The position numbers and the translations under genes were made by a program. The notes beneath the pieces are model-generated. The model had not been told where the DNA came from, ran no database searches, and worked only from the letters and a program-made list of their open reading frames with translations. A stretch of 64,000 nt of DNA, taken from positions 248,001 to 312,000 of the forward strand of contig NZ_JACHCG010000001.1 in NCBI RefSeq assembly GCF_014200595.1. The letters run 5' to 3'. Of the stretch, positions 1-64,000 are shown one piece after another (within the stretch, counting starts at the first letter, position 1; each line of letters starts with the position of its first letter). The DNA comes from Pedobacter cryoconitis (GTDB lineage Bacteria; Bacteroidota; Bacteroidia; Sphingobacteriales; Sphingobacteriaceae).

Positions 1-455
1 GACTGGCAGCAGATGAACTGACTAAGAACATTCTGAATGCAAGCTGGATCGGCACGCATCTGGATGAACATCAAGGCAAAAAACCAGTAGTAATTGTTGG
101 ATTTGTTCAGAATAAAAGTCATGAGCATATTGATGCAGAAACTTTTGTAAAAGACATCGAAAGCTCTTTCATTCAAACACAAAGAGTACGTTTAGTACAA
201 GGCGGTAAAAAACGTGAAGAATTACGTGCAGAAAAAGCGGATCAGCAAACGAACTCTTCTAACTCAACTATCAAAAAGTTTGGTTTAGAAAACGGTGCTG
301 ATTATATCCTTCAGGGATCGATTAACTCTATCGTAGATGCACACAAACGTCAGAAAGTAGTTTATTACCAGGTAAATCTTGAACTGACTAATATTCAGAC
401 TAATGAAGTGGTTTGGATCGGTGAGAAGAAAATAGCCAAATACGTTAAAAACTAA
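1..455 (+). CDS. LpoB-like penicillin-binding protein activator, 5' end missing
   Basis: The frame is open from the window edge to TAA at 453-455, giving about 150 C-terminal residues. The pattern KPVVIVGFVQNKSHEHID, followed by a central beta/alpha unit and a closing ...NEVVWIGEKKIAKYV strand, matches the LpoB/YcfM family, lipoproteins that in enterobacteria stimulate class A penicillin-binding proteins from the outer membrane. The lipobox would lie before the window, so lipidation cannot be checked. The next gene, a COG3014 lipoprotein 62 bp downstream on the same strand, is a common partner of LpoB in Bacteroidota, which supports the call. The role in peptidoglycan synthesis is inferred from the family. 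Confidence 0.75.
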   Translation, partial: LAADELTKNILNASWIGTHLDEHQGKKPVVIVGFVQNKSHEHIDAETFVKDIESSFIQTQRVRLVQGGKKREELRAEKADQQTNSSNSTIKKFGLENGADYILQGSINSIVDAHKRQKVVYYQVNLELTNIQTNEVVWIGEKKIAKYVKN

Positions 456-470
456 TCCCGTAATTTCTCC

Positions 471-505
471 TTGTCCTGAAGATCATTCCATGATGTTCAG
501 GACAA
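471..505. terminator. hairpin between the LpoB-like gene and COG3014 gene
   Basis: TTGTCCTGAA (471-480) and TTCAGGACAA (496-505) form a perfect 10-bp stem, with a further 5-bp inner stem (482-486 with 490-494). Only a weak T-run follows, so it may be a partial terminator or an mRNA-stabilising hairpin inside the operon. Confidence 0.45.
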
Positions 506-517
506 TTTATAACAAAT

Positions 518-1942
518 ATGACAACCATTCGTACGTATACTCTTCGGGCATCAGTTGTAGGATTGATGCTTTTTTTATTTGGTTGCGCAAGTTATAACGA
601 CCGTATTACCCCGTATTATAAAAACATTTCTACAGGGAATTACAAAGAGGCACAAATTGAACTCGACAAAAACAGCCTGATCCAAAAACCAAGAAATAAA
701 TTGCTTTTTTTAATGGAAAAGGGGAGAGTAAGCCACTTGCTTGGAGATTATGAAAACAGTAACCGGTACTTTAACGAAGCCGATCAAATGCTTGAAATAG
801 GTTTGACTGGTACCCTGGATGCAACTGTCGGCGTATTGGTCAACCCAATGACACAACGTTATAAAGGAGAAGATTTCGAGAAATTCATGATCCATTACTA
901 TAAGGCACTTAACTATTTGTATCTGCATAACACAGATGAAGCAGTTGTAGAAGCCAGAAGGATCAGTTTGCAAGCACAGGAACAAGGAGATAAATTCAAT
1001 AATAAAGACAAGCGTTACGCTCAGGATGCTTTTTCTTTAATGCTGCAAGGCATGATTTACGAGAGTAATAAAGACATCAATAATGCTTTTATCTCTTACC
1101 GGAATGCCGTTGAAATTTATCAGAAAAGCCCGGATAAGACCTATTACGGTACACAAATGCCTTTAGGACTACAACAAGATGTAATCAGAACAGCTTATTT
1201 GAACGGATTTACTTCAGAAGCTGTACAATTTGAAACCGCATTTGGCATTAAATATAAACCAGAGAAAGCACCAGAAGGCGGTGAACTGATCTTCTTTTGG
1301 GAGAATGGTTTAGCACCTGTTAAAAAACAAGAAGACTTATTCTTTACTTTAACCAGGGGTGATGGTGGTAATCTGTTTTTCAGCAATGCAGCGGGTGGTC
1401 TACTGATCCCATTTGTTTATAGTGGTGACCGTGATAAATTGAATATTAAGGCCGTAGAGAGTTTAAGAGCTTCCTTCCCTAAATATGTTGCACAACCTTC
1501 TTATTACGCTTCAGCAGTGCTTAAGAATACGCAGGGCGATGTAACGCTTGAAAAAGCAGAAGATATCAATGAACTCGCTTTCAGAACGCTTCAACAGCGT
1601 ACACTGAATGAAATGAGTAAAGTACTTTCCAGATTAGCGGTTAAGAAAATAGCAGAATACGCTTTACGCGAAAGTGCAAAAAGAGAAGGCCAGAAAAACA
1701 ATACCTTATTAGAAGGCCTTGGTTATGGTATGCAGCTTTATAGCTTACTTTCTGAGAAGGCAGATACCCGTAACTGGCAATCTCTGCCAGGTAGTATTTC
1801 TTATGCCCGTATCCCTTTAAAAACGGGCGAAAACGAAATTACGTTAACACTTAAAAACGCGCAGGGAGGAGATGAAACCAAAACCATTAAAATCAATGGC
1901 AATGGGGGAATTCAGTTCTATAATTATTCAACATTACGCTAA
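518..1942 (+). CDS. COG3014-type lipoprotein with helical (TPR-like) repeats
   Basis: The 474-residue protein starts with a lipoprotein signal: Thr/Arg-rich n-region, hydrophobic stretch and lipobox LFGC, placing the lipidated Cys near residue 23. The rest is a helical TPR-like part (for example residues 60-200, with repeated alanine/tyrosine helices such as FEKFMIHYYKALNYLYL) and a beta-rich C-terminus. This fits the uncharacterised COG3014 family. It lies directly behind an LpoB-like gene, as in many Bacteroidota, suggesting a shared envelope role, perhaps as a platform for the activator. That role is inference; no enzymatic motif is visible. A perfect hairpin at 1941-1980 begins at the stop codon. 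Confidence 0.7.
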   Translation: MTTIRTYTLRASVVGLMLFLFGCASYNDRITPYYKNISTGNYKEAQIELDKNSLIQKPRNKLLFLMEKGRVSHLLGDYENSNRYFNEADQMLEIGLTGTLDATVGVLVNPMTQRYKGEDFEKFMIHYYKALNYLYLHNTDEAVVEARRISLQAQEQGDKFNNKDKRYAQDAFSLMLQGMIYESNKDINNAFISYRNAVEIYQKSPDKTYYGTQMPLGLQQDVIRTAYLNGFTSEAVQFETAFGIKYKPEKAPEGGELIFFWENGLAPVKKQEDLFFTLTRGDGGNLFFSNAAGGLLIPFVYSGDRDKLNIKAVESLRASFPKYVAQPSYYASAVLKNTQGDVTLEKAEDINELAFRTLQQRTLNEMSKVLSRLAVKKIAEYALRESAKREGQKNNTLLEGLGYGMQLYSLLSEKADTRNWQSLPGSISYARIPLKTGENEITLTLKNAQGGDETKTIKINGNGGIQFYNYSTLR

Positions 1943-1980
1943 GTATTTGATCCACTGGTTGATTTGTGGATCAAATACTT
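1941..1980 (+). terminator. perfect 15-bp hairpin after COG3014 gene
   Basis: AAGTATTTGATCCAC (1941-1955) pairs exactly with GTGGATCAAATACTT (1966-1980) around a 10-nt loop. It overlaps the stop codon of the upstream gene and ends the LpoB/COG3014 unit. Confidence 0.7.
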
Positions 1981-1987
1981 ATATTTG
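1980..1987 (+). promoter_or_regulatory. candidate -7 box TATATTTG
   Basis: TATATTTG matches the Bacteroidota -7 consensus TAnnTTTG. It lies only 6 nt before the ATG at 1994, so a transcript from here would be almost leaderless unless a later Met is used. No clear -33 box was checked. Confidence 0.35.
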
Positions 1988-1993
1988 TAAGGT

Positions 1994-2401
1994 ATGATGC
2001 ATAGAACAACTTCAGCTTTGATGACGAAGGTATCCCGATGGATGCTCGTTGTTTTAATGCTGATCAGTGTATTTATCATCTCCGGCAGATCCGGACGCAG
2101 TCCAATAACTATCTCAAAAGTTACTACAAGTAAATTAGCAGGTCAACATACCCGTGCAATTCGCAGCAACGTAGTTTTTTACCGGAGCTTTATTCAAAAA
2201 ATACGTACTGTAAATTTTCAGCGTATCTTTTTATCTTGTTCCAACAGCATGTTACTATTCCTCAAAGACAGGCTGATACAAATACAAATCAATACAAATC
2301 TCATTGTCTTGTTGCATATCCTTCCTATAGGATGTTTTTTGGTCAGAAGAGTTATTAATTATACTCCAGAACAAGCCGAACCTTTTCTTTATTCAGCTTA
2401 A
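1994..2401 (+). CDS. small hypothetical membrane-anchored protein
   Basis: This 135-residue frame has an N-terminal hydrophobic segment (about residues 16-30, MLVVLMLISVFIISG) and a basic remainder with a second hydrophobic stretch near residues 88-115 (LLFLKDRL, LIVLLHILPIGCFLV). I do not recognise a family. It sits between a strong hairpin and a second short membrane peptide that shares a similar leucine/isoleucine-rich helix ending in glycine, and the two may be cotranscribed. The start is uncertain: ATGs occur at 1994 and 1997, and another Met (MTKVSRW) lies 10 codons further in. No Shine-Dalgarno-like sequence is evident. It could be non-coding. Confidence 0.4.
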   Translation: MMHRTTSALMTKVSRWMLVVLMLISVFIISGRSGRSPITISKVTTSKLAGQHTRAIRSNVVFYRSFIQKIRTVNFQRIFLSCSNSMLLFLKDRLIQIQINTNLIVLLHILPIGCFLVRRVINYTPEQAEPFLYSA

Positions 2402-2443
2402 ACAATAACACCAGAAAATTTCATTCCTTTTTATTTATTGAAT

Positions 2444-2614
2444 ATGAAACGCATCAAGAAAGTATTGCGCTTTGCCAGTATGGTCATGCTGATTAGTTTA
2501 GCGTGTTTTGGATTGGGGATTAGCGGGCCTGCGCCAGTCCCTTCAGGCAGAGAAAAACATCCCTCAGAAAATGTAGAAACTAAAGACGAGAAAGACCAGG
2601 AACTAAAACCTTAA
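2444..2614 (+). CDS. 56-residue hypothetical membrane peptide
   Basis: An ATG at 2444 opens a 56-codon frame ending with TAA at 2612-2614. The product has a basic start (MKRIKKVLRF), one hydrophobic helix (about residues 11-28, ending CFGLGISGPAP) and a charged, Glu/Lys-rich tail. The composition is typical of small single-helix membrane peptides of Sphingobacteriaceae, but I know of no assigned function. It lies 42 bp after the previous small ORF and 30 bp before the GNAT gene, so a short operon is plausible. Confidence 0.5.
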   Translation: MKRIKKVLRFASMVMLISLACFGLGISGPAPVPSGREKHPSENVETKDEKDQELKP

Positions 2615-2644
2615 TTCAATAACATATTTCTTAATTTTGATCTT

Positions 2645-3088
2645 ATGACAGTCTTATATAAAATAGAGGGTCCAAACGAATCTGAATTCTCCGCAATAGG
2701 TGAATTATGGGAAGCTTCTGTTCGCGCTACCCATTATTTTTTAAATGAACAGGACATTATCTTCTTTAAATCATTGTTATTAAACGAGTACCTTAAGCTG
2801 GTTGAATTATTTTGCATCAGGGATACCAATGGTTCTATTCTTGGTTTTATGGGTATAGAAAGCGATAAACTGGAAATGCTGTTTGTTCATCCGCAGGCAA
2901 TGGGAAAGGGGATAGGGAAAATGTTACTGGAACATGCCGTACAAACCCTTCACGTTACTAAAGTCGACGTCAATGAAGATAATCAGCAGGCAGTAGGGTT
3001 TTATCAGAAAATGGGATTCAAAACCATCAGTCGTTCTGCTTTAGATGGTATGGGGAAACCATTTCCTATACTGCACATGACACTATAA
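2645..3088 (+). CDS. GNAT family N-acetyltransferase
   Basis: A 147-residue single-domain acetyltransferase. The acetyl-CoA binding loop is visible as VHPQAMGKGIGKMLLEHA (about residues 81-98; motif A, Q/RxxGxG/A), followed by the motif B pattern VDVNEDNQQAVGFYQKMGF near residues 107-125. Length and pattern are close to the YjaB-type subgroup. The substrate cannot be predicted from sequence. It ends 5 bp before a bidirectional hairpin that separates it from the convergent aminotransferase gene. Confidence 0.85.
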   Translation: MTVLYKIEGPNESEFSAIGELWEASVRATHYFLNEQDIIFFKSLLLNEYLKLVELFCIRDTNGSILGFMGIESDKLEMLFVHPQAMGKGIGKMLLEHAVQTLHVTKVDVNEDNQQAVGFYQKMGFKTISRSALDGMGKPFPILHMTL

Positions 3089-3093
3089 AAGAA

Positions 3094-3122
3094 AAGCCCT
3101 GTAAATTAAATTTACAGGGCTT
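3094..3122. terminator. bidirectional terminator
   Basis: AAGCCCTGTAAA (3094-3105) pairs with TTTACAGGGCTT (3111-3122); flanking A- and T-rich tracts lie on both sides. It serves the convergent GNAT (+) and aminotransferase (-) genes. Confidence 0.85.
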
Positions 3123-3139
3123 CTTTTATATCAAAATTA

Positions 3140-4339
3140 TTAGTTCGTTTTACCAGGATATTGTTTCAAAGCTAACGCTAAGCAATCCATTGCTTTGTTT
3201 AAATCATCGGTATTCAATACATAAGCCATTCTCACTTCATCTTTACCCGAGCCGGGGCTGGAGTAAAAACCAGTTGCAGGAGCCATCATGACCGTTTCGC
3301 CATTGTTGTCGAAACTTTCCAGCATCCATTGACAAAATACGTCTGCATCATCAATAGGGAATTTAGCTACTACATAAAAAGCGCCACCCGGATTAGGACA
3401 GAAAACGCCATCAATAGCATTCAATCTCGCTACTAAAGTATCTCTGCGTAAAGTATATTCCTTGTTTACTTCTTCAAAATAACTATCAGGTGTATCAACA
3501 GCAGCAGTTCCAGCAATTTGTTCTACCATTCCAGGGCTTAATCTTGCTTGCGCAAACTTCAATCCTGACTTGATTACTTCCTTGTTTTTAGTGATTAAGC
3601 AACCTAAACGTGCACCACAAGCACTGTATCTTTTCGAAACAGTATCCATAATCACTACATTTTCCTCTAAACCATCCAGGTGCATTGGAGAAATGAATTC
3701 TCTGCCATCATAGCAGAACTCACGGTAAGCCTCATCAGAGAATAAGAATAAATCATACTTTAAGCATAATTCTTTCAAAGCCTGAAGCTCTTCTCTTGAA
3801 TACAGATACCCTGTTGGATTATTCGGGTTACAGATAATGATCGCTTTAGTTTTAGCAGTGATCAGCTTTTCAAATTCTGCGATCGCTGGTAAAGCAAAAC
3901 CATTCTCAATATAAGATAGAATCGGTTTTACAACCACATTACTCATGCAGGCAAATCCATTATAATTTGCATAAAAAGGTTCAGGGATGATAATTTCGTC
4001 CCCTTCATTTACACAAGTCTGCATAGCGATCGTGATCGCCTCAGATCCGCCTACAGTAACTAAGATATCTTCAGGAGTGATATTGTACCCCAGTTTATTA
4101 TAATATTCAGTAAGTTTTGTTCTGTAACTTAATGTTCCTTCAGAAGGCGTATAAGCCCAAACATCGAAATCAATATTTTTAATCGCATTCAGCATGCCTT
4201 CTGGTGTGGCAATGTCCGGCTGTCCGATATTTAAATGATAAACTTTTTTACCGTCCTTTTTTGCCTGATCTGCAAATGGGGTTAGTTTTCTAATAGGCGA
4301 TGCGGGCATTTGTATCCCTTTTTCTGAAATATGTGGCAT
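3140..4339 (-). CDS. PLP-dependent class I aminotransferase (aspartate aminotransferase-like)
   Basis: The 399-residue product has the fold type I layout of subgroup Igamma aspartate/aromatic aminotransferases: LNIGQPDIATP near residues 36-46, VTVGGSEAI at 94-102, NPNNPTGYLYS at 171-181, PLP-anchoring Asp202 in LFSDEAYREF, and Schiff-base Lys236 in DTVSKRYSACGARLG. It catalyses PLP-dependent amino transfer, probably between aspartate or aromatic amino acids and 2-oxoglutarate in the cytoplasm; exact substrate preference is not readable. The nearby aro/pheA genes make a part in phenylalanine/tyrosine transamination possible, though they are not in one operon. A strong terminator follows, shared with the convergent GNAT gene. 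Confidence 0.88.
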   Translation of the reverse strand: MPHISEKGIQMPASPIRKLTPFADQAKKDGKKVYHLNIGQPDIATPEGMLNAIKNIDFDVWAYTPSEGTLSYRTKLTEYYNKLGYNITPEDILVTVGGSEAITIAMQTCVNEGDEIIIPEPFYANYNGFACMSNVVVKPILSYIENGFALPAIAEFEKLITAKTKAIIICNPNNPTGYLYSREELQALKELCLKYDLFLFSDEAYREFCYDGREFISPMHLDGLEENVVIMDTVSKRYSACGARLGCLITKNKEVIKSGLKFAQARLSPGMVEQIAGTAAVDTPDSYFEEVNKEYTLRRDTLVARLNAIDGVFCPNPGGAFYVVAKFPIDDADVFCQWMLESFDNNGETVMMAPATGFYSSPGSGKDEVRMAYVLNTDDLNKAMDCLALALKQYPGKTN

Positions 4340-4352
4340 GGGTCAAAAATAA

Positions 4353-4379
4353 AAAACCTCGTTGATTTAACGAGGTTTT
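4353..4379 (-). terminator. terminator of the DUF1573 gene
   Basis: AAAACCTCGTT (4353-4363) pairs with AACGAGGTTTT (4369-4379) around a 5-nt loop, with a T-run on the minus strand. It lies between the DUF1573 stop and the aminotransferase start. Confidence 0.8.
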
Positions 4380-4404
4380 ATTGATAATAATATTTTTCTT
4401 CGGA

Positions 4405-4791
4405 TTATTTTCCTGCTACTGTTTCTCCTTTAATGTATAACACTTTAGTAGGTGTTTTTGCATTAGAGTTGATCGTAATGCTTTTGCTGAAAGGCAATGG
4501 TGAACCAGCAGGCGTATAAGTAACTTTAATCAGGCCAGACTCTCCTTTTTTAATAGGAGTTTGTGTGTAAGTTGGTACAGTACAACCGCAAGTAGTCTCT
4601 ACTTTTGTCAAAATAAGAGGCTCATCACCAACATTTACAAACTTAAATTCTACAGAAACAGGGCTTGTCAAAGGAATTTTTCCAAAATCATGCGTCTCTT
4701 TTTCGAATTTAAATTCAGCTGGTTTGCTTTGTGCAAATGAAGTAACGGTAACACCTAAGACAAAGGTTAATAGTATAATTAGCTTTTTCAT
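4405..4791 (-). CDS. DUF1573 domain secreted protein
   Basis: A 128-residue protein with a classic Sec signal peptide (MKKLIILLTFVLGVTVTSFA, cleavage after about residue 20) and one DUF1573 immunoglobulin-like beta domain. The domain signature is complete: HDFGKIP, FKFVNVGDEPL, the conserved TTCGCT pair of cysteines near residues 67-70, KKGESGLIKVTYTP, and a closing ITINSNAKTP. This family is abundant in Bacteroidota and predicted to act in the periplasm; no biochemical function is established. It appears monocistronic, with its own downstream terminator and a gene on the opposite strand upstream. Confidence 0.85.
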   Translation of the reverse strand: MKKLIILLTFVLGVTVTSFAQSKPAEFKFEKETHDFGKIPLTSPVSVEFKFVNVGDEPLILTKVETTCGCTVPTYTQTPIKKGESGLIKVTYTPAGSPLPFSKSITINSNAKTPTKVLYIKGETVAGK

Positions 4792-4893
4792 ATTTAAATC
4801 TTTTGAACAAATTTAATGTTTTCATTAACATTTCAAAGTCAAAAGCTAATATATATATTACACTCGGGTAAGGGACGGAAAATAGAAAATACG

Positions 4894-4901
4894 TATCTTT
4901 G
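4894..4901 (+). promoter_or_regulatory. -7 promoter box TATCTTTG for the E1 dehydrogenase gene
   Basis: TATCTTTG matches the Bacteroidota -7 consensus TAnnTTTG and sits 21 nt before the ATG at 4922, which leaves a short leader of roughly 15 nt. A convincing -33 TTG element is not visible. Confidence 0.5.
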
Positions 4902-4921
4902 CCCAATAAACTTTTGTGCTT

Positions 4922-7345
4922 ATGATGCTAAATAACAAACTTACGACGAACCCCATCGATGCCTCAGAATTAAGTTTTGACGACTTCAAGACCATAGTAA
5001 TCGATGATTACAGGATTGCATTCGAGAGCAGACAGGCTAGTTTACTAGGCCGTAAAGAGGTTTTAACAGGTAAGGCTAAGTTTGGCATTTTTGGTGACGG
5101 AAAAGAACTTCCACAGATTGCAATGGCCAAAGCTTTTAAAAATGGCGATTGGCGTTCTGGTTATTACCGCGATCAGACTTTTGCTTTTGCTACTGGTATA
5201 TGTACCATTAAAGAGTTTTTTGCTCAATTATATGCTAATCCAAGTGTAGAAGCAGACCCGGCATCTGCGGGCCGTCAAATGAACTGCCATTTTTCCACCC
5301 GTTCACTTAACGAAGACGGTTCATGGAAAAACTTAACAGAAATGAAGAATTCTTCTTCTGATATTGCGCCAACAGGCGGCCAGATGGCACGTTTGGTAGG
5401 TTTAGCATATGCTTCCAAATTATACAGACAGAATCCGGAATTAAATTACCTGAAAAACTTCTCCGTTAACGGAAATGAAGTTGGCTTTGGTACTATCGGA
5501 AATGCTTCTACTTCTGAAGGCGTATTTTTTGAGGCCATCAATGCAGCAGGGGTTTTACAGATTCCAATGGCGATGTCAGTTTGGGATGATGCTTACGGAA
5601 TTTCTGTTCCTGCGAAATATCAGACTACTAAAGAAGATATCTCAGAGATTTTAAAAGGTTTTCAGCGTGATGAAAATAACGCAGGTTATGAAATATATAA
5701 AGTAAGAGGCTGGGATTATCCTGCCCTTTGTGAAACCTATCAGCAGGCTATTCAAATCTGCCGTGAAGAACACGTACCTGTTTTAATCCACGTAACAGAA
5801 GTTACGCAACCACAGGGGCACTCTACTTCAGGCTCTCATGAACGCTACAAAGACAAAGCAAGATTAGAGTGGGAAAAGGAATTTGACTGTATCCGTCAAA
5901 TGCGTCTCTGGATGCTTGAATCTGCTATTGTAACCGAAGAAGAGCTGGCTGTATTAGAAGATACCGCTAAAAAACTGGTTCGTGAAGCACAGAAAGAAGC
6001 ATGGAATGAATTCCTTGGGGATATCAAAACAGAAAAAGATCAGGTAATCAGTCTGATCAATAACCTTTCTGACTCAAACCAGGCCTTATCAAAAATTGCA
6101 GGTACATTGGGCGGAACACCAGATGCACAACGTAAAGAAGTTATTTCTTCTGCAAGAAAAGCACTTCGCTTAACCTTAAGTCAGCCTTCTGAAGCAAGAA
6201 ACCAGTTATTAAGCTGGTATCAGAAAGAAAAAGAGAATAACGAAGAACGCTATAACTCCAAACTGTTTACTGACGGCAAGGAAAGTCCTTCTTTAGTGAA
6301 TATAGTACCAGCCTCTTACCAGGACAATAGTAAAATGGTAGACGGCCGTGAATTACTGAATGCTTGTTTTGATGCTAACTTTGCCCGCGATCAGCGCTTA
6401 GTTGCATTTGGAGAAGACTTAGGGAACATTGGTGATGTGAATCAAGGCTTTGCAGGTTTACAGGCTAAATACGGTGAATTAAGAATTACCGATACAGGGA
6501 TCAGAGAAATGACTATTGCAGGTCAGGGAATCGGGTTGGCTTTGCGTGGTTTAAGACCAATTGCAGAGATTCAATACCTGGATTACCTGTTATATGCATT
6601 GAATGTTTTGAGTGATGACCTTGCAAGTTTATCTTACCGTACCAAAGGCGGACAAAAAGCACCGGTCATTATCAGGACCCGCGGACACCGTTTAGAAGGG
6701 GTATGGCATTCAGGGTCGCCAATCGGTATGATTTTAGGTTCTTTACGCGGTTTACACCTCTGTGTGCCCCGTAATATGACTCAGGCTGCGGGAATGTACA
6801 ATACATTGTTCAGGGCAGATGAACCGGCTTTAATGATTGAATGTCTGAATGGTTACCGCTTAAAAGAAATGTTGCCTGATAACGTAGGGGAATATACAGT
6901 GCCTTTAGGAAAAGCTGAAATTGTAAGAGAAGGAACAGATATTACTGTGGTATCTTACGGTTCAACGCTGAGGATTGTAGAAGAAGCAGCTGAGGAACTG
7001 GCAGCTTACGGGATCTCTGTAGAGATTATTGACCCTCAAACCTTGCTTCCTTTTGACACAGATCATTTATGCGCGTCTTCTTTACAGAAAACGAATAAAT
7101 TATTAGTGGTAGACGAAGATGTTCCGGGTGGTGGAACAGCTTATATCCTGCAACAGATTTTAGAGAATCAGGGTGGATATTACCATTTAGATGCACAACC
7201 GCAAACTTTATCTGCGAAAGCTCACCGTCCTCCATATGGATCTGACGGAGATTATTTCACTAAACCATCAGTAGATGATGTAGTAGAAACAATTTACCAG
7301 ATGATGCATGCACACAACGAAGCAAAATATCCTGCAATTTTCTAA
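4922..7345 (+). CDS. 2-oxoacid dehydrogenase E1, fused alpha and beta subunits
   Basis: The protein (807 residues from ATG 4922) joins both halves of a branched-chain-type 2-oxoacid dehydrogenase E1. The alpha half (about 1-400) carries the thiamine diphosphate region GTIGNASTSEGVFFEAINAAG and the typical WDDAYGISVPAKYQTT. The beta half (about 475-800) carries VAFGEDLGNIGDVNQGF, ITDTGIREMTIAGQGIGLALRG, GHRLEGVWHSGSPIGM and the C-terminal transketolase domain with EIIDPQTLLPFD. It decarboxylates a 2-oxoacid and passes the acyl group to an E2 lipoyl protein encoded elsewhere. Such fusions are common in Bacteroidota. GTG at 4916 could extend the frame by two codons; I prefer the ATG (4922 or 4925) given the promoter at 4894. 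A 15-bp hairpin follows. Confidence 0.88.
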   Translation: MMLNNKLTTNPIDASELSFDDFKTIVIDDYRIAFESRQASLLGRKEVLTGKAKFGIFGDGKELPQIAMAKAFKNGDWRSGYYRDQTFAFATGICTIKEFFAQLYANPSVEADPASAGRQMNCHFSTRSLNEDGSWKNLTEMKNSSSDIAPTGGQMARLVGLAYASKLYRQNPELNYLKNFSVNGNEVGFGTIGNASTSEGVFFEAINAAGVLQIPMAMSVWDDAYGISVPAKYQTTKEDISEILKGFQRDENNAGYEIYKVRGWDYPALCETYQQAIQICREEHVPVLIHVTEVTQPQGHSTSGSHERYKDKARLEWEKEFDCIRQMRLWMLESAIVTEEELAVLEDTAKKLVREAQKEAWNEFLGDIKTEKDQVISLINNLSDSNQALSKIAGTLGGTPDAQRKEVISSARKALRLTLSQPSEARNQLLSWYQKEKENNEERYNSKLFTDGKESPSLVNIVPASYQDNSKMVDGRELLNACFDANFARDQRLVAFGEDLGNIGDVNQGFAGLQAKYGELRITDTGIREMTIAGQGIGLALRGLRPIAEIQYLDYLLYALNVLSDDLASLSYRTKGGQKAPVIIRTRGHRLEGVWHSGSPIGMILGSLRGLHLCVPRNMTQAAGMYNTLFRADEPALMIECLNGYRLKEMLPDNVGEYTVPLGKAEIVREGTDITVVSYGSTLRIVEEAAEELAAYGISVEIIDPQTLLPFDTDHLCASSLQKTNKLLVVDEDVPGGGTAYILQQILENQGGYYHLDAQPQTLSAKAHRPPYGSDGDYFTKPSVDDVVETIYQMMHAHNEAKYPAIF

Positions 7346-7366
7346 CTCAGGACTTCATATTTCATG

Positions 7367-7401
7367 ACAAAGCCTGGTTCCGTTGAGGAACCAGGCTTTG
7401 T
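7367..7401. terminator. perfect 15-bp bidirectional terminator
   Basis: ACAAAGCCTGGTTCC (7367-7381) pairs exactly with GGAACCAGGCTTTGT (7387-7401) around a 5-nt loop. It lies between the convergent E1 and subtilase genes. Confidence 0.85.
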
Positions 7402-7416
7402 TGTTTATAGCCTTTT

Positions 7417-9009
7417 CTAAGGCTGAACAGCCTTTAAAACATTAATAGGGCCATAGCCTAGTTTTGAATCTTTATTTGGATATAACTTGGCAGATTCTAC
7501 CATTCTTTGTAGTACCTGCTTATCATTCCATGATGGATGCGCGGACCAAACCAGTGCAGCGATACCAGCATTAATTGCTGTAGCTGCCGAAGAAGATCCT
7601 GAGAAACCATATTTACCTGGTGTATCATGATAAACTGCTACCGCGTTATTTACGCCTGCTGAAGTTGCCGTAGTGGTTGTAAAATAAACCTTATCACCTT
7701 CATGACACTCTTTACAACTCACCAGGCTTCCTGATGTACTGTAATCAGTACCTGTAACCGCAACTGTTTCGCTCATAGAAGCGGGAAATATAACTCCCAC
7801 ACTTTTAGGGATATCAATCACGAAGAAACCTAAATCAATTGGTTTAATAGAGGTTCCGGCAGCAGCAAAGATCAATTTGCCCTTACTTTTAGCATATTTC
7901 ACTGCATCAGCTAAAACCGATACATTGAAGATCCAGCCATTGGACATCGAAATAACCTTTACATTATTATCATCAGCTAATTTGGTTAAGGCGCTGGCTA
8001 CACCTTGTTGCTGTTTAGAACTCCATAAAGCCACAAAATCAGTTCCTCTGTAGCTGACCAGATTACAATTATAAGCAATCCCAACAGGCAGGTTTACTTT
8101 TTTAGGCGCAGCAATTAAAGAAGCCATACCCGTACCATGATCAGCACTCATATCGTCTTTGTTCGCATATACCCCATCATTTGAACTGGAATTTCCTTTA
8201 AATGTACCAAAAAGTGTAATCGTTCTTCCTGCACCAAACTCCTGAGAGCTGAATGCAGTTTGAGATTGATAAATCCCGTTATCAATTAGGCCAATAGTGA
8301 TACCTTTTCCAGTACTTACTTTCCACGCATCAGGGATTTTCTGATCTCCATAACTTTTAGGGATTAAAGGTTCACCGCTGCCCTGAATAAACCAGCCCGG
8401 AAGTTCAGCAGGATCTCCGCCACCAGAGCTCAGACTTTCTGTGGCAATAGTTGATCTGCTTTTTAACAGGAACCTGTTATAATCAGCAGGTTCCACATAA
8501 CGGATGGCCTTAGATTTGCGTAACTCCTGAAGCGTACTTAAATTCCCTATTTTAACCACCATATTGGTCAGTACAGGGCTTTCATATTGCAGAACGTTCT
8601 CTTTGGCCTCAGCGGTCTTTACCTGCTGTAAAATGCCGCTTTTGATGCCATCAATATTTACTCCCGCTTTCTTTGCTTCTGATACACTGATGTTTGCCAT
8701 TTGCGCTTCAGTATTAAAACTCTCTGTAACCGTATTGGACGATTGTGGATTTCCATAACCCACAGACAGCAGGCTATCCCCGTGGATCACTGCGCTGTAT
8801 AACAGTTCATCACTCTGTTCATTCCATTTAAAATCGCCGGTTTTCTGTAAACTGGACTGGATTACGGCATTAATTTCCTGTACGGAATAAAGTTTGTCTT
8901 TTGGGTGGAGCGCATCCTGACTGTTGTTGGTCAGGTTATCCTTACGACAGGATACCAAAACGACTAAAAATGTGGCGCATAAAATTGCCACGCTGTTTTT
9001 GTTTTTCAT
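7417..9009 (-). CDS. S8 (subtilisin-like) serine peptidase lipoprotein
   Basis: The 530-residue product begins with a lipoprotein signal ending LVSC (Cys near residue 21), so it is probably anchored in the outer membrane or exposed outside. An N-terminal propeptide-like part (about 30-200) precedes the catalytic domain. The triad is intact: Asp in ITIGLIDNGIY (about 240), His in DHGTGMASLIA (about 290) and Ser in GFSGSSSAATA (about 480); the oxyanion Asn is probably in ISMSNGW. A possible disulfide pair lies in SCKECHEG. It should be an active extracytoplasmic protease. The gene stands alone between two terminators. Confidence 0.87.
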   Translation of the reverse strand: MKNKNSVAILCATFLVVLVSCRKDNLTNNSQDALHPKDKLYSVQEINAVIQSSLQKTGDFKWNEQSDELLYSAVIHGDSLLSVGYGNPQSSNTVTESFNTEAQMANISVSEAKKAGVNIDGIKSGILQQVKTAEAKENVLQYESPVLTNMVVKIGNLSTLQELRKSKAIRYVEPADYNRFLLKSRSTIATESLSSGGGDPAELPGWFIQGSGEPLIPKSYGDQKIPDAWKVSTGKGITIGLIDNGIYQSQTAFSSQEFGAGRTITLFGTFKGNSSSNDGVYANKDDMSADHGTGMASLIAAPKKVNLPVGIAYNCNLVSYRGTDFVALWSSKQQQGVASALTKLADDNNVKVISMSNGWIFNVSVLADAVKYAKSKGKLIFAAAGTSIKPIDLGFFVIDIPKSVGVIFPASMSETVAVTGTDYSTSGSLVSCKECHEGDKVYFTTTTATSAGVNNAVAVYHDTPGKYGFSGSSSAATAINAGIAALVWSAHPSWNDKQVLQRMVESAKLYPNKDSKLGYGPINVLKAVQP

Positions 9010-9122
9010 AGTAAATTGTTTTTATAGGTTAGATGGTATTCAATAGATGTATGTAAAGTAGAAATAATTAATCATTTAATTTAAATTAGGATAGTTTTAG
9101 TGAAAGATTTAACACAAAAAAA

Positions 9123-9153
9123 ACGCCCTGTTATTTTTTAGATAACAGGGCGT
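9123..9153 (-). terminator. terminator of the aromatic amino acid operon
   Basis: ACGCCCTGTTAT (9123-9134) pairs with ATAACAGGGCGT (9142-9153); on the minus strand a run of T follows. It lies 22 bp beyond the aroC stop. Confidence 0.85.
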
Positions 9154-9174
9154 CCGGATAAACAGGTTTTTAAC

Positions 9175-10266
9175 TTATAACCTGCTCGATTTATTTCTTA
9201 ATAACTGGTCGGCAAGCACTAAAGCTGCCATCGCCTCAACGATTACAACTGCTCTTGGCACAACACAAGGATCGTGTCTGCCTTTTCCTTTAATCTCTGC
9301 GGCCTCACCAGCAGCATTTACCGTTTGCTGGTTATGCATAATGGTTGCTACAGGTTTAAAAGCTACTGTAAAGTTGATTTCCATTCCGTTAGAAATTCCT
9401 CCTTGTATACCACCAGAGAAATTAGTTAATGTTTTTGGTGCATGTGCCCCGTCAGTCAGGAAGATATCATTGTGTGCTGATCCCCTCATCTCACTTCCTG
9501 AAAATCCTGAGCCATATTCAAAACCATGTACCGCATTGATGCTTAACATTGCTTTACCCAAATCGGCATGCAGCTTATCAAAAACCGGCTCTCCTAATCC
9601 CGGAGGGCAATTGTGAATGATACAGCTGATTTTTCCGCCAACCGTGTCACCATCTTTTCTGACGCTGTCAATAAACTCAATCATCTCATTGGCAGTTGCC
9701 GGATCTGCGCAGCGCACGATATTTTCTTCGCGCTGTGCCAGTAATTCAGCAATCGGCAATGCTGCTAAATTAGGTGCATTGATAGTACCTACAGCAGAGA
9801 CATGCGCAAAAATACCAATTCCGTAATGTTGAAGTAATAGCTTGGCAATAGCACCTGCTGCTACACGGGCAGCTGTTTCCCTTGCAGAAGAACGTCCACC
9901 TCCGCGGTGATCACGGATACCATATTTGGCGTCATAAGTATAATCAGCATGCGAAGGACGATAAACAGTCTTATTGTGCTCATAGTCTTTGGAACGGTGG
10001 TCCTCATTCGGAATTAAAAGCGCAATGGGCGTACCGGTACTTTGTCCTTCGAAAATACCCGATAAAATTTTTACCGTATCGCTCTCTTTACGCTGTGTAG
10101 TTATCTTTGATTGTCCTGGACGGCGTTTATCCAATTCTGACTGAATAAATTCCAGATCAATAGGCAATCCAGCAGGACAGCCATCTACGATAACGCCAAT
10201 AGCCTCGCCATGTGATTCTCCAAAAGTTGAAATCCTGAATAAGTGTCCGAAGGTATTACCTGCCAT
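9175..10266 (-). CDS. aroC: chorismate synthase
   Basis: A 363-residue chorismate synthase, the usual length. It converts EPSP to chorismate using reduced FMN. Signatures seen are [18 protein letters not shown] at the N-terminus, [42 protein letters not shown] and [23 protein letters not shown]. It is last in the minus-strand operon pheA - DAHP synthase/CM - aroA - aroC, with 28 bp between it and aroA and a strong terminator behind it. Control is therefore probably shared with the pheA attenuator at 13715-13844. Confidence 0.96.
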
Positions 10267-10294
10267 ATTTTTAATTTTTTTTTAAACTATTCTA

Positions 10295-11557
10295 TCAGGC
10301 TAATTCCTGAACTGTGAAACCTGCTTTTTCCAAATGTTTCCAGAAATCAGGATAGGACTTCTCTACCACCTGAAAATCTTCAATCTCTACTTCTTTAATC
10401 AGCAAACTTAACGGCGCAAATGCCATCGCCATCCGGTGATCATCATAAGTTGCGAAAGTTACCTTTTCCGGGAAGTTTAAGCCTTCACAGTTTAAGGTAT
10501 ACACCTCATTATCTTCATTTAAAGTAACGCCAATTTTGGCCAGTTCATTCTGTAAAGCCAGAATCCTGTTCGTTTCTTTAATTTTAAGCGTTTCCAGGCC
10601 AGTAAAAGCAAGGTTTAATCCCTTAGCAGCAGCACAAACAATGATAGTCTGCGCCAGATCGGGACAGTCTTTTAAGTTTAGGACCGCTGTAGTTTGTGGT
10701 TCGTTTTGAGTAGCCTTTAAAGCTATACCATCTGCCGTTCTTTGTGTATTTACACCAAGGCCAACCATGATTTCCTGGATTTTACTGTCTCCCTGCAAGC
10801 TTTCCTCTTTCAGGTTAGGCAGTTCAATAGCTGCCTGATCTGCCAGTGCAGCAATGCTGTACCAGTAAGATGCAGCGCTCCAGTCAGGTTCTACAGTTAG
10901 TGTTGCCGCCTGGTATTGTTGCGGGCCTATATAAATATTATCGCCCTTCCAGCTATGTGAAACCCCTGCTGAAGCTAATAAAGCCAGCGTCATTTCAACA
11001 TAAGGTCTGGAAGTTAATCCACCCTCGATATTCAGCGAAAGGCCAGCAAGTAATTTTGGTGCAATAATCAGCAAGGCTGATAAATACTGACTGCTTACAT
11101 TTCCTTTGATAGAAACCTCGGCACGCACATTATTTAAACCTCCGTTGATTGACAAAGGGGGGAAGCCCTCATTTTTAGCATAAGTGATATCCGCACCCAG
11201 ACTTTTTAAAGCGTCTACTAAGATACCAATCGGGCGTTCCTGCATTCTGGCAGAGCCTGTAAGCAAAAATTGCTGCGGAATTGTAGACAAATAAGCCGTT
11301 AAAAAGCGCATTGCAGTGCCGGCGTGGCCAACATCTACCGTTCTTCTTCCTTCAGGTTCAGTTGTATTCAGCTCCGTCAAAATTCTGTTCAAAGTCACCG
11401 TATCAGCAGCATCAGAAAGGTTATTCACCTTAACTAAGCCTTTACTGATTGCAGCAATGATTAATGCCCTGTTGCTCTCACTTTTTGAACCCGTGAGGTT
11501 TATCGTAGCCTGGATATCTTTTTGTCCCTTAAAGGAAACAAGTGCATTCTTCTTCAT
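10295..11557 (-). CDS. aroA: 3-phosphoshikimate 1-carboxyvinyltransferase (EPSP synthase)
   Basis: A 420-residue EPSP synthase, which joins shikimate 3-phosphate and phosphoenolpyruvate. The shikimate-phosphate loop TGSKSESNRALI (about 22-33), the PEP-binding DVGHAGTAMRFL (about 74-85) and the C-terminal TYDDHRMAMAFAPLSL are all present. The first motif has GSKSESNR where many enzymes have GSKSxSNR, so it is normal. The gene sits 90 bp after the DAHP synthase/CM gene and 28 bp before aroC on the minus strand, as part of the same pathway operon. Confidence 0.95.
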   Translation of the reverse strand: MKKNALVSFKGQKDIQATINLTGSKSESNRALIIAAISKGLVKVNNLSDAADTVTLNRILTELNTTEPEGRRTVDVGHAGTAMRFLTAYLSTIPQQFLLTGSARMQERPIGILVDALKSLGADITYAKNEGFPPLSINGGLNNVRAEVSIKGNVSSQYLSALLIIAPKLLAGLSLNIEGGLTSRPYVEMTLALLASAGVSHSWKGDNIYIGPQQYQAATLTVEPDWSAASYWYSIAALADQAAIELPNLKEESLQGDSKIQEIMVGLGVNTQRTADGIALKATQNEPQTTAVLNLKDCPDLAQTIIVCAAAKGLNLAFTGLETLKIKETNRILALQNELAKIGVTLNEDNEVYTLNCEGLNFPEKVTFATYDDHRMAMAFAPLSLLIKEVEIEDFQVVEKSYPDFWKHLEKAGFTVQELA

Positions 11558-11647
11558 TGGAGCATTTCGTGTTAATATTCTGTATTCAGAATTTTCGGTA
11601 GCTTTTCCTAATCTGCGACTAAGAAAAGCTTTTGAAAATTCAGCTGA

Positions 11648-12787
11648 TTAATGTTTTGCAGCAGCGGCAGTAGCTTCAACGATTTCTTCTTCAGTTTTGC
11701 CTTCGTTCATGATTGCAGTTTGTTTTCTGATAGACTCACCGTGAACTAATTCTAAGAATTTCTCTGTAAAACCAAGGTCTAATTTAAGTGCTTTAGCAAA
11801 AGCAGTTCCTTTTTTAAGGATTTCATCCCAACGGTTAACTTGTAAGATGGTTACTTTGCTATCTCTTTTATACTGACCGATTTTTTCAACGATAGTCATA
11901 CGCTCACTTAATTTCTGAAGTAAAACATCATCGATTTTATCGATTTGCTTACGTAATTCAGCTAATTTATCAGCAAAAGCTTCGTTGTTGGATTCTGGAT
12001 CACGTAAACTTAATTTAGCGACCAGTTCTTCCAAAGCAGCAGGCGTAACTTGTTGTTTTGCATCAGTCCATGCTACAGAAGGGTCAATATGTGACTCAAT
12101 CATTAATCCTTGCATATCGAGATCTAATGCTTTTTGAGAGATGTAAGGGATCAGTTCGCGATTTCCACAGATATGAGAAGGGTCATTGATAATTGGCAAT
12201 TCAGGGCAAAGCGTTTTCAACTGAATCGCAAGTTCCCACATTGGTTCGTTACGGAAAGAGCTTTTCTCGTAAGAAGAGAAACCACGGTGAATTGCACCTA
12301 ATTTAGTGATACCTGCATTGTTGATACGCTCTAAAGCACCAATCCATAAAGAGATATCAGGATTTACAGGGTTTTTAATTAATACAGGGATGTCAACACC
12401 TTTTAAAGCATCGGCAATTTCCTGTACTGTGAAAGGGTTAGCCGTTGATCTTGCGCCGATCCATAAGATATCTACGCCAGCTGCCAATGCTTCTTCCACA
12501 TGTTTAGCGTTTGCTACTTCTACAGCTGTAGGTAATCCGGTTTCAGCTTTAGCTTTTTTCAACCATTCTAAACCGATACTTCCAATTCCTTCGAATTCTC
12601 CCGGACGGGTACGTGGTTTCCAGATACCAGCTCTTAATACAGACACTTTACCAGTTGCCGCTAATAAATGTGCAGTAGATAACAATTGATCTTCAGTTTC
12701 TGCACTACATGGTCCAGAGATGATAAGCGGCTCGTTTTTGACGTTGATCCAGCTCGATAATGGCTGAATGTTTAAGTTTAATTTCAT
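11648..12787 (-). CDS. bifunctional DAHP synthase / type II chorismate mutase
   Basis: The 379-residue product combines the first committed step of aromatic synthesis (DAHP synthase) with chorismate mutase. Residues about 1-265 are a KDPG-aldolase-like DAHP synthase: SGPCSAETEDQ, RAGIWKPRTRPGEFEG, WIGARSTANPF and INDPSHICGNRE. Residues about 280-365 are an all-helical AroQ-type chorismate mutase (ELRKQIDKIDDVLLQKLSERM, with the basic VEKIGQYKRDS segment). This order is the usual one in Bacteroidota. It follows pheA by 58 bp. The mutase supplies prephenate for PheA directly upstream, so this pair forms a phenylalanine branch. Confidence 0.94.
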   Translation of the reverse strand: MKLNLNIQPLSSWINVKNEPLIISGPCSAETEDQLLSTAHLLAATGKVSVLRAGIWKPRTRPGEFEGIGSIGLEWLKKAKAETGLPTAVEVANAKHVEEALAAGVDILWIGARSTANPFTVQEIADALKGVDIPVLIKNPVNPDISLWIGALERINNAGITKLGAIHRGFSSYEKSSFRNEPMWELAIQLKTLCPELPIINDPSHICGNRELIPYISQKALDLDMQGLMIESHIDPSVAWTDAKQQVTPAALEELVAKLSLRDPESNNEAFADKLAELRKQIDKIDDVLLQKLSERMTIVEKIGQYKRDSKVTILQVNRWDEILKKGTAFAKALKLDLGFTEKFLELVHGESIRKQTAIMNEGKTEEEIVEATAAAAKH

Positions 12788-12845
12788 GATGAGGGGGATT
12801 TAATGTGGTATGTGTTAAATATTTTAAATGCTGATTTGTGAGTTG

Positions 12846-13679
12846 TTAAACGATATCGTTCTTTAGATATTCGCCCATTATATTAAAGTTTACTGTGTAT
12901 TTCAGTGCTTTACGGATAGCGACGTCATATTTTTCGCTGTCTGTCCATTCCATATCGACATAGAAATAATACTCACTCCTTTTACCTAAAACAGGCATAG
13001 ACTGGATCTTGCTTAAATTCACACTTTGTTCTGCGAATATATTCAGCACTTTGGAAAGTGCCCCTACATGGTTACCAACCTGGAAACAGATGGAGGATTT
13101 ATTAATTTCAGTCAAATCTTCAGTTTTATCGTTTTGAAGGATCAGGAAACGGGTGTAATTCTTTTTATTCGATTCAATTCTTCTTTCTATAATATTCAGG
13201 CCATAAAGTTCGGCAGCCAGTGTATTTGCAATCGCAACAGTATCAGTTAATTGCTCATCTCTGATTTTTTTGGCGCAAGCAGCTGTATCTACACTTTCCA
13301 CTACTTTAAGGTGTGGAAATTCGTCAAAGAAATCAATGCACTGACGAATAGCAATAGGGTGAGAGGTTACGTATTTTACGTCTTCCAATTTCACTCCCGG
13401 CAGGGCCATTAAGTGCAGTTGTATCGGAAGGTAAACCTCTCCGGTCACTGCAAAATTATATTCTCTGATCAGCGTGTAGTTTGGTAAAAGGCTACCGGCG
13501 ATAGAGTTTTCAATAGCCATCACTACATAGTCAACTTCCCGTGCTTCAAGCACTTCGCATGTTTGTTTAAAGGAATTGCATTCGACAGTTTTAATGTCAT
13601 TACCAAAGAATTTGAAAGCAGCTTCTTCATGAAAGGAGGCTTTAATACCTTGTATTGCTACTCTTGTTACTTTTTTCAT
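12846..13679 (-). CDS. pheA: prephenate dehydratase
   Basis: A 277-residue monofunctional prephenate dehydratase giving phenylpyruvate. The PDT domain (about 1-180) carries AIQGIKASFHEEAA, VVMAIENSIAGSLLPNY, VTSHPIAIRQC and the catalytic-region pattern SNKKNYTRFLIL, with the Thr-Arg-Phe triad. A regulatory ACT domain follows (about 195-277: CFQVGNHVGALSKVLNIFAEQSVNLSKIQSMP), implying allosteric control by phenylalanine. It is the first structural gene of the operon and is preceded by a complete attenuation leader, so it is probably controlled both at transcription termination and by feedback. Confidence 0.95.
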   Translation of the reverse strand: MKKVTRVAIQGIKASFHEEAAFKFFGNDIKTVECNSFKQTCEVLEAREVDYVVMAIENSIAGSLLPNYTLIREYNFAVTGEVYLPIQLHLMALPGVKLEDVKYVTSHPIAIRQCIDFFDEFPHLKVVESVDTAACAKKIRDEQLTDTVAIANTLAAELYGLNIIERRIESNKKNYTRFLILQNDKTEDLTEINKSSICFQVGNHVGALSKVLNIFAEQSVNLSKIQSMPVLGKRSEYYFYVDMEWTDSEKYDVAIRKALKYTVNFNIMGEYLKNDIV

Positions 13680-13714
13680 TTTTATAATCTCCTGCGTTAA
13701 TTTTTGCTTTAAAC

Positions 13715-13746
13715 AAAAAAAGTCCCGGCAGGATGCCGGGACTTTT
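13715..13746 (-). terminator. attenuator terminator of the pheA operon
   Basis: On the minus strand, GTCCCGGCA (13742-13734) and TGCCGGGAC (13730-13722) form a 9-bp GC-rich stem with a 3-nt loop, followed by seven T (13721-13715). It lies 35 bp before the pheA ATG and after the leader peptide. Its 5' arm can alternatively pair with 13792-13784, which overlaps the end of the leader ORF. Confidence 0.88.
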
Positions 13747-13781
13747 CATATACAATTTATGTTGATTTTTTTGATTGCATA

Positions 13782-13844
13782 TCAGTCCCGGCTCTTACTA
13801 AAATAGTAGAAGTAGCTAAACCAATATGTAGTGATGTTTCTCAT
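13782..13844 (-). CDS. aromatic-rich leader peptide of the pheA operon
   Basis: A 20-codon ORF on the minus strand (ATG at 13844, TGA at 13784-13782). Eight of nine consecutive residues from Tyr7 to Phe15 are aromatic: Tyr7, Trp8, Phe9, Tyr11, Phe12, Tyr13, Tyr14, Phe15. Its last codons and stop lie inside GCCGGGACT (13792-13784), which is complementary to the 5' arm of the terminator. The logic matches ribosome-mediated attenuation. A ribosome that stalls on scarce Phe/Tyr codons leaves the segment free to form the antiterminator; one that reaches the stop codon covers it, so the terminator forms. The mechanism is inferred; the sequence elements are directly visible. Confidence 0.85.
   Translation of the reverse strand: MRNITTYWFSYFYYFSKSRD
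13784..13792 (-). promoter_or_regulatory. antiterminator segment
   Basis: RNA GCCGGGACU (13792-13784) is perfectly complementary over 9 nt to AGUCCCGGC at 13743-13735, the 5' arm of the attenuator terminator, so the two structures exclude each other. Confidence 0.8.
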
Positions 13845-13900
13845 TTTTTTCTTTGGTGGACTCTGAAAAAAGAATCCTTTATTTTTAATCTTTGTTTTTT

Positions 13901-13931
13901 CAAATGTAGCAACAAAATTTAATTTGTCAAA
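13901..13931 (-). promoter_or_regulatory. promoter of the pheA operon
   Basis: On the minus strand the -7 box TACATTTG (13908-13901) matches TAnnTTTG, and TTTG (13931-13928) lies 19 nt upstream as a -33 box, the spacing known for Bacteroidota sigma-ABfr promoters. The leader peptide ATG is about 57 nt downstream. Confidence 0.75.
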
Positions 13932-13961
13932 TTTAATTTAAAAAAAATTATTAATGGTGTC

Positions 13962-14879
13962 CTAATGCTGTTGAATCGGCAATTTCTCCCGCTGCTCAGC
14001 CTCTTTTAACTCTTGTTGCATCACTTTTGCGATCTGCGTACTGCCATCATGGCTCCATCCCGGAGGATTAAATACGTAACCAAGTTTGTTTTTAAAGCCC
14101 GGTGCTCGTTTCACATCTGCTGTCATGGCTTTAAATTCATGAAAGACAATATTCACAGGCCCGGTATCTTCAGGCTGATGTGTTAAACCATAAACAACCT
14201 TATCTTCAGGAAGTTCTTCCTGAAAAGTTCCGAACATCCTGTCCCAGATAATCAGCACCATACCCATGTTTTTATCCAGATAGCGGATATTACTGGCATG
14301 ATGTACCCTGTGGTGAGACGGGGTAACCAGGAAGTATTCCAGGATCGGATGTAATTTTCCGACCGCCTGTGTATGCACCATATTTCCATACAATTGCGTA
14401 ACCAGGTAGGCAAAAAGGATGTCTATCGCCGAGAAACCCATAAATGCCAGCGGCAAATAAAAGAATACCCGGTATAGCGGCTCAAAAACTGTAGACCGGA
14501 ATCCTGTGGTCAGGTTAAACAGGGGTGAGGAATGATGTGTCACATGCATCGCCCAGAAAAACCTGATATAATGACCTGAAGTATGTAATACCCAATACAA
14601 CAGGTCTTGTGCAAGTACCAGCACTACCCAGTAAACGAAAATATTTTTGATTTCGAACAGGCGGAACTGATAACAGTAATTCAGTAAAAAGAACGTAGCA
14701 GTTTTAGTCGATATATTGATTAAAAAGGCCAGGCCCATCAGGTATACGTTTGTCCACGTATCTCTTTTAGCATATAACTTCCTGTCGTGCATGTAACTGA
14801 TGTACATTTCCACAATGGAAATAACAATCAGCAGGCCGAACAAGAGGGAGAGCGTTATATTTCTAGGATCATTTAGCAT
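13962..14879 (-). CDS. sterol desaturase / fatty acid hydroxylase family membrane protein
   Basis: A 305-residue membrane protein with several hydrophobic helices (about 8-27, 48-68, 80-100, 135-165) and the histidine clusters of the di-iron fatty acid hydroxylase superfamily: HTSGH (about 118-122), HVTHH (about 133-137) and HHRVHH (about 188-193). These would bind the two irons for O2-dependent C-H hydroxylation of a lipid. The substrate is unknown. Its start overlaps the aroB end by 11 bp, so the two are cotranscribed although their functions seem unrelated. The pheA promoter lies just downstream of its stop. Confidence 0.85.
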   Translation of the reverse strand: MLNDPRNITLSLLFGLLIVISIVEMYISYMHDRKLYAKRDTWTNVYLMGLAFLINISTKTATFFLLNYCYQFRLFEIKNIFVYWVVLVLAQDLLYWVLHTSGHYIRFFWAMHVTHHSSPLFNLTTGFRSTVFEPLYRVFFYLPLAFMGFSAIDILFAYLVTQLYGNMVHTQAVGKLHPILEYFLVTPSHHRVHHASNIRYLDKNMGMVLIIWDRMFGTFQEELPEDKVVYGLTHQPEDTGPVNIVFHEFKAMTADVKRAPGFKNKLGYVFNPPGWSHDGSTQIAKVMQQELKEAEQREKLPIQQH

Positions 14880-15936
14880 AAGTTAAATTGTAATATTCCA
14901 AACTTTCGACGATGTCGCTTTCTGAAACTCTACAGTTGTAAGTACATTTTCCAATGCTTTGCAATAATGAAAACAGCACATTACCATGTTCATTTTTCTT
15001 ATCGCTCTGCATTAATACAGAAAGTTGGGCGAACGATTTTTCTTTAATTTTATAAGCAGGGTATACTTTGGAAATATACTGACGTATTTCTTCCAGTTCT
15101 TCTGCGGTAAGGGTACTGTTTTTATGAGAAAGATAAGCTTCACATATCATTCCGATAGCAATTGCCTCTCCATGAGTTAATGGCTTTTTATCTTTGCTCA
15201 AAGAATAGCTCTCTACAGCATGACCGATGGTATGACCAAAGTTTAAGATCTTGCGTAAGCCCTTTTCCTGCGGATCAGCGGTTACGACCTCGTTTTTGAT
15301 CTCTACCGAACGGTGTATAGCCGCGGTTGTTATGTTTTTATAGTCAGCAGCCTTTAACTGATGATAGTATTCCTGATCTACAATTAATCCGTGTTTAATC
15401 ATTTCCGCGAATCCTGAAAGCAATTCCCTTTGTGGTAATGTCTTCAAAAATTCTGCTTCAATAAATACGGCTTGTGGTAAACTGAAAGTACCGACCATGT
15501 TTTTTACGTTATCGATGTCAATACCAGTTTTTCCACCAACAGAAGCGTCAACCTGCGAAAGCAATGTCGTAGGGATATTGATAAAATCTACCCCGCGTTT
15601 GTACGTAGAGGCTACAAAACCACCCATATCCGTAATCACACCACCACCAAGGTTAATAACCAGGCATTTTCGGTCTGCGCCAAAATCGAGTAAAGTTTTC
15701 CAGATACCGATACAAAAATCAATGTTTTTGTTCTCTTCTCCCGGATCAGTCTCGATCAGGTCAAATCCACTAAAATCATCCAGCATCTCTCTGAATACAG
15801 GCAAACAAAGTTCGGCTGTATTCCGGTCTGCGAAAACAAATATATTGCTGTACTTTCCGTTTTCGATGATTTCTGCTAAGGGTGCTAACCTGGTATCAAA
15901 ATATATATTGTGACCAGCACTTTCCAGTTTATTCAT
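14869..15936 (-). CDS. aroB: 3-dehydroquinate synthase
   Basis: A 355-residue NAD- and metal-dependent enzyme that cyclises DAHP to 3-dehydroquinate. Signatures: VINLGGGVITDMGGFVAS (about 93-110), INIPTTLLSQVDASVGGKTGID (about 118-139), the metal ligands in SGFAEMIKHGL, and the histidines in LNFGHTIGHAVES and HGEAIAIGM. The gene overlaps the S4 protein stop by a base at 15936 and the hydroxylase start by 11 bp, giving a three-gene operon. It is one transcription unit upstream of the pheA-aroG-aroA-aroC operon on the same strand. Confidence 0.95.
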   Translation of the reverse strand: MNKLESAGHNIYFDTRLAPLAEIIENGKYSNIFVFADRNTAELCLPVFREMLDDFSGFDLIETDPGEENKNIDFCIGIWKTLLDFGADRKCLVINLGGGVITDMGGFVASTYKRGVDFINIPTTLLSQVDASVGGKTGIDIDNVKNMVGTFSLPQAVFIEAEFLKTLPQRELLSGFAEMIKHGLIVDQEYYHQLKAADYKNITTAAIHRSVEIKNEVVTADPQEKGLRKILNFGHTIGHAVESYSLSKDKKPLTHGEAIAIGMICEAYLSHKNSTLTAEELEEIRQYISKVYPAYKIKEKSFAQLSVLMQSDKKNEHGNVLFSLLQSIGKCTYNCRVSESDIVESLEYYNLTYAK

Positions 15937-16142
15937 TATACTATTTTAATTTGGTTACCCATAAAATCAACAACATCACCAATACGTACTTTTAAACGCT
16001 TCCGGTAATCCACATTGCCGTTATACTTCACCAGACCATCTTCTACTACTGTTTGCGCTTCGCCGCCACTTTGAACAAGTCCGGTAGCTTTTAGCAAAGA
16101 AATAAGGGGAATAAATTCGCCTTCTAATTTAAATTCTATCAT
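15936..16142 (-). CDS. S4-domain RNA-binding protein (YbcJ-like)
   Basis: A 68-residue single S4 domain protein: EFIPLISLLKATGLVQSGGEAQTVVEDGLVKYNG, then a short strand ending RIGDVVDFMG. This is the layout of YbcJ/YaaA-type small S4 proteins, thought to bind structured RNA. It is the first gene of the unit with aroB; its stop overlaps the aroB start at base 15936. Divergent from proline dehydrogenase with a 95-bp gap. Confidence 0.85.
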   Translation of the reverse strand: MIEFKLEGEFIPLISLLKATGLVQSGGEAQTVVEDGLVKYNGNVDYRKRLKVRIGDVVDFMGNQIKIV

Positions 16143-16175
16143 TGTACTGCAAATTTACAATTATTTATAAAGGGT

Positions 16176-16209
16176 TTTGCAAATGATAGTCCCGGAATTT
16201 ATATTTTTG
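16176..16209 (+). promoter_or_regulatory. promoter of the proline dehydrogenase gene
   Basis: TTTG (16176-16179) and TATTTTTG (16202-16209, fits TAnnTTTG) are 22 nt apart. The ATG at 16238 is 28 nt beyond the -7 box. Confidence 0.55.
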
Positions 16210-16237
16210 CGTCCGTTTGACTAATACATCAATCCAA

Positions 16238-17422
16238 ATGCAAGTATCCCCAGGGAAAAAACTAAATTTTGACAATACGGAGATAGCTTTTCGTAATAAA
16301 TCGAAATCAGAACTAAACAGCGCTTACTGGTTATTCAAAATAATGAGTAGCAATTTTTTGACCCAGGTGGGCCCGCCTGTGACAAATTTATTTTTAAACA
16401 TCGGCTTACCGATTCAGGGTATTATCAAATCTACCATCTTCAAGCAGTTTTGCGGAGGAGAGACCATTGCAGAGTGTGAGCGTACTATCGGTTTGCTGGC
16501 GGAGGGAAAAGTAGGTACAATCTTAGATTATTCTGTAGAGGGAGAAGAAGAGGAACACGTATTTGATTTTACCTGTGCAGAGATTATCAGAACGATCGAC
16601 CGGGCTGCGGGAGACAAACGTGTACCAATTACTGTGTTTAAAGTGACAGGTATCGGTCGTTTCGCTTTACTGGAGAAATTAGATGCTAAAGCCGAGCTTT
16701 CAGCAGAAGAGAAAGCCGAATTTGAAAAAGTGAAACGTCGTTGTGAGCGAATTTGCAGGACAGCATTTGAAAAAAATGTGCCTGTCATGATTGATGCAGA
16801 AGAAACCTGGATTCAGGACACGATCGATGCATTAGCTTTAGATATGATGATCTTATTCAATAAAGAGAAACTGATCGTTTACAATACTTATCAGTTATAT
16901 CGTCATGATAAACTTGCACATTTAAAAGCTGATCATCTGGTAGCTAATGAAGCAGGATTTATTTTAGGTGCTAAAATTGTTCGTGGTGCTTATATGGAAA
17001 AAGAACGTAAAAGAGCAGCCGAAAGAGGTTATCCTTCTCCGATTCAGCCAGATAAAGAAACTACAGACAGAGATTATAACGCAGCTATTACTTACTGCGC
17101 AGATCATGTTGAGCAGATTGGTGTGGTTTGTGGTACGCACAACGAGGATAGTTGTAAATTATTAGCAGAGTTGCTGGATACCAACCAAATTAGCCATAGT
17201 CACCCGCATGTTTATTTCGCCCAGTTATTGGGAATGAGTGATAACCTGAGTTTCAATTTATCTGATGCAGGATATAATGTAGCTAAATATGTTCCTTACG
17301 GGCCAGTTAAAGCCGTTATGCCGTATTTATTCAGACGTGCACAAGAAAATACCTCTGTTGCCGGACAAACCAGCAGAGAACTTGGTTTGATTGCGAGAGA
17401 AAAGCAAAGAAGAAACGGGTAA
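16238..17422 (+). CDS. FAD-dependent proline dehydrogenase
   Basis: A 394-residue single-function proline dehydrogenase that oxidises proline to 1-pyrroline-5-carboxylate, passing electrons to the respiratory chain through FAD. Family motifs: MIDAEETWIQDTIDAL (about 186-201), GAKIVRGAYMEKERKRA (about 243-259), VCGTHNEDS, and the C-terminal YVPYGPVKAVMPYLFRRAQENTS with the paired arginines that hold the substrate carboxylate. The frame stays open to a TTG at 16217, but ATG 16238 begins the natural MQVSPGKK start and lies well placed behind the promoter. It appears monocistronic, ending in a hairpin at 17442-17475. Confidence 0.9.
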   Translation: MQVSPGKKLNFDNTEIAFRNKSKSELNSAYWLFKIMSSNFLTQVGPPVTNLFLNIGLPIQGIIKSTIFKQFCGGETIAECERTIGLLAEGKVGTILDYSVEGEEEEHVFDFTCAEIIRTIDRAAGDKRVPITVFKVTGIGRFALLEKLDAKAELSAEEKAEFEKVKRRCERICRTAFEKNVPVMIDAEETWIQDTIDALALDMMILFNKEKLIVYNTYQLYRHDKLAHLKADHLVANEAGFILGAKIVRGAYMEKERKRAAERGYPSPIQPDKETTDRDYNAAITYCADHVEQIGVVCGTHNEDSCKLLAELLDTNQISHSHPHVYFAQLLGMSDNLSFNLSDAGYNVAKYVPYGPVKAVMPYLFRRAQENTSVAGQTSRELGLIAREKQRRNG

Positions 17423-17441
17423 TTTCCTTAAATCATCATTA

Positions 17442-17475
17442 AAAACCGTCTTGTATTAATTTATAAGGCGGTTTT
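17442..17475 (+). terminator. terminator of proline dehydrogenase gene
   Basis: AAAACCGTCTTGTA (17442-17455) pairs with TTATAAGGCGGTTTT (17461-17475) with one G-T type mismatch, then T-rich sequence. Confidence 0.7.
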
Positions 17476-17531
17476 GTTGTTAAAGGGTAGTAGTCTGAAT
17501 AGGGTGTTAACAAGAATTCTTCAAACACTAA

Positions 17532-17564
17532 AAACCCCTGCTCACGTGAAGTAAACAGGGGTTT
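17532..17564 (-). terminator. terminator of the catalase gene
   Basis: AAACCCCTG (17532-17540) pairs with CAGGGGTTT (17556-17564); A-rich on the plus strand, hence a T-run on the minus strand. It lies 36 bp beyond the catalase stop. Confidence 0.75.
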
Positions 17565-17599
17565 GGAATAATTGGTGTGTTTTGGGGGTATTTTTTTGC

Positions 17600-19108
17600 T
17601 TAATGCTTTTGTTGTTGCATAGCTTGACTAGCGTCAATGCCTAATCCGCTTGCAATCGCCATCCCTAAACCTATATCAGCTCTGAACCAATGGCAAAGTT
17701 GCAGGTTGATGATTTGATCTCTTCTGGGGCCGCTAATACCGCTCATCGCGCCAACAATATTGCTGATTAAATTTTTACGATCTGCATCACTCATTACTTT
17801 ACGGTATAAATCACCCGGTTGTGTGTAATGATCATTATCACCAGGGCCTTCGTTTCTATCAAACCAATCTGCCACGTTAGATTCTAATTCCCAAGCTGGT
17901 TCTTTATAACTTTCATCAGGAATTACATCACCAAAGCTGTTTGGATAGTAATTAGGCTCTTCATTTCCGTTATCATCTACACGCATCTGTCCGTCACGGT
18001 GATAGTTATTGACCATGAAAGGGCATGCATTTACAGGGATCTGCTCATAATTTACGCCTAAACGATGACGGTGTGCATCTGCGTAAGATAATATACGGCC
18101 TTGCAGCATCTTATCAGGAGAGAAACCAATTCCGTCAACCAGGTTAGAAGGAGCAAAAGCTGCCTGTTCTACATGGGCGAAATAATTTCTTGGAACTTGA
18201 TTCAATTCAATTTCACCTACTTCTATCAATGGAAATTCACCGTGCGGCCATACTTTAGAAAGATCGAATGGGTTCCATCTGAAGGTTTTTGCCTCTTCTT
18301 CTGTCATCACCTGGATTTTCATTGTCCATTTTGGGAATTCTTTGTTGTCAATTGCTTCTACTAAATCACGTTGCGAGTGATCCATATCCTGTGTACGCAT
18401 CGCATCAGCTTCAGGGCCTGTAAAGTTTTTAATTCCCTGTTGTGTTTTAAAATGGAATTTAACCCATACACGTTCGTTATCTGCATTGATCATCGAATAC
18501 GTATGGCTGCCAAATCCATCCATATGGCGATAAGAGAACGGTGTACCTCTGTCAGACATCAGGATCATGACCTGGTGAAGGCTTTCAGGGTTCAATGACC
18601 AGAAATCCCACATCATTGTCGGGCTTTTCAGGTTAGTTCTTGGTTCGCGTTTCTGGGTATGAATGAAGTCACTGAATTTTTTCGGGTCTTTGATAAAGAA
18701 GACAGGCGTATTATTGCCTACTAAATCCCAGTTACCATCTTCTGTGTAAAATTTAAGGGCAAAGCCGCGTGGATCTCTTTCAGAGTCAGCACTTCCTTTT
18801 TCGCCACCTACGGTAGAGAAGCGTAAAAACATTTTACAGGTATTGCCAATCTGATTGAAAATCTTTGCTTTTGTATACTTTGATATATCATGGGTGATCG
18901 TCAATGTACCATATGCACCTGTTCCTTTGGCATGTACCACTCTTTCGGGGATACGTTCCCGGTTAAAGTGGGCCATTTTTTCATGTAAGACAAAGTCTTG
19001 TAATAATAAAGGGCCTCTTCTGCCTACAGACTGACTATTTTCATGTTCAGCATAAGGTCTGCCGGATGCGGTAGTTAATTTGCGCGTTGGTTTGTTCGTT
19101 TCTTCCAT
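17600..19108 (-). CDS. katA: haem catalase, small-subunit type
   Basis: A 502-residue monofunctional catalase that dismutates hydrogen peroxide, the normal size of clade 3 (small subunit) enzymes. The distal His lies at residue 59 in ERVVHAKGTGAYG, with the distal Asn in DLVGNNTPVFFIKDP; the proximal haem ligand Tyr is in RILSYADAHRHRLG. NADPH-binding region residues such as those in WKFHFKTQQG-like sequence are consistent. No signal peptide is present, so it is cytoplasmic. The 116-bp upstream region is AT-rich, with no promoter box I would trust; oxidative-stress control is plausible but not visible. Confidence 0.95.
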   Translation of the reverse strand: MEETNKPTRKLTTASGRPYAEHENSQSVGRRGPLLLQDFVLHEKMAHFNRERIPERVVHAKGTGAYGTLTITHDISKYTKAKIFNQIGNTCKMFLRFSTVGGEKGSADSERDPRGFALKFYTEDGNWDLVGNNTPVFFIKDPKKFSDFIHTQKREPRTNLKSPTMMWDFWSLNPESLHQVMILMSDRGTPFSYRHMDGFGSHTYSMINADNERVWVKFHFKTQQGIKNFTGPEADAMRTQDMDHSQRDLVEAIDNKEFPKWTMKIQVMTEEEAKTFRWNPFDLSKVWPHGEFPLIEVGEIELNQVPRNYFAHVEQAAFAPSNLVDGIGFSPDKMLQGRILSYADAHRHRLGVNYEQIPVNACPFMVNNYHRDGQMRVDDNGNEEPNYYPNSFGDVIPDESYKEPAWELESNVADWFDRNEGPGDNDHYTQPGDLYRKVMSDADRKNLISNIVGAMSGISGPRRDQIINLQLCHWFRADIGLGMAIASGLGIDASQAMQQQKH

Positions 19109-19224
19109 GGTTATTTCGTTTTACCTGGCTAAAAGTAGCTAGTATTGTTACGGTATCCCAACACCTAATTTCTATACTGATATAGAGTTTATCTATTAAG
19201 GTTTATAAGTATTATCAATATCAG

Positions 19225-19560
19225 CTATTTAACTTTGAAGGGCTGTCTGCCCATCATTAAATCACCGAATAATAAAAAATCACTTGCCAGGCTAAATAAT
19301 GGGTACTTAAAGGTGGCGGGTTTATTTTTCTCAAAAAAGAAGTGTCCTGCCCACGCAAAGCCGTAGCCGACAACTGGTATCAATGCGAAGAAGACAAAGG
19401 CGTGGAAAAGCATGGCTGTAATAAAGCAGAGGCCGATAAGCGCTGTTCCTATAAAGTGTAATACTCTGTTTGTGGTATTCTGATGTTCTTGCAGGTAAAA
19501 TGGGTAAAACTCTTTTAATGTTTTGTATTTATGATCGGGCATTTGTTGATTATTGTTCAT
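19225..19560 (-). CDS. Mpo1-like (DUF962) membrane protein
   Basis: A 111-residue protein of the Mpo1/DUF962 family. The conserved opening FYPFYLQEHQNTTNRVLHFIGTALI supplies the motif histidines (H-x-n-x-x-N-R-x-x-H-x-x-G), and a second conserved GHFFFEKNKPATF carries further histidine/glutamate residues. Two hydrophobic helices (about 32-52 and 55-75) are visible. Yeast Mpo1 is an iron-dependent dioxygenase acting on 2-hydroxy fatty acids; function here is only by family. The ATG lies immediately after the HAD gene stop, implying cotranscription. Confidence 0.85.
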   Translation of the reverse strand: MNNNQQMPDHKYKTLKEFYPFYLQEHQNTTNRVLHFIGTALIGLCFITAMLFHAFVFFALIPVVGYGFAWAGHFFFEKNKPATFKYPLFSLASDFLLFGDLMMGRQPFKVK

Positions 19561-20199
19561 CTATATTAATATACCATTACTTTTTAAGAATGCACCAAGG
19601 TTTTCTGGTTTTTCTGTCATGAGTAAGGTTTGTAATCCTGCTTTCTTCGCACCTTCCAGATGACCGGGGGTATCGTCTATAAATAACGTCTCTGCGGGAT
19701 TAAGATTGTTTTCCTGAATAACCTGTTCAAATATTTCTACGTGTGGTTTACGGAATTTCATCAGTTGAGAGTAATAGGCTTTCTCAAACAGGTGATCATT
19801 GTTGGGCACATTATGTTCTTTTTGGAGATAATCCATGATGTAGTCATAATGGATCTGGTTGGTATTGCTCAAAAGAAAAGTCCGGTAGTTTTTCTTTGCT
19901 TCCAGTAATACTTTGTGGGTTTCAGGGAGCACACCGATCAATAAACTGTTCCATGCGGCATCAATTTGCTGGTCTGTTAATGCTGAATTTTGTGCAATTT
20001 CTCTGATTCCGTCTCTAAATTGAGCAGGAGTGATGGCTCCGGTCTCTAATTCATTAAATATTTTATGATGACCTGAATGCCCGAAAAATGTTTCTATATT
20101 TGGTATACCTATTTGTGCCAGAGAGTTTTGTGTGATTCTAAAGTCAATTTCAAAGATGACATTTCCGTAATCGAAGATTATATTCTTAATTTTTTGCAT
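19561..20199 (-). CDS. HAD superfamily hydrolase (subclass IA)
   Basis: A 212-residue HAD-IA phosphatase-like protein. Motif I is IIFDYGNVIFEID (Asp nucleophile at about residue 9, with the x-G-N/G-V form of the epoxide hydrolase-N/phosphatase group), motif II Ser/Thr lies in TFLLSNTNQ (about 105), motif III Lys in KFRKPHVEIFE (about 152) and motif IV acidic pair in TLFIDDTPGHLEGA (about 175). The substrate is unknown. It directly abuts the Mpo1-like gene downstream and lies upstream of the tRNA-Met, so it is the last core gene before the island. Confidence 0.85.
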   Translation of the reverse strand: MQKIKNIIFDYGNVIFEIDFRITQNSLAQIGIPNIETFFGHSGHHKIFNELETGAITPAQFRDGIREIAQNSALTDQQIDAAWNSLLIGVLPETHKVLLEAKKNYRTFLLSNTNQIHYDYIMDYLQKEHNVPNNDHLFEKAYYSQLMKFRKPHVEIFEQVIQENNLNPAETLFIDDTPGHLEGAKKAGLQTLLMTEKPENLGAFLKSNGILI

Positions 20200-20265
20200 A
20201 AAGTATTTTTAAAATTCGATACAAATATGTAACATTGCACTCGCAAAATCTAATAGATTTTACGC

Positions 20266-20339
20266 GGGCCATTAGCTCAGCTGGTTAGAGTAGAAGACTC
20301 ATAATCTTTTGGTCGATGGTTCGAGCCCATCATGGCCCA
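20266..20339 (+). tRNA. tRNA-Met (anticodon CAT)
   Basis: The 74-nt sequence folds as a cloverleaf: acceptor GGGCCAT (20266-20272) with ATGGCCC (20332-20338), D-arm TTAGCTCAGCTGGTTAGAG, anticodon loop CTCATAA with anticodon CAT, and T-arm GATGGTTCGAGCCCATC. An elongator tRNA-Met is most likely; tRNA-Ile2 (lysidine) with the same anticodon cannot be excluded by eye. The CCA end is not encoded. Its 3' half is the attachment site of the island. Confidence 0.92.
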
Positions 20340-20354
20340 CTGCTTAAAAAGCCG
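20294..20354 (+). repeat. left attachment site (attL), 61-bp direct repeat
   Basis: Bases 20294-20354 are identical to 39397-39457. The repeat starts in the anticodon stem of the tRNA-Met gene and runs through its 3' end into the terminator. This is the usual target of tyrosine integrases, and the integrase remnant follows 160 bp later. Confidence 0.85.
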
Positions 20355-20380
20355 TTTCTATGCAATAGAAACGGCTTTTT
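20346..20380 (+). terminator. tRNA-Met terminator
   Basis: AAAAAGCCGTTTCTAT (20346-20361) pairs with ATAGAAACGGCTTTTT (20365-20380) around a 3-nt loop, followed by T. Confidence 0.85.
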
Positions 20381-20511
20381 TGTTTCTAAACGTAGGTGTT
20401 TTTAGCCTTCAGCACTGGTTTTGGCTTCGTCCATAAGTCAGGTTCAACAAGGGTTTTTGTTTAACTGCACGCAAAAGTGTAACGTAACTTGTGTGCCAAG
20501 CAACCATTTTT

Positions 20512-20922
20512 ATGGCAACTGTTAGTGCTAAAATTTATTCCCATCACTCTAGGATTGATGGAACGTTTAATGTTAAAATTTGTGTTTACCACAAAAAGGA
20601 AAGAAAATTCTTCGATACCACCCACTATCTCTCCCAGAAACAATTGACAGCAGATTTTACAATTAAAGACAAGTTTATTCTAAAAGTCATCGATGATGAA
20701 CTTTTAGAATACAGGTCCACAATAAGTAATCTTGGGATTAAGTTAGATTCGCTCTCTTGCGAGGCTCTAAGAGATTATTTGAGTAAAAAAGGAAAAAATA
20801 TTGATTTTATAGCATTCAGCCGAGAACATATAGCGGTGTTAAGATCCGAGAAACGAAATGGTTCTGCAAATAATTTTCGCACCGTTGTTAATAGCCTTTG
20901 CTGGATATACCAATTAAAATGA
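20512..20922 (+). pseudogene. tyrosine integrase, N-terminal fragment (copy 1)
   Basis: The frame from ATG 20512 (MATVSAKIYSHHSRIDG) encodes an arm-DNA-binding/SAM-like N-terminal region of a Bacteroidota tyrosine integrase: VKICVYHKKERKFFDTTHYL, FTIKDKFILKVIDDELLEY, then NFRTVVNSL, where the core-binding helix should continue. The frame then runs into unrelated sequence (CWIYQLK) and stops after about 136 residues, so the catalytic R-H-R-Y domain is missing. The break coincides with insertion-sequence-like DNA at 20920. It is clearly homologous to the fragment at 39613, including about 150 bp of upstream non-coding sequence. A TTG 21 bp upstream could extend the frame, but homology starts at the ATG. 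Confidence 0.8.
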
Positions 20923-20951
20923 CCCCTGAAGACCTGTGCAAATTGACCCCT
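20920..20951. repeat. paired TGACCCCT repeats, possible insertion sequence end
   Basis: TGACCCCT occurs at 20920-20927 and 20944-20951, with TGTGCAAAT between them, exactly where the integrase reading frame breaks. Repeated terminal boxes of this kind resemble the multiple terminal repeats of IS21-family elements. That assignment is from memory and unverified; no istA/istB is present. Confidence 0.3.
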
Positions 20952-21015
20952 CAGAGTTAACCTTAAAAAAGGTAAAAGTTGTTGTACAGATTGGCTCTTT
21001 AAATGTAAGCTAACA

Positions 21016-22133
21016 CTACAGCACAGGTTCCATTTGCTGCATCTCTTTCCATCTATGGGGTAAAAGATCCTGGATTTCTGCTGCCGGATGATGGTTGATT
21101 TTTTTAAGTATGTCTACCATCCAGATCATTGGGTTTATCCCGTGTAATTTGCAGGTTCCCATGAAAGAATATAGCATTGCGCTTCTTTGTGCGCCATCAT
21201 GTGATCCACTGAACATATAGTTTTTTCTGCCCAGGGCAATAGGTCTGATACTTGACTCAATTGGGTTGTTATCAATATTTAACAACCCATTATCCATGTA
21301 TACCGCTAAGCGCTTATACCTTTTCATCGTGTAGGCGAATGCCTTATGGATCGCACTTTTCTCATTTAACTGCCCGGCATTTTCTTCCAGCTAACGGTCA
21401 AAGCCAGTCCAGATCGGTTTTGCAAGTTCCTGCCTAACTTCTTTACGTTCACTGGTGCTTTTATATTTGATTTCACGCTCGATGTCATAAAGACGGGTAA
21501 AGATATCCATTGCATAGGCTGCCCTTTTTGGATCATTCTTTTCTGCCTCCAGAAAATAACGCCTTGCATGTGCCATGCAGCACAGCAAAGTGATATCCTT
21601 TTTTGCAGCGAGCGTTTCATAGCAGGCGTACCCATCGGATTGGAGGTATCCTTTGAAATTGCATAACAGTGCCTGTGGCACTTCCTGATTACGCCCAGGC
21701 TGATATTCAAAGAATACCAGATTAGCTGGCGGAGCCTGCGCTGCCCAGAAATACCCCCGGTGAGTGGTTCCCTTTTTACTCTTATCCATCACTTTCATGG
21801 TGGTTTCATCAATCATCAGGTAATTGCTGTCCAGCACTTCCTGTTTGAGTTTTTCGTAAAGCGGATGTAGCAGTGTGCAGGTTTTTGCGATCCAGTCTAG
21901 TAAGGTAGAATGTGCCAGCTTGATGCCGGAACGATCAAAACGGGTCATTTGACGGTACACCGGCAAATGATCACAGTATTTTTCGATGATCAAAGTAGCC
22001 AGAAAAGAGGCATCAGCCATACAGTTTTTGATCACCTCATCAGGTAGCGGCGCAATAATGATCTTGCTGGTCAATCCCGGATCACCTGCAGGTGTAGGCA
22101 GCAGATATTTATAACGGATGATTTTTTTGGCCG
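21016..22133 (-). pseudogene. IS66 family transposase TnpC, 5'-truncated with an internal stop
   Basis: The minus-strand sequence encodes the body of an IS66 TnpC: IIIAPLPDEVIKNCMADASF, EKYCDHLPVYRQMTRFDRSG, the DDE residues in LMIDETTMKV and LQSDGYACYE, and after the break NNPIESSIRPIALGRKNYMF and the C-terminal PMIWMVDILKKINHHP...LLPHRWK. An in-frame TAG at 21391-21393 separates the catalytic Glu (NNPIES) from the rest, and the N-terminal zinc-finger part is absent, because the frame begins inside the RES gene at about 22133. TnpA/TnpB are also absent. The remnant cannot transpose by itself. It truncates the 3' end of the RES gene. Confidence 0.88.
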
Positions 22134-22610
22134 TTAGCCGTGCAAGACTAAGAATAGGTCTTCCTTCGTTTTCCACTCGGAGATAGTCATGAATTGTGTA
22201 AAAGGTTGGTAGTTAGATAAACTAACCCCTTTCTTAACTAATGCTCCCAAATCATTTAGCTGCCATTGCGTAACTTCTCTGGCAGCTATTGCTTTGTCAA
22301 TAGAGCAATAAAAAATTCCTTGTCCTGGAGTGTTTGCACGTCCAAACGATTTAATGTCATGATCATTTCTTATAGATAAATCAGATAAGTTTTGAAATTT
22401 TTCATCATTTAATTGTGAATTCTTTCTAGCTCTAAACAGTGATGTTCCCTTTTTTAAGGACAATCCTTCAAAAGGAATCGTACCAAATGTCTTGCTTATT
22501 AACGGAAACAGCGTTTTGGGATCTTGTTTACTTAAATCAAGACCTTTAAAGTATTTAACCGAGTTCAATATTTTATCTGGAGAATCAAAAGGATGAATTA
22601 GCTTGCTCAA
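22134..22610 (-). pseudogene. RES-domain protein, 3' end lost at IS66 junction
   Basis: The 158-residue product shows the first half of a RES domain: GTSLFRARKNSQ (catalytic-type Arg), FGRANTPGQGIFYCSIDKAIAAREVT (Gly-Arg-Ala-Asn and the Tyr/Glu region). The closing segment with the conserved serine/asparagine is missing, because the frame meets IS66 sequence near 22135-22150 and ends LVLHG. RES proteins characterised to date are NAD+-phosphorolysing or NAD+-degrading toxins. The start overlaps the end of the AlbA_2 gene by 4 bp, so it was third in a coupled operon DUF4062 - AlbA_2 - RES. A complete homologue would be needed to judge the original length. Confidence 0.75.
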
Positions 22611-24139
22611 ATTAGGTTTTTAATCTTGTTAGATAAATAATATCCTCCTGTTCTTGGGGCACCTCTAAATTCAATTATTCCTACTTCCCTCGCTGTTCTA
22701 AGATATCTCTCGACAGTAGGCTTAGACTTACCTCTTTTTGTTGCTATATCAAGAGTATTCATTCCTTCCTTTTGAGAAATAAGCTTAGTTAGTCTTGCAA
22801 CTTCTATAATAACACCATCAGTTACACCATCAATTACACCATCATCTACACCATCATTGACAAGTTTGCTAACCCCACGTATTACACCATCATTTAGACC
22901 ATCATTTAGACCATCATTTAGACCATCATTTAGACCATCATCTAATCCAATTGGTGTATTACCTCTTTTACTTGCTAATGCTCTTGGCCCATAAAATGTA
23001 AGTGATACTCCATCCTCATTATCTTTCCATATGGGGCTTTTTAAGCCTTCTTTTTCACATTCTTCCAATACTTTTAATGTACCTCTCCCGAGTTTATCAA
23101 TTAGACCTCTTAAAAAGACTATATGGGCAATGTCAGGGTTAACAGGATGTGACCTGTGACTTGTTTTAAGTAATCTTACAGTAAGGTCATCGGGAAGATG
23201 TCCACTGTTTGATATCACTACACTGTCGGGATAAATGCTAATAGAAACTCCACTTGACACACTGCTGTAATCTCTGTGCATTAGTGCATTAATTATCCCT
23301 TCTTGAAGTGCTTTTTCAGGAAATTTGAAATCTACACGTTTCCACTGATTTTTATCAAAAACACTCCTAATTCCTAAATTCCCAATGTATTTTTCCAGTT
23401 TCGATTGAATCAAAAATAGATTGCCTTCTAATAACTCATCCCTTAAAAGTTGATTATCAGTTTTTCCATCTACATACTCAGTTAATCGAACTCTAATTTG
23501 AGGAAAGAATCTAGCAGGCTGTTTGCCAAAAAGTACAACACATGCGTTGGTAAACGATCCATTCTGATATAAGCTATAATTTGCAAGAAAATCTAGAACG
23601 TCATCTCCTTGGAATGAGCTACGGTGGTTTTCTCTCGATTCCCTAATGGTTGATTGAATTAATTTCTGATCCAAATCATTTACAGTCACTCCAATAGTAA
23701 TCTGACGCTCCCAGTGTAACTCTGAGTTTTGGCGTCCATGAATAAGTTTGGATATCTCTTTTGAAGTAGCCTTTTGAGTATTTAAACCTTTTCTGTAATA
23801 GATATTACCATCAAAAATGTAAGGCTGTTTAGAACCACCATAAACTTTAATCATAATAAGTTCTGATCGACCAAGAGATTCAACATTTATAGTGATTGGA
23901 GCTTCTGGAATAATTGAATTAAGAAGGTAGACCTTTAGGTCTTCTACAACTTTTAAAGCATTAGAAATACCTTTAATAGTTCCAGAATTATTCAATCCAA
24001 TTATCACCCGCCCTCCTTTACCATTAAGGAAGCTGCAAATTACTTTAGCAATATTCTCTTTTTGAACAGACTCTTTAAAATCTAGTTGTTCGTGTTCCCC
24101 TTCAAGAATTATATTTTTGATAAGTTGTTCGTCTTTCAT
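22607..24139 (-). CDS. AlbA_2 (Schlafen-type) DNA-binding / GHKL-like ATPase protein with a wHTH end
   Basis: The 510-residue protein starts with an AlbA_2 domain (about 10-130: EHEQLDFKESVQ, ICSFLNGKGGRVIIGLNNSG, YRKGLNTQKATSKEI). A RecG-like/GHKL HATPase region follows (about 270-390: EGIINALMHRDYS, YPDSVVISNSGHLP, GRGTLKVLEEC). Then comes a repeated NDGL/DDGV linker (about 405-450) and a C-terminal winged helix (about 455-500: DIATKRGKSKPTVERYLRTAREVGII). Family members are often called putative transcriptional regulators or RecG-like proteins and recur in defence islands. It overlaps both neighbours by 4 bp (ATGA), indicating tight translational coupling with DUF4062 upstream and RES downstream. 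The biochemical role is unknown. Confidence 0.85.
   Translation of the reverse strand: MKDEQLIKNIILEGEHEQLDFKESVQKENIAKVICSFLNGKGGRVIIGLNNSGTIKGISNALKVVEDLKVYLLNSIIPEAPITINVESLGRSELIMIKVYGGSKQPYIFDGNIYYRKGLNTQKATSKEISKLIHGRQNSELHWERQITIGVTVNDLDQKLIQSTIRESRENHRSSFQGDDVLDFLANYSLYQNGSFTNACVVLFGKQPARFFPQIRVRLTEYVDGKTDNQLLRDELLEGNLFLIQSKLEKYIGNLGIRSVFDKNQWKRVDFKFPEKALQEGIINALMHRDYSSVSSGVSISIYPDSVVISNSGHLPDDLTVRLLKTSHRSHPVNPDIAHIVFLRGLIDKLGRGTLKVLEECEKEGLKSPIWKDNEDGVSLTFYGPRALASKRGNTPIGLDDGLNDGLNDGLNDGLNDGVIRGVSKLVNDGVDDGVIDGVTDGVIIEVARLTKLISQKEGMNTLDIATKRGKSKPTVERYLRTAREVGIIEFRGAPRTGGYYLSNKIKNLI
22804..22942 (-). repeat. 12-bp coding tandem repeats in the AlbA_2 gene
   Basis: On the plus strand a CCATCATTTAGA-type 12-mer recurs almost exactly five times (about 22887-22942), with more degenerate copies (ACACCATCA...) back to about 22804. 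Each unit encodes four residues (GLND, then GV-D variants), so gain or loss of units keeps the frame and only changes linker length. Confidence 0.85.
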
Positions 24140-24717
24140 TCTGATCCTTTTAATTTTTCTAAATCAGCTCTAAACCTAGCTTCATTTCCAAATAGACTGT
24201 TTACAAAAGGTGCTCCATCTAATGGGTACTTATGAAATTCCTGAGCCCATAAACGTTGTTCCTTAGGTAATCCATCACCAATTGCAATGTTATACATATC
24301 TATAACAAGCAAATCATCCATTACAGGTGTTCTTTTTGTAAGTTTAAAGCCATTTCTATCGCCATTTTCTTCAAACATAAACTCTTTAAGAAGTTGCTTA
24401 GCAAATGCGACATCATGATGTGCTAAGAAGCCACGAGGCTTATTAAGCCTAACCGCTTCTTGAAATTCTTTATGGGTTATTCCTGACCCATACATTGGGA
24501 AAATAATACCAAAAAAGAAATCACATTCTGCAACAGCCACCAGGCATGATTCTTCTGGAGTTTTTCCAGGAACTGGATATACTGTGCCGATGTGCGAGCA
24601 TATGACCTCATAACCGAAACCAATTAAAGTTGAACATAACTGCTCTAAATCCGATTTGAAATGGTAAACAGTCGAGCTTACCATGATTTTAATTTTTTCT
24701 TTCTTTCTTTTAGCCAT
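24136..24717 (-). CDS. DUF4062 domain protein
   Basis: A 193-residue protein with a DUF4062 domain over about residues 9-115: KIMVSSTVYHFKSDLEQLC (opening strand with conserved VSST), GYEVICSHIGTVYPVPGKTPEESCLVAVAECDFFFGIIFPMYGSG and THKEFQEAVRLNKPR. The order of strands and the conserved acidic and aromatic positions recall TIR/nucleotide-sensing folds, and DUF4062 is often found at the N-terminus of STAND/NACHT-like proteins; here it stands alone. It is the first gene of the coupled operon, with a 4-bp overlap to AlbA_2. Function unknown; a sensor or effector role in defence is inference. Confidence 0.75.
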   Translation of the reverse strand: MAKRKKEKIKIMVSSTVYHFKSDLEQLCSTLIGFGYEVICSHIGTVYPVPGKTPEESCLVAVAECDFFFGIIFPMYGSGITHKEFQEAVRLNKPRGFLAHHDVAFAKQLLKEFMFEENGDRNGFKLTKRTPVMDDLLVIDMYNIAIGDGLPKEQRLWAQEFHKYPLDGAPFVNSLFGNEARFRADLEKLKGSE

Positions 24718-24780
24718 GAAATGAAGTAGCGTTATGTCATCTCTCTCGCAATTCTTCCGTCTTTAACAATTTGTTCAATA

Positions 24781-24788
24781 CAAAGATA
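24781..24788 (-). promoter_or_regulatory. candidate -7 box of the DUF4062 operon
   Basis: TATCTTTG on the minus strand (24788-24781) fits TAnnTTTG, 64 nt before the DUF4062 ATG at 24717. A -33 box is not obvious. Confidence 0.4.
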
Positions 24789-25036
24789 AGATAAAAGAAT
24801 ACCTGTAAGTTAGTTGTAATCAGAAAGGAAAATAAATAATAGTAAATACTTTCAATGCTCAAACATATTGGAAGTAACTCATAAAATCAAACGATTGATT
24901 TAAAGCCGTTACGTTCTCCCTCATGGGTTTTGTGGTGCTTCACTTCGTGCCATCATATATCTATCTTAGATAAATAAAATGGTTAACCAATACTTCTAGT
25001 TTTATTTACATTTGAACATCTAAATAGATTATCAAA
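24789..25036. other. non-coding gap
   Basis: AT-rich sequence between the divergent DUF4062 operon and the frameshifted secreted-protein gene. I see no gene, repeat or convincing structure beyond the promoter box at 24781. Confidence 0.5.
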
Positions 25037-25839
25037 ATGAAAAGAATATTATTCTCAATCTTGGTTAGTGTCTCTGTAATTAGCGTCAAAGCGCAATCTG
25101 TCACTTGACTACCCTTATTAGATATGTTAGTTATCCGTTGGATAAGGTCACTGATCAAATTATTTCCGGAAAAGGCTGGGAACTCACCCAATCAGGAAAT
25201 CAAGATAGTACGGTGACTTTAATCTTTGAGGGTGATGGTGAAAAATCCACCATAGTGATAAAGAGGTTCAAAGACTATGAAAATGAGGTTTTCTTTATTT
25301 GCGGTAAAAGTTCTTATGATATTTTGAATAAATCTCTACTTGCTCTCAACCCAACCTTTATAAATTCAAAGGTTAACAAGCAAGGTAATCTAGTAAAAAC
25401 TTATGGTTATGATGTGACTATTGCCCCTAAATCACTATTTTCTTTTCACGTTTATAACAAAGGCAGTTTGCTATTGATGGATATTTTGGAGCATCCAAAG
25501 CATTATAAACAGCAGGATGAAAATAGCGATCTTCGTTCTAATAATTATGACGAAGGAGATTCTGGATTTGGAGAAACACTACTAGCATTAAGAAAATTTA
25601 CCAACCTAATTATGCCACAGGATGATGGTCAAAATTCCGGAAAAATTGCAGTGAGGATAAAGATTAGCAAAAGTGGGACTGTGATAGATGCAACCCCCGG
25701 TGTAAAAGGAACAACTTTATATGATAGAGAATTATGGCAAAAATGTAAAGATGCCATGGTGAATGCTCGATTAACACAGTCAGGATCTGCTCCCGATGTT
25801 CAGATAGGTATAGTTCTTTTCAACTTTAAAGGGAACTAA
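25037..25839 (+). pseudogene. secreted TonB C-terminal-like protein with a frameshift after the signal peptide
   Basis: ATG 25037 encodes a good Sec signal (MKRILFSILVSVSVISVKAQ) but meets TGA at 25106-25108. The body continues in another frame from about 25105 (TTLIRYVSYPLDKVTDQI...) to TAA at 25837-25839. The last 70 residues (GKIAVRIKISKSGTVIDATPGVKGTTLYDRELW ... IGIVLFNFKG, broken here) follow the beta-alpha-beta pattern of TonB-type C-terminal domains seen in many Bacteroidota secreted proteins. The middle region is unrecognised. The simplest reading is a one-event frameshift in a gene of about 265 codons; a TTG start at 25105 for a signal-less protein is less likely. Confidence 0.6.
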
Positions 25840-25971
25840 AAAAAACACAAATGCTGATAGGTTCAAATAAAATCTTTCTTTTAGTTCAATTTATCGTACT
25901 CGTCACTTATTTTGAACGGCTACGAACTGGTAGTTTGGACAGGTTGAGGCTAATTGTTAATCTTAGTTAAG

Positions 25972-26040
25972 AAGTAACTATTCTTTGCAACCCCCGACAG
26001 CCAATTAGGCGGCCACTTTGCTCCGGAATAGGGGGCTATT
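25972..26040. other. GC-rich segment resembling an insertion sequence end
   Basis: A short GC-rich stretch (CCCCCGACAGCC ... TTTGCTCCGGAATAGGGGGC) stands out from AT-rich surroundings, with CCCCC and GGGGG tracts in inverted order. It looks like the end of a lost insertion element, but no terminal repeat partner was found. Confidence 0.25.
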
Positions 26041-26110
26041 TCATGTTTCTCCGTAACTTTTAGTGAACATTTTTGGATTGCCAAGGTCAGTTTGGTAAAA
26101 GATGGTATAT

Positions 26111-27622
26111 CTAAAGGCTATCTATCCAGTTCTGCAACCTATTAGCATTTATGATGGACTGATGCTCATGGATCAGCGGGAACCGGCAAACCACAAAATT
26201 GTGTACCACATTTATCCCAAATTTGTTTTTGAGTAGCCCTTCCCGCAATTGTTCCTTGATTAAGGCCCGTTCATAGGACTTTACCATTGCCCTGTTTTTT
26301 CTACCTATCGAAGTTACATCCTGATTGGTTCTGAACACATCAATGTAATTATTCTTACACTGGAAATTATAAAGTTCACCGTTTCTTTCAGTAACCACAT
26401 CAAATTCCTTATAGTCGATTCTTTTGAAGTCAAGGATCTTGAACCCAGCAGATCCAAGCACCGTTCCTATTTTCCTTTCGAAAACAAAGCCACTGTGTAT
26501 CTGGAAACGTTTTTTTCTCCTGAGCTGGCCATTGATCAACCTGTAGAAGAATCGTGTAAGTAGTGAAAGAGTTGTATGATAACTCCCATCCCAGAATCTG
26601 AAGGGGGCATAGTCATTGTGTAGTTCATTAAAGGTTTGATAACCTAGCAAAAGATCGAGGTTTTTATAACGATCGCTTAGGTCTTTAAACAAACTTTCGC
26701 CAATTTCAACCGCATAGCCGTCTTTGCAGAATGGCATCAGCTCAGCAAGCAATCCCCTGAGCTCCGGCACTGCCTTTACTTCATTGATCTTAAAGCCCCT
26801 ATAGATATGTTCCATAAGGTCAAGGTCATTTCCAATTTCTTCGAAACTGAATATTGAATTTTCTGGTGCTTTTTTCTGGTAGGCAGGATCCAGCTCTTCC
26901 CTGCCATAGGCAATGTATTCTTCGACAGACATTGGATCAGGTTCCAAAGTACCCTGCTCAAGATTGATATGGTGATGGTTGGGCTGCATCATCCCATTTT
27001 TAGCTGTAACCTGATGATCGGTATAACATCTGTCAAGCAACAACTGAAAATGGGCAGTCGAAATGTTCTTGAGATTTTTTTCCACCAATGGCAATAAAGC
27101 ACTCAGCAGGTTTGGACTGCTGATCTTTGTACTACCCTTGCTGTATTTAGCTACGATGATTTCCAATACCACCAAATAGGTCCTGATGCCCTGGAAATAA
27201 TTATCTGCCTCATATACATCCCTCAACAAGGGATATTGGAACCCGACGCGAAAAGATTCTGATTCAGCGAACTCATTGTACCCTTGGATCATTCGAGCCA
27301 ACTCACTGAACCTCGCAGAGAACTCAGCCCCATACTGCCGGCGAAAGAATTCAACCTGTAACAGAAGAGCAGGACTATTTGCGTAAAAGCTCAACCCATA
27401 AAACCGGCTTAGTTCAGCCGGCGAGAGATTGTACTTACAGTTGCAGAGTTCATCTGTCTGCATGATAAATTCTCTGAGTTGGGGAATCAGTGAACCTGCG
27501 TCAAAAGTCGAAATTGACGTGGTAAATTGTTCATACTGGGATTGCATCCCTTTAATAAAGAAACTTCTTAATTCGTCATTTTCCAGTATGCGGATGTGTT
27601 TTAATGTAAGTTTGGCAAACAT
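26111..27622 (-). CDS. PD-(D/E)XK-like nuclease-domain protein, unrecognised family
   Basis: The 503-residue protein (ATG 27622; a TTG at 27655 could add 11 codons but lies in the promoter) is mostly helical for its first 370 residues, without a known motif. The C-terminal part looks like a restriction-endonuclease fold: Glu382 in GFVFERKIGTVLG, Asp408 in IDYKEFDVV, and Gln-Cys-Lys (421-423) in LYNFQCKNNY. This is an E...D...QxK pattern preceded by a strand (FKILDFKRID). That suggests a DNA- or RNA-cleaving activity or a degenerate nuclease. It is alone on its strand within the island. I do not recognise a family; a defence role is inferred from context. Confidence 0.65.
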   Translation of the reverse strand: MFAKLTLKHIRILENDELRSFFIKGMQSQYEQFTTSISTFDAGSLIPQLREFIMQTDELCNCKYNLSPAELSRFYGLSFYANSPALLLQVEFFRRQYGAEFSARFSELARMIQGYNEFAESESFRVGFQYPLLRDVYEADNYFQGIRTYLVVLEIIVAKYSKGSTKISSPNLLSALLPLVEKNLKNISTAHFQLLLDRCYTDHQVTAKNGMMQPNHHHINLEQGTLEPDPMSVEEYIAYGREELDPAYQKKAPENSIFSFEEIGNDLDLMEHIYRGFKINEVKAVPELRGLLAELMPFCKDGYAVEIGESLFKDLSDRYKNLDLLLGYQTFNELHNDYAPFRFWDGSYHTTLSLLTRFFYRLINGQLRRKKRFQIHSGFVFERKIGTVLGSAGFKILDFKRIDYKEFDVVTERNGELYNFQCKNNYIDVFRTNQDVTSIGRKNRAMVKSYERALIKEQLREGLLKNKFGINVVHNFVVCRFPLIHEHQSIINANRLQNWIDSL

Positions 27623-27652
27623 TTTTTGTAATTGAAACAACAGTTGTAACTG

Positions 27653-27660
27653 CAAAGATA
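27653..27660 (-). promoter_or_regulatory. candidate -7 box of the 503-aa nuclease-like gene
   Basis: TATCTTTG on the minus strand (27660-27653) fits TAnnTTTG, 30 nt before ATG 27622. Confidence 0.45.
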
Positions 27661-28249
27661 AACAACTTGATATATAACCCTTATACTGGGGTTCCCCTGA
27701 AAGTGGTTCTCCTTCATTTTTGGTGAAAACAATAAAAAGGAATCATAATATGATTAGATCCGTAGCCACAAAACGGCTGATTAGAGCGTCAAAAAATATT
27801 CTTTTATAATCGCATATGAACTGCTTCACCAAAAGTGACGAGAACCTGTTTCATCGGAATATGTGTCAATTTTGCGATTGTATTTATCAAATCTGAGGAT
27901 CACTTTATAGTTCCGGACACTTCTGGATTTCTGGTAAGATCTAATGTGGATTATGGTCCTGCTTTTCAATTTAGCCTCCCTATTTCGGACGAGCTATTTA
28001 TTCTCGGATGATCAGTGCAATGGGAGACTATCCAACATCGTTGGTAGAAATTAATGATAAGGAAAGTGAAGTAGTTTTTAGAATTAACTCAGATCTGGCA
28101 AACTATGCCTACAAAACCATCGCTTGTAAGAATGATTTTTTTTTTAAAAAATCATCCAGAGAATTGGTCAAATCGGACTTCTTGGTCAATATTTTTCCAA
28201 TAGTACTTTAGGATCCCCAGAATCAGATCATGACTGAAATTCTTACTAA
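27661..28249. other. apparently non-coding or decayed segment
   Basis: About 590 bp without a convincing gene. A 67-codon plus-strand frame (28008-28211) has no recognisable domain and lies next to an A/T-rich palindrome (28133-28152), so I read it as decayed sequence. Confidence 0.5.
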
Positions 28250-28594
28250 TTACCGTTGCTTACTATTTTGAGAATGCGTTGCGGGCGTTGTTGTCTTATA
28301 TGTTTTTCCGTTCTGTTCGATTTTAATCAGAATCTTTTTGAGATTTTCACTGATTTCTGTAAGCTTTTTCTCTGATACATCTGATTTATTACGATCTAAA
28401 TAAAAGTTCACCATAACTATGATAAATCCACTTAGTCCGACTGATAAGACAAAATTCAGTGATTTTAATATATAAGGGCCAATCTTAGCCGGATGCCAAG
28501 TCCCTTCGATTACCATACTTTTAAAATGGTGCATATACCAGACGATTAATTTCTCCAAAATTGATGGAGATCCGTCTAAACTGGAATATTGCAT
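28250..28594 (-). CDS. small hypothetical membrane protein
   Basis: A 114-residue frame with one predicted transmembrane helix (about residues 47-66, LNFVLSVGLSGFIIVMVNFYL) and a charged, probably coiled-coil tail (SEKKLTEISENLKKILIKIEQNG). No family recognised. Its ATG (28594-28592) overlaps the divergent SRAP ATG (28593-28595), an unusual arrangement in which both promoters would lie inside the opposite gene, so the true start may be the Met at residue 21 or later. Low confidence that it is expressed. Confidence 0.35.
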   Translation of the reverse strand: MQYSSLDGSPSILEKLIVWYMHHFKSMVIEGTWHPAKIGPYILKSLNFVLSVGLSGFIIVMVNFYLDRNKSDVSEKKLTEISENLKKILIKIEQNGKTYKTTTPATHSQNSKQR

Positions 28595-29270
28595 GTGTGG
28601 AAGAACAGTTTTCGCGGGAAGCGATTCGATTATAAAGGAACTAGGTGTTATTTACAAGGATGAGCCAAGGTCAGTGAATTTAAATGCCCCGCCGGGAGCG
28701 TATGTACCTGTCTTAACAAGCGAAAAACCGGATGAGCTACAATATTATTTATGGAGCGTTTTAGCAAAATATAACGAGACAGGTAAGCCTGATCCTAAGG
28801 TAAGAACCTTCAATGCGAGATCAGATAAGTTATTTACCTCATCAATGTGGAGTAAGCTAATAGATAGGCAAACATGTGTATTTAACACAACTGGTTTCTA
28901 CGAATGGCAAAAGCTTGAAAAGGATAACCCAAAAACGCCAAAACAAATTCATTTTATCAAGGAGCAAGGCAAAAATTTAACATTCATGGCCGGCATTTAT
29001 GATGTATGGTTAAATCGATCTACTGGAGAGCTTGTTCCAAATTGTGCTATGATAACCCATGATGCTAATAAGTACATGCTAAATATTCATGATCGAATGC
29101 CCGCTTTTATTGAGTGGACGAAAGTCAAATATTGGTTGGATCTTTCTCTGCCTGCTACTGAAAAATTAAAACTCATTGACCCTGTGAATGACGATTTTTT
29201 GGAATCCTTTAAAATGAAATCAGTTGGGAATTTAGAAGAATTTCAAAAGATTAGCCTATTTTGTGATTAA
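28593..29270 (+). CDS. SRAP (YedK/HMCES-like) abasic-site shielding protein
   Basis: A 225-residue SRAP domain protein. The catalytic Cys2 is in place (MCGRTV), with the conserved Asn in TFNARSDKL (about 73-80), Glu in GFYEWQKL (about 103-110) and His in NIHDRMPAFIE (about 168). Proteins of this family form a thiazolidine crosslink with abasic sites in single-stranded DNA. Length matches YedK (about 222). It is common in mobile elements and phage-like islands and may serve DNA repair or protection of the element. It may be cotranscribed with the next gene, which starts 98 bp downstream. Confidence 0.9.
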   Translation: MCGRTVFAGSDSIIKELGVIYKDEPRSVNLNAPPGAYVPVLTSEKPDELQYYLWSVLAKYNETGKPDPKVRTFNARSDKLFTSSMWSKLIDRQTCVFNTTGFYEWQKLEKDNPKTPKQIHFIKEQGKNLTFMAGIYDVWLNRSTGELVPNCAMITHDANKYMLNIHDRMPAFIEWTKVKYWLDLSLPATEKLKLIDPVNDDFLESFKMKSVGNLEEFQKISLFCD

Positions 29271-29368
29271 AGATTAACCTCAAAATTCTGTATTATTTAC
29301 GTGTGGTTGACTGGCGCATTGAAGAAAAAGAAGGTATATTTCGATAATTAATTATTAAAAGACTTTCT

Positions 29369-30058
29369 ATGAAATACTACAAAGTAGTAAATGCACTCTC
29401 TTCCGAAATTACGATTGATACATCCGTTGTTAATTATAATCTAACACTTACAAATACTGCAAGATATAAGCCATTTTTAGATTTGGTGACAGATTTTTCT
29501 GCCTTGTATGATACACCTCTGGATTTCGTTTATTCGATAAACAATAATCTCTCGATTCATGGAAATTTGTATTTACAAAATCTTCCCAAAGCTACTAATC
29601 GCAGATTTGAATTGTATTCCCTAACACACAAAGAAGAACATCAAAACTTTTATATTTCGGAGGATGTCCTAATAGAGCTTGTAGAAAGTCTGGATTTCAT
29701 AGGCATAAACTTATTTGATGAAGGGAATTATTTATGGGAAACCATCTTCGAAAAGGTGCGGGTTAACAAATTTCAGTCCAAAGTAAGTAGAGGAAAATCA
29801 TTCTTTCTGTTTGATAATTTAGAAGATTGCCAGAATTATATTCAGAATCATAAAGGTGGTGGGGTTATAGCCAATGTTGAAATTATAAGTGGCGCCGTTC
29901 CGTTTAAAGGGGACATGAATCTTCTAGATTCAATGTCCAATCATCTAACGCTTAAAAAGGCTGAAAATATAGCCGAGAAGTATTGGGCAGGATCCCGATC
30001 AGCTAGTCCAGTATATGAATACCTTTTTCAAGGTGTTTGCAAAATGAGTCCAAGGTAA
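29369..30058 (+). CDS. DUF2441-like protein
   Basis: A 229-residue cytoplasmic protein. The C-terminal half has the pattern SRGKSFFLFDNLEDCQNYIQNH, then a hydrophobic strand VIANVEIISGA and ...AENIAEKYWAGSRSASPVYEYLFQGVCKM. This resembles DUF2441, a small family with an ADP-ribosyltransferase-like look (the R-x-x-S/F-F-A-F core). The match is from pattern memory and the N-terminal half is unassigned. It lies 98 bp after SRAP on the same strand, so the two may be one unit. Function unknown. Confidence 0.45.
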   Translation: MKYYKVVNALSSEITIDTSVVNYNLTLTNTARYKPFLDLVTDFSALYDTPLDFVYSINNNLSIHGNLYLQNLPKATNRRFELYSLTHKEEHQNFYISEDVLIELVESLDFIGINLFDEGNYLWETIFEKVRVNKFQSKVSRGKSFFLFDNLEDCQNYIQNHKGGGVIANVEIISGAVPFKGDMNLLDSMSNHLTLKKAENIAEKYWAGSRSASPVYEYLFQGVCKMSPR

Positions 30059-30768
30059 ATTCCAGTTCTAAAGTTGAAGAAATTGAAGTTTAAATAAAAA
30101 TCATAGATTTGGCTTTGTCGAACAGAAATGGCGATGTTAGCACAACATATTTGGAGTCAAGAAGGATCAAAATATGCTACGTAATAAAGAATTAATACGA
30201 GCTGTTCAGGCGTTTTTTTAGTTTTTAAAGTTTGGATTATGAAAGGAAAAATCCATAAAAGTGGGTGTGTTAAAATTTAATTTTACCACAGGTACCGTCG
30301 AAATGCAAAAATTCATTGAGCAGGGTGATCAGGAGTAATTAAATCCTACGAATCTCTTTTTATATTCACTTGATTCTCACCTCTTAAAATATCAAAATGG
30401 ATGCCTGACTTCCCAGGAGCAATTTAACTCGATATTAAGTTTCCAATTTTAAATCTAAATTTCGTTAGCTTAAACCAGAAGTTTTAAGCTAACGAAATTT
30501 TGTATATGACCGTTAGCCTTACTTATGCTATGTGATTCGGCTAGAAATCAGAATTCGCAGCTTTATTAAAGATTTATGTAACTCATAATTAGATGATAAA
30601 GTGACGGTAAGGTATAGAACCACTTTAGCTCGAAACCAGATGGTCAGTTTGTAGCGGAATAGCTCGGCAGTTTAAATCCGGAATATGTGACACTTTTGTC
30701 GGGTTACCCACACATATAAAGTGATTAAAACCATTTTCTAATCCAATCAAAGCCATTTCTAACGTTGA
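30059..30768. other. 710-bp gap without a convincing gene
   Basis: Only short broken frames are visible, such as a 20-residue piece near 30270-30340 (KFNFTTGTVEMQKFIEQGD). The one clear structure is the inverted repeat at 30457-30500. I read the gap as decayed cargo. Confidence 0.5.
30457..30500. repeat. perfect 18-bp inverted repeat
   Basis: AAATTTCGTTAGCTTAAA (30457-30474) and TTTAAGCTAACGAAATTT (30483-30500) are exact complements with an 8-nt spacer. It is too far from a gene end (about 400 bp after the DUF2441-like stop, 270 bp before the next stop on the other strand) to be an obvious terminator for either. Confidence 0.8.
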
Positions 30769-31869
30769 TTAATCATAAGGATAATTCTCTTTAATGCTTA
30801 ATATGTCTTTAACAGAATTAGTAATAACAAGATTAATGGGAAATTCAGCGAATTGGTTGTGCCTGAAAGCATGATCCGCTGTACTGGCAAGATTTGCTGT
30901 GTTTGCATTGGTAAGGTATACGCCTGAAACACGGGTTGCTTTTTTATTCTTTAATGAACCAAAAAAGCCATTACCTGACAGCTCTAATTTTTCATCTCTG
31001 TTATTCGGATCTGTTGACCAGGTAGATGCCATCGAGCCATAAAGTGATTCTTGCAATTCTATAAGATCAAGACTGATTGATTGCTTATTTACACAAATAA
31101 TATATGGGGCATTAAATTTTCCATAACGACCAGCTTTTCTTTCCAATGCCGTTTTTATATCAGAACTATCGTTACCAATTTGTGTAATGATAGGGAAGGA
31201 ACCTATAGCACGCGATTGGACGCCTCGTTTATGTGCAACTTTTGGAAGCAATGTCAACCTGATTCTCACTTTATCATCTTCATACAATAAAACAGGTAAA
31301 CTTCCAAACCCCAGTTTTTCCATTTGTTCTGTGTAGGCATCTGGATCGATCTCTCCAATCAACTTATTGAAATGGTTGATAATTAATTTATTACTTGGTT
31401 GACTCTGGTCTTTAAATATAATTTCCTTTAAGCTAAGGAGGAAATTAGTGGCATCAATTTTATTTAGGCCATCTAAAAGCTCATTTTCACGTCTTTTCTG
31501 TCCTTTTTCATTCTGAGAAAGCATTGTGATGTACTTTACTTCAATGTAAAAGTGCTCGTTGCCCTTTTCAGCTTTAAAGTCTGGTTTCTTATCTGTCTCA
31601 GGAATTTCCGGGTGAACCGTTAATTTATAACCAAGAGCAGTAAACAGTGTGAAGATGTATAATTCATAAAAGGTGTCGTCGAACGTAACTTTAAACCTTG
31701 ATCTCATTTCTTCCTTCTCTTCTTCAGGATACTTCTCAAACCAACTTTCAACCAAATCACGTACAACACCAACATCTTTTCTTGCACTGTCGTTATAATA
31801 AGTATATGAATTTGAATTGTTTCTGGCTGGGCCTAATAAAGTCCGCTGTTTTTGATCAAAGAGAGTCAT
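30769..31869 (-). CDS. PD-(D/E)XK-like nuclease-domain protein, 366 aa
   Basis: A 366-residue protein whose N-terminal third fits a restriction-endonuclease core: Glu69 in DDTFYELYIFTLFTALGY, then a strand (KLTVHP), Asp97 in KKPDFKAE, and Glu110-Val-Lys112 in HFYIEVKYIT. That is E...PD...ExK in the right order and spacing. The C-terminal two thirds have no motif I know. It is divergent from the 918-aa gene with 180 bp between, and both carry nuclease-like domains, so they may form one system. No methyltransferase is nearby, arguing against classical restriction-modification. Confidence 0.65.
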   Translation of the reverse strand: MTLFDQKQRTLLGPARNNSNSYTYYNDSARKDVGVVRDLVESWFEKYPEEEKEEMRSRFKVTFDDTFYELYIFTLFTALGYKLTVHPEIPETDKKPDFKAEKGNEHFYIEVKYITMLSQNEKGQKRRENELLDGLNKIDATNFLLSLKEIIFKDQSQPSNKLIINHFNKLIGEIDPDAYTEQMEKLGFGSLPVLLYEDDKVRIRLTLLPKVAHKRGVQSRAIGSFPIITQIGNDSSDIKTALERKAGRYGKFNAPYIICVNKQSISLDLIELQESLYGSMASTWSTDPNNRDEKLELSGNGFFGSLKNKKATRVSGVYLTNANTANLASTADHAFRHNQFAEFPINLVITNSVKDILSIKENYPYD

Positions 31870-32049
31870 AATCTATTGTGTTTAATTAAATAAAAAGGTC
31901 GGTGTAAGCTAAATATGCTAAATAATTCTCATAAAGATATTCTTGCGCAGTAGTTTTAATGGAAAGTAATGAAAATTGAATATCTTGAAAAATTAAATGC
32001 ACATCTCTTGCTGCATAAAAATGAGCACAAAATATAGAATCCGTTAAGT

Positions 32050-34806
32050 ATGAATATATCTAAATTAAACCTCTTTACAAGGCAAACAGATGCGACAGCA
32101 GTCGAACAGGGATTCCATTATCAAAAATTAAAGACTCTCAAAAGCTGGCTTGCAAATAGAATACAGGAAAAAGATGAGGATATTTTCTGCGATTATGAAG
32201 AAGACATATTTCAGCGGGATATTTATGCCGGAACAGCAAAATTTAGACAGATAAAGTTATACTCTACAAACTTTACATTCTCTAAAGTAGAAGTGAAAAA
32301 GTGCATTGCGCATTTCTTTATGCTCTTTGTAAAGGGCAACTATTTATTTGATGAGGTGACATTTCTATTTGAAACGAATTCCAAAATTGGCCGTAAAATC
32401 AAAGGTAATGATGCCGACTTACTATTAGAGTGGTATCAAAATCAGGATAATATGAGTGAGGAATTACTGCAAAGATGCAGGCTTAAGGTTAAAGTTATTC
32501 TTGATGAATACATCAATGAAGTGTATGAAAAGCGTATGGATTCTATCTCTAAACCTGATTTACAGGCCGCAAAGGCGATTTACGATCAACTTTCTGATGA
32601 GACCTGGAATCGATTTGTCAAATCAATAAGATGGCAATTTGATGAAATCGATCAATCTCAGGCAATACCCGAAACTGTAGCGGAAATTGAATCACTTATT
32701 AAACAGCTTCCTTTGCCAATAGATAAGACAAAAACAAGTACCTATATTTCAGTTCTTCATTATGAAATAGCACAGAAAAGTTTAAATCCTGACGAAGAAT
32801 CAAGTAAAATAAACAATCAACTTTTAGATATTTTATTATTAGGCACAGGAAATAAAGATCAGCAATGGTATGCTAATACCTTCGACAAATGGAAAGATGT
32901 AAAAAAGGTAGATCGGTTTAACATTGGCGTTTTCTTCGAGCTGATTAGTGCTGTTAGACATTGCAGATGGGAAATGGGAAAGACTGAGCATTTAGAAATT
33001 TGGTTGCCGATTTTGGTTCTGTACATAGAGCATCGTGATATAATTGTAAGCTGTAAGCGTAAAGCGATATACGAATTTTTGTTCCTTTTGTTGTCGCCAG
33101 ACCTTGAAGAAGGAACTACCAAATATGATTTTGAGGGTCAAGAAGACTTAATCCTGTTTTACTTTGAAAATATTGATCATAGATTATCTATCAGTTCTAT
33201 TGAGGAAGACATTACGTTAATGCAACTTCTCGAACTACAAGTTTTAAATGATACTGTTGAACTAACACTTGAGGATTTGAAAGGGTGGAAGAACAACATC
33301 CTAAACACTATAGATCAACAGCAACTGACTACAACAAGTATAGACGATAGATGCCAGCTTTTGGAACTTAAAGGTAGTTTCCATTACCACACAGAAAACC
33401 AAAGGCCTCTAAAGGATAGAATGCAACAAGGATTGGATCACTATAGGCAAATTATACCTCTTCTACCAGAATGCCAGTCTTATTCGATAACCACGCTTTC
33501 AGAAATTATGAATCAGATTCTTAAACAGTGTATAAAAGCCGGTAGAAGTGATGAAGAACTGGAAGAAATTGAAGCTTTTTTAAACGAAATTGAAGATCAT
33601 GCTAAGAAGACAAGTAATCAAAGCACATCTGCGCAAACTTTAGCAGATCGGGCTGCTGCATATATTGAAAAACCTTCGGTAAAAGGTTTTGTAAAGGCCC
33701 TTGAAAGCCTGCACCGTGCGAAAGATATGCTTCAATTGAAAGATACCAAAGAAAATTACATTATTGTAATGCTTAGTATTTCAGAAGTTTATTTAGCTCT
33801 TGGGTTAAACATGGCTTCCAAACAGTATGCGTTAGCTGCGGTTTGGGCTTGTTTTCATTTTGGCGATGCAACGGCTCTTAATCGAATTAGTGATGGCTAC
33901 GCATATGTATTTAGAGCTGATTATAACCAAGGAGCATGGATGAGCGCATTGGATGATTTCCGTCAATATATAAAAGTCAGAATTGAATTTAATTCTAACG
34001 CTATGAATATTGAGGATGACGTTATCTATAGGAATATTCTAATCGACTTAGCCGTAATTCTCGCTAGTTCGCCAGCTTTACATCCTGAATTAAGAGTTTT
34101 TATTGAAAATCAAAAAAAAGAGTTGGGTTGGATTTATACAGATGAGTTACCACCACTTTTGTTACCTCTTGAGAGCGCGCTCTCAGGTGACGACAAAATA
34201 AAAACGATTTTGAGAGGTAAGATAGCTGGCGTACCTCTAAGTGATCTTGGCAAGGAACGAGAGATTCTGTTCAAATCAATGGATATTGACTGGTTTATTA
34301 AATTCGAGAACACGGCACAGCTAAATGCAATTGGAGAAGAATTTTGTGCTACACTCCAAATATTTTTAAGCGAAATAAAAGCTTTTGGTAAAGATTTTAA
34401 ATTTCATAATAAATCTATACAGGTTAAAATTTTTGAATCGGCTGATTATAGCGAAGGGATGCGATCAGACTCGGGTAACGCTGGTTGGTTCATTACTGGC
34501 ATACCGGCTTTTGAAAGTTCTGATAAACAGAAAATGCGCTTCCATTACAGTTGGATTGGGGCAAATCTAACAACACTTTTGCTGAAAAACAGTCTACTAA
34601 CCCGTGAGGAATTTAATATACTTGTTAAGTCCTTATATGAAAATAGGAAGTTAGCCGATAAAATCCAATCAATGAATATCTACCAAAAATTATATTTTAA
34701 TTTATTGAAACCTGAAGACTTCAATAGTTCTCAAAGACAGCATTTTTCCAAACCAAACTTAGATTCTGATTATAACTTACTGATGAATACGCTTAAAGAT
34801 TCTTGA
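32050..34806 (+). CDS. large protein with N-terminal Cap4/DUF4297-like nuclease domain and long helical region
   Basis: A 918-residue cytoplasmic protein. Residues about 10-150 resemble the DUF4297/Cap4 dsDNA-endonuclease group: AVEQGFHYQKLKTLKSWL opening, acidic EEDIF (50-54), and FRQIKLYSTNF with the Gln67-x-Lys69 pair, then a helix leading to a hydrophobic strand. The remaining 750 residues are helical and repeat-like (TPR or similar; ALESLHRAKDM, SEVYLALGLNMASKQYALAAVWAC) with a less ordered C-terminus. The layout, nuclease effector plus sensor-like solenoid, is common among phage-defence proteins. No ATPase motif is visible. It is divergent from the 366-aa PD-ExK gene. Specific function unknown. 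Confidence 0.6.
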   Translation: MNISKLNLFTRQTDATAVEQGFHYQKLKTLKSWLANRIQEKDEDIFCDYEEDIFQRDIYAGTAKFRQIKLYSTNFTFSKVEVKKCIAHFFMLFVKGNYLFDEVTFLFETNSKIGRKIKGNDADLLLEWYQNQDNMSEELLQRCRLKVKVILDEYINEVYEKRMDSISKPDLQAAKAIYDQLSDETWNRFVKSIRWQFDEIDQSQAIPETVAEIESLIKQLPLPIDKTKTSTYISVLHYEIAQKSLNPDEESSKINNQLLDILLLGTGNKDQQWYANTFDKWKDVKKVDRFNIGVFFELISAVRHCRWEMGKTEHLEIWLPILVLYIEHRDIIVSCKRKAIYEFLFLLLSPDLEEGTTKYDFEGQEDLILFYFENIDHRLSISSIEEDITLMQLLELQVLNDTVELTLEDLKGWKNNILNTIDQQQLTTTSIDDRCQLLELKGSFHYHTENQRPLKDRMQQGLDHYRQIIPLLPECQSYSITTLSEIMNQILKQCIKAGRSDEELEEIEAFLNEIEDHAKKTSNQSTSAQTLADRAAAYIEKPSVKGFVKALESLHRAKDMLQLKDTKENYIIVMLSISEVYLALGLNMASKQYALAAVWACFHFGDATALNRISDGYAYVFRADYNQGAWMSALDDFRQYIKVRIEFNSNAMNIEDDVIYRNILIDLAVILASSPALHPELRVFIENQKKELGWIYTDELPPLLLPLESALSGDDKIKTILRGKIAGVPLSDLGKEREILFKSMDIDWFIKFENTAQLNAIGEEFCATLQIFLSEIKAFGKDFKFHNKSIQVKIFESADYSEGMRSDSGNAGWFITGIPAFESSDKQKMRFHYSWIGANLTTLLLKNSLLTREEFNILVKSLYENRKLADKIQSMNIYQKLYFNLLKPEDFNSSQRQHFSKPNLDSDYNLLMNTLKDS

Positions 34807-35089
34807 TTGGATTTCGATCTATTTTAATAGATTTTTTAGTCTGGAAGTATAATACCTGGAAATTCCTGTTTGATGGTTTTAATTATCCTGTCAAATTCTT
34901 TGGATTTAAGTTTCCCTATTCGTGTTCTACGTTAAAAATTTCACCTGTCTTTTGGTTCAATGTTGTCTTCTCATTTTAGTTGTGTAAGTGGTAGAGACGG
35001 AAAAGGATTTGCATTTGATTCACAATGCGTTTTTGGATTTCCATATATCTGAAAGAAATAGATACAATTGTCAAGGTATTAGGAAATAA
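34807..35089. other. decayed gap with a minus-strand toxin-like scrap
   Basis: On the minus strand a short stretch ending at TAA 34838-34836 reads RIGKLKSKEFDRIIKTI and then a hydrophobic end; it resembles the C-terminal tail of a PemK/MazF-type toxin, but it is broken upstream by a frameshift. Too short to assign. Confidence 0.25.
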
Positions 35090-35593
35090 TGTTTAAGGAG
35101 ATCAAATTATAGGAACTGCCTTTATCTTGAATACCAAAGGAAAGAGGCAGATTGTAACATGTAGGCACAACGTGGATAGCATAAGTGACTTGAGATTTGA
35201 TAGAAGGTCAAATATTCACAGAGTTCGAAATTCATTATCATGCTGATTCTCGTATAGATTGTGTATTATTTGATTGTGATTGATTACCCAATGTAGTTTT
35301 TTATTACAAAAGGAAGCACATCTATTAGAAGAGGTCATAAAAATGGGCTTTCCCACGACTCCGCAATGTGGGGACGCCAACCTAATGGTACATAAAGGTG
35401 AGGTTAATGGGATCATCGTTGACTATCAAATTATGGGAAAAAGAGTGTTTTCTCTGCAAAAACATCTTCAGGAAATTCTGGAAGCCCCCTACTTAATGAA
35501 TTTGGTGAAGTTATTATTATCGTCGATAATGAGTTATTTGACAAAGACGTTACATACACAAGGAAAAACCACCTTACTATGCCGCGGTACTGA
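35090..35593 (+). pseudogene. trypsin-like serine protease, several frameshifts
   Basis: Three pieces of a chymotrypsin-fold protease appear in successive frames. GTAFILNTKGKRQIVTCRHNV (about 35112-35174, written here as GTAFIL...VTCRHNV) supplies the catalytic-His strand. MGFPTTP...VHKGEVNG follows near 35341-35410. TSSGNSGSPLLNEFGEVI (about 35463-35516) supplies the catalytic Ser motif GNSGSP, with the frame closing at TGA 35591-35593. No single frame joins them. Protease modules of this type often accompany defence genes, but this copy is dead. Confidence 0.65.
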
Positions 35594-35778
35594 TTAAAAT
35601 CATCAAGTAAATCCCGGGATATGGTTAGCCCTAAGCTGGTCATCAAAGGTTACAACTCTGTCATGGCAGTAATATAAATGTCATCCCTAAATCGAACATG
35701 CATAATATTTTTAGTTCTGAATACTTGTTTTAATCATTTGTACATATTACTTAAATATCAAATGCTTTTAGAAGATTA

Positions 35779-37254
35779 TTACTCGTCAATAAGTCCATCG
35801 AGCCATCTTCGTCGCGTTTTCAAATTGGTCCCTGACCGCTTATAAATGAAAGGCTTGGTCTCAAACTCTGCATTTACCAATCTGAAGATATTTAGGTTAT
35901 CTGCATCGATCTGCAAACTGGATTCACGAATATCCACAGACGTATCATACGCCGGTATGGGATTATAACCATAATAAGCTGCACTGATTGAATCTAATAT
36001 TGCCGACTTCTCTTCCGGTTGGCCCAAATCGTGGACAATTACATGATACGACACATATTCTTTTTCATCTGCTGGCTCATAGATTCTGGAGGTTGTTTCA
36101 ATCCGATAGCTTTCTGGCAGCTCGATTTGAGCAATCCTAGCAGCATGATGAAAAAGCACGACATTAGAACCCTTCTTCCCGGACTGTGTTGAATTATAGA
36201 TGATACCATCAAAAGCAGGCTCTATAGCTTCTGCAAGAAACTCAGCTATAACTTGTGTCGTCAAATAATTACTGTTCTCGTGAATTGGCAGCACCGGTTG
36301 AGCACACTGCCAGGCAAGCCAGCGTAGGAACGTTACCTTTTCCCGTGTGGACAAATAATCAGGATCAAAGATACTGCCTTCAGCCCGGACAGAACGTAAT
36401 GCTGTTAAATCTAGAAGCCGAAGGGGGTGAAGCAAATCAAACCTGCCAACAACTATCCAACTCCCAACGGGTGGTCGGACTTCGGCCATCGCAAGACCCG
36501 GACTGGTCGCTCCATAAAAAACGGCGATGCCTGAAGCATTCATTCTACCTGAACGGGCATTACATGAATTTGGGGTTCCGATCTGCTGATCGGGATGTTC
36601 AAGTGCTGAAAGCATATCCATTTCATTTTGGAATACCCGTGAACGATATAAATCCTTCAATTCCTCTTCTGGTCCAGCTATGCAAACTAAGGGCCTGCCC
36701 AGGCGCGCTCTGAATTTTTCAATCCCCTCGAATACTCTGGCTAAATAACTAAAAGCCTTTTTGCTGAAAAACCTAGACCGGGTTTTAATGATCTGTTCGA
36801 ACTCCGCCCAGTCTTTTTGCCAATGATCATCTGAAATTTCTTTCAGTTCATATAGTGCATCTTGGCTATACTCTTGTTCGATGAAATCGGTATCCTTATC
36901 AAAATAACGCTGATTTAAGATTTCCTGTACATCTTGTGCCGCATCATATGGTACACCACCTATATCTTCTAACAGGAAAGGTAGATTTTCACCTTCTCGC
37001 TCCCAGTGATAGGTTGATTCTGGATCGGAAAACTGCGCCCGGTACTGTTCTTCTGACGGCTCGGCTGCCGTGCGATCAAAATGCAGTTCGAATGCATGTT
37101 CGACACGGTCGGCCATTTGTTCCAAGTTATATGACTTCCTTTTACCTTTGCAATATTTGCACTTGGCGGTAACGCCCGTGCGCCTGATCATACCACTAAG
37201 ATAAATGTCGGTTACACATTTGTAACACAAATATTCTTGATCCGGATTGTACAT
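35779..37254 (-). CDS. RES-domain protein with N-terminal zinc ribbon and HEPN/RES-N region
   Basis: A 491-residue protein. A CxxC...CxxC ribbon (Cys10, Cys13, Cys32, Cys35) opens it, followed by a helical HEPN/RES N-terminal-type region (about 45-185) and a full RES domain (about 195-375): LYRSRVFQN with Arg204/Arg206, GRMNASGIAVFYGAT (236-250), the acidic AMAEVRPP (Glu258), and the closing GSNVVLFH (about 362-369). A further 115 residues are unassigned. RES proteins studied so far phosphorolyse or hydrolyse NAD+. There is no Xre antitoxin gene next to it, unlike RES-Xre pairs, so control must differ. It is alone on its strand, divergent from the DGQHR gene. Confidence 0.8.
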   Translation of the reverse strand: MYNPDQEYLCYKCVTDIYLSGMIRRTGVTAKCKYCKGKRKSYNLEQMADRVEHAFELHFDRTAAEPSEEQYRAQFSDPESTYHWEREGENLPFLLEDIGGVPYDAAQDVQEILNQRYFDKDTDFIEQEYSQDALYELKEISDDHWQKDWAEFEQIIKTRSRFFSKKAFSYLARVFEGIEKFRARLGRPLVCIAGPEEELKDLYRSRVFQNEMDMLSALEHPDQQIGTPNSCNARSGRMNASGIAVFYGATSPGLAMAEVRPPVGSWIVVGRFDLLHPLRLLDLTALRSVRAEGSIFDPDYLSTREKVTFLRWLAWQCAQPVLPIHENSNYLTTQVIAEFLAEAIEPAFDGIIYNSTQSGKKGSNVVLFHHAARIAQIELPESYRIETTSRIYEPADEKEYVSYHVIVHDLGQPEEKSAILDSISAAYYGYNPIPAYDTSVDIRESSLQIDADNLNIFRLVNAEFETKPFIYKRSGTNLKTRRRWLDGLIDE

Positions 37255-37499
37255 TTCATATGGTTTTCCAAGTAGTCTATTAAATTAATTCCACGAAATA
37301 ATATTTCCTGAGGAATTCATGCCGGAAAATTAGCCTAAATATTAGGTAAATGAAAATGCTTTACGCCAGAAGTTCCAAAGTGGATCTTGAAAAATAATAT
37401 AAAGATCGCGATACAACACGGAAGCTAACATTTAGGTACAACTTATTATTAAGTGAATTACTTGTACAAACACTATATTTGTTTTAAGCAGAATAATTT

Positions 37500-38729
37500 A
37501 TGATACCAAAAACTCCACCCACTGTTCAAAAGCTAATTGACGATTTTAATAAGTCATTCACATCGCTGGAATACAGCAATGGCAAATCTCTTACTCTTTT
37601 CGATGAGAAGAGTGGTGCTTATTATATCGCCTGTCATTTACAAACAAAAGATATTATTGGCAAAGCAGACTTTAATGCTACAATAGATGAAGCCGATGAC
37701 GAAGAAGGTTTGTATAAGTTAAATAGAGATATAACTGAGAATCAGCCTGCATATGGAGTAATGTGTGCTGATGCAAAGGCTGGTAGGTCGTTTGAAGATA
37801 TAGTGGTTGAATTCGACAAGTCATATTCACCTTCACTACCTTTAAAGATTTATGGAGGGCAGCACAGAATTAACGCGGTGCAATCCGCAAAGGATATTAA
37901 ACCTGATACATACCACGGCTTTAGGGTGTATTTTGGACTTAGCAAAGAGCAAAAAGTTGAGATTGCGACAATTAGTAATACTTCAATAACGGTATCAAAT
38001 GATCTCTTGGACCGCATGCGTGAGCAACTTTTAGGATCTGAGCTAAGAGATTTCTTTCAAAATGTCGGTTTGCTGGCCCAAAATCAAGATTTCTCTGACA
38101 AAAAAGATGCAATAGTTCCAACCGTTAGAGTAGGTCGTTCTTTTGTAGTTAATTACTGGAAGGGAAGAAAGGCTAAGAACACGGATTTCCATATACCTGT
38201 TGTTTGTAAAACTGGAGGTGTTGCAGATGAGTACTTTGCTGTGAGGCCTACAGTTAAATGGAACGATCCTGACTTTATTGAGGCAGGCAGGCAGTTAAAC
38301 ATATTGCATAATACTCAAAGACAAAAGATAAATGGTCGAAAAACAGATAATTTTGGACAGTTTGCAAGTAAAGCCATTTCTCTCACGGTTGTTGCTAGCT
38401 GGAGCTATGCAGCGGGCTTGTACACAAAAAATCAACCCCTCAAAGACATTCTGTACGGTATTACATCTAGCCTTGGCGTGAATGAGGACCCTTTGAATGC
38501 TAAAGCTTTATCTGAAGCAAGGTTAAAAGGTATAGATCCAGATACATACCGGGGTCTAGGTGCGAGAACAAATCCTGATGAAATGGGCCGCATGTTAGAG
38601 GTCTTTATAGTGCTAGTAGAAAGAGCTAACGTAAAGAAAATATCTTCTAAGTTAGCAAATGGAGCTATTCAAAGCTATGAAGCAAAGAAGCAGACACACA
38701 ATGCTAACAAATCATTAGCTAAAATATAG
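37500..38729 (+). CDS. DGQHR-domain (DndB/ParB-like) protein
   Basis: A 409-residue protein whose central signature LKIYGGQHRINAVQSA (about 115-130; GGQHR at 119-123) matches the DGQHR box shared by DndB-type and ParB/Srx-like nucleotide-interacting proteins; the first Asp is Gly here. A following segment (FRVYFGLSKEQKVEIATISNTS) fits the next strand-helix of that fold. No DndA/C/D/E gene is in the window, so it is not part of a phosphorothioation cluster. Its stop codon abuts the ATG of the HEPN gene, so the two are translated as a pair. Inferred as a regulator or partner of the HEPN protein. Confidence 0.7.
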   Translation: MIPKTPPTVQKLIDDFNKSFTSLEYSNGKSLTLFDEKSGAYYIACHLQTKDIIGKADFNATIDEADDEEGLYKLNRDITENQPAYGVMCADAKAGRSFEDIVVEFDKSYSPSLPLKIYGGQHRINAVQSAKDIKPDTYHGFRVYFGLSKEQKVEIATISNTSITVSNDLLDRMREQLLGSELRDFFQNVGLLAQNQDFSDKKDAIVPTVRVGRSFVVNYWKGRKAKNTDFHIPVVCKTGGVADEYFAVRPTVKWNDPDFIEAGRQLNILHNTQRQKINGRKTDNFGQFASKAISLTVVASWSYAAGLYTKNQPLKDILYGITSSLGVNEDPLNAKALSEARLKGIDPDTYRGLGARTNPDEMGRMLEVFIVLVERANVKKISSKLANGAIQSYEAKKQTHNANKSLAKI

Positions 38730-39257
38730 ATGTTTGAAGACTATATACAAGATGCATATTCGTTTTATAACTCCGCGTTATTAGCAACAGCCGATCGTGA
38801 AGCTAAAATGTATTATCGTGCTTCCGTTTTCTGTTCTGCTAGCTCATTAGAGGCATTCGTTAATTTCATTGGTGATACATTTTTACATAGCGGCAATTTA
38901 GATAAACTGGAGGTAGCTTATTTAAATGATAAGACGTTGGAAGTTATTCCTGCGTCCGGTGAAATAAAAGAACGAATTAAATTTAATTCAATTGATAATA
39001 AGCTTAAACTGATTATAAAAAAATTTGGGGTTACTATCAATGTAAGTTCGTCTACACAATGGAGTAATTTTATGCATTTTAAGGACCTCAGAGATAGCCT
39101 AATACATGCAAAGGATCTTTCTGATGAACGTACTGCAGCTCAATACAAGGAAGCAATAAAGAAAGGGTTGAATGCCAACATCGATATTATGAATTTAATT
39201 TCTAAAGCCGTTTTTAAAAGACCCCTGCGAACTAATCTTCTCGACTTGAAACTTTAG
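38730..39257 (+). CDS. HEPN-like protein, probable RNase of a two-gene module
   Basis: A 175-residue helical protein. The HEPN catalytic motif Rx4-6H is visible as Arg121-x4-His126 in DLRDSLIHAKDL, with the usual preceding helix SASSLEAFVNFIGDTF (about 36-51) and a downstream helix. HEPN proteins of this size commonly act as metal-independent RNases, often held by an antitoxin. It begins on the base after the DGQHR stop (TAG then ATG), a strong sign of coupling. The pair lies at the right edge of the island, 140 bp from the attachment repeat. Assignment rests on the motif; fold not tested. Confidence 0.6.
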   Translation: MFEDYIQDAYSFYNSALLATADREAKMYYRASVFCSASSLEAFVNFIGDTFLHSGNLDKLEVAYLNDKTLEVIPASGEIKERIKFNSIDNKLKLIIKKFGVTINVSSSTQWSNFMHFKDLRDSLIHAKDLSDERTAAQYKEAIKKGLNANIDIMNLISKAVFKRPLRTNLLDLKL

Positions 39258-39396
39258 CTTTTTATGGTTAATTCATGAAATTTTGTGTAACTCGTATGTA
39301 ACGTAAGCGTTTTGACAACTAAATAAAAATCATTAAATTAGTGCTTTGTTTGAACAGAAACGGTGATTTTTGCCATAGAACTTATAGGTGGTCTAA

Positions 39397-39457
39397 AAGA
39401 CTCATAATCTTTTGGTCGATGGTTCGAGCCCATCATGGCCCACTGCTTAAAAAGCCG
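39397..39457 (+). repeat. right attachment site (attR), 61-bp direct repeat
   Basis: Identical to 20294-20354. It holds the anticodon-stem-to-3'-end half of tRNA-Met and the first bases of the terminator; the 5' half of the tRNA is absent, so this copy is not a functional tRNA. Confidence 0.85.
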
Positions 39458-39486
39458 CTTTTCTATAAAGAAAAGCGGCTTTTTTC
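39448..39486 (+). terminator. terminator copy beside attR
   Basis: AAAAAGCCGCTTTTCT and AGAAAAGCGGCTTTTTT form a strong hairpin. It is the diverged counterpart of the tRNA terminator at 20346-20380, with the base-paired arms changed together. Confidence 0.75.
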
Positions 39487-39612
39487 GTTTCTAAACGTAG
39501 ATTTTTTAGCTTTCAGCACTGGCTTTGGATTCGTCCACAAGGCAAGTTCAACAGGGTTTTTTGTTTAACTGCACGTAAAGTGTAACGTAAATGCGTGCTA
39601 AATAACCGTTGT

Positions 39613-39939
39613 ATGGTTACTATCAGCGCTAAAATTTTCCCCCATCATCTGAGAAAAGATGGAACGTTCAATGTCAAAATCTGTGTTTGTCAAAAGAAGG
39701 AATTTAAGTATTTTGATACTATTCATTTCGTCGCGCCGAAACAGTTGACGGAGGATTTTAAAATCAAAGAAAAATTTATTCTGAAAATTGTTGAGAGCGA
39801 ACTTTTAGAATACATACCTACTATCAGTAGTATCGATGGTAAACTTAATTCGTTGTCCTTTCAAGCCTTAAAGGACTATCTTGAAAATAAAGGAAAGGCA
39901 ATAGATTTTATATCGTTTAGTAAGGAATATATTAAATAA
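39613..39939 (+). pseudogene. tyrosine integrase, N-terminal fragment (copy 2)
   Basis: From ATG 39613 the frame (MVTISAKIFPHHLRKDG) encodes 108 residues closely similar to the fragment at 20512: FKYFDTIHFV, FKIKEKFILKIVESELLEY, ALKDYLENKGKAIDF. It stops where copy 1 continues for about 28 more residues, so the SAM-like core and catalytic domain are missing. The roughly 150 bp between the attachment repeat and this ATG also resemble the corresponding stretch at copy 1. It lies outside the right repeat, so it belongs to a second, now eroded element whose left end is this repeat. Confidence 0.75.
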
Positions 39940-40021
39940 CTAAGAGTTAATTTTTATATGAATATGTTCCTTGTTTTAAAGAACTATGATAAAAAAACAG
40001 CGATAGGAGTTATTGAAGTTT

Positions 40022-40939
40022 TTAAAATGAAAACATAGCTCCAAGCTTCAACTCGTAAAAATTATCATTTGCCCCGTTAAATTGAGTTTTGACCTCATTT
40101 CCATTTTGTAGGAAAGATGTATCTAACCCTTTATGCGATCTCATTTGCCCGAGTTTGCCACATAATAGAATACTGAAATTGGAATTCAACATGTAATTCA
40201 AACCTGCTCTTCCTTCGAATTCGTCTCCATTTGCGTGTTGTTTAAAGCTTATGGGGTGTTTAAATATTTCAATTAAATTCCAGTCAGCTTCGGAGTTATA
40301 CTTATTTAACCCATAGGATATAGCCCCCAATAGGGACAATCTTTTAGTCAAGGCATAAGAACCGCTTACGCCGATATCAGCACTTTTCCAATTCGCTCTA
40401 TAAGTACTGTTCAAATCCTGGTAATTTAAGTCAAGGATGTTAAAATTTTGTAGTGAGCTGGCAAAAAACAGTTCGGTGTTCAATTTAAACCTTGCCCTTG
40501 CTATGATATTATAAGCGCAACCGATCCGAAAATTATCCATAACACCTTTATTGCTATTAAACGATACTTGATATGTAGCGTCCATCCGGTTGTTTTCTTT
40601 ATAATCGGCATCAGTGCCGTTTCCGCTGATAACAGTGTTTTTTTGGAAGCTGACAGTTAATGTCAAATGTTCTGCAAGATTATAGCTGGCAGTCAAATAA
40701 CCGCCTGTAGCTATTATTTTTTCAAAAGTAAGTTCTGATAATATGTTAGGCGATTGTCCTTGTAAATTTCCTGCGATAGACCACTGGAAATTTGTAATAT
40801 CTAAACTCCCGCCCACTTCAATGCTAAACGGTTTGTTTTGCCCTTTCATTATCATCACATTACAAAACATGATCAGCAAAATAAATAATACTCTTCTGAT
40901 AATAATATCCGATGCTCTTATTATTCTCACTGATCTCAT
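40022..40939 (-). CDS. outer-membrane beta-barrel protein
   Basis: A 305-residue protein with a hydrophobic N-terminal signal (about residues 15-33, cleaved near KGQNK) and alternating amphipathic strands to the end (LTASYNLAEHLTLTVSFQ, DIGVSGSYALTKRLSLLGAISYGL), finishing with the aromatic terminal pattern ELKLGAMFSF typical of barrels. The early FQWSIAGN and SELTFEKI segments recall omptin-like or Protochlamydia-type barrels, but the omptin catalytic residues cannot be confirmed. It lies beside the astacin lipoprotein gene on the same strand, separated by a terminator. Function unknown. Confidence 0.6.
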   Translation of the reverse strand: MRSVRIIRASDIIIRRVLFILLIMFCNVMIMKGQNKPFSIEVGGSLDITNFQWSIAGNLQGQSPNILSELTFEKIIATGGYLTASYNLAEHLTLTVSFQKNTVISGNGTDADYKENNRMDATYQVSFNSNKGVMDNFRIGCAYNIIARARFKLNTELFFASSLQNFNILDLNYQDLNSTYRANWKSADIGVSGSYALTKRLSLLGAISYGLNKYNSEADWNLIEIFKHPISFKQHANGDEFEGRAGLNYMLNSNFSILLCGKLGQMRSHKGLDTSFLQNGNEVKTQFNGANDNFYELKLGAMFSF

Positions 40940-40954
40940 TTAAATTTCTGTATA

Positions 40955-40990
40955 AAAGAAAAGTAGCGAGAATTTCCGCTACTTTTCTTT
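40955..40990 (-). terminator. terminator of the astacin gene
   Basis: AAAGAAAAGTAGCG (40955-40968) pairs with CGCTACTTTTCTTT (40977-40990) around 8 nt; T-rich downstream on the minus strand. It separates the astacin unit from the barrel gene. Confidence 0.75.
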
Positions 40991-41009
40991 GTTATGTGGT
41001 TTATTAAAA

Positions 41010-42182
41010 TTAAAAATTATTAGGGATCTGTCCACCTGGTGGCGGGTTGGGATTTCCGTTATTTAATGATGCTTGAAATTGTAATCTTTCTTGAGGTGTT
41101 GCAATGGTATTATCAGTTTTATAAACTGTAGCATCTAATTCTCTATATACATCTGAACGAGCGATATATGGGATATGATATTGGTTTAACCAAAGTCTAT
41201 CCAAATCAGAAAGGGTAGTTCCTTGATTAATATTAGTACCGTCTTTTTTGGTGTACATTGGTTGATTTACATCATAAACTATAGATGAAGAGCTCGTCAG
41301 AGACGAGTAACCCATAACAGAATTAAAATCGTAACTACCAAAATAAGAATAATTGCTAGTGATTGGCTGGAATTGACTGGTACCTGCAGGATTTTTTAAG
41401 TTAGAAGTGTTGATATTAACATAATTATCTCTATCAGGCCTTTTCTGCTCATGCATCATGCCAACAGCGTGACAAAGTTCATGAATTATTGTTGCATAAT
41501 CGCTTCGTTCATATGTTTCGCGGGGATCAAAACTATAAAATACAGCGAAATCAGCCAGATTGATTGTTTGTTTCCCGCCAGCTGGATTACGACCTATTAT
41601 AGACGACTCACTTACATCAGAACTTGTGCCTACATAGTTAATCTCTATATACGGGTATGCAAATCCGTACGTTGGATCTACGGTTGGTTGACCGGTAGCA
41701 TTATAAAATCTAACGTTGGATTTAGATTGAATTTCTAACAATGCTTGTTTTATGTGTGCTCTAATGATTGCAGACTTAGGATTGTTTGTAACACTACTAC
41801 CATAAGTAAACCGAACCATTGCCCAAAGTCTATAGGGGTCACCGTTAATGCCTAAATTTCTTGGTACTGTACCATCAGCCAGATTAATCGGAAGATTTGT
41901 TATCGGATTAAGTGACATTTCGGGACCGGTAATCTTCTTACCACCTTCCGTTTCAAAACTGCCTTTTTCATCCAAATATTTTAGCTGCGCTGGCGTGAGT
42001 TGAATGTCTCCATCCAGAAAATAATCATTCCCGCGCTTTTCAACAATAATTCCAGACTTTAAAGTCACGAAATTAGAATTACTTTTTGCATTATCTGAGG
42101 CACCCTCACTGCTACGGTTCTTTTTACAAGAGATTGCTGCAATGCAAAAAATAGTTAATAAAATAAAAATGTACTTTTTCAT
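41010..42182 (-). CDS. M12A (astacin-like) zinc metalloprotease lipoprotein
   Basis: A 390-residue secreted lipoprotein: signal with lipobox IAAISC (Cys near residue 19), then a propeptide-like part and a catalytic domain. The extended astacin zinc site is intact in TIIHELCHAVGMMHEQKRPDRD (HExxHxxGxxHExxRxDR, written partly), and the Met-turn is in NSVMGYSSL (about 290), where astacins usually have SxMHY. It should be an active extracytoplasmic endopeptidase. It is coupled to a small DUF4377 lipoprotein gene 30 bp upstream. The two share a lipoprotein pattern and may work together outside the cell. Confidence 0.87.
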   Translation of the reverse strand: MKKYIFILLTIFCIAAISCKKNRSSEGASDNAKSNSNFVTLKSGIIVEKRGNDYFLDGDIQLTPAQLKYLDEKGSFETEGGKKITGPEMSLNPITNLPINLADGTVPRNLGINGDPYRLWAMVRFTYGSSVTNNPKSAIIRAHIKQALLEIQSKSNVRFYNATGQPTVDPTYGFAYPYIEINYVGTSSDVSESSIIGRNPAGGKQTINLADFAVFYSFDPRETYERSDYATIIHELCHAVGMMHEQKRPDRDNYVNINTSNLKNPAGTSQFQPITSNYSYFGSYDFNSVMGYSSLTSSSSIVYDVNQPMYTKKDGTNINQGTTLSDLDRLWLNQYHIPYIARSDVYRELDATVYKTDNTIATPQERLQFQASLNNGNPNPPPGGQIPNNF

Positions 42183-42212
42183 GAGAGAGAATTTAAGAGT
42201 ATGGATGAAAAA

Positions 42213-42584
42213 TTAATTGCTTTTTTCTTTAGACAGAATTTCTATTAGTTGATAATTTTCGGAATGACCATCTGCTGGTGGAGATACTAAATGTGTGACT
42301 TGAACCTTTAAAGAATATTTATAACCCTCTTCATAAGTAAATCCCGCTATCCTTTCCTTATAAATTAGAACGGTATCCGCAGTACCTTTTTCAGTCACCT
42401 TCAACATAGGCAACGCTCCTTCAGTTGGGGAAGCCGGAGGAGGGGGGCCGGAGTATGCTAATGTCGGCGCAACATTAAAAATCGCAATTCTTGTTGTATC
42501 AGTATCTTTTTTGCAGCTAATTAAACCTGTGAAGAAGATTGAAATTAGAAACATCAGATAGTATTTCTGTAAATTTTTTTTCAT
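42213..42584 (-). CDS. DUF4377-type lipoprotein
   Basis: The 123-residue protein from ATG 42584 has a lipoprotein signal (MKKNLQKYYLMFLISIFF ending GLISC, Cys near residue 24), a proline-rich spacer (SGPPPPASP) and a C-terminal YSLKVQVTHLVSPPADGHSENYQLIEIL with the DUF4377 pattern. The frame is open 16 codons further upstream (42632), but that start lacks a signal and is unlikely. First gene of the pair with the astacin gene. Function of DUF4377 unknown. Confidence 0.7.
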   Translation of the reverse strand: MKKNLQKYYLMFLISIFFTGLISCKKDTDTTRIAIFNVAPTLAYSGPPPPASPTEGALPMLKVTEKGTADTVLIYKERIAGFTYEEGYKYSLKVQVTHLVSPPADGHSENYQLIEILSKEKSN

Positions 42585-42765
42585 TTTGGGAGTTTTTAGT
42601 AAATGATATAATAAAGTTATTAATATTCCCAATAATTGTAATACTATAATTGTAACTATTATGTTACATTATAGCGGCAATTGCCAACTTACTCATTGCA
42701 ATTTGCATATTTCTCACAATTTCGTGAAAAATGTATAACTTTAAGGTAACTTAATCCAGGTACCT

Positions 42766-43077
42766 ATGCCGATCGAGCATAATATTGATTTTTCAAAAGC
42801 CAGCTTTAAAGATTTTGAAGTAATATCAAATTTAAATGCTTTTGAAAGAGCCGGGGTTTTTCGTGATTTTACGGACTACATGAAAGAACATGGTCAGATG
42901 AATTACCGATTTGTAACCTCGGGAGGTTGTGGCCCTGAAATATGGGTACAATCACCATTTAATGAAAAACCCCAACGTTGTGTGAGTCTGGTGAGTAATG
43001 ATTATGACATCAATGGTCAGATTCGCGAAATAGGCGATTTAGGTGATAACCTTTTACTCCTTTACAAAACAATTTAA
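42766..43077 (+). pseudogene. N-terminal fragment of an alpha-oxoamine synthase-like PLP enzyme
   Basis: The 103-residue frame opens like serine palmitoyltransferase/8-amino-7-oxononanoate synthase relatives of Bacteroidota: DFSKASFKDFEVISNLNAFERAG, FRDFTDYMKEHGQMNYRF and the CVSLVSNDY landmark that in full enzymes leads into the PLP domain. After SNDY the sequence changes (DINGQIREIGDL) and the frame stops; no PLP-binding lysine region exists. I read it as a truncated gene. A small stand-alone protein is a less likely alternative. Confidence 0.55.
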
Positions 43078-43300
43078 AGTTTTAACAATAAGAATGCTCA
43101 TTAGTTTTAATATTTGAGCAACTTGTTTTCTTCTTTTGTTGCGCAGCTTAAGGCCATTCTACTGGTTTATAGGTTTAGAGACACGACTGTTCTCTATGGA
43201 ATCGGGTTACGTTGAAGCAAGTATTGATGTTATGCTACAATTCGGTGATGAGACAATCCGGAGTGAGCGTTGCAAGGATCGCATTCGTGTCGTGCATGCG

Positions 43301-43450
43301 CTATCCGGCGATATACTGCTCTAGTAATGTAATCGGTATAGGAGCCTTCCTGTTGATCTCGTCGCCGGCTATTCCTTTCGAATTGAATATTGGCGCCGGC
43401 TGTTCAATAATAATCTGTTTAGTTCTTTCCGCTTTTCCTTTAATATTCAT
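43301..43450 (-). pseudogene. N-terminal fragment of a TetR family regulator
   Basis: From ATG 43450 on the minus strand, AERTKQIIIEQPAPIFNSKGIAG matches the first helices of TetR regulators (ERTRxxIIexAxxIFNxKGxAGT). The helix-turn-helix recognition part is missing: the frame ends after 49 residues in unrelated sequence (ITLLEQYIAG). A short remnant next to other fragments. Confidence 0.55.
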
Positions 43451-43505
43451 TGCTGATTCAAATATAGATCTTATTTATACAATGGATTGTAATTTAAGCG
43501 CCCTG

Positions 43506-44405
43506 CTATAAATCGTTTAGTATTTGTTTTTTATAATCTGATGGTGAAATACCTGTTACTTTTTTAAATATTCTGGTAAAGTATGCCGGATCGTCAAAAT
43601 TAAGTTCATTTGCAATTTCAGCAACATGCTTTCCCATATCCTGAAGTAAAATCCTGCTTTGTAAAACTGTGACTTCAATGATGAATTTTTTTGCTGATTT
43701 GTTTAAAATCTGGTTAGAACATCTATTCAGGTAGTTTTCAGTAATGGCCATTTCCCTGGCGTAGTAGGAAACACTTTTTTCCTGTACAAAATTTCTATAG
43801 ACCAGCTCCTTAAAACGAAGGGCAATTAAATGGCTCTGTGAAAGAACAAAATGCCGGTCAGATAAGCTTAACAGCTTTTGGAACATCGCTTGCAGTAAAG
43901 GGGTAATGACCTGCATGTCCATTTTATTTTCCTGATATTCATGTAATAGAAGATCACTTAATGCTCCAATATATAAACTTGTCTTTTCATTCAGTTTGAT
44001 AATAGGATTGATATCGAACAATTTAAGCAGATCTTGTCTGGAAAGGATTTCATTTAATATATCGTTCTCAAAGACTACAATTGTTCCCTCCGGATCAGCA
44101 GATACTTCATTCATTCCAACTACATGGCCCGCACCAACAAAAACAACTGCCGGAGCTTCAATACATTGCATCTCTGTACCCAGTTGTTTTTTAATGAAAC
44201 CACTTTTAAGATAAATAACATAGTTATAATCCGGCCGGAAGAGTGTGGTTGGTGTTTTTAAGAATTTAGAATGGTTTTGATAATCGTATACCTGTACCAT
44301 TGCGTTCTTAAACTGCACAGTAGAATAGGTATTTACAAAACGGCTGATATATTCAGAGGATGATATGTGTTTAATTCCTTTAGTCTTTGGGGCATCCATT
44401 GGCAA
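43506..44405 (-). CDS. AraC family transcriptional regulator
   Basis: A 299-residue regulator with an N-terminal cupin-like sensing part (about 20-140, e.g. YVIYLKSGFIKKQLGTE, VVFVGAGHVVGMNE) and a C-terminal AraC/XylS double helix-turn-helix (about 195-297: FRELV-type helix, EMAITENYLNRCSNQILNKS, HVAEIANELNFDDPAYFTRIFKKVTGISPSDYKKQ). The second HTH pattern is the standard AraC signature. It is divergent from the TolC-HlyD-MFS operon with 156 bp between, so it most likely controls that efflux pump. The inducer is unknown. Confidence 0.9.
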   Translation of the reverse strand: MPMDAPKTKGIKHISSSEYISRFVNTYSTVQFKNAMVQVYDYQNHSKFLKTPTTLFRPDYNYVIYLKSGFIKKQLGTEMQCIEAPAVVFVGAGHVVGMNEVSADPEGTIVVFENDILNEILSRQDLLKLFDINPIIKLNEKTSLYIGALSDLLLHEYQENKMDMQVITPLLQAMFQKLLSLSDRHFVLSQSHLIALRFKELVYRNFVQEKSVSYYAREMAITENYLNRCSNQILNKSAKKFIIEVTVLQSRILLQDMGKHVAEIANELNFDDPAYFTRIFKKVTGISPSDYKKQILNDL

Positions 44406-44530
44406 CAGCTCTAGAAGTATAAGACAAAAGTAGACAATTGGAAACTACAAACCGGTTTGGATGGGTATTGAATGCACGAAAAGTACCAGTATTTTTCGGG
44501 TTTGCTCATCAGGCGCGATTGTAATGAGGG

Positions 44531-44538
44531 TAGTTTTG
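44531..44538 (+). promoter_or_regulatory. -7 box of the efflux operon
   Basis: TAGTTTTG fits TAnnTTTG and lies 23 nt before the TolC ATG at 44562. A TTTG at 44501-44504 is 26 nt upstream, longer than usual, as might suit an activated promoter. Confidence 0.5.
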
Positions 44539-44561
44539 CACGGACGAAAAATTAATCCGCA

Positions 44562-45914
44562 ATGAAATTTAAAACCCAGCTTATTCTAATACCAATTTTA
44601 TGTATATCAACTTTATTGTTTGGCGTTTTTACCAGTAACGGACAAAGTTACACCCAGAATGAAAACGTAAAACAACTTTCTTTAGAAGAAGCACTTACAC
44701 TTGCCGGAGCAAAGAATAAATGGATAGACATTGATAAAACGGAAGAATTAGCTGCCCAAGCCGATAAAAAAGATGCCAGACTAATGGCGCTCCCGCAGTT
44801 TGAAGCAAAAGCATCCTATCTTCGCTATTCAAATCTATCTGTATATGAAGATGGTTTAAGTGAACGCAATTCTGCTCCAAGGTATCCAACACCAAACGAG
44901 GCCAGCTTAGGATTGGAAGGCATTTTTAATGTATATAGTGGGGGGAGAATCAAAGCCATACAAGAGCAGCAATCTGTTAAAACTAATATAGCTTCTTTGA
45001 ATATAAAAGAACGATCTGGCAGTATTAAATTACAGGCAACTTCTTATTATCTGGGACTAATCAGGTTATATGACCTTAAAAGGTTTACTACCGATCAGCT
45101 TAAGCGGGCAGAGCTTCGCCTGAAGAATATTAAAACACTTTACAAAAATCAAAAAGTAACGAAAAGTGATGTATTAAGAGCAGAGGTGATGCTGTCAAAT
45201 GTTCAGCTTGATTTAGCTTCAACGGAAAATGATATCAGGATCTCGGGTCAAAAGCTGGCCGTTCTGCTGAATCTGCCGCAATCTACCCTTATCCTTCCCA
45301 AAGATTCTGCCGCCATGATTAAACCGTCTGCCGATGAATTAGAAGCTTTAGTAAAAACCAAAGGTGAGGGGGCATTTAATATATTAAGATCGGATCAATC
45401 GATAGCGTTAAATCAATCTATCCTCAAACTAACCAGGAGCTATAATATGCCAACTTTAAACCTTGTGACGGCCTATGGTTTCAACTATCCGAATTTTCTT
45501 TTTAAACCGGCAGTGGATCAAATGTATGCTATCGGTTTCGTTGGAATAAAAGCGCAGTACAGTATTTCTTCTTTGTACCAGAATAAGCACAAAGTTGCAG
45601 CAGTAAAATGGCGTTTAAATAGGGCCGAAAAAGAAAAAGAAGCTCAGCTGGACGATAAACTTCAGGAAATTGAAAGTTATTATATTAAATATAGCGAAGC
45701 TCTAAACCGGATCGGGGTGAATCAAAAGTCTATTCAGCAGGCTAAATCCAACTATGAAATCATGAGCACCAAATACTTTAACCAGCTGGCACTGCTGACT
45801 GACTTGCTGGATGCTGATAACCTGTTTCAGGGTTCAAGGTTCAATTTGGTCAATTCACAGGTAGAAGCGATGATGATCTATTACCGGATGCTTTATTCCA
45901 CAGGAAGACTTTAA
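44562..45914 (+). CDS. TolC family outer-membrane efflux protein
   Basis: A 450-residue outer-membrane channel with a Sec signal (about residues 1-27, ending TSNGQ) and the two internally related helical repeats of the TolC family: KQLSLEEALTLAGAKN opening, a periplasmic coiled-coil helix with KNIKTLYKNQKVTKSDVLRAEVML, and the second half NRIGVNQKSIQQAKSNYEIMS...LLTDLLDADNLFQ. First gene of a TolC - HlyD - MFS operon, the arrangement of EmrKY/EmrAB-type tripartite pumps. The stop is 41 bp before the adaptor ATG. Confidence 0.93.
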   Translation: MKFKTQLILIPILCISTLLFGVFTSNGQSYTQNENVKQLSLEEALTLAGAKNKWIDIDKTEELAAQADKKDARLMALPQFEAKASYLRYSNLSVYEDGLSERNSAPRYPTPNEASLGLEGIFNVYSGGRIKAIQEQQSVKTNIASLNIKERSGSIKLQATSYYLGLIRLYDLKRFTTDQLKRAELRLKNIKTLYKNQKVTKSDVLRAEVMLSNVQLDLASTENDIRISGQKLAVLLNLPQSTLILPKDSAAMIKPSADELEALVKTKGEGAFNILRSDQSIALNQSILKLTRSYNMPTLNLVTAYGFNYPNFLFKPAVDQMYAIGFVGIKAQYSISSLYQNKHKVAAVKWRLNRAEKEKEAQLDDKLQEIESYYIKYSEALNRIGVNQKSIQQAKSNYEIMSTKYFNQLALLTDLLDADNLFQGSRFNLVNSQVEAMMIYYRMLYSTGRL

Positions 45915-45955
45915 AACAGAAGGACAAAATTTAAGAACTATTAGTGATTATAAAA

Positions 45956-46999
45956 ATGGAAAGAAAAAGACCTCATGCAGGTAATATCGCACTCTCAATT
46001 GTGGCAGTACTGGTCGTTGTGATGGGTATATTTTACGCAGCCAGTTATTTATTGCGAATGCAAAAATATGAAGAAACCAATGATGCACAGGTGGAAGCAA
46101 ATATCAATCCGGTTTCCGCAAGGGCGGGAGGGTATATTAAAAAAGTTTGGTTTAATGAACATCTCCCTGTTCAAGCCGGGGATACATTAATCACAATTGA
46201 GGATAGTGAATATAAAGCCAGGTTACAAGAGGCGCAGGCCGCAGTTGATGATGCCCATGCACAGCTTAAAATGTTGGATGCCAGTGTGTATGCAGCAGAA
46301 GTAGCTACAACAGTCAATAAAGACCAGATTGAAGGTGCTAAAGCCCGGCAATGGCAAAGTCAGCAGGACATCAACAGATATAAGAACCTGGTAAAAGCCG
46401 AAGCCGTAACGGGCGCTGAATTCGAGCAGGTAAAAGCTCATTATGATGTAGCTGTAAGTGATTTTAACGCTTCAAAAAGTAGCTTGACAACGAGCAAAGC
46501 CAGAATTCTGGAACTTAAATCGAAGACAGATCTGCTATTGGCTGATTTAAAGAAAAAAGAAGCTCAGCTGAAACTGGCCCGCATTAACCTTTCTTATACC
46601 GTAATCACAGCTCCGTATAGTGGGAGATTGGGAAGAAAAACTGTATTGACCGGCCAGCAGATACAACCAGGACAACCTCTGGTCTATATTATCAATGAAA
46701 AAGAAAAATGGGTTACTGCTAACTTTCTGGAAACCCAGGTTGGGGGAATGCACATCGGCCAGGCGGTAGATATCAGTGTAGATGCGCTCGATGGCACACA
46801 CTACAGCGGGACTATTGAGGCGATATCGGGATCTACCGGCTCTAAATTTTCCTTGCTTCCTCCAGATAACTCAAGCGGGAACTTTGTAAAGATCGTTCAA
46901 CGCATTCCAGTTAAAATTAAGCTCAACCAAGGCGATATTGATGCCGTTAAAGTGGGGATGAATGTAATCGTATCTATTCAGAAACAAAGAAAATCATGA
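45956..46999 (+). CDS. HlyD/EmrA-type membrane fusion protein
   Basis: A 347-residue periplasmic adaptor from ATG 45956 (a GTG at 45944 would add four codons). One transmembrane anchor (about 11-33, IALSIVAVLVVVMGIFYAASYLL), then TNDAQVEANINPVSARAGGYIKKV, which is the classic EmrA/HlyD lipoyl half-motif, a coiled-coil hairpin, and the second half AYTVITAPYSGRLGRK-like ITAPYSGRLGRKTVLTGQQ followed by a beta-barrel domain. It links the MFS pump to the TolC channel. It overlaps the MFS gene by 4 bp. Confidence 0.93.
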   Translation: MERKRPHAGNIALSIVAVLVVVMGIFYAASYLLRMQKYEETNDAQVEANINPVSARAGGYIKKVWFNEHLPVQAGDTLITIEDSEYKARLQEAQAAVDDAHAQLKMLDASVYAAEVATTVNKDQIEGAKARQWQSQQDINRYKNLVKAEAVTGAEFEQVKAHYDVAVSDFNASKSSLTTSKARILELKSKTDLLLADLKKKEAQLKLARINLSYTVITAPYSGRLGRKTVLTGQQIQPGQPLVYIINEKEKWVTANFLETQVGGMHIGQAVDISVDALDGTHYSGTIEAISGSTGSKFSLLPPDNSSGNFVKIVQRIPVKIKLNQGDIDAVKVGMNVIVSIQKQRKS

Positions 47000-48600
47000 G
47001 GGGGCCTCAATACTTCAAGAGCTGGATCAACGATTGGAACTGGGGTGTCCGTATCGCCCTGTTCCTGATCCTGATGTCTTCGCTGGTTCAATTCGGGGTA
47101 TTTGCGATGACCCAGAATTACCTGATCTCTTTGCTGGGATTTCAAAGTGAAGATTTGTCGTTTGGCATGCAGATATGTTATGTTGGTATATTGGGCATAC
47201 TCCCTATACAGTTCCGATTTTTGCGCTATTTCGAAACGAGAAATTACCTGATCGTAAACATAACAGCAGGAATCCTGCTCAGTCTGGCTTGTCTGTTCAT
47301 CAGGGACGTTAATGTGTTTTTCGTTGTCCGGTTCTTACAAGGTATTGTAGTTTGTAACATCGCAGGCTGTATGGTCGTGTTGATTTATTCCAGACTTAAA
47401 ACAGAACATATGCAGGCCATTGGATCCTCAGTATTTTACGGGTCTATTTTCAGCAATGGGGTAATTATAGGTATCGCGGCTGCCATGGTAGTAAATAGTT
47501 CAGACTGGACCCAGGTGTATGTTTATTCCATCATTTTTCAGCTGGCCACCCTGGTTATTGTATTGCTTGCATTAAAATCAACCTCAGGTCATAAAAAATA
47601 TCCGCTCTACCAAATAGACTGGATTGGCTTTGTGCTGCTCATTGCTGCAGCAGGTTCCCTGACTTATACCATGGTTTATGGCTCAAAATATTATTGGTTT
47701 GAGGACAGAAGAATTGTAATTTCTTCTCTGGCTGCGGCTTCTGGCACAGTGTGCTTTCTTTTCAGACAATATCTGATCAGAAGACCCTTAATTGATTTGA
47801 GTATTTTTAAATCGCGCAATTTTGTAATTGGGTTGGTGATACTCGCTATTTATTATGGTTTCAAGGATTCTATCAATCTCATATACAGTTATACAGGCGG
47901 TGTTCTTGGTTGGAGCCCTTATCGATTAATGATCTTAGGGCTTTGTAATGTAAGTGGTATTATCCTGTTTATGATTTTTTCAGGGCAGTTGATCATCAGG
48001 AACCGCCATTCTACTAAAGGGTTTTTAATTGCGGGGTTTAGCATCATGATCATATATCACCTATGGATGTATTTTGTATTCACTCCGGACCTTTCTTTTC
48101 CAGATTTAATTATCCCAGTGTTCCTTCAGGGAGCATCGGCAGGATTGATTTTCGTTCCGGTAGTTATTTTCATCCTGTCTTCTGCACCGAAACATACGGG
48201 GACTACTGGCATTTTTGTTGCCGCATGTACCCGCTTCAATGCCACCCTTCAATCTATTGCAGGATTTTACAACTTGCAGCTTTTTTTTAATAAAAATTAT
48301 AAAACGGGCATTCTAAACCGCGTGAGTTTTCTTGATTTTGCAACCAGTGAACGACTAAACAGTTATGTACAAATGTTCAGTTCCAAAGGTTATACCACGG
48401 AGCAGGCAACTTCCCTTGCTTACAGTTCTTTGGGACGGGCAGTAGACCTTCAGGCACAGATATTAGGTTATCGGGCCATATTTTTGACTATTGCTATCGT
48501 GCTGTCCATTGTCTTGTTTTTAATTGCTGTGACACCTTCACTCAATAAAACGGTGCTGCATTATAGTAAGCGTATGTTTATCTGGGTGTTTCACAAATAG
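46996..48600 (+). CDS. MFS drug efflux transporter, DHA2/EmrB-like
   Basis: A 534-residue inner-membrane transporter with about 14 hydrophobic helices, the 14-TMS layout of EmrB-type proton antiporters. The region FFVVRFLQGIVVCNIAG is where EmrB-like proteins have the motif C-like R-x-x-Q-G. It is third in the operon, starting 4 bp inside the HlyD gene (ATGA overlap), and would export the pump's substrate through the adaptor and TolC. Several motifs are diverged from EmrB, so the substrate cannot be named. Confidence 0.88.
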   Translation: MRGPQYFKSWINDWNWGVRIALFLILMSSLVQFGVFAMTQNYLISLLGFQSEDLSFGMQICYVGILGILPIQFRFLRYFETRNYLIVNITAGILLSLACLFIRDVNVFFVVRFLQGIVVCNIAGCMVVLIYSRLKTEHMQAIGSSVFYGSIFSNGVIIGIAAAMVVNSSDWTQVYVYSIIFQLATLVIVLLALKSTSGHKKYPLYQIDWIGFVLLIAAAGSLTYTMVYGSKYYWFEDRRIVISSLAAASGTVCFLFRQYLIRRPLIDLSIFKSRNFVIGLVILAIYYGFKDSINLIYSYTGGVLGWSPYRLMILGLCNVSGIILFMIFSGQLIIRNRHSTKGFLIAGFSIMIIYHLWMYFVFTPDLSFPDLIIPVFLQGASAGLIFVPVVIFILSSAPKHTGTTGIFVAACTRFNATLQSIAGFYNLQLFFNKNYKTGILNRVSFLDFATSERLNSYVQMFSSKGYTTEQATSLAYSSLGRAVDLQAQILGYRAIFLTIAIVLSIVLFLIAVTPSLNKTVLHYSKRMFIWVFHK

Positions 48601-48639
48601 TGGCCGGTTAGCCACAGATTAAATCCAAAGGCAATAGCG

Positions 48640-48729
48640 TTATTTCTTGAACTTTTCATTCAACAAGCTATCGTTTAAAACTATATTTTTTGAAGGATCA
48701 CCTTTGTGTAATTTGAAATCACCGTCCAT
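48640..48729 (-). CDS. 29-residue hypothetical ORF coupled to the frameshifted lipoprotein
   Basis: ATG 48729 overlaps the TAA of the upstream frame (TAATG) and opens 29 codons (MDGDFKLHKGDPSKNIVLND...) to TAA at 48642-48640. The overlap is the sort seen in coupled genes, but it might instead be a second frameshift in one longer gene. No family recognised. Confidence 0.3.
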   Translation of the reverse strand: MDGDFKLHKGDPSKNIVLNDSLLNEKFKK

Positions 48730-49080
48730 TATTTATAGTTCTTTGATTTTGCGTAATTGGTTTGCTGTATTGCTTGAATATCTTTTGCTGCATCTTTATT
48801 GAAAATAAGCATTTTCAAATTAAAAGTCTGCTTAGTTTCTGTGTCTTTACCTGACATAGCCAAAATCGATATGCCTTTAGAATAATCAATTTGAATATAT
48901 CGGTCTTTAGTGGTCCGTTCATAAAAAACATCTTCAGTAGTTGCTGGCCTAAAACCAGGCGTGGAAATCAATTTTTTCTAAATCTAAGCCCGCTTTATTT
49001 TGAATAATAGCTGAACGCACTTTCTTTTGAGAACAAGAAAATATAAATATACTCAGCAACACAAAGCAATAATTTTTCAT
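48729..49080 (-). pseudogene. small lipoprotein gene with a homopolymer frameshift
   Basis: ATG 49080 begins a lipoprotein signal (MKNYCFVLLSIFIFSC, Cys at 16) and reads to NKAGLDLEKI before a stop. The remaining 80 residues (STPGFRPATTEDVFYERTT...) are in the next frame. Removing one base from the six-T run at 48972-48977 (six A on the coding strand) would join them into DLEKLISTPGFRP. The product would be a roughly 115-residue lipoprotein of unknown function. It may be a real mutation, a phase-variable tract or a sequencing error. Confidence 0.5.
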
Positions 49081-49287
49081 AGTATTTACGTTTAAAACCT
49101 ATCTCCATAGGGCGACACAATAATGAGATAGCTTAAACTCTGTTAATTTATATTAACAGAAAACATTTATTTAAAGAGATTGAATATCCAAACCTCTGCC
49201 TTCCCGGTAATCTGCTTAAAAATCCGGCTGTTATCTTTGTTGTTGGCTTAATAGCCTATCAAAATATGCTCTGTACACATGCTATAT

Positions 49288-49665
49288 TTAAAAAGAGTTG
49301 CTGACAAATTCACCTTTTTCTAAAACTATCTGGTTTCCCCAGCTGGTAATTATTTCCAGCACTGGTATAAATGTTTTTCCAAAATCTGTCAGGCTGTAAA
49401 TAACTTTAATAGGAGGTTTTTTGCCAAATACTTTCCTTAATACTAAGCCGTCCTTTTCTAATTGTTTCAACTGTAAACTCAAGGTCATTTCGGTAACATT
49501 TGGTACTTCTTTGCGAAGCTCGCTATAACGCTTTTCAGCATCTTTTAAATGATACAGAATTACCGCTTTCCATTTACCACCTATCAAATCCATCGCAAGA
49601 CTTATTGTGCATGGATAAACTTTCCCCTTTAGTTTTACATAATCACCAATACATTCTGTTTTCAT
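49288..49665 (-). CDS. HxlR family transcriptional regulator
   Basis: A 125-residue winged-helix regulator of the HxlR/YtfH type: Cys5 in MKTECIG and Cys19 in VYPCTISLAMDLIGGKWKAVILYHL, then RYSELRKEVPNVTEMTLSLQLKQLEKDGLVLRKVFGKKPPIKVIYSLTDFG (quoted in part), the usual HTH-wing pattern. The N-terminal cysteines are typical of redox- or electrophile-sensing members. It is divergent from an NmrA-like reductase; the 111-bp gap holds interlocked promoters and palindromes it probably binds. Confidence 0.92.
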   Translation of the reverse strand: MKTECIGDYVKLKGKVYPCTISLAMDLIGGKWKAVILYHLKDAEKRYSELRKEVPNVTEMTLSLQLKQLEKDGLVLRKVFGKKPPIKVIYSLTDFGKTFIPVLEIITSWGNQIVLEKGEFVSNSF

Positions 49666-49698
49666 TTGTCATTTTTTAACCTATCTGTTTGGATAGTT

Positions 49699-49730
49699 AT
49701 TGCAAATGTAGTGTGCTAAAAATAATTTTG
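49699..49730 (+). promoter_or_regulatory. promoter of the NmrA-like gene
   Basis: ATTG (49699-49702), a 20-nt spacer and TAATTTTG (49723-49730, fits TAnnTTTG), 46 nt before the ATG at 49777. Confidence 0.65.
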
Positions 49731-49733
49731 CAA
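49703..49733 (-). promoter_or_regulatory. promoter of the HxlR gene
   Basis: On the minus strand TTG (49733-49731), a 20-nt spacer and TACATTTG (49710-49703, fits TAnnTTTG), 37 nt before the ATG at 49665. Its -33 box abuts the -7 box of the opposite promoter. Confidence 0.65.
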
Positions 49734-49749
49734 CTATAATTTTTATAGT
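49733..49749. promoter_or_regulatory. candidate HxlR operator
   Basis: ACTATAA (49733-49739) and TTATAGT (49743-49749) form a perfect palindrome with a 3-nt spacer. A second imperfect palindrome, CTATC (49681-49685) and GATAG (49692-49696), shares the TATAG/TATC core. Both flank the overlapping promoters, the expected place for an autoregulating HxlR. Confidence 0.5.
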
Positions 49750-49776
49750 ATAAGATTTCACTTAAATAATAAAAAA

Positions 49777-50754
49777 ATGGTATCGAATTTAAAAGCTAAT
49801 GAAGCACTGAAACAAGAAGATAAACCGCTTATCACAATAGTTGGTGTTTTGGGCAAACAGGGACGTAGTGCTGCACATACGCTGTTACAGAGTGGGCGTT
49901 ACCGGGTACGCGGAATTACCCGGCGCGTTGATTCACCAGAGGCAATTTGTTTGGCCGAACAGGGAGCTGAACTTGTGAATTTACCACTTGACCTGGGATA
50001 TAAAAAAGAATTTGTTGAAGCATTTCGTGGTTCGGATGGTATTTTCATGATGACGCCAAGTATTGTCCCTCCGCAAACTCACGAGATGGAGTTGGGTAAA
50101 CAGTTAGCAGACGCAGCGGTTGAAGCAGGGGTTCAGCATATTGTCTTTAGCAGTTTGGAAAATATAGACAAGATTACACAAGGGAAAAAGTTTGCTCCTC
50201 ATTTTACAGATAAGGCTATGATTGAAGAATATATTCGCACGCTTCCAATCACAAGCTCGTTTATCTACATGGCTTTTTTTTATACTAATTTTATGGAGTT
50301 TTATACTCCTATAATAGAAGGGGATACACTTGTATTTCCGATTTATTTACCAAAGGATTTCCGTGCGCCATTTGTTGACCCCCTTACCTCCACAGGGCCA
50401 GCCATTTTGGAGATTTTTTCTAATCCAGGTCAATATGCCGGTAAGTCCCTGCCAGTAATTGGCGATATTATTTCACCTCAGGAAATAGTAGATACTTTTG
50501 TTCGGGTCACAGGCAAGAAAGCTATTTACAGTTCTGCATTCACACGGGATAATCTGCTTCATTATTTCCCGGATTTTGGCTCAAATGAGCTTTTAGTGAA
50601 GGAGATTCTGGGTATGGTAGAGTACGCAGTTGACTATGGTTATTTCGGCGAAGATCGTGATTTGTTATGGAGCCGTAAAATAAACCAGAATAGCCTTAAT
50701 TGGGAACAGTTTCTTCGAAGTACTGGTTGGGAAGGTGAGCAGATTTCTTATTAA
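49777..50754 (+). CDS. NmrA-like NAD(P)-binding protein (HSCARG type)
   Basis: A 325-residue atypical short-chain dehydrogenase of the NmrA/HSCARG group. The N-terminal Rossmann turn TIVGVLGKQGRSAAHTLLQSGRYRVRGITRR (glycine pattern GxxGxxG with Arg after the second strand, favouring NADP) is at about residues 20-50, followed by VFSSLENIDK and HFTDKAMIEEYI. These proteins often sense redox state or reduce quinones; the catalytic Tyr-Lys pair is not clear. Being divergent from an HxlR regulator is a common arrangement in electrophile or quinone responses. Confidence 0.85.
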   Translation: MVSNLKANEALKQEDKPLITIVGVLGKQGRSAAHTLLQSGRYRVRGITRRVDSPEAICLAEQGAELVNLPLDLGYKKEFVEAFRGSDGIFMMTPSIVPPQTHEMELGKQLADAAVEAGVQHIVFSSLENIDKITQGKKFAPHFTDKAMIEEYIRTLPITSSFIYMAFFYTNFMEFYTPIIEGDTLVFPIYLPKDFRAPFVDPLTSTGPAILEIFSNPGQYAGKSLPVIGDIISPQEIVDTFVRVTGKKAIYSSAFTRDNLLHYFPDFGSNELLVKEILGMVEYAVDYGYFGEDRDLLWSRKINQNSLNWEQFLRSTGWEGEQISY

Positions 50755-50784
50755 AACCAATTAATGGGATAATTTTCAGAAAAC

Positions 50785-51627
50785 TTAAATAGGCTTGGCC
50801 ATTACCAGATTTCCAAAGTAAACCATTGCATCCGAGCTGTAATCGAAAGGTGCACTCAGGTAAAAATACTTAATAGTCCCCTTTTTAAACATACCAGTGT
50901 CCACTACTTTTGATTTATTGATATAGACCCGCATGTTTTCACCTTCTACGGCTATTGCAACATGGATCAGTCCGTTGGCATAATTGTTTAAAGGAAAGCT
51001 AAGCGGACTCGAAATTTTGGTGTCGCTGCTGGAATTATTGACTTCCCCATTCCAGAAATGAAGTTGCGATGCGGTAATGGCGTTGCTGTTGTAAGCATCT
51101 GAAATATACTCTCTGTTGGAGTTATCCCTCGCAAAGCCAAACTGCATAGCGCCAATATCCTTTGCTGCGGTACTTCTGGTAATCAGGTCAAACTCGATTG
51201 TGAAATTACCCGGCATAGCAAGCAAGCTTTCTAAGCGATAAGTTGTTCTTGGAGAAAGGGCAAGCCATTTTCCAGGAACACCTGAAATAGTGGTTACGCT
51301 GCCTGTTCCACTTGTTTTCCAGTGTTTGGCCATCCGTCCTGTAGCATCTGCTGAAAAGTTATCAACAAAAAACACGGAGCTTGCGGGAGTAAATGAATAG
51401 ACTTCTTCGATATTGGGTAAGTTACTTCCTGAATTACCTGTCTGAGAATTACCGGTGCTGGAGGTTTTTGTATTTGCACCTGTATTGCCATTGATCACAT
51501 CGTCCACTTTTTTATCTACTTTATCCTGAATCTTCTGCTGTATCTTTTTAAAAAACTGGGCATGTGATTGCTGTGTAATTAACGTAGAGGCGATCAGTAC
51601 GCTATATATTAATATTTTATGTTTCAT
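50785..51627 (-). CDS. secreted protein with concanavalin-like domain
   Basis: A 280-residue protein with a Sec signal (MKHKILIYSVLIASTLITQQ, cleavage after SHA) and a helical, lysine-rich stretch (FFKKIQQKIQDKVDKKVDDVIN). A Thr/Ser/Gly/Asn spacer (TGANTKTSSTGNSQTGNSG) leads to a beta-rich domain (about 75-280, FTPASSVFFVDNFSADATG, FTIEFDLITRS, HVAIAVEGENMRVYINKSKVVD), whose strand order fits a LamG/concanavalin-like jelly roll. It probably binds a glycan or protein outside the cell. Single-gene unit; specific role unknown. Confidence 0.6.
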   Translation of the reverse strand: MKHKILIYSVLIASTLITQQSHAQFFKKIQQKIQDKVDKKVDDVINGNTGANTKTSSTGNSQTGNSGSNLPNIEEVYSFTPASSVFFVDNFSADATGRMAKHWKTSGTGSVTTISGVPGKWLALSPRTTYRLESLLAMPGNFTIEFDLITRSTAAKDIGAMQFGFARDNSNREYISDAYNSNAITASQLHFWNGEVNNSSSDTKISSPLSFPLNNYANGLIHVAIAVEGENMRVYINKSKVVDTGMFKKGTIKYFYLSAPFDYSSDAMVYFGNLVMAKPI

Positions 51628-51770
51628 ATCTTATTGGTAAACCTGGTAAGTGATTACTCAAATTTACGTGGTACGGAACTATAAAGATAGCAGCATACCA
51701 AACCGATTTGTATCCGGGCCGATCTGCTTTGAATTTAATAAAGCTGGTTTTGTAATTAACTTTCCGGGTA

Positions 51771-52544
51771 TTATAAATTATTTAAGTAACTCATTAAACT
51801 TATCTTTTTGTGTTGAGACACCGGAATTTCTAAATCGCCTTCCAGCACCAGGAAGTTGTTCTTCTTTTTGAAAGTCCTTATGTATTGGAGATTGATCAGA
51901 TAAGACTGGTGCACGCGCATAAATCCTAGCGGAGTAAGCTGATTATCGTATTCCTTGATGGGCTGTGAAACCAGGATGCAAGTTCCGTTATGCAATCTGA
52001 AGCGGGTATAACTATTGTCTGCCTCCAGAACCAGAATATCTGCAATCTGGATTACGAAGATCTCTTCAAGGGTTTTCAAAACAATTTTCTTTGCTTGTTT
52101 TACTTGCTGATTGTGGTTATAGAAAAAGGTTTCCAACTGTTTATGGTACTGGCTGTCATTAATGTTTCTGAGCGCTTTATCTACTGCAACTATCAGATCG
52201 GCTGGCAGGTAGGGTTTTAATAGAAAATCTATCGCACTGAACCGGAAAGCCTGTACAGCATACCCTGCAAAGGCGGTAATAAAAATTACGCTGAATTTCA
52301 CAGTTGTTTCTTCTGTGGTTGCCTTCAGCCAGTCAAAACAATTTCCATCGGGTAAGTTTACATCGAGAATAAATAGTGTTTGCTGCTGTTGTTTAAAGGA
52401 CAGATCAGCCTCCGCAAGATTTTTGCATGGATATATATCCAGGTCAGGATAGTTTATTTTCAGGGTTTGCTTTATGAAATCAAGTGCAGCAGGATCATCT
52501 TCCAGTAACAGGCAGGAAATTCCCCTATTTTGTATAACGCTCAT
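51771..52544 (-). CDS. LytTR response regulator
   Basis: A 257-residue response regulator. The receiver domain (about 8-125) has the acidic pair in LLEDDPAAL, the phosphorylated Asp in FILDVNLPDGN (about 58), the Thr in IFITAFAG and the Lys in DFLLKPYL (about 110). A LytTR DNA-binding domain follows (about 150-257: QIADILVLEADNSYTRFRLHNG, RVHQSYLINLQYIRTF). It lies 1 bp from the upstream sensor kinase gene, so they form a LytS/LytR-type pair. Confidence 0.93.
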   Translation of the reverse strand: MSVIQNRGISCLLLEDDPAALDFIKQTLKINYPDLDIYPCKNLAEADLSFKQQQQTLFILDVNLPDGNCFDWLKATTEETTVKFSVIFITAFAGYAVQAFRFSAIDFLLKPYLPADLIVAVDKALRNINDSQYHKQLETFFYNHNQQVKQAKKIVLKTLEEIFVIQIADILVLEADNSYTRFRLHNGTCILVSQPIKEYDNQLTPLGFMRVHQSYLINLQYIRTFKKKNNFLVLEGDLEIPVSQHKKISLMSYLNNL

Positions 52545-52545
52545 T

Positions 52546-54279
52546 TTAGTTATTGAATTTGAAATGTACTGACGTGCCCGGATAATCTATAGCTGTCGAA
52601 TCTGGGTGTTCTATGGATAACTGAATATATTGCCGCCGCTCTTTATTGAGTTCCGCTATACGCTGTTCCAAAATTGTCATGCCCATTGAGCGGTGAAGGG
52701 AATTATTGCTGTAGTCAGGTGTTTTTTGAAAATCGTTTCCGTTATCCCTGATCCAGATATGCAGGCTCCGCAGTTTCAATTCAAAACGTATCAGAATTTT
52801 CCCTTGTGGATGATTTTTAACGCCATGTACTACTGCATTTTCTACAAAAGGCTGCAATAGCATGACCGGAATCTCCATCATTTCGGGTTCAACACCTGGC
52901 CCTGTTTCTATCCGGTAGCTGAAGGATGAACCATTTGCCAGCTGCTGAAGATGCAGGTAATGTTCCAGTATTTCAATTTCCTGAGCTAAAGGAATAAGAT
53001 CCCTGTCAGAATTTTCAAGGATTAACCTGATCAGCCTGCTAAAACTTTCCAGGTATTCCATAGAATGTTGCTGGTCTTTGCTGCGGATAAAATGTTGTAC
53101 AGACTGAAGCGCATTGAAAATAAAATGAGGATTAAGTTGTAGCAAGAGCATTTGCCGTTTAAGCTGTGATTTTTCGAGTGCTTCTTTTACATTGTGATTT
53201 TTTATCCGCATATAAAGCAGTATCGAAATGAGCAGCACAATGAGTACTGCCGCCAGAATAAGGTAAGTTTGCTCACGCAACTGTAGTTTCTGTAATAGAT
53301 TTTCCTTTTGAAGTGCATTGATTTTCCCTTCTTTTTGGGCGGATTCATAAGATGCAGTCAGCTCGGCCACCTTATTATCATAATTTAACCGGGTAAGAGA
53401 ATCGCTGATACTGTTATACTGCTCCATATACTGCAAAGCTGCGGGAAGCTCATGCATTGTTTTAGACGCATTGTAAAGGTTAAAATAGAGCTGCTTCTTT
53501 TCCAGTGGATTAGCTATGGGTAATGCAGTCTTATAGTAACTGATCGCTGCTGAATTTTTACCGGTTTGCGCCAATGCATATCCCAGGTTGTTCAGGGTAA
53601 TAACCGAAACAGGTTGTTTGAGCTGGGTTCTTATAAGAATGCTTCTTTTACTGGCATTTATAGCTTTTGTCCACTGCTTTTTTTTAAGGAAGTAATTACC
53701 CAGATTAGTTTGTAATACAGCCTCCATCGGTAGATCAGTTAATTTTTCGGCAAGCTTAATAGCCGCGCTGAAGCTTTGCAGAGCATTGTTATCTTCGGCT
53801 AATTCTACATACACACCGGCAATATTTGATAATGTTTTTAAATGATCCGAATTGCCTTCTTTGTTAATTGACAGAGACTTGAGGTAATACTCCTTTCCTT
53901 TAGGCAGATTCTTTAAAATAGCATATAGAGTTCCTATATTAGTATAAACTTTACTGACCGCTAATGGATTTTGCGTGGAATCAAGATAGTTCAGGCTTAA
54001 GAAATATGCTTGCAGTGCTTTATCAATATTTCGCTGGCTCAGATTTAAATTACCAGAGGTAGAATAAAGTTTGGCTATAAATTCCTTGTTTTTAGTTTTT
54101 CTGTTTTTAGAAATGAGCTGATCAAGCAGGATAGTGGCAGCCTTAAAGTTTTTCTCAGCGACCAGTTTATTTACCGCATTAATCTCTGGATACTCCTGAG
54201 GAACATTTGCTTTTGAAAGTATGGGCTCAGAAAAAAGCAAAAGTAATGTAAAGCAAAATTGTAAAGTCCTGGATGACAT
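52546..54279 (-). CDS. LytS-like sensor histidine kinase with TPR sensor region
   Basis: A 577-residue protein: Sec signal (about 1-24), a periplasmic TPR-rich region (about 40-300, e.g. AYFLSLNYLDSTQNPLAVSKVYTN with repeated tandem helices), one transmembrane helix (about 338-357), then a His_kinase domain with phospho-acceptor His385 in QLNPHFIFNALQSVQHFI. The HATPase_c region follows (VENAVVHGVKNHP, WIRDNGND; about 470-575). The extracytoplasmic TPR array replaces the membrane sensor of LytS, a common Bacteroidota design. The signal is unknown. First gene of the pair with the LytTR regulator. Confidence 0.92.
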   Translation of the reverse strand: MSSRTLQFCFTLLLLFSEPILSKANVPQEYPEINAVNKLVAEKNFKAATILLDQLISKNRKTKNKEFIAKLYSTSGNLNLSQRNIDKALQAYFLSLNYLDSTQNPLAVSKVYTNIGTLYAILKNLPKGKEYYLKSLSINKEGNSDHLKTLSNIAGVYVELAEDNNALQSFSAAIKLAEKLTDLPMEAVLQTNLGNYFLKKKQWTKAINASKRSILIRTQLKQPVSVITLNNLGYALAQTGKNSAAISYYKTALPIANPLEKKQLYFNLYNASKTMHELPAALQYMEQYNSISDSLTRLNYDNKVAELTASYESAQKEGKINALQKENLLQKLQLREQTYLILAAVLIVLLISILLYMRIKNHNVKEALEKSQLKRQMLLLQLNPHFIFNALQSVQHFIRSKDQQHSMEYLESFSRLIRLILENSDRDLIPLAQEIEILEHYLHLQQLANGSSFSYRIETGPGVEPEMMEIPVMLLQPFVENAVVHGVKNHPQGKILIRFELKLRSLHIWIRDNGNDFQKTPDYSNNSLHRSMGMTILEQRIAELNKERRQYIQLSIEHPDSTAIDYPGTSVHFKFNN

Positions 54280-54400
54280 AGCAGTTTTTTATAATTCAAA
54301 CCTAATCTAAAAAAACTGATAGCCAAAATTGAAAAGCTGCAAGGGAATTTCAGCGAACAACAAAGCCGCCTTTGAAAACAGCCTTGTTGTGGGAAAGAAG

Positions 54401-54799
54401 TTATTTGTATTTAATAAATGTTGCCCGGATTTTCTTTTCTTTGATATCGGTGGTAGTGTTAGATGAGAAACCTGTTGCTTTGTTCTCCTTTTTTGTACTT
54501 ACAGTCCCGCTACCAGAACTGGTTGTAGCCACAACCTCCTCATCCATCGTAAAGATTACGCCATCAGCACCTTTCTGTTTTGCCAGTTCGATGATTTTTG
54601 CCTGGGTCTTTTCCAATGAACGAAAACCTTTATCGAGTTCAGTTTTTCCCATAACGGTATATCCCTTTGTGACGTCAGCAATAGCATAGAACTCCTCTAC
54701 AGTTTGTGTGGGTGTATACGTTTTTCCAAAATATTTCTGCGCGTAGGTATTACTTAAAAAGAGTATTCCAAATAGTAAGATTAAAATTGACTTTTTCAT
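54401..54799 (-). CDS. small secreted protein of unknown function
   Basis: A 132-residue protein with a Sec signal (MKKSILILLFGILFLSNTYA, cleavage after about residue 20). Then come a compact domain (YTPTQTVEEFYAIADVTKGYTVMG, AKIIELAKQKGADGVIFTMDEEVV) with a YbjQ/heavy-metal-like alternation of strand and helix, and a Ser/Thr/Lys tail. I know similar small secreted proteins of Sphingobacteriaceae but no function. It appears monocistronic. Confidence 0.55.
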   Translation of the reverse strand: MKKSILILLFGILFLSNTYAQKYFGKTYTPTQTVEEFYAIADVTKGYTVMGKTELDKGFRSLEKTQAKIIELAKQKGADGVIFTMDEEVVATTSSGSGTVSTKKENKATGFSSNTTTDIKEKKIRATFIKYK

Positions 54800-55001
54800 A
54801 TTTCTAAGGTTATATTTTTAATTATAGTGCAAAGGTGCATTGTTCCTTAATTGGGGAAAGTCAGTTTTCAATTGAAGCGAATAAATTTGAGGGTGAAGTG
54901 TTTAATTGCCAGGTTAAACTGATTAATGGGAAAGGATTGACTTTGATTTTTCACAAACAAGATCGGGAATTTGGAACACAAAGGTGTTTGATTATTCATA
55001 T

Positions 55002-55985
55002 TTAATGTCCCCAGTTTTGCTCCGCCAGCGGTCTTGGCATAGCGTCAAAAATGGTTTGGCCGGGTTGGTCAATTGGTAATTGATTCAGGCGGCCATAGCG
55101 GCGCATATCAATCCAGCGGTGTCCTTCGTAAAATAAAGAATATCTCCGCTGTTTTAAAAGCTCATCAATCAAATCAGCTTTAGTTAAAGCACCGGAGTAT
55201 GCCGGAAGATTTCCAGCTTTGGTCCGTATGATGTTAAGTGCTTGAACAGCATTTTGGAACTGACCCAGCTGTATCATACATTCTGCATAAATTAACACTA
55301 ATTCTTCATTGCGGATGATTGATACCGGTGTTAAGTTGGAAGGATATAGGTTTACGTCATATGAACCTGTGATGCCAACCAGGTTAAGTGCAGAACTACG
55401 CTGAGCCACTTTACTCAGACGTGTATCACCGGGTTCAGCATCTGTGATGAAAGAATTGTTTGCAACTACAGACACAGCATTGTTCAGGGACTGGTAAAGC
55501 GGGTTTAATGCATCGGGAGGTATGCTCCAGTTAAATACTGGCCCGGTTGACAAAGGCCCGTCAATTTTGAAATAAGAAGCATTTAAATTATCCAGGGCAC
55601 CTTGCCAGTCTTGCTGATAAATAGCGACACGGGTAGCAATGGCACGGTTGAACTGAAGAAATGTCAGGGGCGTATCAAAACCTGTAAAACCTGGAGGCAC
55701 ATTAAACATAAATGTGTTTCCAGCTTGTTTCAGCTGTGTACCCGCGCTATCTAATAATGCTTTTATGGTCGTCAATCCTGCTTCATACGATACAAAAGGG
55801 CCTGGCTTTAAGTAATTCGTAAGGTCTGTACGGATTCCGTTTTTTCCTTGCATATTTAAAATATGGAGCATTTCGAAAGCGATAACCGTATTGGAAAAGC
55901 CCTGAATGCCCAGTTTTTCCTGGCTGGTAATAGAATTAGTGTTCATTGCTGCCTGTTGTAATATAGCTGCGGTTTTTAACTTAAG
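55002..55985 (-). pseudogene. SusD/RagB family protein, 5'-truncated
   Basis: The frame encodes the C-terminal 314 residues of a SusD-like outer-membrane lipoprotein: YAECMIQLGQFQNAVQALNIIRTKAG, LLKQRRYSLFYEGHRWIDMRRYGRL and the closing IPRPLAE-like MPRPLAEQNWGH. In-frame homologous sequence reaches about 55985 (KTAAILQQAAMNT) and then hits TAA. The signal peptide and first ~150 residues are absent, and no SusC partner is in the window. SusD binds glycans or peptides for TonB-linked uptake; this copy cannot be exported. Confidence 0.75.
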
Positions 55986-56040
55986 TTAAAATCGCTGATT
56001 ATAATGTTCAAATAATTTTTAAAGGCCAGCGGTAATAAAA

Positions 56041-56071
56041 CAGGGACCTGAATTTTAAATTCAGGTCCCTG
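56041..56071 (-). terminator. terminator of the sugar-oxidation operon
   Basis: CAGGGACCTGAATTT (56041-56055) pairs with AAATTCAGGTCCCTG (56057-56071); flanking A/T tracts on both strands. It lies 42 bp beyond the isomerase stop. Confidence 0.8.
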
Positions 56072-56113
56072 TTTTATTCTATATTAATGACTAGCTGAAC
56101 AGGTTTTTTTCAT

Positions 56114-56989
56114 TTACCTTAGAATCTGATCCTTAATAAAAGTACAGCTCTGGGTGATTGAACCAATCATATCCGGCTTATAGTTCGTCTCGTGTTCCAC
56201 AAAGAAGTATTTCATTCCAGAAAGCTTAGCCTGTTTAAAAATGTCCTTATAATTGATAGTGCCAGAACCAACTTCTGCATTCAAGGTCGGATCTGACTTA
56301 TCCATGTCCTTGATATGCCACATTACAAATCTCCCGGGATTGGCCTTAAATAATGCGTATGGCTGAAGACCTGAACGGATAACCCAGTAGATATCCATTT
56401 CAAAATTGACTAATTTTTTATCCGTGTTCTTTAGCAGGATGTCCATTCCCGTTTCATTGCCATATTTGATAAACTCAAAATCATGATTATGGTAAGCCAA
56501 TTTCAGTCCTGCATTTTTGCAGAGCTGACCTGCATAATTGAGCCTTTTAGCCATGGTCCTGTAATCTCCGGCACTGGTTCTGACATCTGGGTTTAGCCAC
56601 GGAATGGTAACATATTTTAATCCTAAAATTTTAGCCGCATCGATTGCAGCCTTAAGCTCAGCCTGTTCACCTGTCTTAAAATAAGGAGTCATATTAAAGT
56701 GACCGCTGATTGGCTTAAGATGATTCTCTTCAAGGATCTTTTTGAGTTCCACTGGTGTCAAGCCCCAAAATTGATCCTTGATACTAAAGCCGTAAAGTTC
56801 GACCTGAGTATAACCTGCCAGGGAAACTTTTTGCAAAGTTCCCTTAACATCTTTGGGCAATAGTTCACGAAGAGAATAAAGTTGCAGACCAACGTCTTTT
56901 CTTTTTTGGGCATTTGATGCTGATATTCCTGTGAAGAACAGGATTGCAACAAGCAGTAGTCCTGATAGATTTTTCTGTGATTTAAACAT
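56114..56989 (-). CDS. secreted sugar phosphate isomerase/epimerase-like TIM barrel
   Basis: A 291-residue protein with a Sec signal (MFKSQKNLSGLLLVAILFFTGI, cleavage after SNA) and an AP-endonuclease/xylose-isomerase-like barrel: VGLQLYSLRELLPKD, YTQVELYGFS, ISGHFNMTP, LAYHNHDFEF, NFEMDIYWV (metal-site Glu and Asp), WHIKDMD and FFVEHE. Because it is exported, the substrate is a free sugar derivative rather than a phosphate. Last gene of the minus-strand operon with MFS, subunit-3-like and GMC genes; similar barrels occur in 3-keto-glycoside loci. Confidence 0.85.
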   Translation of the reverse strand: MFKSQKNLSGLLLVAILFFTGISASNAQKRKDVGLQLYSLRELLPKDVKGTLQKVSLAGYTQVELYGFSIKDQFWGLTPVELKKILEENHLKPISGHFNMTPYFKTGEQAELKAAIDAAKILGLKYVTIPWLNPDVRTSAGDYRTMAKRLNYAGQLCKNAGLKLAYHNHDFEFIKYGNETGMDILLKNTDKKLVNFEMDIYWVIRSGLQPYALFKANPGRFVMWHIKDMDKSDPTLNAEVGSGTINYKDIFKQAKLSGMKYFFVEHETNYKPDMIGSITQSCTFIKDQILR

Positions 56990-56998
56990 ATGGTTTTT

Positions 56999-58699
56999 TT
57001 ATAAATTATTTTTTTTCAATTCCTTTACTGCATAATCACATGCCCTGGCGGTCAAAGCCATAAATGTCAATGAAGGGTTCTGGCAAGCGATTGAGGGCAT
57101 ACATGAACCATCGGTTACGAATACATTGCTTACTTCATGCATCTGGTTCCATTTGTTCAGCACAGAAGTCTTAGGGTCTTTACCCATTCTTGCTGTTCCC
57201 ATTTCGTGGATGGCCATTCCCGGAAAACATTCATCATCAAAGGTTTTTACGTTTCTGATTCCTGCCGATTCCAGCATTTCTGCTGCGTCATTGATCATAT
57301 CTAAACGCATCTTTTTCTCATTTTCCTTGTATTCGCAATCTATTGCCAGCACGGGCTGCCCCCATTTATCTTTTTTAGAATGATCGATGTAAACCTTATT
57401 CTCATAGTAGGGTAACATCTCTCCAAAGCCACCCAAACCAATTGTCCATTTGCCGGGACTGGTCATTTTTTTCTTAAAATCTGCACCAAAAGATAGTTCT
57501 GCGACATCACTTTGCCAGTTCTCCCGGCTTGCGCCCCCCTGATAACCAAAGCCACGCAGATAATCTCTTTTGTCATTGCCAATATTCTGGTACCGGGGAA
57601 TGTAAATTCCATTTGCCCTGCGCCCATAAGTGTATTTATCTTCAAAGCCAGTTGCATCACCCGATGCACCACACCTGAAATGATGATCCATCAAGTTATG
57701 ACCAAGCTGTCCGCTGGCATTTCCCAGGCCGTTTGGATGAGCCTCAGAAGTTGAGTTGAGGAGGATGAAAGTTGAGCCAAGCGTAGAGCCATTCACAAAA
57801 ACGATCCGTGCATAAAACTCCATCGTTTCTTGTGTCTGTGCATCAATGACCATTACTCCCTTTGCCTTTTTGGTATCCTTATCATAAATAATGTGGTTTA
57901 CGATCGAATAAGGCCTTAAGGTCAGTTTATTAGTTGCCACCGCAGCAGGCAGGGTAGACGACTGGGTACTGAAATATGCACTAAATGGACAACCGCGGCT
58001 GCAAAGATCACGATACTGACAATTGCCTCTGCCATTGTGCGGCACGGTCAGGTTCGCTACACGGCCTATCATCATAATCCGTTCCCTGTTATATTTCTCC
58101 TCAATTCTTTTTTTTACCGATTTTTCCACGATGTTCAAATCCATTGGCGGTAAAAAACTTCCATCGGGACATAAGGGCCAGTTTTCTTTTGACCCGCTGA
58201 TCCCTGCAAATTTTTCAGCATAATCATACCATGGAGCCAGGTCATCATACCGGATAGGCCAGTCTGCCCCATGTCCGTCCTTAGCATTATCCTCGAAGTT
58301 CGCCTGGCCAAACCGGTAACTTTGTCTGCCCCACATCAGGGATTTACCTCCAACATGAAAGCCCCTGTACCAGTCGAACCTCTTATCTTCTGTATAAGGG
58401 CACTCCAGGTCGTTTACCCACCACTTCGCATTGGCTTCCTGAAAAGGATAGTCTCTTTTCTGAACAGGATGAGTTCTTTTTTGTTCTTCGGTCAGCCTGC
58501 CTGCATGTGTAAATTCCCATGGATTTTTCATGGCAGTATCGTAATCTTTGATGTGCTCTATGTTTTCTCCGCGTTCTAACATAAGTACACGAAGCCCCTT
58601 TTCGGTTAATTCTTTTGCAGCCCATCCGCCACTTATCCCTGAGCCCACAACAATTGCATCGTAAGTATTTTCAGCCTTTAAATTTGTATTTATATTCAT
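56999..58699 (-). CDS. GMC family FAD-dependent sugar oxidoreductase
   Basis: A 566-residue flavoenzyme of the GMC superfamily. FAD-binding GxGxxG is YDAIVVGSGISGGWAAKELTEKG near residue 14; the family segment GFHVGGKSLMWGRQSYR is near 112, and the C-terminal HEMGTARMGKDPKTSV and NPSLTFMALTARACDYA (catalytic His and Asn region) close the fold. Its cysteine-containing CQYRDLCSRGCPFSAYF is typical of the gluconate/sorbitol/glucoside dehydrogenase branch, which pairs with a small subunit; here that subunit is encoded directly upstream. It has no signal and may be exported with its Tat-type partner. Likely substrate: the C3 hydroxyl of a glycoside. Confidence 0.85.
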   Translation of the reverse strand: MNINTNLKAENTYDAIVVGSGISGGWAAKELTEKGLRVLMLERGENIEHIKDYDTAMKNPWEFTHAGRLTEEQKRTHPVQKRDYPFQEANAKWWVNDLECPYTEDKRFDWYRGFHVGGKSLMWGRQSYRFGQANFEDNAKDGHGADWPIRYDDLAPWYDYAEKFAGISGSKENWPLCPDGSFLPPMDLNIVEKSVKKRIEEKYNRERIMMIGRVANLTVPHNGRGNCQYRDLCSRGCPFSAYFSTQSSTLPAAVATNKLTLRPYSIVNHIIYDKDTKKAKGVMVIDAQTQETMEFYARIVFVNGSTLGSTFILLNSTSEAHPNGLGNASGQLGHNLMDHHFRCGASGDATGFEDKYTYGRRANGIYIPRYQNIGNDKRDYLRGFGYQGGASRENWQSDVAELSFGADFKKKMTSPGKWTIGLGGFGEMLPYYENKVYIDHSKKDKWGQPVLAIDCEYKENEKKMRLDMINDAAEMLESAGIRNVKTFDDECFPGMAIHEMGTARMGKDPKTSVLNKWNQMHEVSNVFVTDGSCMPSIACQNPSLTFMALTARACDYAVKELKKNNL

Positions 58700-58721
58700 G
58701 ATGTGTTGTTTATAATTAACT

Positions 58722-59306
58722 TTAAGTTGCCCAGGATTTCTGACCGGGTTTCAGTACGGCAGAACCATCATACCTCCCTGGCACCTGCACATACGCCCTC
58801 GCTTGTGTACAACCTATTTCTGAAGAAAAATAGCCAAGGAGCGTAAGATCCCGTCCAAGTATAAAAAAGGTTTTCAGCGGGCTTAAACCCTCTGTACTAT
58901 TGGTACTTTGTTTAATCACCATATCCCTGATTTCTCCAACATAGTGGTTTTTCTCTGTAACGGTCATTGCACTAAAATCCTTTTTATAATCACTTAATGC
59001 TTTTTTACGGAACTCCAATAGCCCCTTATAAAAGGCTGACCTTTCCTTTTCCGGGTAACAATCTGTTATCATCATCGGAATAAACCGGCCAAGTCCTGCC
59101 AGCTTTGCACCCGCAGAATCCTGTGTGGCAGGGATGACGATATCGGCAAAATCTGCCAGCAATTTCCTGTCTTCAGGTGAAAAACTAACCTGCTCACCCA
59201 ACTCTGGTTTAACATTACAACTCTCGAACAGAACTCCCATAGTGGTCGCTGAAAGCGCTCCACCCAGCAGGAGCGCAACGTTTTTTAATGCGTCTCTTCT
59301 TTTCAT
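58722..59306 (-). CDS. gluconate 2-dehydrogenase subunit 3-like protein
   Basis: A 194-residue protein of the Gluconate_2-dh3 family, the small hitch-hiker subunit of membrane or periplasmic GMC dehydrogenases. It has a twin-arginine-like start (MKRRDALKNVALLLGG, RR at 3-4), a lipobox-like ESCNV and the family core (LADFADIVIPATQDSAGAKLAGLGRFI, ...FFILGRDLTLLGYFSSEIG). It lies 22 bp upstream of the GMC gene. The signal can carry the folded GMC-FAD protein through the Tat route; this is inference from related enzymes. Confidence 0.85.
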   Translation of the reverse strand: MKRRDALKNVALLLGGALSATTMGVLFESCNVKPELGEQVSFSPEDRKLLADFADIVIPATQDSAGAKLAGLGRFIPMMITDCYPEKERSAFYKGLLEFRKKALSDYKKDFSAMTVTEKNHYVGEIRDMVIKQSTNSTEGLSPLKTFFILGRDLTLLGYFSSEIGCTQARAYVQVPGRYDGSAVLKPGQKSWAT

Positions 59307-59376
59307 TTTATTTAGGTAAGTAATTATCTTTTTGCGGAAAATTCCGTTTGCTCATCCTGGTTGCGGATGGGTCCAA

Positions 59377-60552
59377 TTAAACATTGGGTTTCCTGAATGC
59401 ATAAGTCACGGCAACACTTAAAAGCAATATCCCTGTAAAGGTCAGTGCTGCGGTAAGGGAAAAGTGGTAGGCGATAAATCCAAGCATTGCGGGGCCAGCA
59501 AGCTGTCCTGCATAGCCCATAGTGCTTATCGCAGGAATGGCGGCCGAAGCGGGTATCCCTTTAAGCCTGCCGCCCTCACTAAAAAAGACAGGTACTATGT
59601 TTGCTGCACCTGCCCCCAAAAGTACAAAGCCCAGAAGTGTTGTTGGGATCCAGGGGGTGGATACCGCAATAAAAATCCCTAAGGCAGCGATGAGGCCACC
59701 ACCAACTACTACTGTTTTACCACTAAACCGCTCCACTATGCGATCTCCCAGAAGGCGCATGGCTGCCATTGCAATTGAAAAGGTTGCATAACCAATTCCT
59801 GCAAACTCTGCATCTATTCCTCTGCTCTCCTTTAGAAAAAGGGCACTCCAATCGAGCATAGCACCTTCGGACAGAAATACGGCAAAACAAGCTGCGCCAA
59901 GAAAAATTACGCTGGAACTGAGCCATCCCGATTTTGTTTTTATTTTACTTTCCTTGTGTGTATTATTTTCTGGTATATCACCCTCCTGTTGTTTGGAAAA
60001 CAGCAACTGGTATTTCCATAGCAGGATAACTATAAGCAGTATCGAAATCGAAATGGCAGCAGTTAATGGGTTGAGCCCTGCTCTCATCAATAATCCCAGC
60101 CCCAGAGAGCCACATAAGCCACCTACACTAAAAAGACCATGAAGGGATGACATTATAGGACGCCCATACCGGTTTTGAACGTGGATACCATGTGAATTCA
60201 TTGCCACATCAATGACACCGATCCCCCCTCCAAAAACAAAAAGAGCAGCTCCCATTGTCCATGGACTTGGCATCAATAATAATATCGGAAGGAAAATAGC
60301 AGCAACCAGTCCTGAAATCAATATAACGATTCGTGTACCATAAAGCTTAGAGAGGTACCCACTCAGGGGCATCATTGAAATTGCACCAGTTCCAAAAAGC
60401 AATAAAAGCAGTCCAAGGTTACCATCGTTCAAGTGTAGCCTTTCCTTAGCGAAAGGCACCATAGGTGCCCAGCTTGAGAGTGCAAACCCACACACCAGGA
60501 ATATATATTGTGTTGCTTTTTTTGCTTTTGTTGTGATCTGGTTATTATCCAT
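59377..60552 (-). CDS. MFS transporter, probable sugar permease
   Basis: A 391-residue 12-helix MFS protein (ATG 60552; the frame extends 9 codons upstream to 60579 but without support). It opens with FLVCGFALSSWAPMVPFAKERL and has the cytoplasmic loop GYLSKLYGTRIVI, close to motif A, as in the FucP/YbjJ-type sugar and metabolite MFS group. It is first in the operon MFS - Gluc-DH3 - GMC - TIM barrel and divergent from a DeoR regulator. It probably imports the keto-sugar or its product into the cytoplasm. The region just upstream holds five GCAAA/TTTGC repeats. Confidence 0.82.
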   Translation of the reverse strand: MDNNQITTKAKKATQYIFLVCGFALSSWAPMVPFAKERLHLNDGNLGLLLLLFGTGAISMMPLSGYLSKLYGTRIVILISGLVAAIFLPILLLMPSPWTMGAALFVFGGGIGVIDVAMNSHGIHVQNRYGRPIMSSLHGLFSVGGLCGSLGLGLLMRAGLNPLTAAISISILLIVILLWKYQLLFSKQQEGDIPENNTHKESKIKTKSGWLSSSVIFLGAACFAVFLSEGAMLDWSALFLKESRGIDAEFAGIGYATFSIAMAAMRLLGDRIVERFSGKTVVVGGGLIAALGIFIAVSTPWIPTTLLGFVLLGAGAANIVPVFFSEGGRLKGIPASAAIPAISTMGYAGQLAGPAMLGFIAYHFSLTAALTFTGILLLSVAVTYAFRKPNV

Positions 60553-60555
60553 GCG

Positions 60556-60595
60556 GCAAATTAATGCAAATAATTGCAAATTTGCAAATGTTTGC
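60556..60595. promoter_or_regulatory. DeoR-type operator array upstream of the MFS gene
   Basis: GCAAA occurs at 60556, 60566 and 60576, each exactly 10 bp apart, and TTTGC at 60581 and 60591, again 10 bp apart. Repeats one helical turn apart are typical of DeoR/GlpR-family binding sites. The array touches the MFS start codon (60552-60550). Similar TTTGC boxes precede the DUF1080 gene. Confidence 0.65.
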
Positions 60596-60659
60596 TATTT
60601 TTGAGAATTATAACTGGTCTTTAAGAAGACAAGTATTTTATGCAATGGGCTGAAAGAAT

Positions 60660-60667
60660 TATATTTG
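60660..60667 (+). promoter_or_regulatory. -7 box of the DeoR gene
   Basis: TATATTTG fits TAnnTTTG, ending only 7 nt before the ATG at 60675; transcription would begin at or next to the start codon (leaderless mRNA). Confidence 0.45.
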
Positions 60668-60674
60668 TTGTGAA

Positions 60675-61424
60675 ATGATCAAAGAAAAACGGTTCGAGCA
60701 TATAATCTCCAGTTTGAAGAACACAGGTACTGTTAGTTATAGTCAAATGTCTGAGGATCTGTTGGTTTCTGAAGACACTATCCGCAGGGATATTGACTAC
60801 CTGCACGAAAATGGTCTTTTATCAAAAGTCAGAGGAGGAGCGATACCACGGGATAAGAATCCGCTTTCATTTCAAGACCGTACTGATTTTCAATCTACGG
60901 AGAAGGAGATAATCGGCTTGAAGGTTCAGCCTTTACTAAAGGCCGGAATGACTGTGTTTATGGATGGTGGAACCACGGTATGCGCAGTTGCGGAATGTTT
61001 ACCAGCTAATGCCTCATTAAGAGTTGTAACAAATAATATAGCCCTGGTTCCTTTATTAACGCGATTTCGGAACATAGAGGTCATTGTACTTGGCGGGAAC
61101 TATGACAGGGATACGCAAACCAATACAGGTGCCAGAACATGTGATGAAGCTGCTGAATTTGTCGTTGATCTTTATCTTATGGGCACCTGCGCAATCTCAA
61201 AAGATTTCGGCATAACTTCGGCAAAAAGAGAGGACGGAGCTGTAAAGAAGGCCATGCTGAAAGGTTCAAAAACAGTTGTGGTACTCAGTAATAGCAGAAA
61301 AATAGGTACAAACGAATCTTTTGTAGTTTGTGGCTTGCAAGCAATTAATGTGTTAGTAACTGAACTTCCAAGTGATGATCCCAAACTGGATGAATTGCGT
61401 TTTAAGAACCTTAAGATTATCTGA
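60675..61424 (+). CDS. DeoR/GlpR family transcriptional regulator
   Basis: A 249-residue repressor: DeoR winged HTH (about 5-58, RFEHIISSLKNTGTVSYSQMSEDL, VSEDTIRRDIDYLHENG with the DTIRRD signature) and a sugar-phosphate-binding DeoRC domain (about 75-235, MTVFMDGGTTVCAVAECLP, VVTNNIALVPLL, VIVLGGNYDRDTQ). The effector should be a phosphorylated sugar. It is divergent from the sugar-oxidation operon and directly upstream of the convergent DUF1080 gene; TTTGC repeats occur in front of both, so it probably controls the whole locus. Confidence 0.93.
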   Translation: MIKEKRFEHIISSLKNTGTVSYSQMSEDLLVSEDTIRRDIDYLHENGLLSKVRGGAIPRDKNPLSFQDRTDFQSTEKEIIGLKVQPLLKAGMTVFMDGGTTVCAVAECLPANASLRVVTNNIALVPLLTRFRNIEVIVLGGNYDRDTQTNTGARTCDEAAEFVVDLYLMGTCAISKDFGITSAKREDGAVKKAMLKGSKTVVVLSNSRKIGTNESFVVCGLQAINVLVTELPSDDPKLDELRFKNLKII

Positions 61425-61438
61425 TTTCAGACTCAGCG

Positions 61439-62167
61439 TTACCCATTTATCTTTCTTATCTTGATGTTTTTAAAAGATATTCCCTTGTTCCAATCCTGTA
61501 GGGCAATACGTCCTTTCAGATGCTTTCCGAATTCCGGAAAATTCTTGAAATTAGTATTAGCAACCGCTTGTCTCCATTTAGTGGAGTTAAAGTCCTCTTT
61601 AGCAGTTATTATGCCATTGAGCAAAAATTCAATCTTCCCATTCTGTTGTCTGATTACCGAATGATTCCATTCATTTGGGGGGTTGACCTCGGCAGGATTT
61701 AACTGGGGGGAGAAATTATAGAGACAACCAGCACGTTTCATTTCCTTGTCGTAATCATGATGCCCCTTTTCAAGTAGTTGATATTCCGGGCCTGAAGCCC
61801 AGGCAGTCGGGATATCGGCACGTTCGACTACGTTGATAAATACCCCGCTATTTCCTTCTTTGGATATCTTCCAGTCAAAGCTGAGTTCATAATTTTCAAA
61901 ATCCTGATCGGTTACCAGGTCTCCGTGCCTGGCAGCTGTACCAGGAAGACATTTGAGTTCCCCATCCTGAGCTATCCAGCCTGATGAAATATTACCCTGA
62001 TTATAGAGGTGCCAGCCATTTAAAGTTTTGCCATCGAACAATAATTGATAGCCTTGCTCTTCCTCTTGCTTAGAAAGCTCGTTTTCCTTAGTTTTTGGAG
62101 AACTGCATGAAGTAATGATAGCTGCTGTTAATACTGCGACTGTGAATAATGCGGTAATTTTTTTCAT
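61439..62167 (-). CDS. DUF1080 (3-keto-disaccharide hydrolase) lipoprotein
   Basis: A 242-residue lipoprotein (signal ending AIITSC, Cys near 21) with a DUF1080 concanavalin-like domain: YQLLFDGKTLNGWHLYN, DFENYELSFDWKISKEGNSGVFI, GPEYQLLEKGHHD, CLYNFSPQ and EWNHSVIRQQNGKIEFLLNG. Members have been shown to hydrolyse 3-keto-glycosides, and this copy retains the conserved Gly-Pro-Glu-Tyr and Asn-Ser-Gly-Val elements of the active-site face. It lies convergent to deoR with TTTGC repeats upstream, and would cleave the product of the GMC dehydrogenase encoded 2.7 kb away. Confidence 0.88.
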   Translation of the reverse strand: MKKITALFTVAVLTAAIITSCSSPKTKENELSKQEEEQGYQLLFDGKTLNGWHLYNQGNISSGWIAQDGELKCLPGTAARHGDLVTDQDFENYELSFDWKISKEGNSGVFINVVERADIPTAWASGPEYQLLEKGHHDYDKEMKRAGCLYNFSPQLNPAEVNPPNEWNHSVIRQQNGKIEFLLNGIITAKEDFNSTKWRQAVANTNFKNFPEFGKHLKGRIALQDWNKGISFKNIKIRKING

Positions 62168-62206
62168 AAAAAATACGGTATGACAATTATTTAAATGGAC
62201 ACTCTA

Positions 62207-62240
62207 TTTGCGAATATAAGCAATTTTGCATTTATTTGCA
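62207..62240. promoter_or_regulatory. TTTGC repeats upstream of DUF1080
   Basis: TTTGC occurs at 62207-62211, 62225-62229 and 62235-62239, the last two 10 bp apart, with the nearly identical context TTTGCATTTATTTGCAATAA. This mirrors the array at 60556-60595 read on the other strand. Confidence 0.55.
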
Positions 62241-62254
62241 ATAAGTTGAAATGT

Positions 62255-62412
62255 ATGAAAATTAAAAATATAATATTCGATTTAGGAGATGTCCTGCTCG
62301 ACTGGAATCCCAGGTAGCAGCAAAGGAAGTGGGTATTTATGCAATACAGTTCTCAGCTCCACAATCCTTAAAAGGAGCGCTCAGGAACTTTGATATTATT
62401 CTGCCTGGATAA
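62255..62412 (+). pseudogene. HAD-IA hydrolase with an internal deletion
   Basis: ATG 62255 encodes a clean HAD motif I (KNIIFDLGDVLLDWNPR, nucleophile Asp near residue 8) and stops at TAG. In another frame directly after it comes a HAD C-terminus (VAAAKEVGIYAIQFSAP-like, NFDII) ending at TAA 62410-62412. Everything between motif I and the end, about 500 bp, is missing, so this is a deletion remnant. Its end overlaps the convergent SnoaL-like gene. Confidence 0.65.
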
Positions 62413-62746
62413 CGAAAGCTTTTAATTTGTCCATCTTACCCTCACGAAATTGCCAGACGTCGCAATAGGAATAATGCGTAATTTTTCCATCTTTATCTTT
62501 CATGCTGATTTTCCCGACTGCGGTAACAAAATCACTTTCTCCAATGATGTGGTCGACTTCGAACTTTGGAGGTTCTGTATATGCTTTTGACATATATTGC
62601 CGAACAGCTTCTTTCCCTTTTAAAGTTTCCTCGCCAACAAATGTCCATACTGTATCTTCAGTACAATAAGAAAGAAATCCTTCATAGTCACCTTCAGTAA
62701 TAGCTGCGTTTGCTTTGATTAAAATATCTTTATTATTTTCAATCAT
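62396..62746 (-). CDS. SnoaL/NTF2-like protein
   Basis: A 116-residue NTF2-fold protein: NKDILIKANAAITEGDYEGFLSYCTEDTVWTFVGEETLKGKEAVRQYM (quoted in part) is the typical cone opening, and ...KDGKITHYSYCDVWQFREGKMDKLKAF the closing strands of SnoaL/ketosteroid-isomerase-like proteins. Whether it is a catalyst or a binding protein is unknown. It follows an SDR gene by 18 bp on the same strand, a common pairing in small redox operons. Confidence 0.85.
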   Translation of the reverse strand: MIENNKDILIKANAAITEGDYEGFLSYCTEDTVWTFVGEETLKGKEAVRQYMSKAYTEPPKFEVDHIIGESDFVTAVGKISMKDKDGKITHYSYCDVWQFREGKMDKLKAFVIQAE

Positions 62747-62764
62747 TGATTAATTGTTTTTTAA

Positions 62765-63487
62765 TTATGGGTTCATTTTATTAAAATAGTCATTGATCAC
62801 TTCATTGTTCGCATTTGCCCTTGTTTCACTCGTTCCAAATGTTAATTCTGTTTTTCCTTGTTTAAGCTGCTCAAATACAGATTCTACAAAATCGCTTACA
62901 GCAGGGTGACCATCGTGTATGCCCTTTGCACCCAGATCTGTATTCAGTGCTGGTGGAATCATTTCAATCACTTCAATAGAAGACGGTTTAAGGAGATGGC
63001 GCAAGGAAAGAGTGAATGAACGCATAAATGCTTTTGTTGCACAATAAATGGGGATTTTTGAAAGTGGTATGAAGGCTAATCCTGAGGTAACATTAATTAT
63101 GGTATTCAGAGATTTTAAGTTGATGAACAGGTTTGCTAAATGAACGGGGGCTACAATATTTGTTGTGATTTCATGAGTAGCCTTTTGGTAAAAGTCAGGG
63201 TCTGAAATATCCATCCAGTTTTGTACACCAGCATTGTTAACCAGTACATTCAGATCATGATGATTTTCTGCAATCCAATTGTACAGGTCTATGCGATTTG
63301 CTTCAATATCCAGATCGCAGACTTTAGTAATTATAGAAGGAAATCTGTCCGCAATTTCTTTTAATGTTGCTTCGCGCCTGCCACAAATAATAACGGTATT
63401 GTTTTCTTTAATGAATCGCTCTGCAAGCCCCAGGCCAATACCACTGGCGCCGCCAGTAATTAAGATTTTATTGTTTGATATTTTCAT
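62765..63487 (-). CDS. short-chain dehydrogenase/reductase
   Basis: A 240-residue SDR with the classical NAD(P) site TGGASGIGLGLAERF (about residues 10-24), NNAGVQNW (NNAG at about 86), the catalytic Ser in NVTSGLAFIPL (about 133) and YxxxK in YCATKAFMRSF (Tyr about 147, Lys 151). The layout is close to the DltE/cyclopentanol-type SDRs. The Arg after the second strand (ICGRREATL) favours NADPH. First gene of a two-gene unit with the SnoaL-like protein. Confidence 0.92.
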   Translation of the reverse strand: MKISNNKILITGGASGIGLGLAERFIKENNTVIICGRREATLKEIADRFPSIITKVCDLDIEANRIDLYNWIAENHHDLNVLVNNAGVQNWMDISDPDFYQKATHEITTNIVAPVHLANLFINLKSLNTIINVTSGLAFIPLSKIPIYCATKAFMRSFTLSLRHLLKPSSIEVIEMIPPALNTDLGAKGIHDGHPAVSDFVESVFEQLKQGKTELTFGTSETRANANNEVINDYFNKMNP

Positions 63488-63723
63488 CTTTATTATAGCT
63501 TATAAATGATGTACAGTAGACCATTACTAAATATAATAGAATAAATATTCAAATCTTGAAATTTAATTCATATAAACCAAATTTGGTTTATAGCTAAAAG
63601 GTAACCTTGATAAATTTTGCGGGGAAAATGGTTTTGGTAACTATATTCGCAATCTTCTTGATCCGGGATCTTTATATTCCTTTTGGAGAAGATATAGTAC
63701 AGTTAAAAAATTGAGTAAAAAAC

Positions 63724-64000
63724 ATGAATACTGAAAATTTATTTTCCTACGGAACTCTACAGCACAAAAGTGTACAGATAGAAAACTACGGCAGAACGCT
63801 GGAAGGGCAATTGGATAAGCTAACTGGATATACCCTGTCTATGATTGAAATTACTGATGCAGCAGTAATAGCCTTAAGTGGGGCTGCACATCATCCTATG
63901 GTCAAACATACAGGTATTGTAACCGATGTAGTTGATGGGATGGTTTTTGAAATTTCAGCTGATGAACTTAAACGAACAGATGAATATGAAGTTGACGATT
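63724..64000 (+). CDS. gamma-glutamylcyclotransferase-like (AIG2/GGCT) protein, 3' end missing
   Basis: ATG 63724 opens a frame that runs off the window after 92 codons: ENLFSYGTLQHKSVQIENYGRTLEGQLDKL (quoted in part) has the YGTLxxxxxQ opening of the GGCT/AIG2 fold and VVDGMVFEISADELKRTDEYE carries the conserved Glu in the closing beta-hairpin. These enzymes release 5-oxoproline from gamma-glutamyl compounds. Truncated by the window, not by mutation. Confidence 0.85.
   Translation, partial: MNTENLFSYGTLQHKSVQIENYGRTLEGQLDKLTGYTLSMIEITDAAVIALSGAAHHPMVKHTGIVTDVVDGMVFEISADELKRTDEYEVDD

Follow-up and report, generated by a model that had tools for sequence, protein, structure and literature searches.

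The window analysed here, a stretch of 64,000 nucleotides of the Pedobacter cryoconitis genome, carries on its minus strand pheA, a DAHP synthase/chorismate mutase fusion gene (DAHPS/CM), aroA and aroC, preceded by a leader region with a promoter, a short ORF and a terminator. Read in the direction of transcription, the features are:

13931-13928 and 13908-13901, minus strand: promoter, TTTG, a 19-base spacer and TACATTTG, from sequence
13858..13877, minus strand: 5' UTR hairpin GGATTCT/AGAGTCC, from fold prediction
13782..13844, minus strand: leader ORF MRNITTYWFSYFYYFSKSRD, 20 codons from ATG at 13844 to TGA at 13782, conserved in relatives
13800..13826, minus strand: control codons 7-15, Tyr Trp Phe Ser Tyr Phe Tyr Tyr Phe
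13818..13828, minus strand: region 1 (CATATTGGTTT), with its partner at 13788-13778 in the 1:2 protector helix, from the MFE fold
13778..13792, minus strand: region 2, GCCGGGACT (13792-13784) followed by GATATG (13783-13778)
13775..13782, minus strand: antiterminator extension ATATGCAA, with TTGTATAT at 13755-13748 as possible partner, from the window fold
13735..13743, minus strand: region 3, AGTCCCGGC, the 3' arm of the antiterminator and 5' arm of the terminator
13715..13747, minus strand: intrinsic terminator (3:4 hairpin and seven T), by sequence
12846..13679, minus strand: pheA, prephenate dehydratase, 277 aa (NCBIfam PRK11898 at 192 bits, cut-off 219; PF00800 over cut-off)
11648..12787, minus strand: DAHP synthase/chorismate mutase fusion, 379 aa (best NCBIfam matches for both domains, below cut-offs)
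10295..11557, minus strand: aroA, EPSP synthase (TIGR01356 over cut-off)
9175..10266, minus strand: aroC, chorismate synthase (PRK05382 and TIGR00033 over cut-off)
9121..9155, minus strand: terminator-like hairpin 3' of aroC

Profile matches to all four genes support the unit pheA-DAHPS/CM-aroA-aroC that a first-pass annotation of this DNA had placed behind the leader, and the hairpin at 9155-9121 is likely the end of the operon. The parts of the leader described in that annotation were found again on re-reading: the promoter TTTG-N19-TACATTTG at 13931-13901, which we take to be the Bacteroidota consensus promoter; the 20-codon ORF at 13844-13782 with eight aromatic codons among the nine at positions 7-15; the perfect 9-bp complementarity between GCCGGGACT (13792-13784) and AGTCCCGGC (13743-13735), an antiterminator option that overlaps the leader stop codon (13784-13782); and the terminator with seven T at 13747-13715. 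The 1:2 helix, which joins the first control codons to the end of the leader, the antiterminator extension and the 5' UTR hairpin are additions to that description. All three classical helices (1:2, 2:3 and 3:4) can be formed by the leader RNA. The window's ORFs of at least 250 aa, 14055 residues in all, contain no nine-residue segment with more than five aromatics. A Shine-Dalgarno site is not visible by eye before the leader, and the start codon lies inside an A-rich stretch.

We asked how often such an arrangement arises by chance. A scripted caller with three requirements (a leader ORF rich in aromatic codons, a terminator, and pairing of regions 2 and 3) fired on 0 of 1490 dinucleotide-shuffled upstream sequences and 0 of 150 reverse strands. 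Among 54 upstream regions in the window it fired once, at the pheA leader, and it fired on 121 of a set of 150 loci, six of which are repeats of the same genome. The folding z-score of the leader region is -5.0, and none of 200 shuffles was as stable. A hairpin and T run between two genes could also simply end the transcript of the gene upstream, with an ORF nearby by chance. The caller results in shuffles and in the window, the promoter before the leader in 30 of 30 loci, and the fit of region 2 to its own region 3 between families (see below) argue against this explanation, to which we give next to no credence.

Conservation and co-evolution of the leader region

The gene pheA was found in 35 of 36 same-genus genomes searched. 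At each of the 30 same-genus loci fetched, our own genome counted, the element lies upstream of pheA and TTG-N19/20-TA[CT]ATTTG precedes the leader. The 5' UTR hairpin is present in part of the genus; at the equivalent place, just before the leader start, hairpins with differing arms were seen by eye in six loci (L002-L007). The best 80 of 301 named loci come from Pedobacter, Nubsella, Mucilaginibacter, Daejeonella and others, and some are the same genomes as others in the relatives' set. The element is present in all 80 (75 by the caller and two by eye; the remaining three are cut by a contig edge but show the module); the closest named relative among them is P. cryoconitis DSM 14825, with pheA 98% identical. 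In the organism's own family (f1) the caller found it at 99 of 108 loci, and six more recognised by eye bring this to 105. The three family genomes that lack it (L095, L096 and L104) have a divergent pheA, only 41-42% identical. We built a covariance model, R1, from 73 sequences and ran it on a sample of 101 family genomes. In each of the 87 that bear pheA it finds the element directly 5' of the gene; 58 of these 87 helped build the model (G007, G108 and G129 counted among them) and 29 lie outside it. The distance from the R1 element to the matched pheA start is 7-88 bases.

The element extends beyond the family. Of 159 genomes of the class that were drawn, 42 have PF00800, 37 of them outside f1; the pheA upstream was inspected in 36 of these (G304 was left out). 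The element is present in 23 of the 36, representing 15 families (18 by the caller and five, L206, L209, L217, L222 and L228, by eye). It is absent from the other 13, and seven families show no case; in two of the 13 (L199 and L200) pheA lies, by eye, directly behind aroA. The first-pass annotation had pointed to homologous upstream regions without the ORF or the paired segments as evidence against its reading. By this measure the reading was not refuted: the family sample and most of the other pheA-bearing genomes carry both; yet the 13 genomes outside the family and the three with divergent pheA do not. In other genera the antiterminator extension ATATGCAA/TTGTATAT is poorly kept, and in some, where leaders end in YYYQ or YYFR, the stop codon precedes region 2.

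To analyze covariation we aligned 73 family sequences, 68 picked by the caller, which requires 2:3 pairing, and five uncalled ones. The terminator is the best-kept helix: it pairs in 95.4% of cells, and 30 cells are changed on both sides, a number reached by 0 of 500 shuffles. This conservation, and the end of the terminator 35 bases 5' of the pheA start codon, speak against control through translation or Rho, by ribosome access or Rho loading in place of the intrinsic terminator. A leader before hisG in the same genome, where our script found no intrinsic terminator, speaks for such control and suggests that other modes may exist in the organism; for pheA we regard it as very improbable. The antiterminator pairs in 90.7% of cells with a covariation score above 500 of 500 shuffles, although its within-family signal is modest (nine cells changed on both sides, reached by six of 500 shuffles). 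The 1:2 helix pairs in 84.3% of cells, compared with 30.5-46.7% when slid. Its covariation is weak: of 500 shuffles, 316 reach its value for pairs changed on both sides, 13 for cells and 12 for the score. The codons in this helix are constrained by coding as well.

Between families the stems are rewritten and still complementary: AGGCGGGA with TCCCGCCT, GAAGCGGG with CCCGCTTC, ACGGGAGG with CCTCCCGT, and TTGAGACTTT with AAAGTCTCGA. For 18 loci from 14 families, whose selection did not depend on pairing, region 2 matches its own region 3 better than the region 3 of another locus, with 0 of 10000 permutations reaching the observed fit; one locus scored on the wrong hairpin (L235, score 4) was kept in the test. 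The same test within the family (21 genera) is weaker, at 46 of 10000. Six duplicate loci (L106-L108 and L110-L112), two of which lack the element, were removed before the swap and composition tests. Rewriting between families is the stronger evidence of co-evolution, compared with covariation within the family. Conserved aromatic codons and covarying stems, which had been proposed as a check in relatives, are both there, with the 1:2 helix as the weak case.

The peptide core is nearly fixed within the genus, raising the question whether the peptide, and not its codons, stalls the ribosome on a small molecule, as in a TnaC-like arrest sensor. Other families keep the aromatic content but not the order (FYYFFFYFSF, YFFFFFYYFYF, YFWFYYYFF and RFYFSFYFY), and the conserved specific peptide expected of such a sensor was not found between families. 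The core also lies within the 1:2 hairpin, a possible reason for its nucleotide conservation. Nascent-peptide arrest seems to us highly unlikely.

Amino acids probably read by the leader

The 117 called leaders gave 59 distinct nine-residue segments of the aromatic run, and we analyzed their composition. Of the residues, 39.9% are Tyr, 37.1% Phe and 4.1% Trp. Phe and Tyr occur together in 59 of 59 segments, which is largely expected from about seven aromatics in each, used alike, in sequences that share ancestry; Trp occurs in 22 of 59, and in 22 of the 45 called same-genus leaders. The composition suggests that the conserved signal is Phe plus Tyr, more than general aromatic sensing. Of the mixed Phe/Tyr/Trp sensing suggested in the first-pass annotation, the Phe and Tyr part is supported, and Trp as a conserved signal was set aside on the composition of the segments.

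The same attenuator could still respond to Trp as it does to Phe and Tyr, and so monitor aromatic starvation in general. In favor of this, codon 8 of the window's leader is a Trp codon, the only one, and falls within the modelled switch zone described below; Trp at 4.1% compares with 1.0% in the window's proteins; and aroA and aroC serve Trp too. Set against these are the presence of Trp in a minority of segments and the trpE-type gene of the same genome, which has its own leader with Trp codons. We consider general aromatic sensing unlikely, and take Phe plus Tyr as the probable signal.

In 18 of the 23 genomes outside the family that have the element, a PF02153 match over cut-off lies no more than 5 kb from pheA and on its strand, four of these matches being weak (30-42 bits), suggesting that the controlled unit often makes both Phe and Tyr. 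In the Pedobacter genome the unit includes DAHP synthase/chorismate mutase, the shared step, and a tyrA-like gene lies elsewhere. Among named loci, tyrA was scored as 'none' where nothing exceeded the PF02153 cut-off. The genome has no PF02153 match over cut-off and contains two genes of the biopterin-dependent aromatic amino acid hydroxylase family (L263 and L265), one in a 596-codon frame; these two facts had led to the idea that Tyr is made from Phe. The idea was dropped because the sub-threshold match is a divergent prephenate dehydrogenase-like protein (L264, G000:C1:81407). Its best solved relative is 5t9e, 'Prephenate dehydrogenase 1' (E 1.4e-10), and it scores 86 bits with the NCBIfam prephenate dehydrogenase model, below that cut-off and below that of PF02153. 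Upstream of this gene we found no leader with at least four clustered aromatics beside a terminator.

Model of the switch

Classical attenuation is a textbook mechanism. The leader, its aromatic codons, and mutually exclusive stems that change together across relatives support the earlier proposal of ribosome-mediated attenuation. This comparison of sequences gives us high confidence that the pheA leader belongs to the trp/his/pheL type of ribosome-mediated transcription attenuators. We infer that the leader is translated, that ribosomes stall within it, that transcription and translation are coupled, and that the switch responds to amino acids. RNA polymerase would start at the promoter (13931-13901) and a ribosome would translate the leader. 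With ample charged Phe-tRNA and Tyr-tRNA, the ribosome at the stop codon would cover region 2, the 3:4 terminator would form, and transcription would end before pheA. A ribosome stalled on Phe or Tyr codons would instead cover region 1 and leave region 2 free to pair with region 3; the terminator would not form and pheA-DAHPS/CM-aroA-aroC would be transcribed.

We modelled folding on the assumption that the ribosome covers 14 bases 5' of the P codon and 10 bases 3' of the A codon. The helix energies in the window are -14.7 (1:2), -21.5 (2:3) and -20.8 (3:4) kcal/mol. With region 3 just made, the modelled probability of the 2:3 helix is 0.93-0.94 for an A site up to codon 14, 0.61 at codon 15 and at most 0.01 from codon 16. 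The aromatic run at codons 7-15 matches this modelled switch zone. For the full RNA at equilibrium, the 2:3 probability is 0.10-0.37 for stalls at codons 7-14, where the terminator dominates (3:4 probability 0.61-0.89), and at most 0.01 elsewhere. Nascent RNA without a ribosome also favors 2:3 (0.94), suggesting that an untranslated leader may read through the terminator if 1:2 has not formed beforehand. The dominance of the terminator in the full RNA and the ribosome-free 2:3 helix in the nascent RNA together indicate that the modelled switch relies on folding order.

Known systems and other leaders

The enteric pheL-pheA leader (RF01859, Phe_leader) likewise places a leader peptide, alternative stems and a terminator before a prephenate dehydratase gene, and the alternative stems of the E. 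coli leader are well known. The enteric leader is mainly Phe, as the first-pass annotation had stated: E. coli pheL has seven Phe and no Tyr, whereas Phe and Tyr are about equal in the Pedobacter leader. In E. coli the PheA protein is fused to a chorismate mutase and, over the dehydratase part, is 26% identical to the Pedobacter protein. Other leaders, such as thrL and those of ilv operons, also read two or three amino acids made by one operon; they resemble the pheA leader in this respect, although the amino acids differ.

An Rfam search of positions 13000-14500 gave 18 matches at E ≤ 5, none at gathering score and no T-box. The window element scores 20.3 bits (E 1.9) against a cut-off of 55 with RF01859. 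Bacteroid-trp (RF01692), likewise a candidate cis-regulatory RNA of Bacteroidetes and one that we take to be a trp leader, has no match in this region at E ≤ 5 and none in the Pedobacter genome at E ≤ 0.001, and exceeds its cut-off in 0 of 21 genomes. One sub-threshold match was seen in a same-genus genome (L239, G008:C1:1986274-1986400; 45.3 bits, cut-off 49). Membership in either family was rejected on score. As no Rfam family matched the element at cut-off, the R1 model is useful for annotation.

Part of the pheA leader findings may already be covered by a comparative study that Lopatovskaya and colleagues published in 2010, cited in PMC4833913. Bacteroid-trp (RF01692) is listed in PMC2864571. 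According to PMC9723704, there are strong clues that leader-peptide attenuation acts at amino-acid operons of Flavobacterium psychrophilum; the paper also names structured 5' elements, one before pheA and one before hisG, that are kept in other Flavobacteriaceae and have no Rfam hits. The description compared gives no anatomy of the F. psychrophilum pheA element, which shares the gene name and the phylum with ours and is probably the same element. Short ORFs reminiscent of attenuating leader peptides are described for Bacteroides thetaiotaomicron in PMC7366714. The kind of element is thus already known, and what is added here is its anatomy, the reading of Phe plus Tyr, its breadth and its co-evolution. 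In the one library searched, we found no literature joining transcription-translation coupling, Bacteroidota and a leader peptide.

The pheA leader is accompanied by other leaders in the genome, each described from a single look without a null of its own. R1 also matches, weakly, upstream of a bifunctional aspartate kinase/homoserine dehydrogenase gene (L249, G000:C3:204821-204962), where a Thr/Ile leader, MINNSTLTSIIITTTGKAGGRCILV, is followed by a terminator; Rfam Thr_leader scores 34.7 on it, below the cut-off of 55. Like genes in relatives (L250-L253 and L255) have leaders MNFNTSIITTIIITTGINQRG, each with a terminator. Ten regions were taken from among the secondary R1 matches listed: six lie before these aspartokinase-type genes (L249-L253 and L255), and the other four (L254 and L256-L258) look like plain terminators. 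A trpE-type gene (L260, G000:C3:625900-629000; assigned by its best NCBIfam match, below cut-off) has a leader, MINNKHTTWQWRGNSEKSFVVVSCTL, with Trp codons (TTWQW) and a terminator, and ilvE-ilvD (L262) has an Ile/Leu/Val-rich leader, MQGLFKAQINVIINLIILLILQESKAL, with a terminator. The His-rich leader of hisG (L261), MNNILNHHSHLYHRQLWR, has a hairpin, but no T run was seen, possibly reflecting another mode of control. A second chorismate-binding gene (L259) has no upstream ORF with at least two Trp. In three families two aromatic leaders lie in series 5' of pheA (L224, L228 and L235), each with a terminator; in L224 and L235 the script called both terminators, and in L228 they were recognised by eye.

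Based on these observations, we lean towards the view that an old Phe plus Tyr attenuator, present in at least 16 families of the class, has had its stems rewritten with its logic kept, has been doubled in three families, and is one of a set. If this is true, ribosome-mediated attenuation would rank among the main modes by which Bacteroidota exert amino-acid control. It would work on leaders in which no Shine-Dalgarno site is visible, and would imply that ribosome and RNA polymerase are closely coupled in the phylum. The pheA leader offers a concrete, widely conserved and easily assayed putative reporter of ribosome progress to RNA polymerase, and it suggests how one switch can control an operon whose products supply Phe as well as Tyr.
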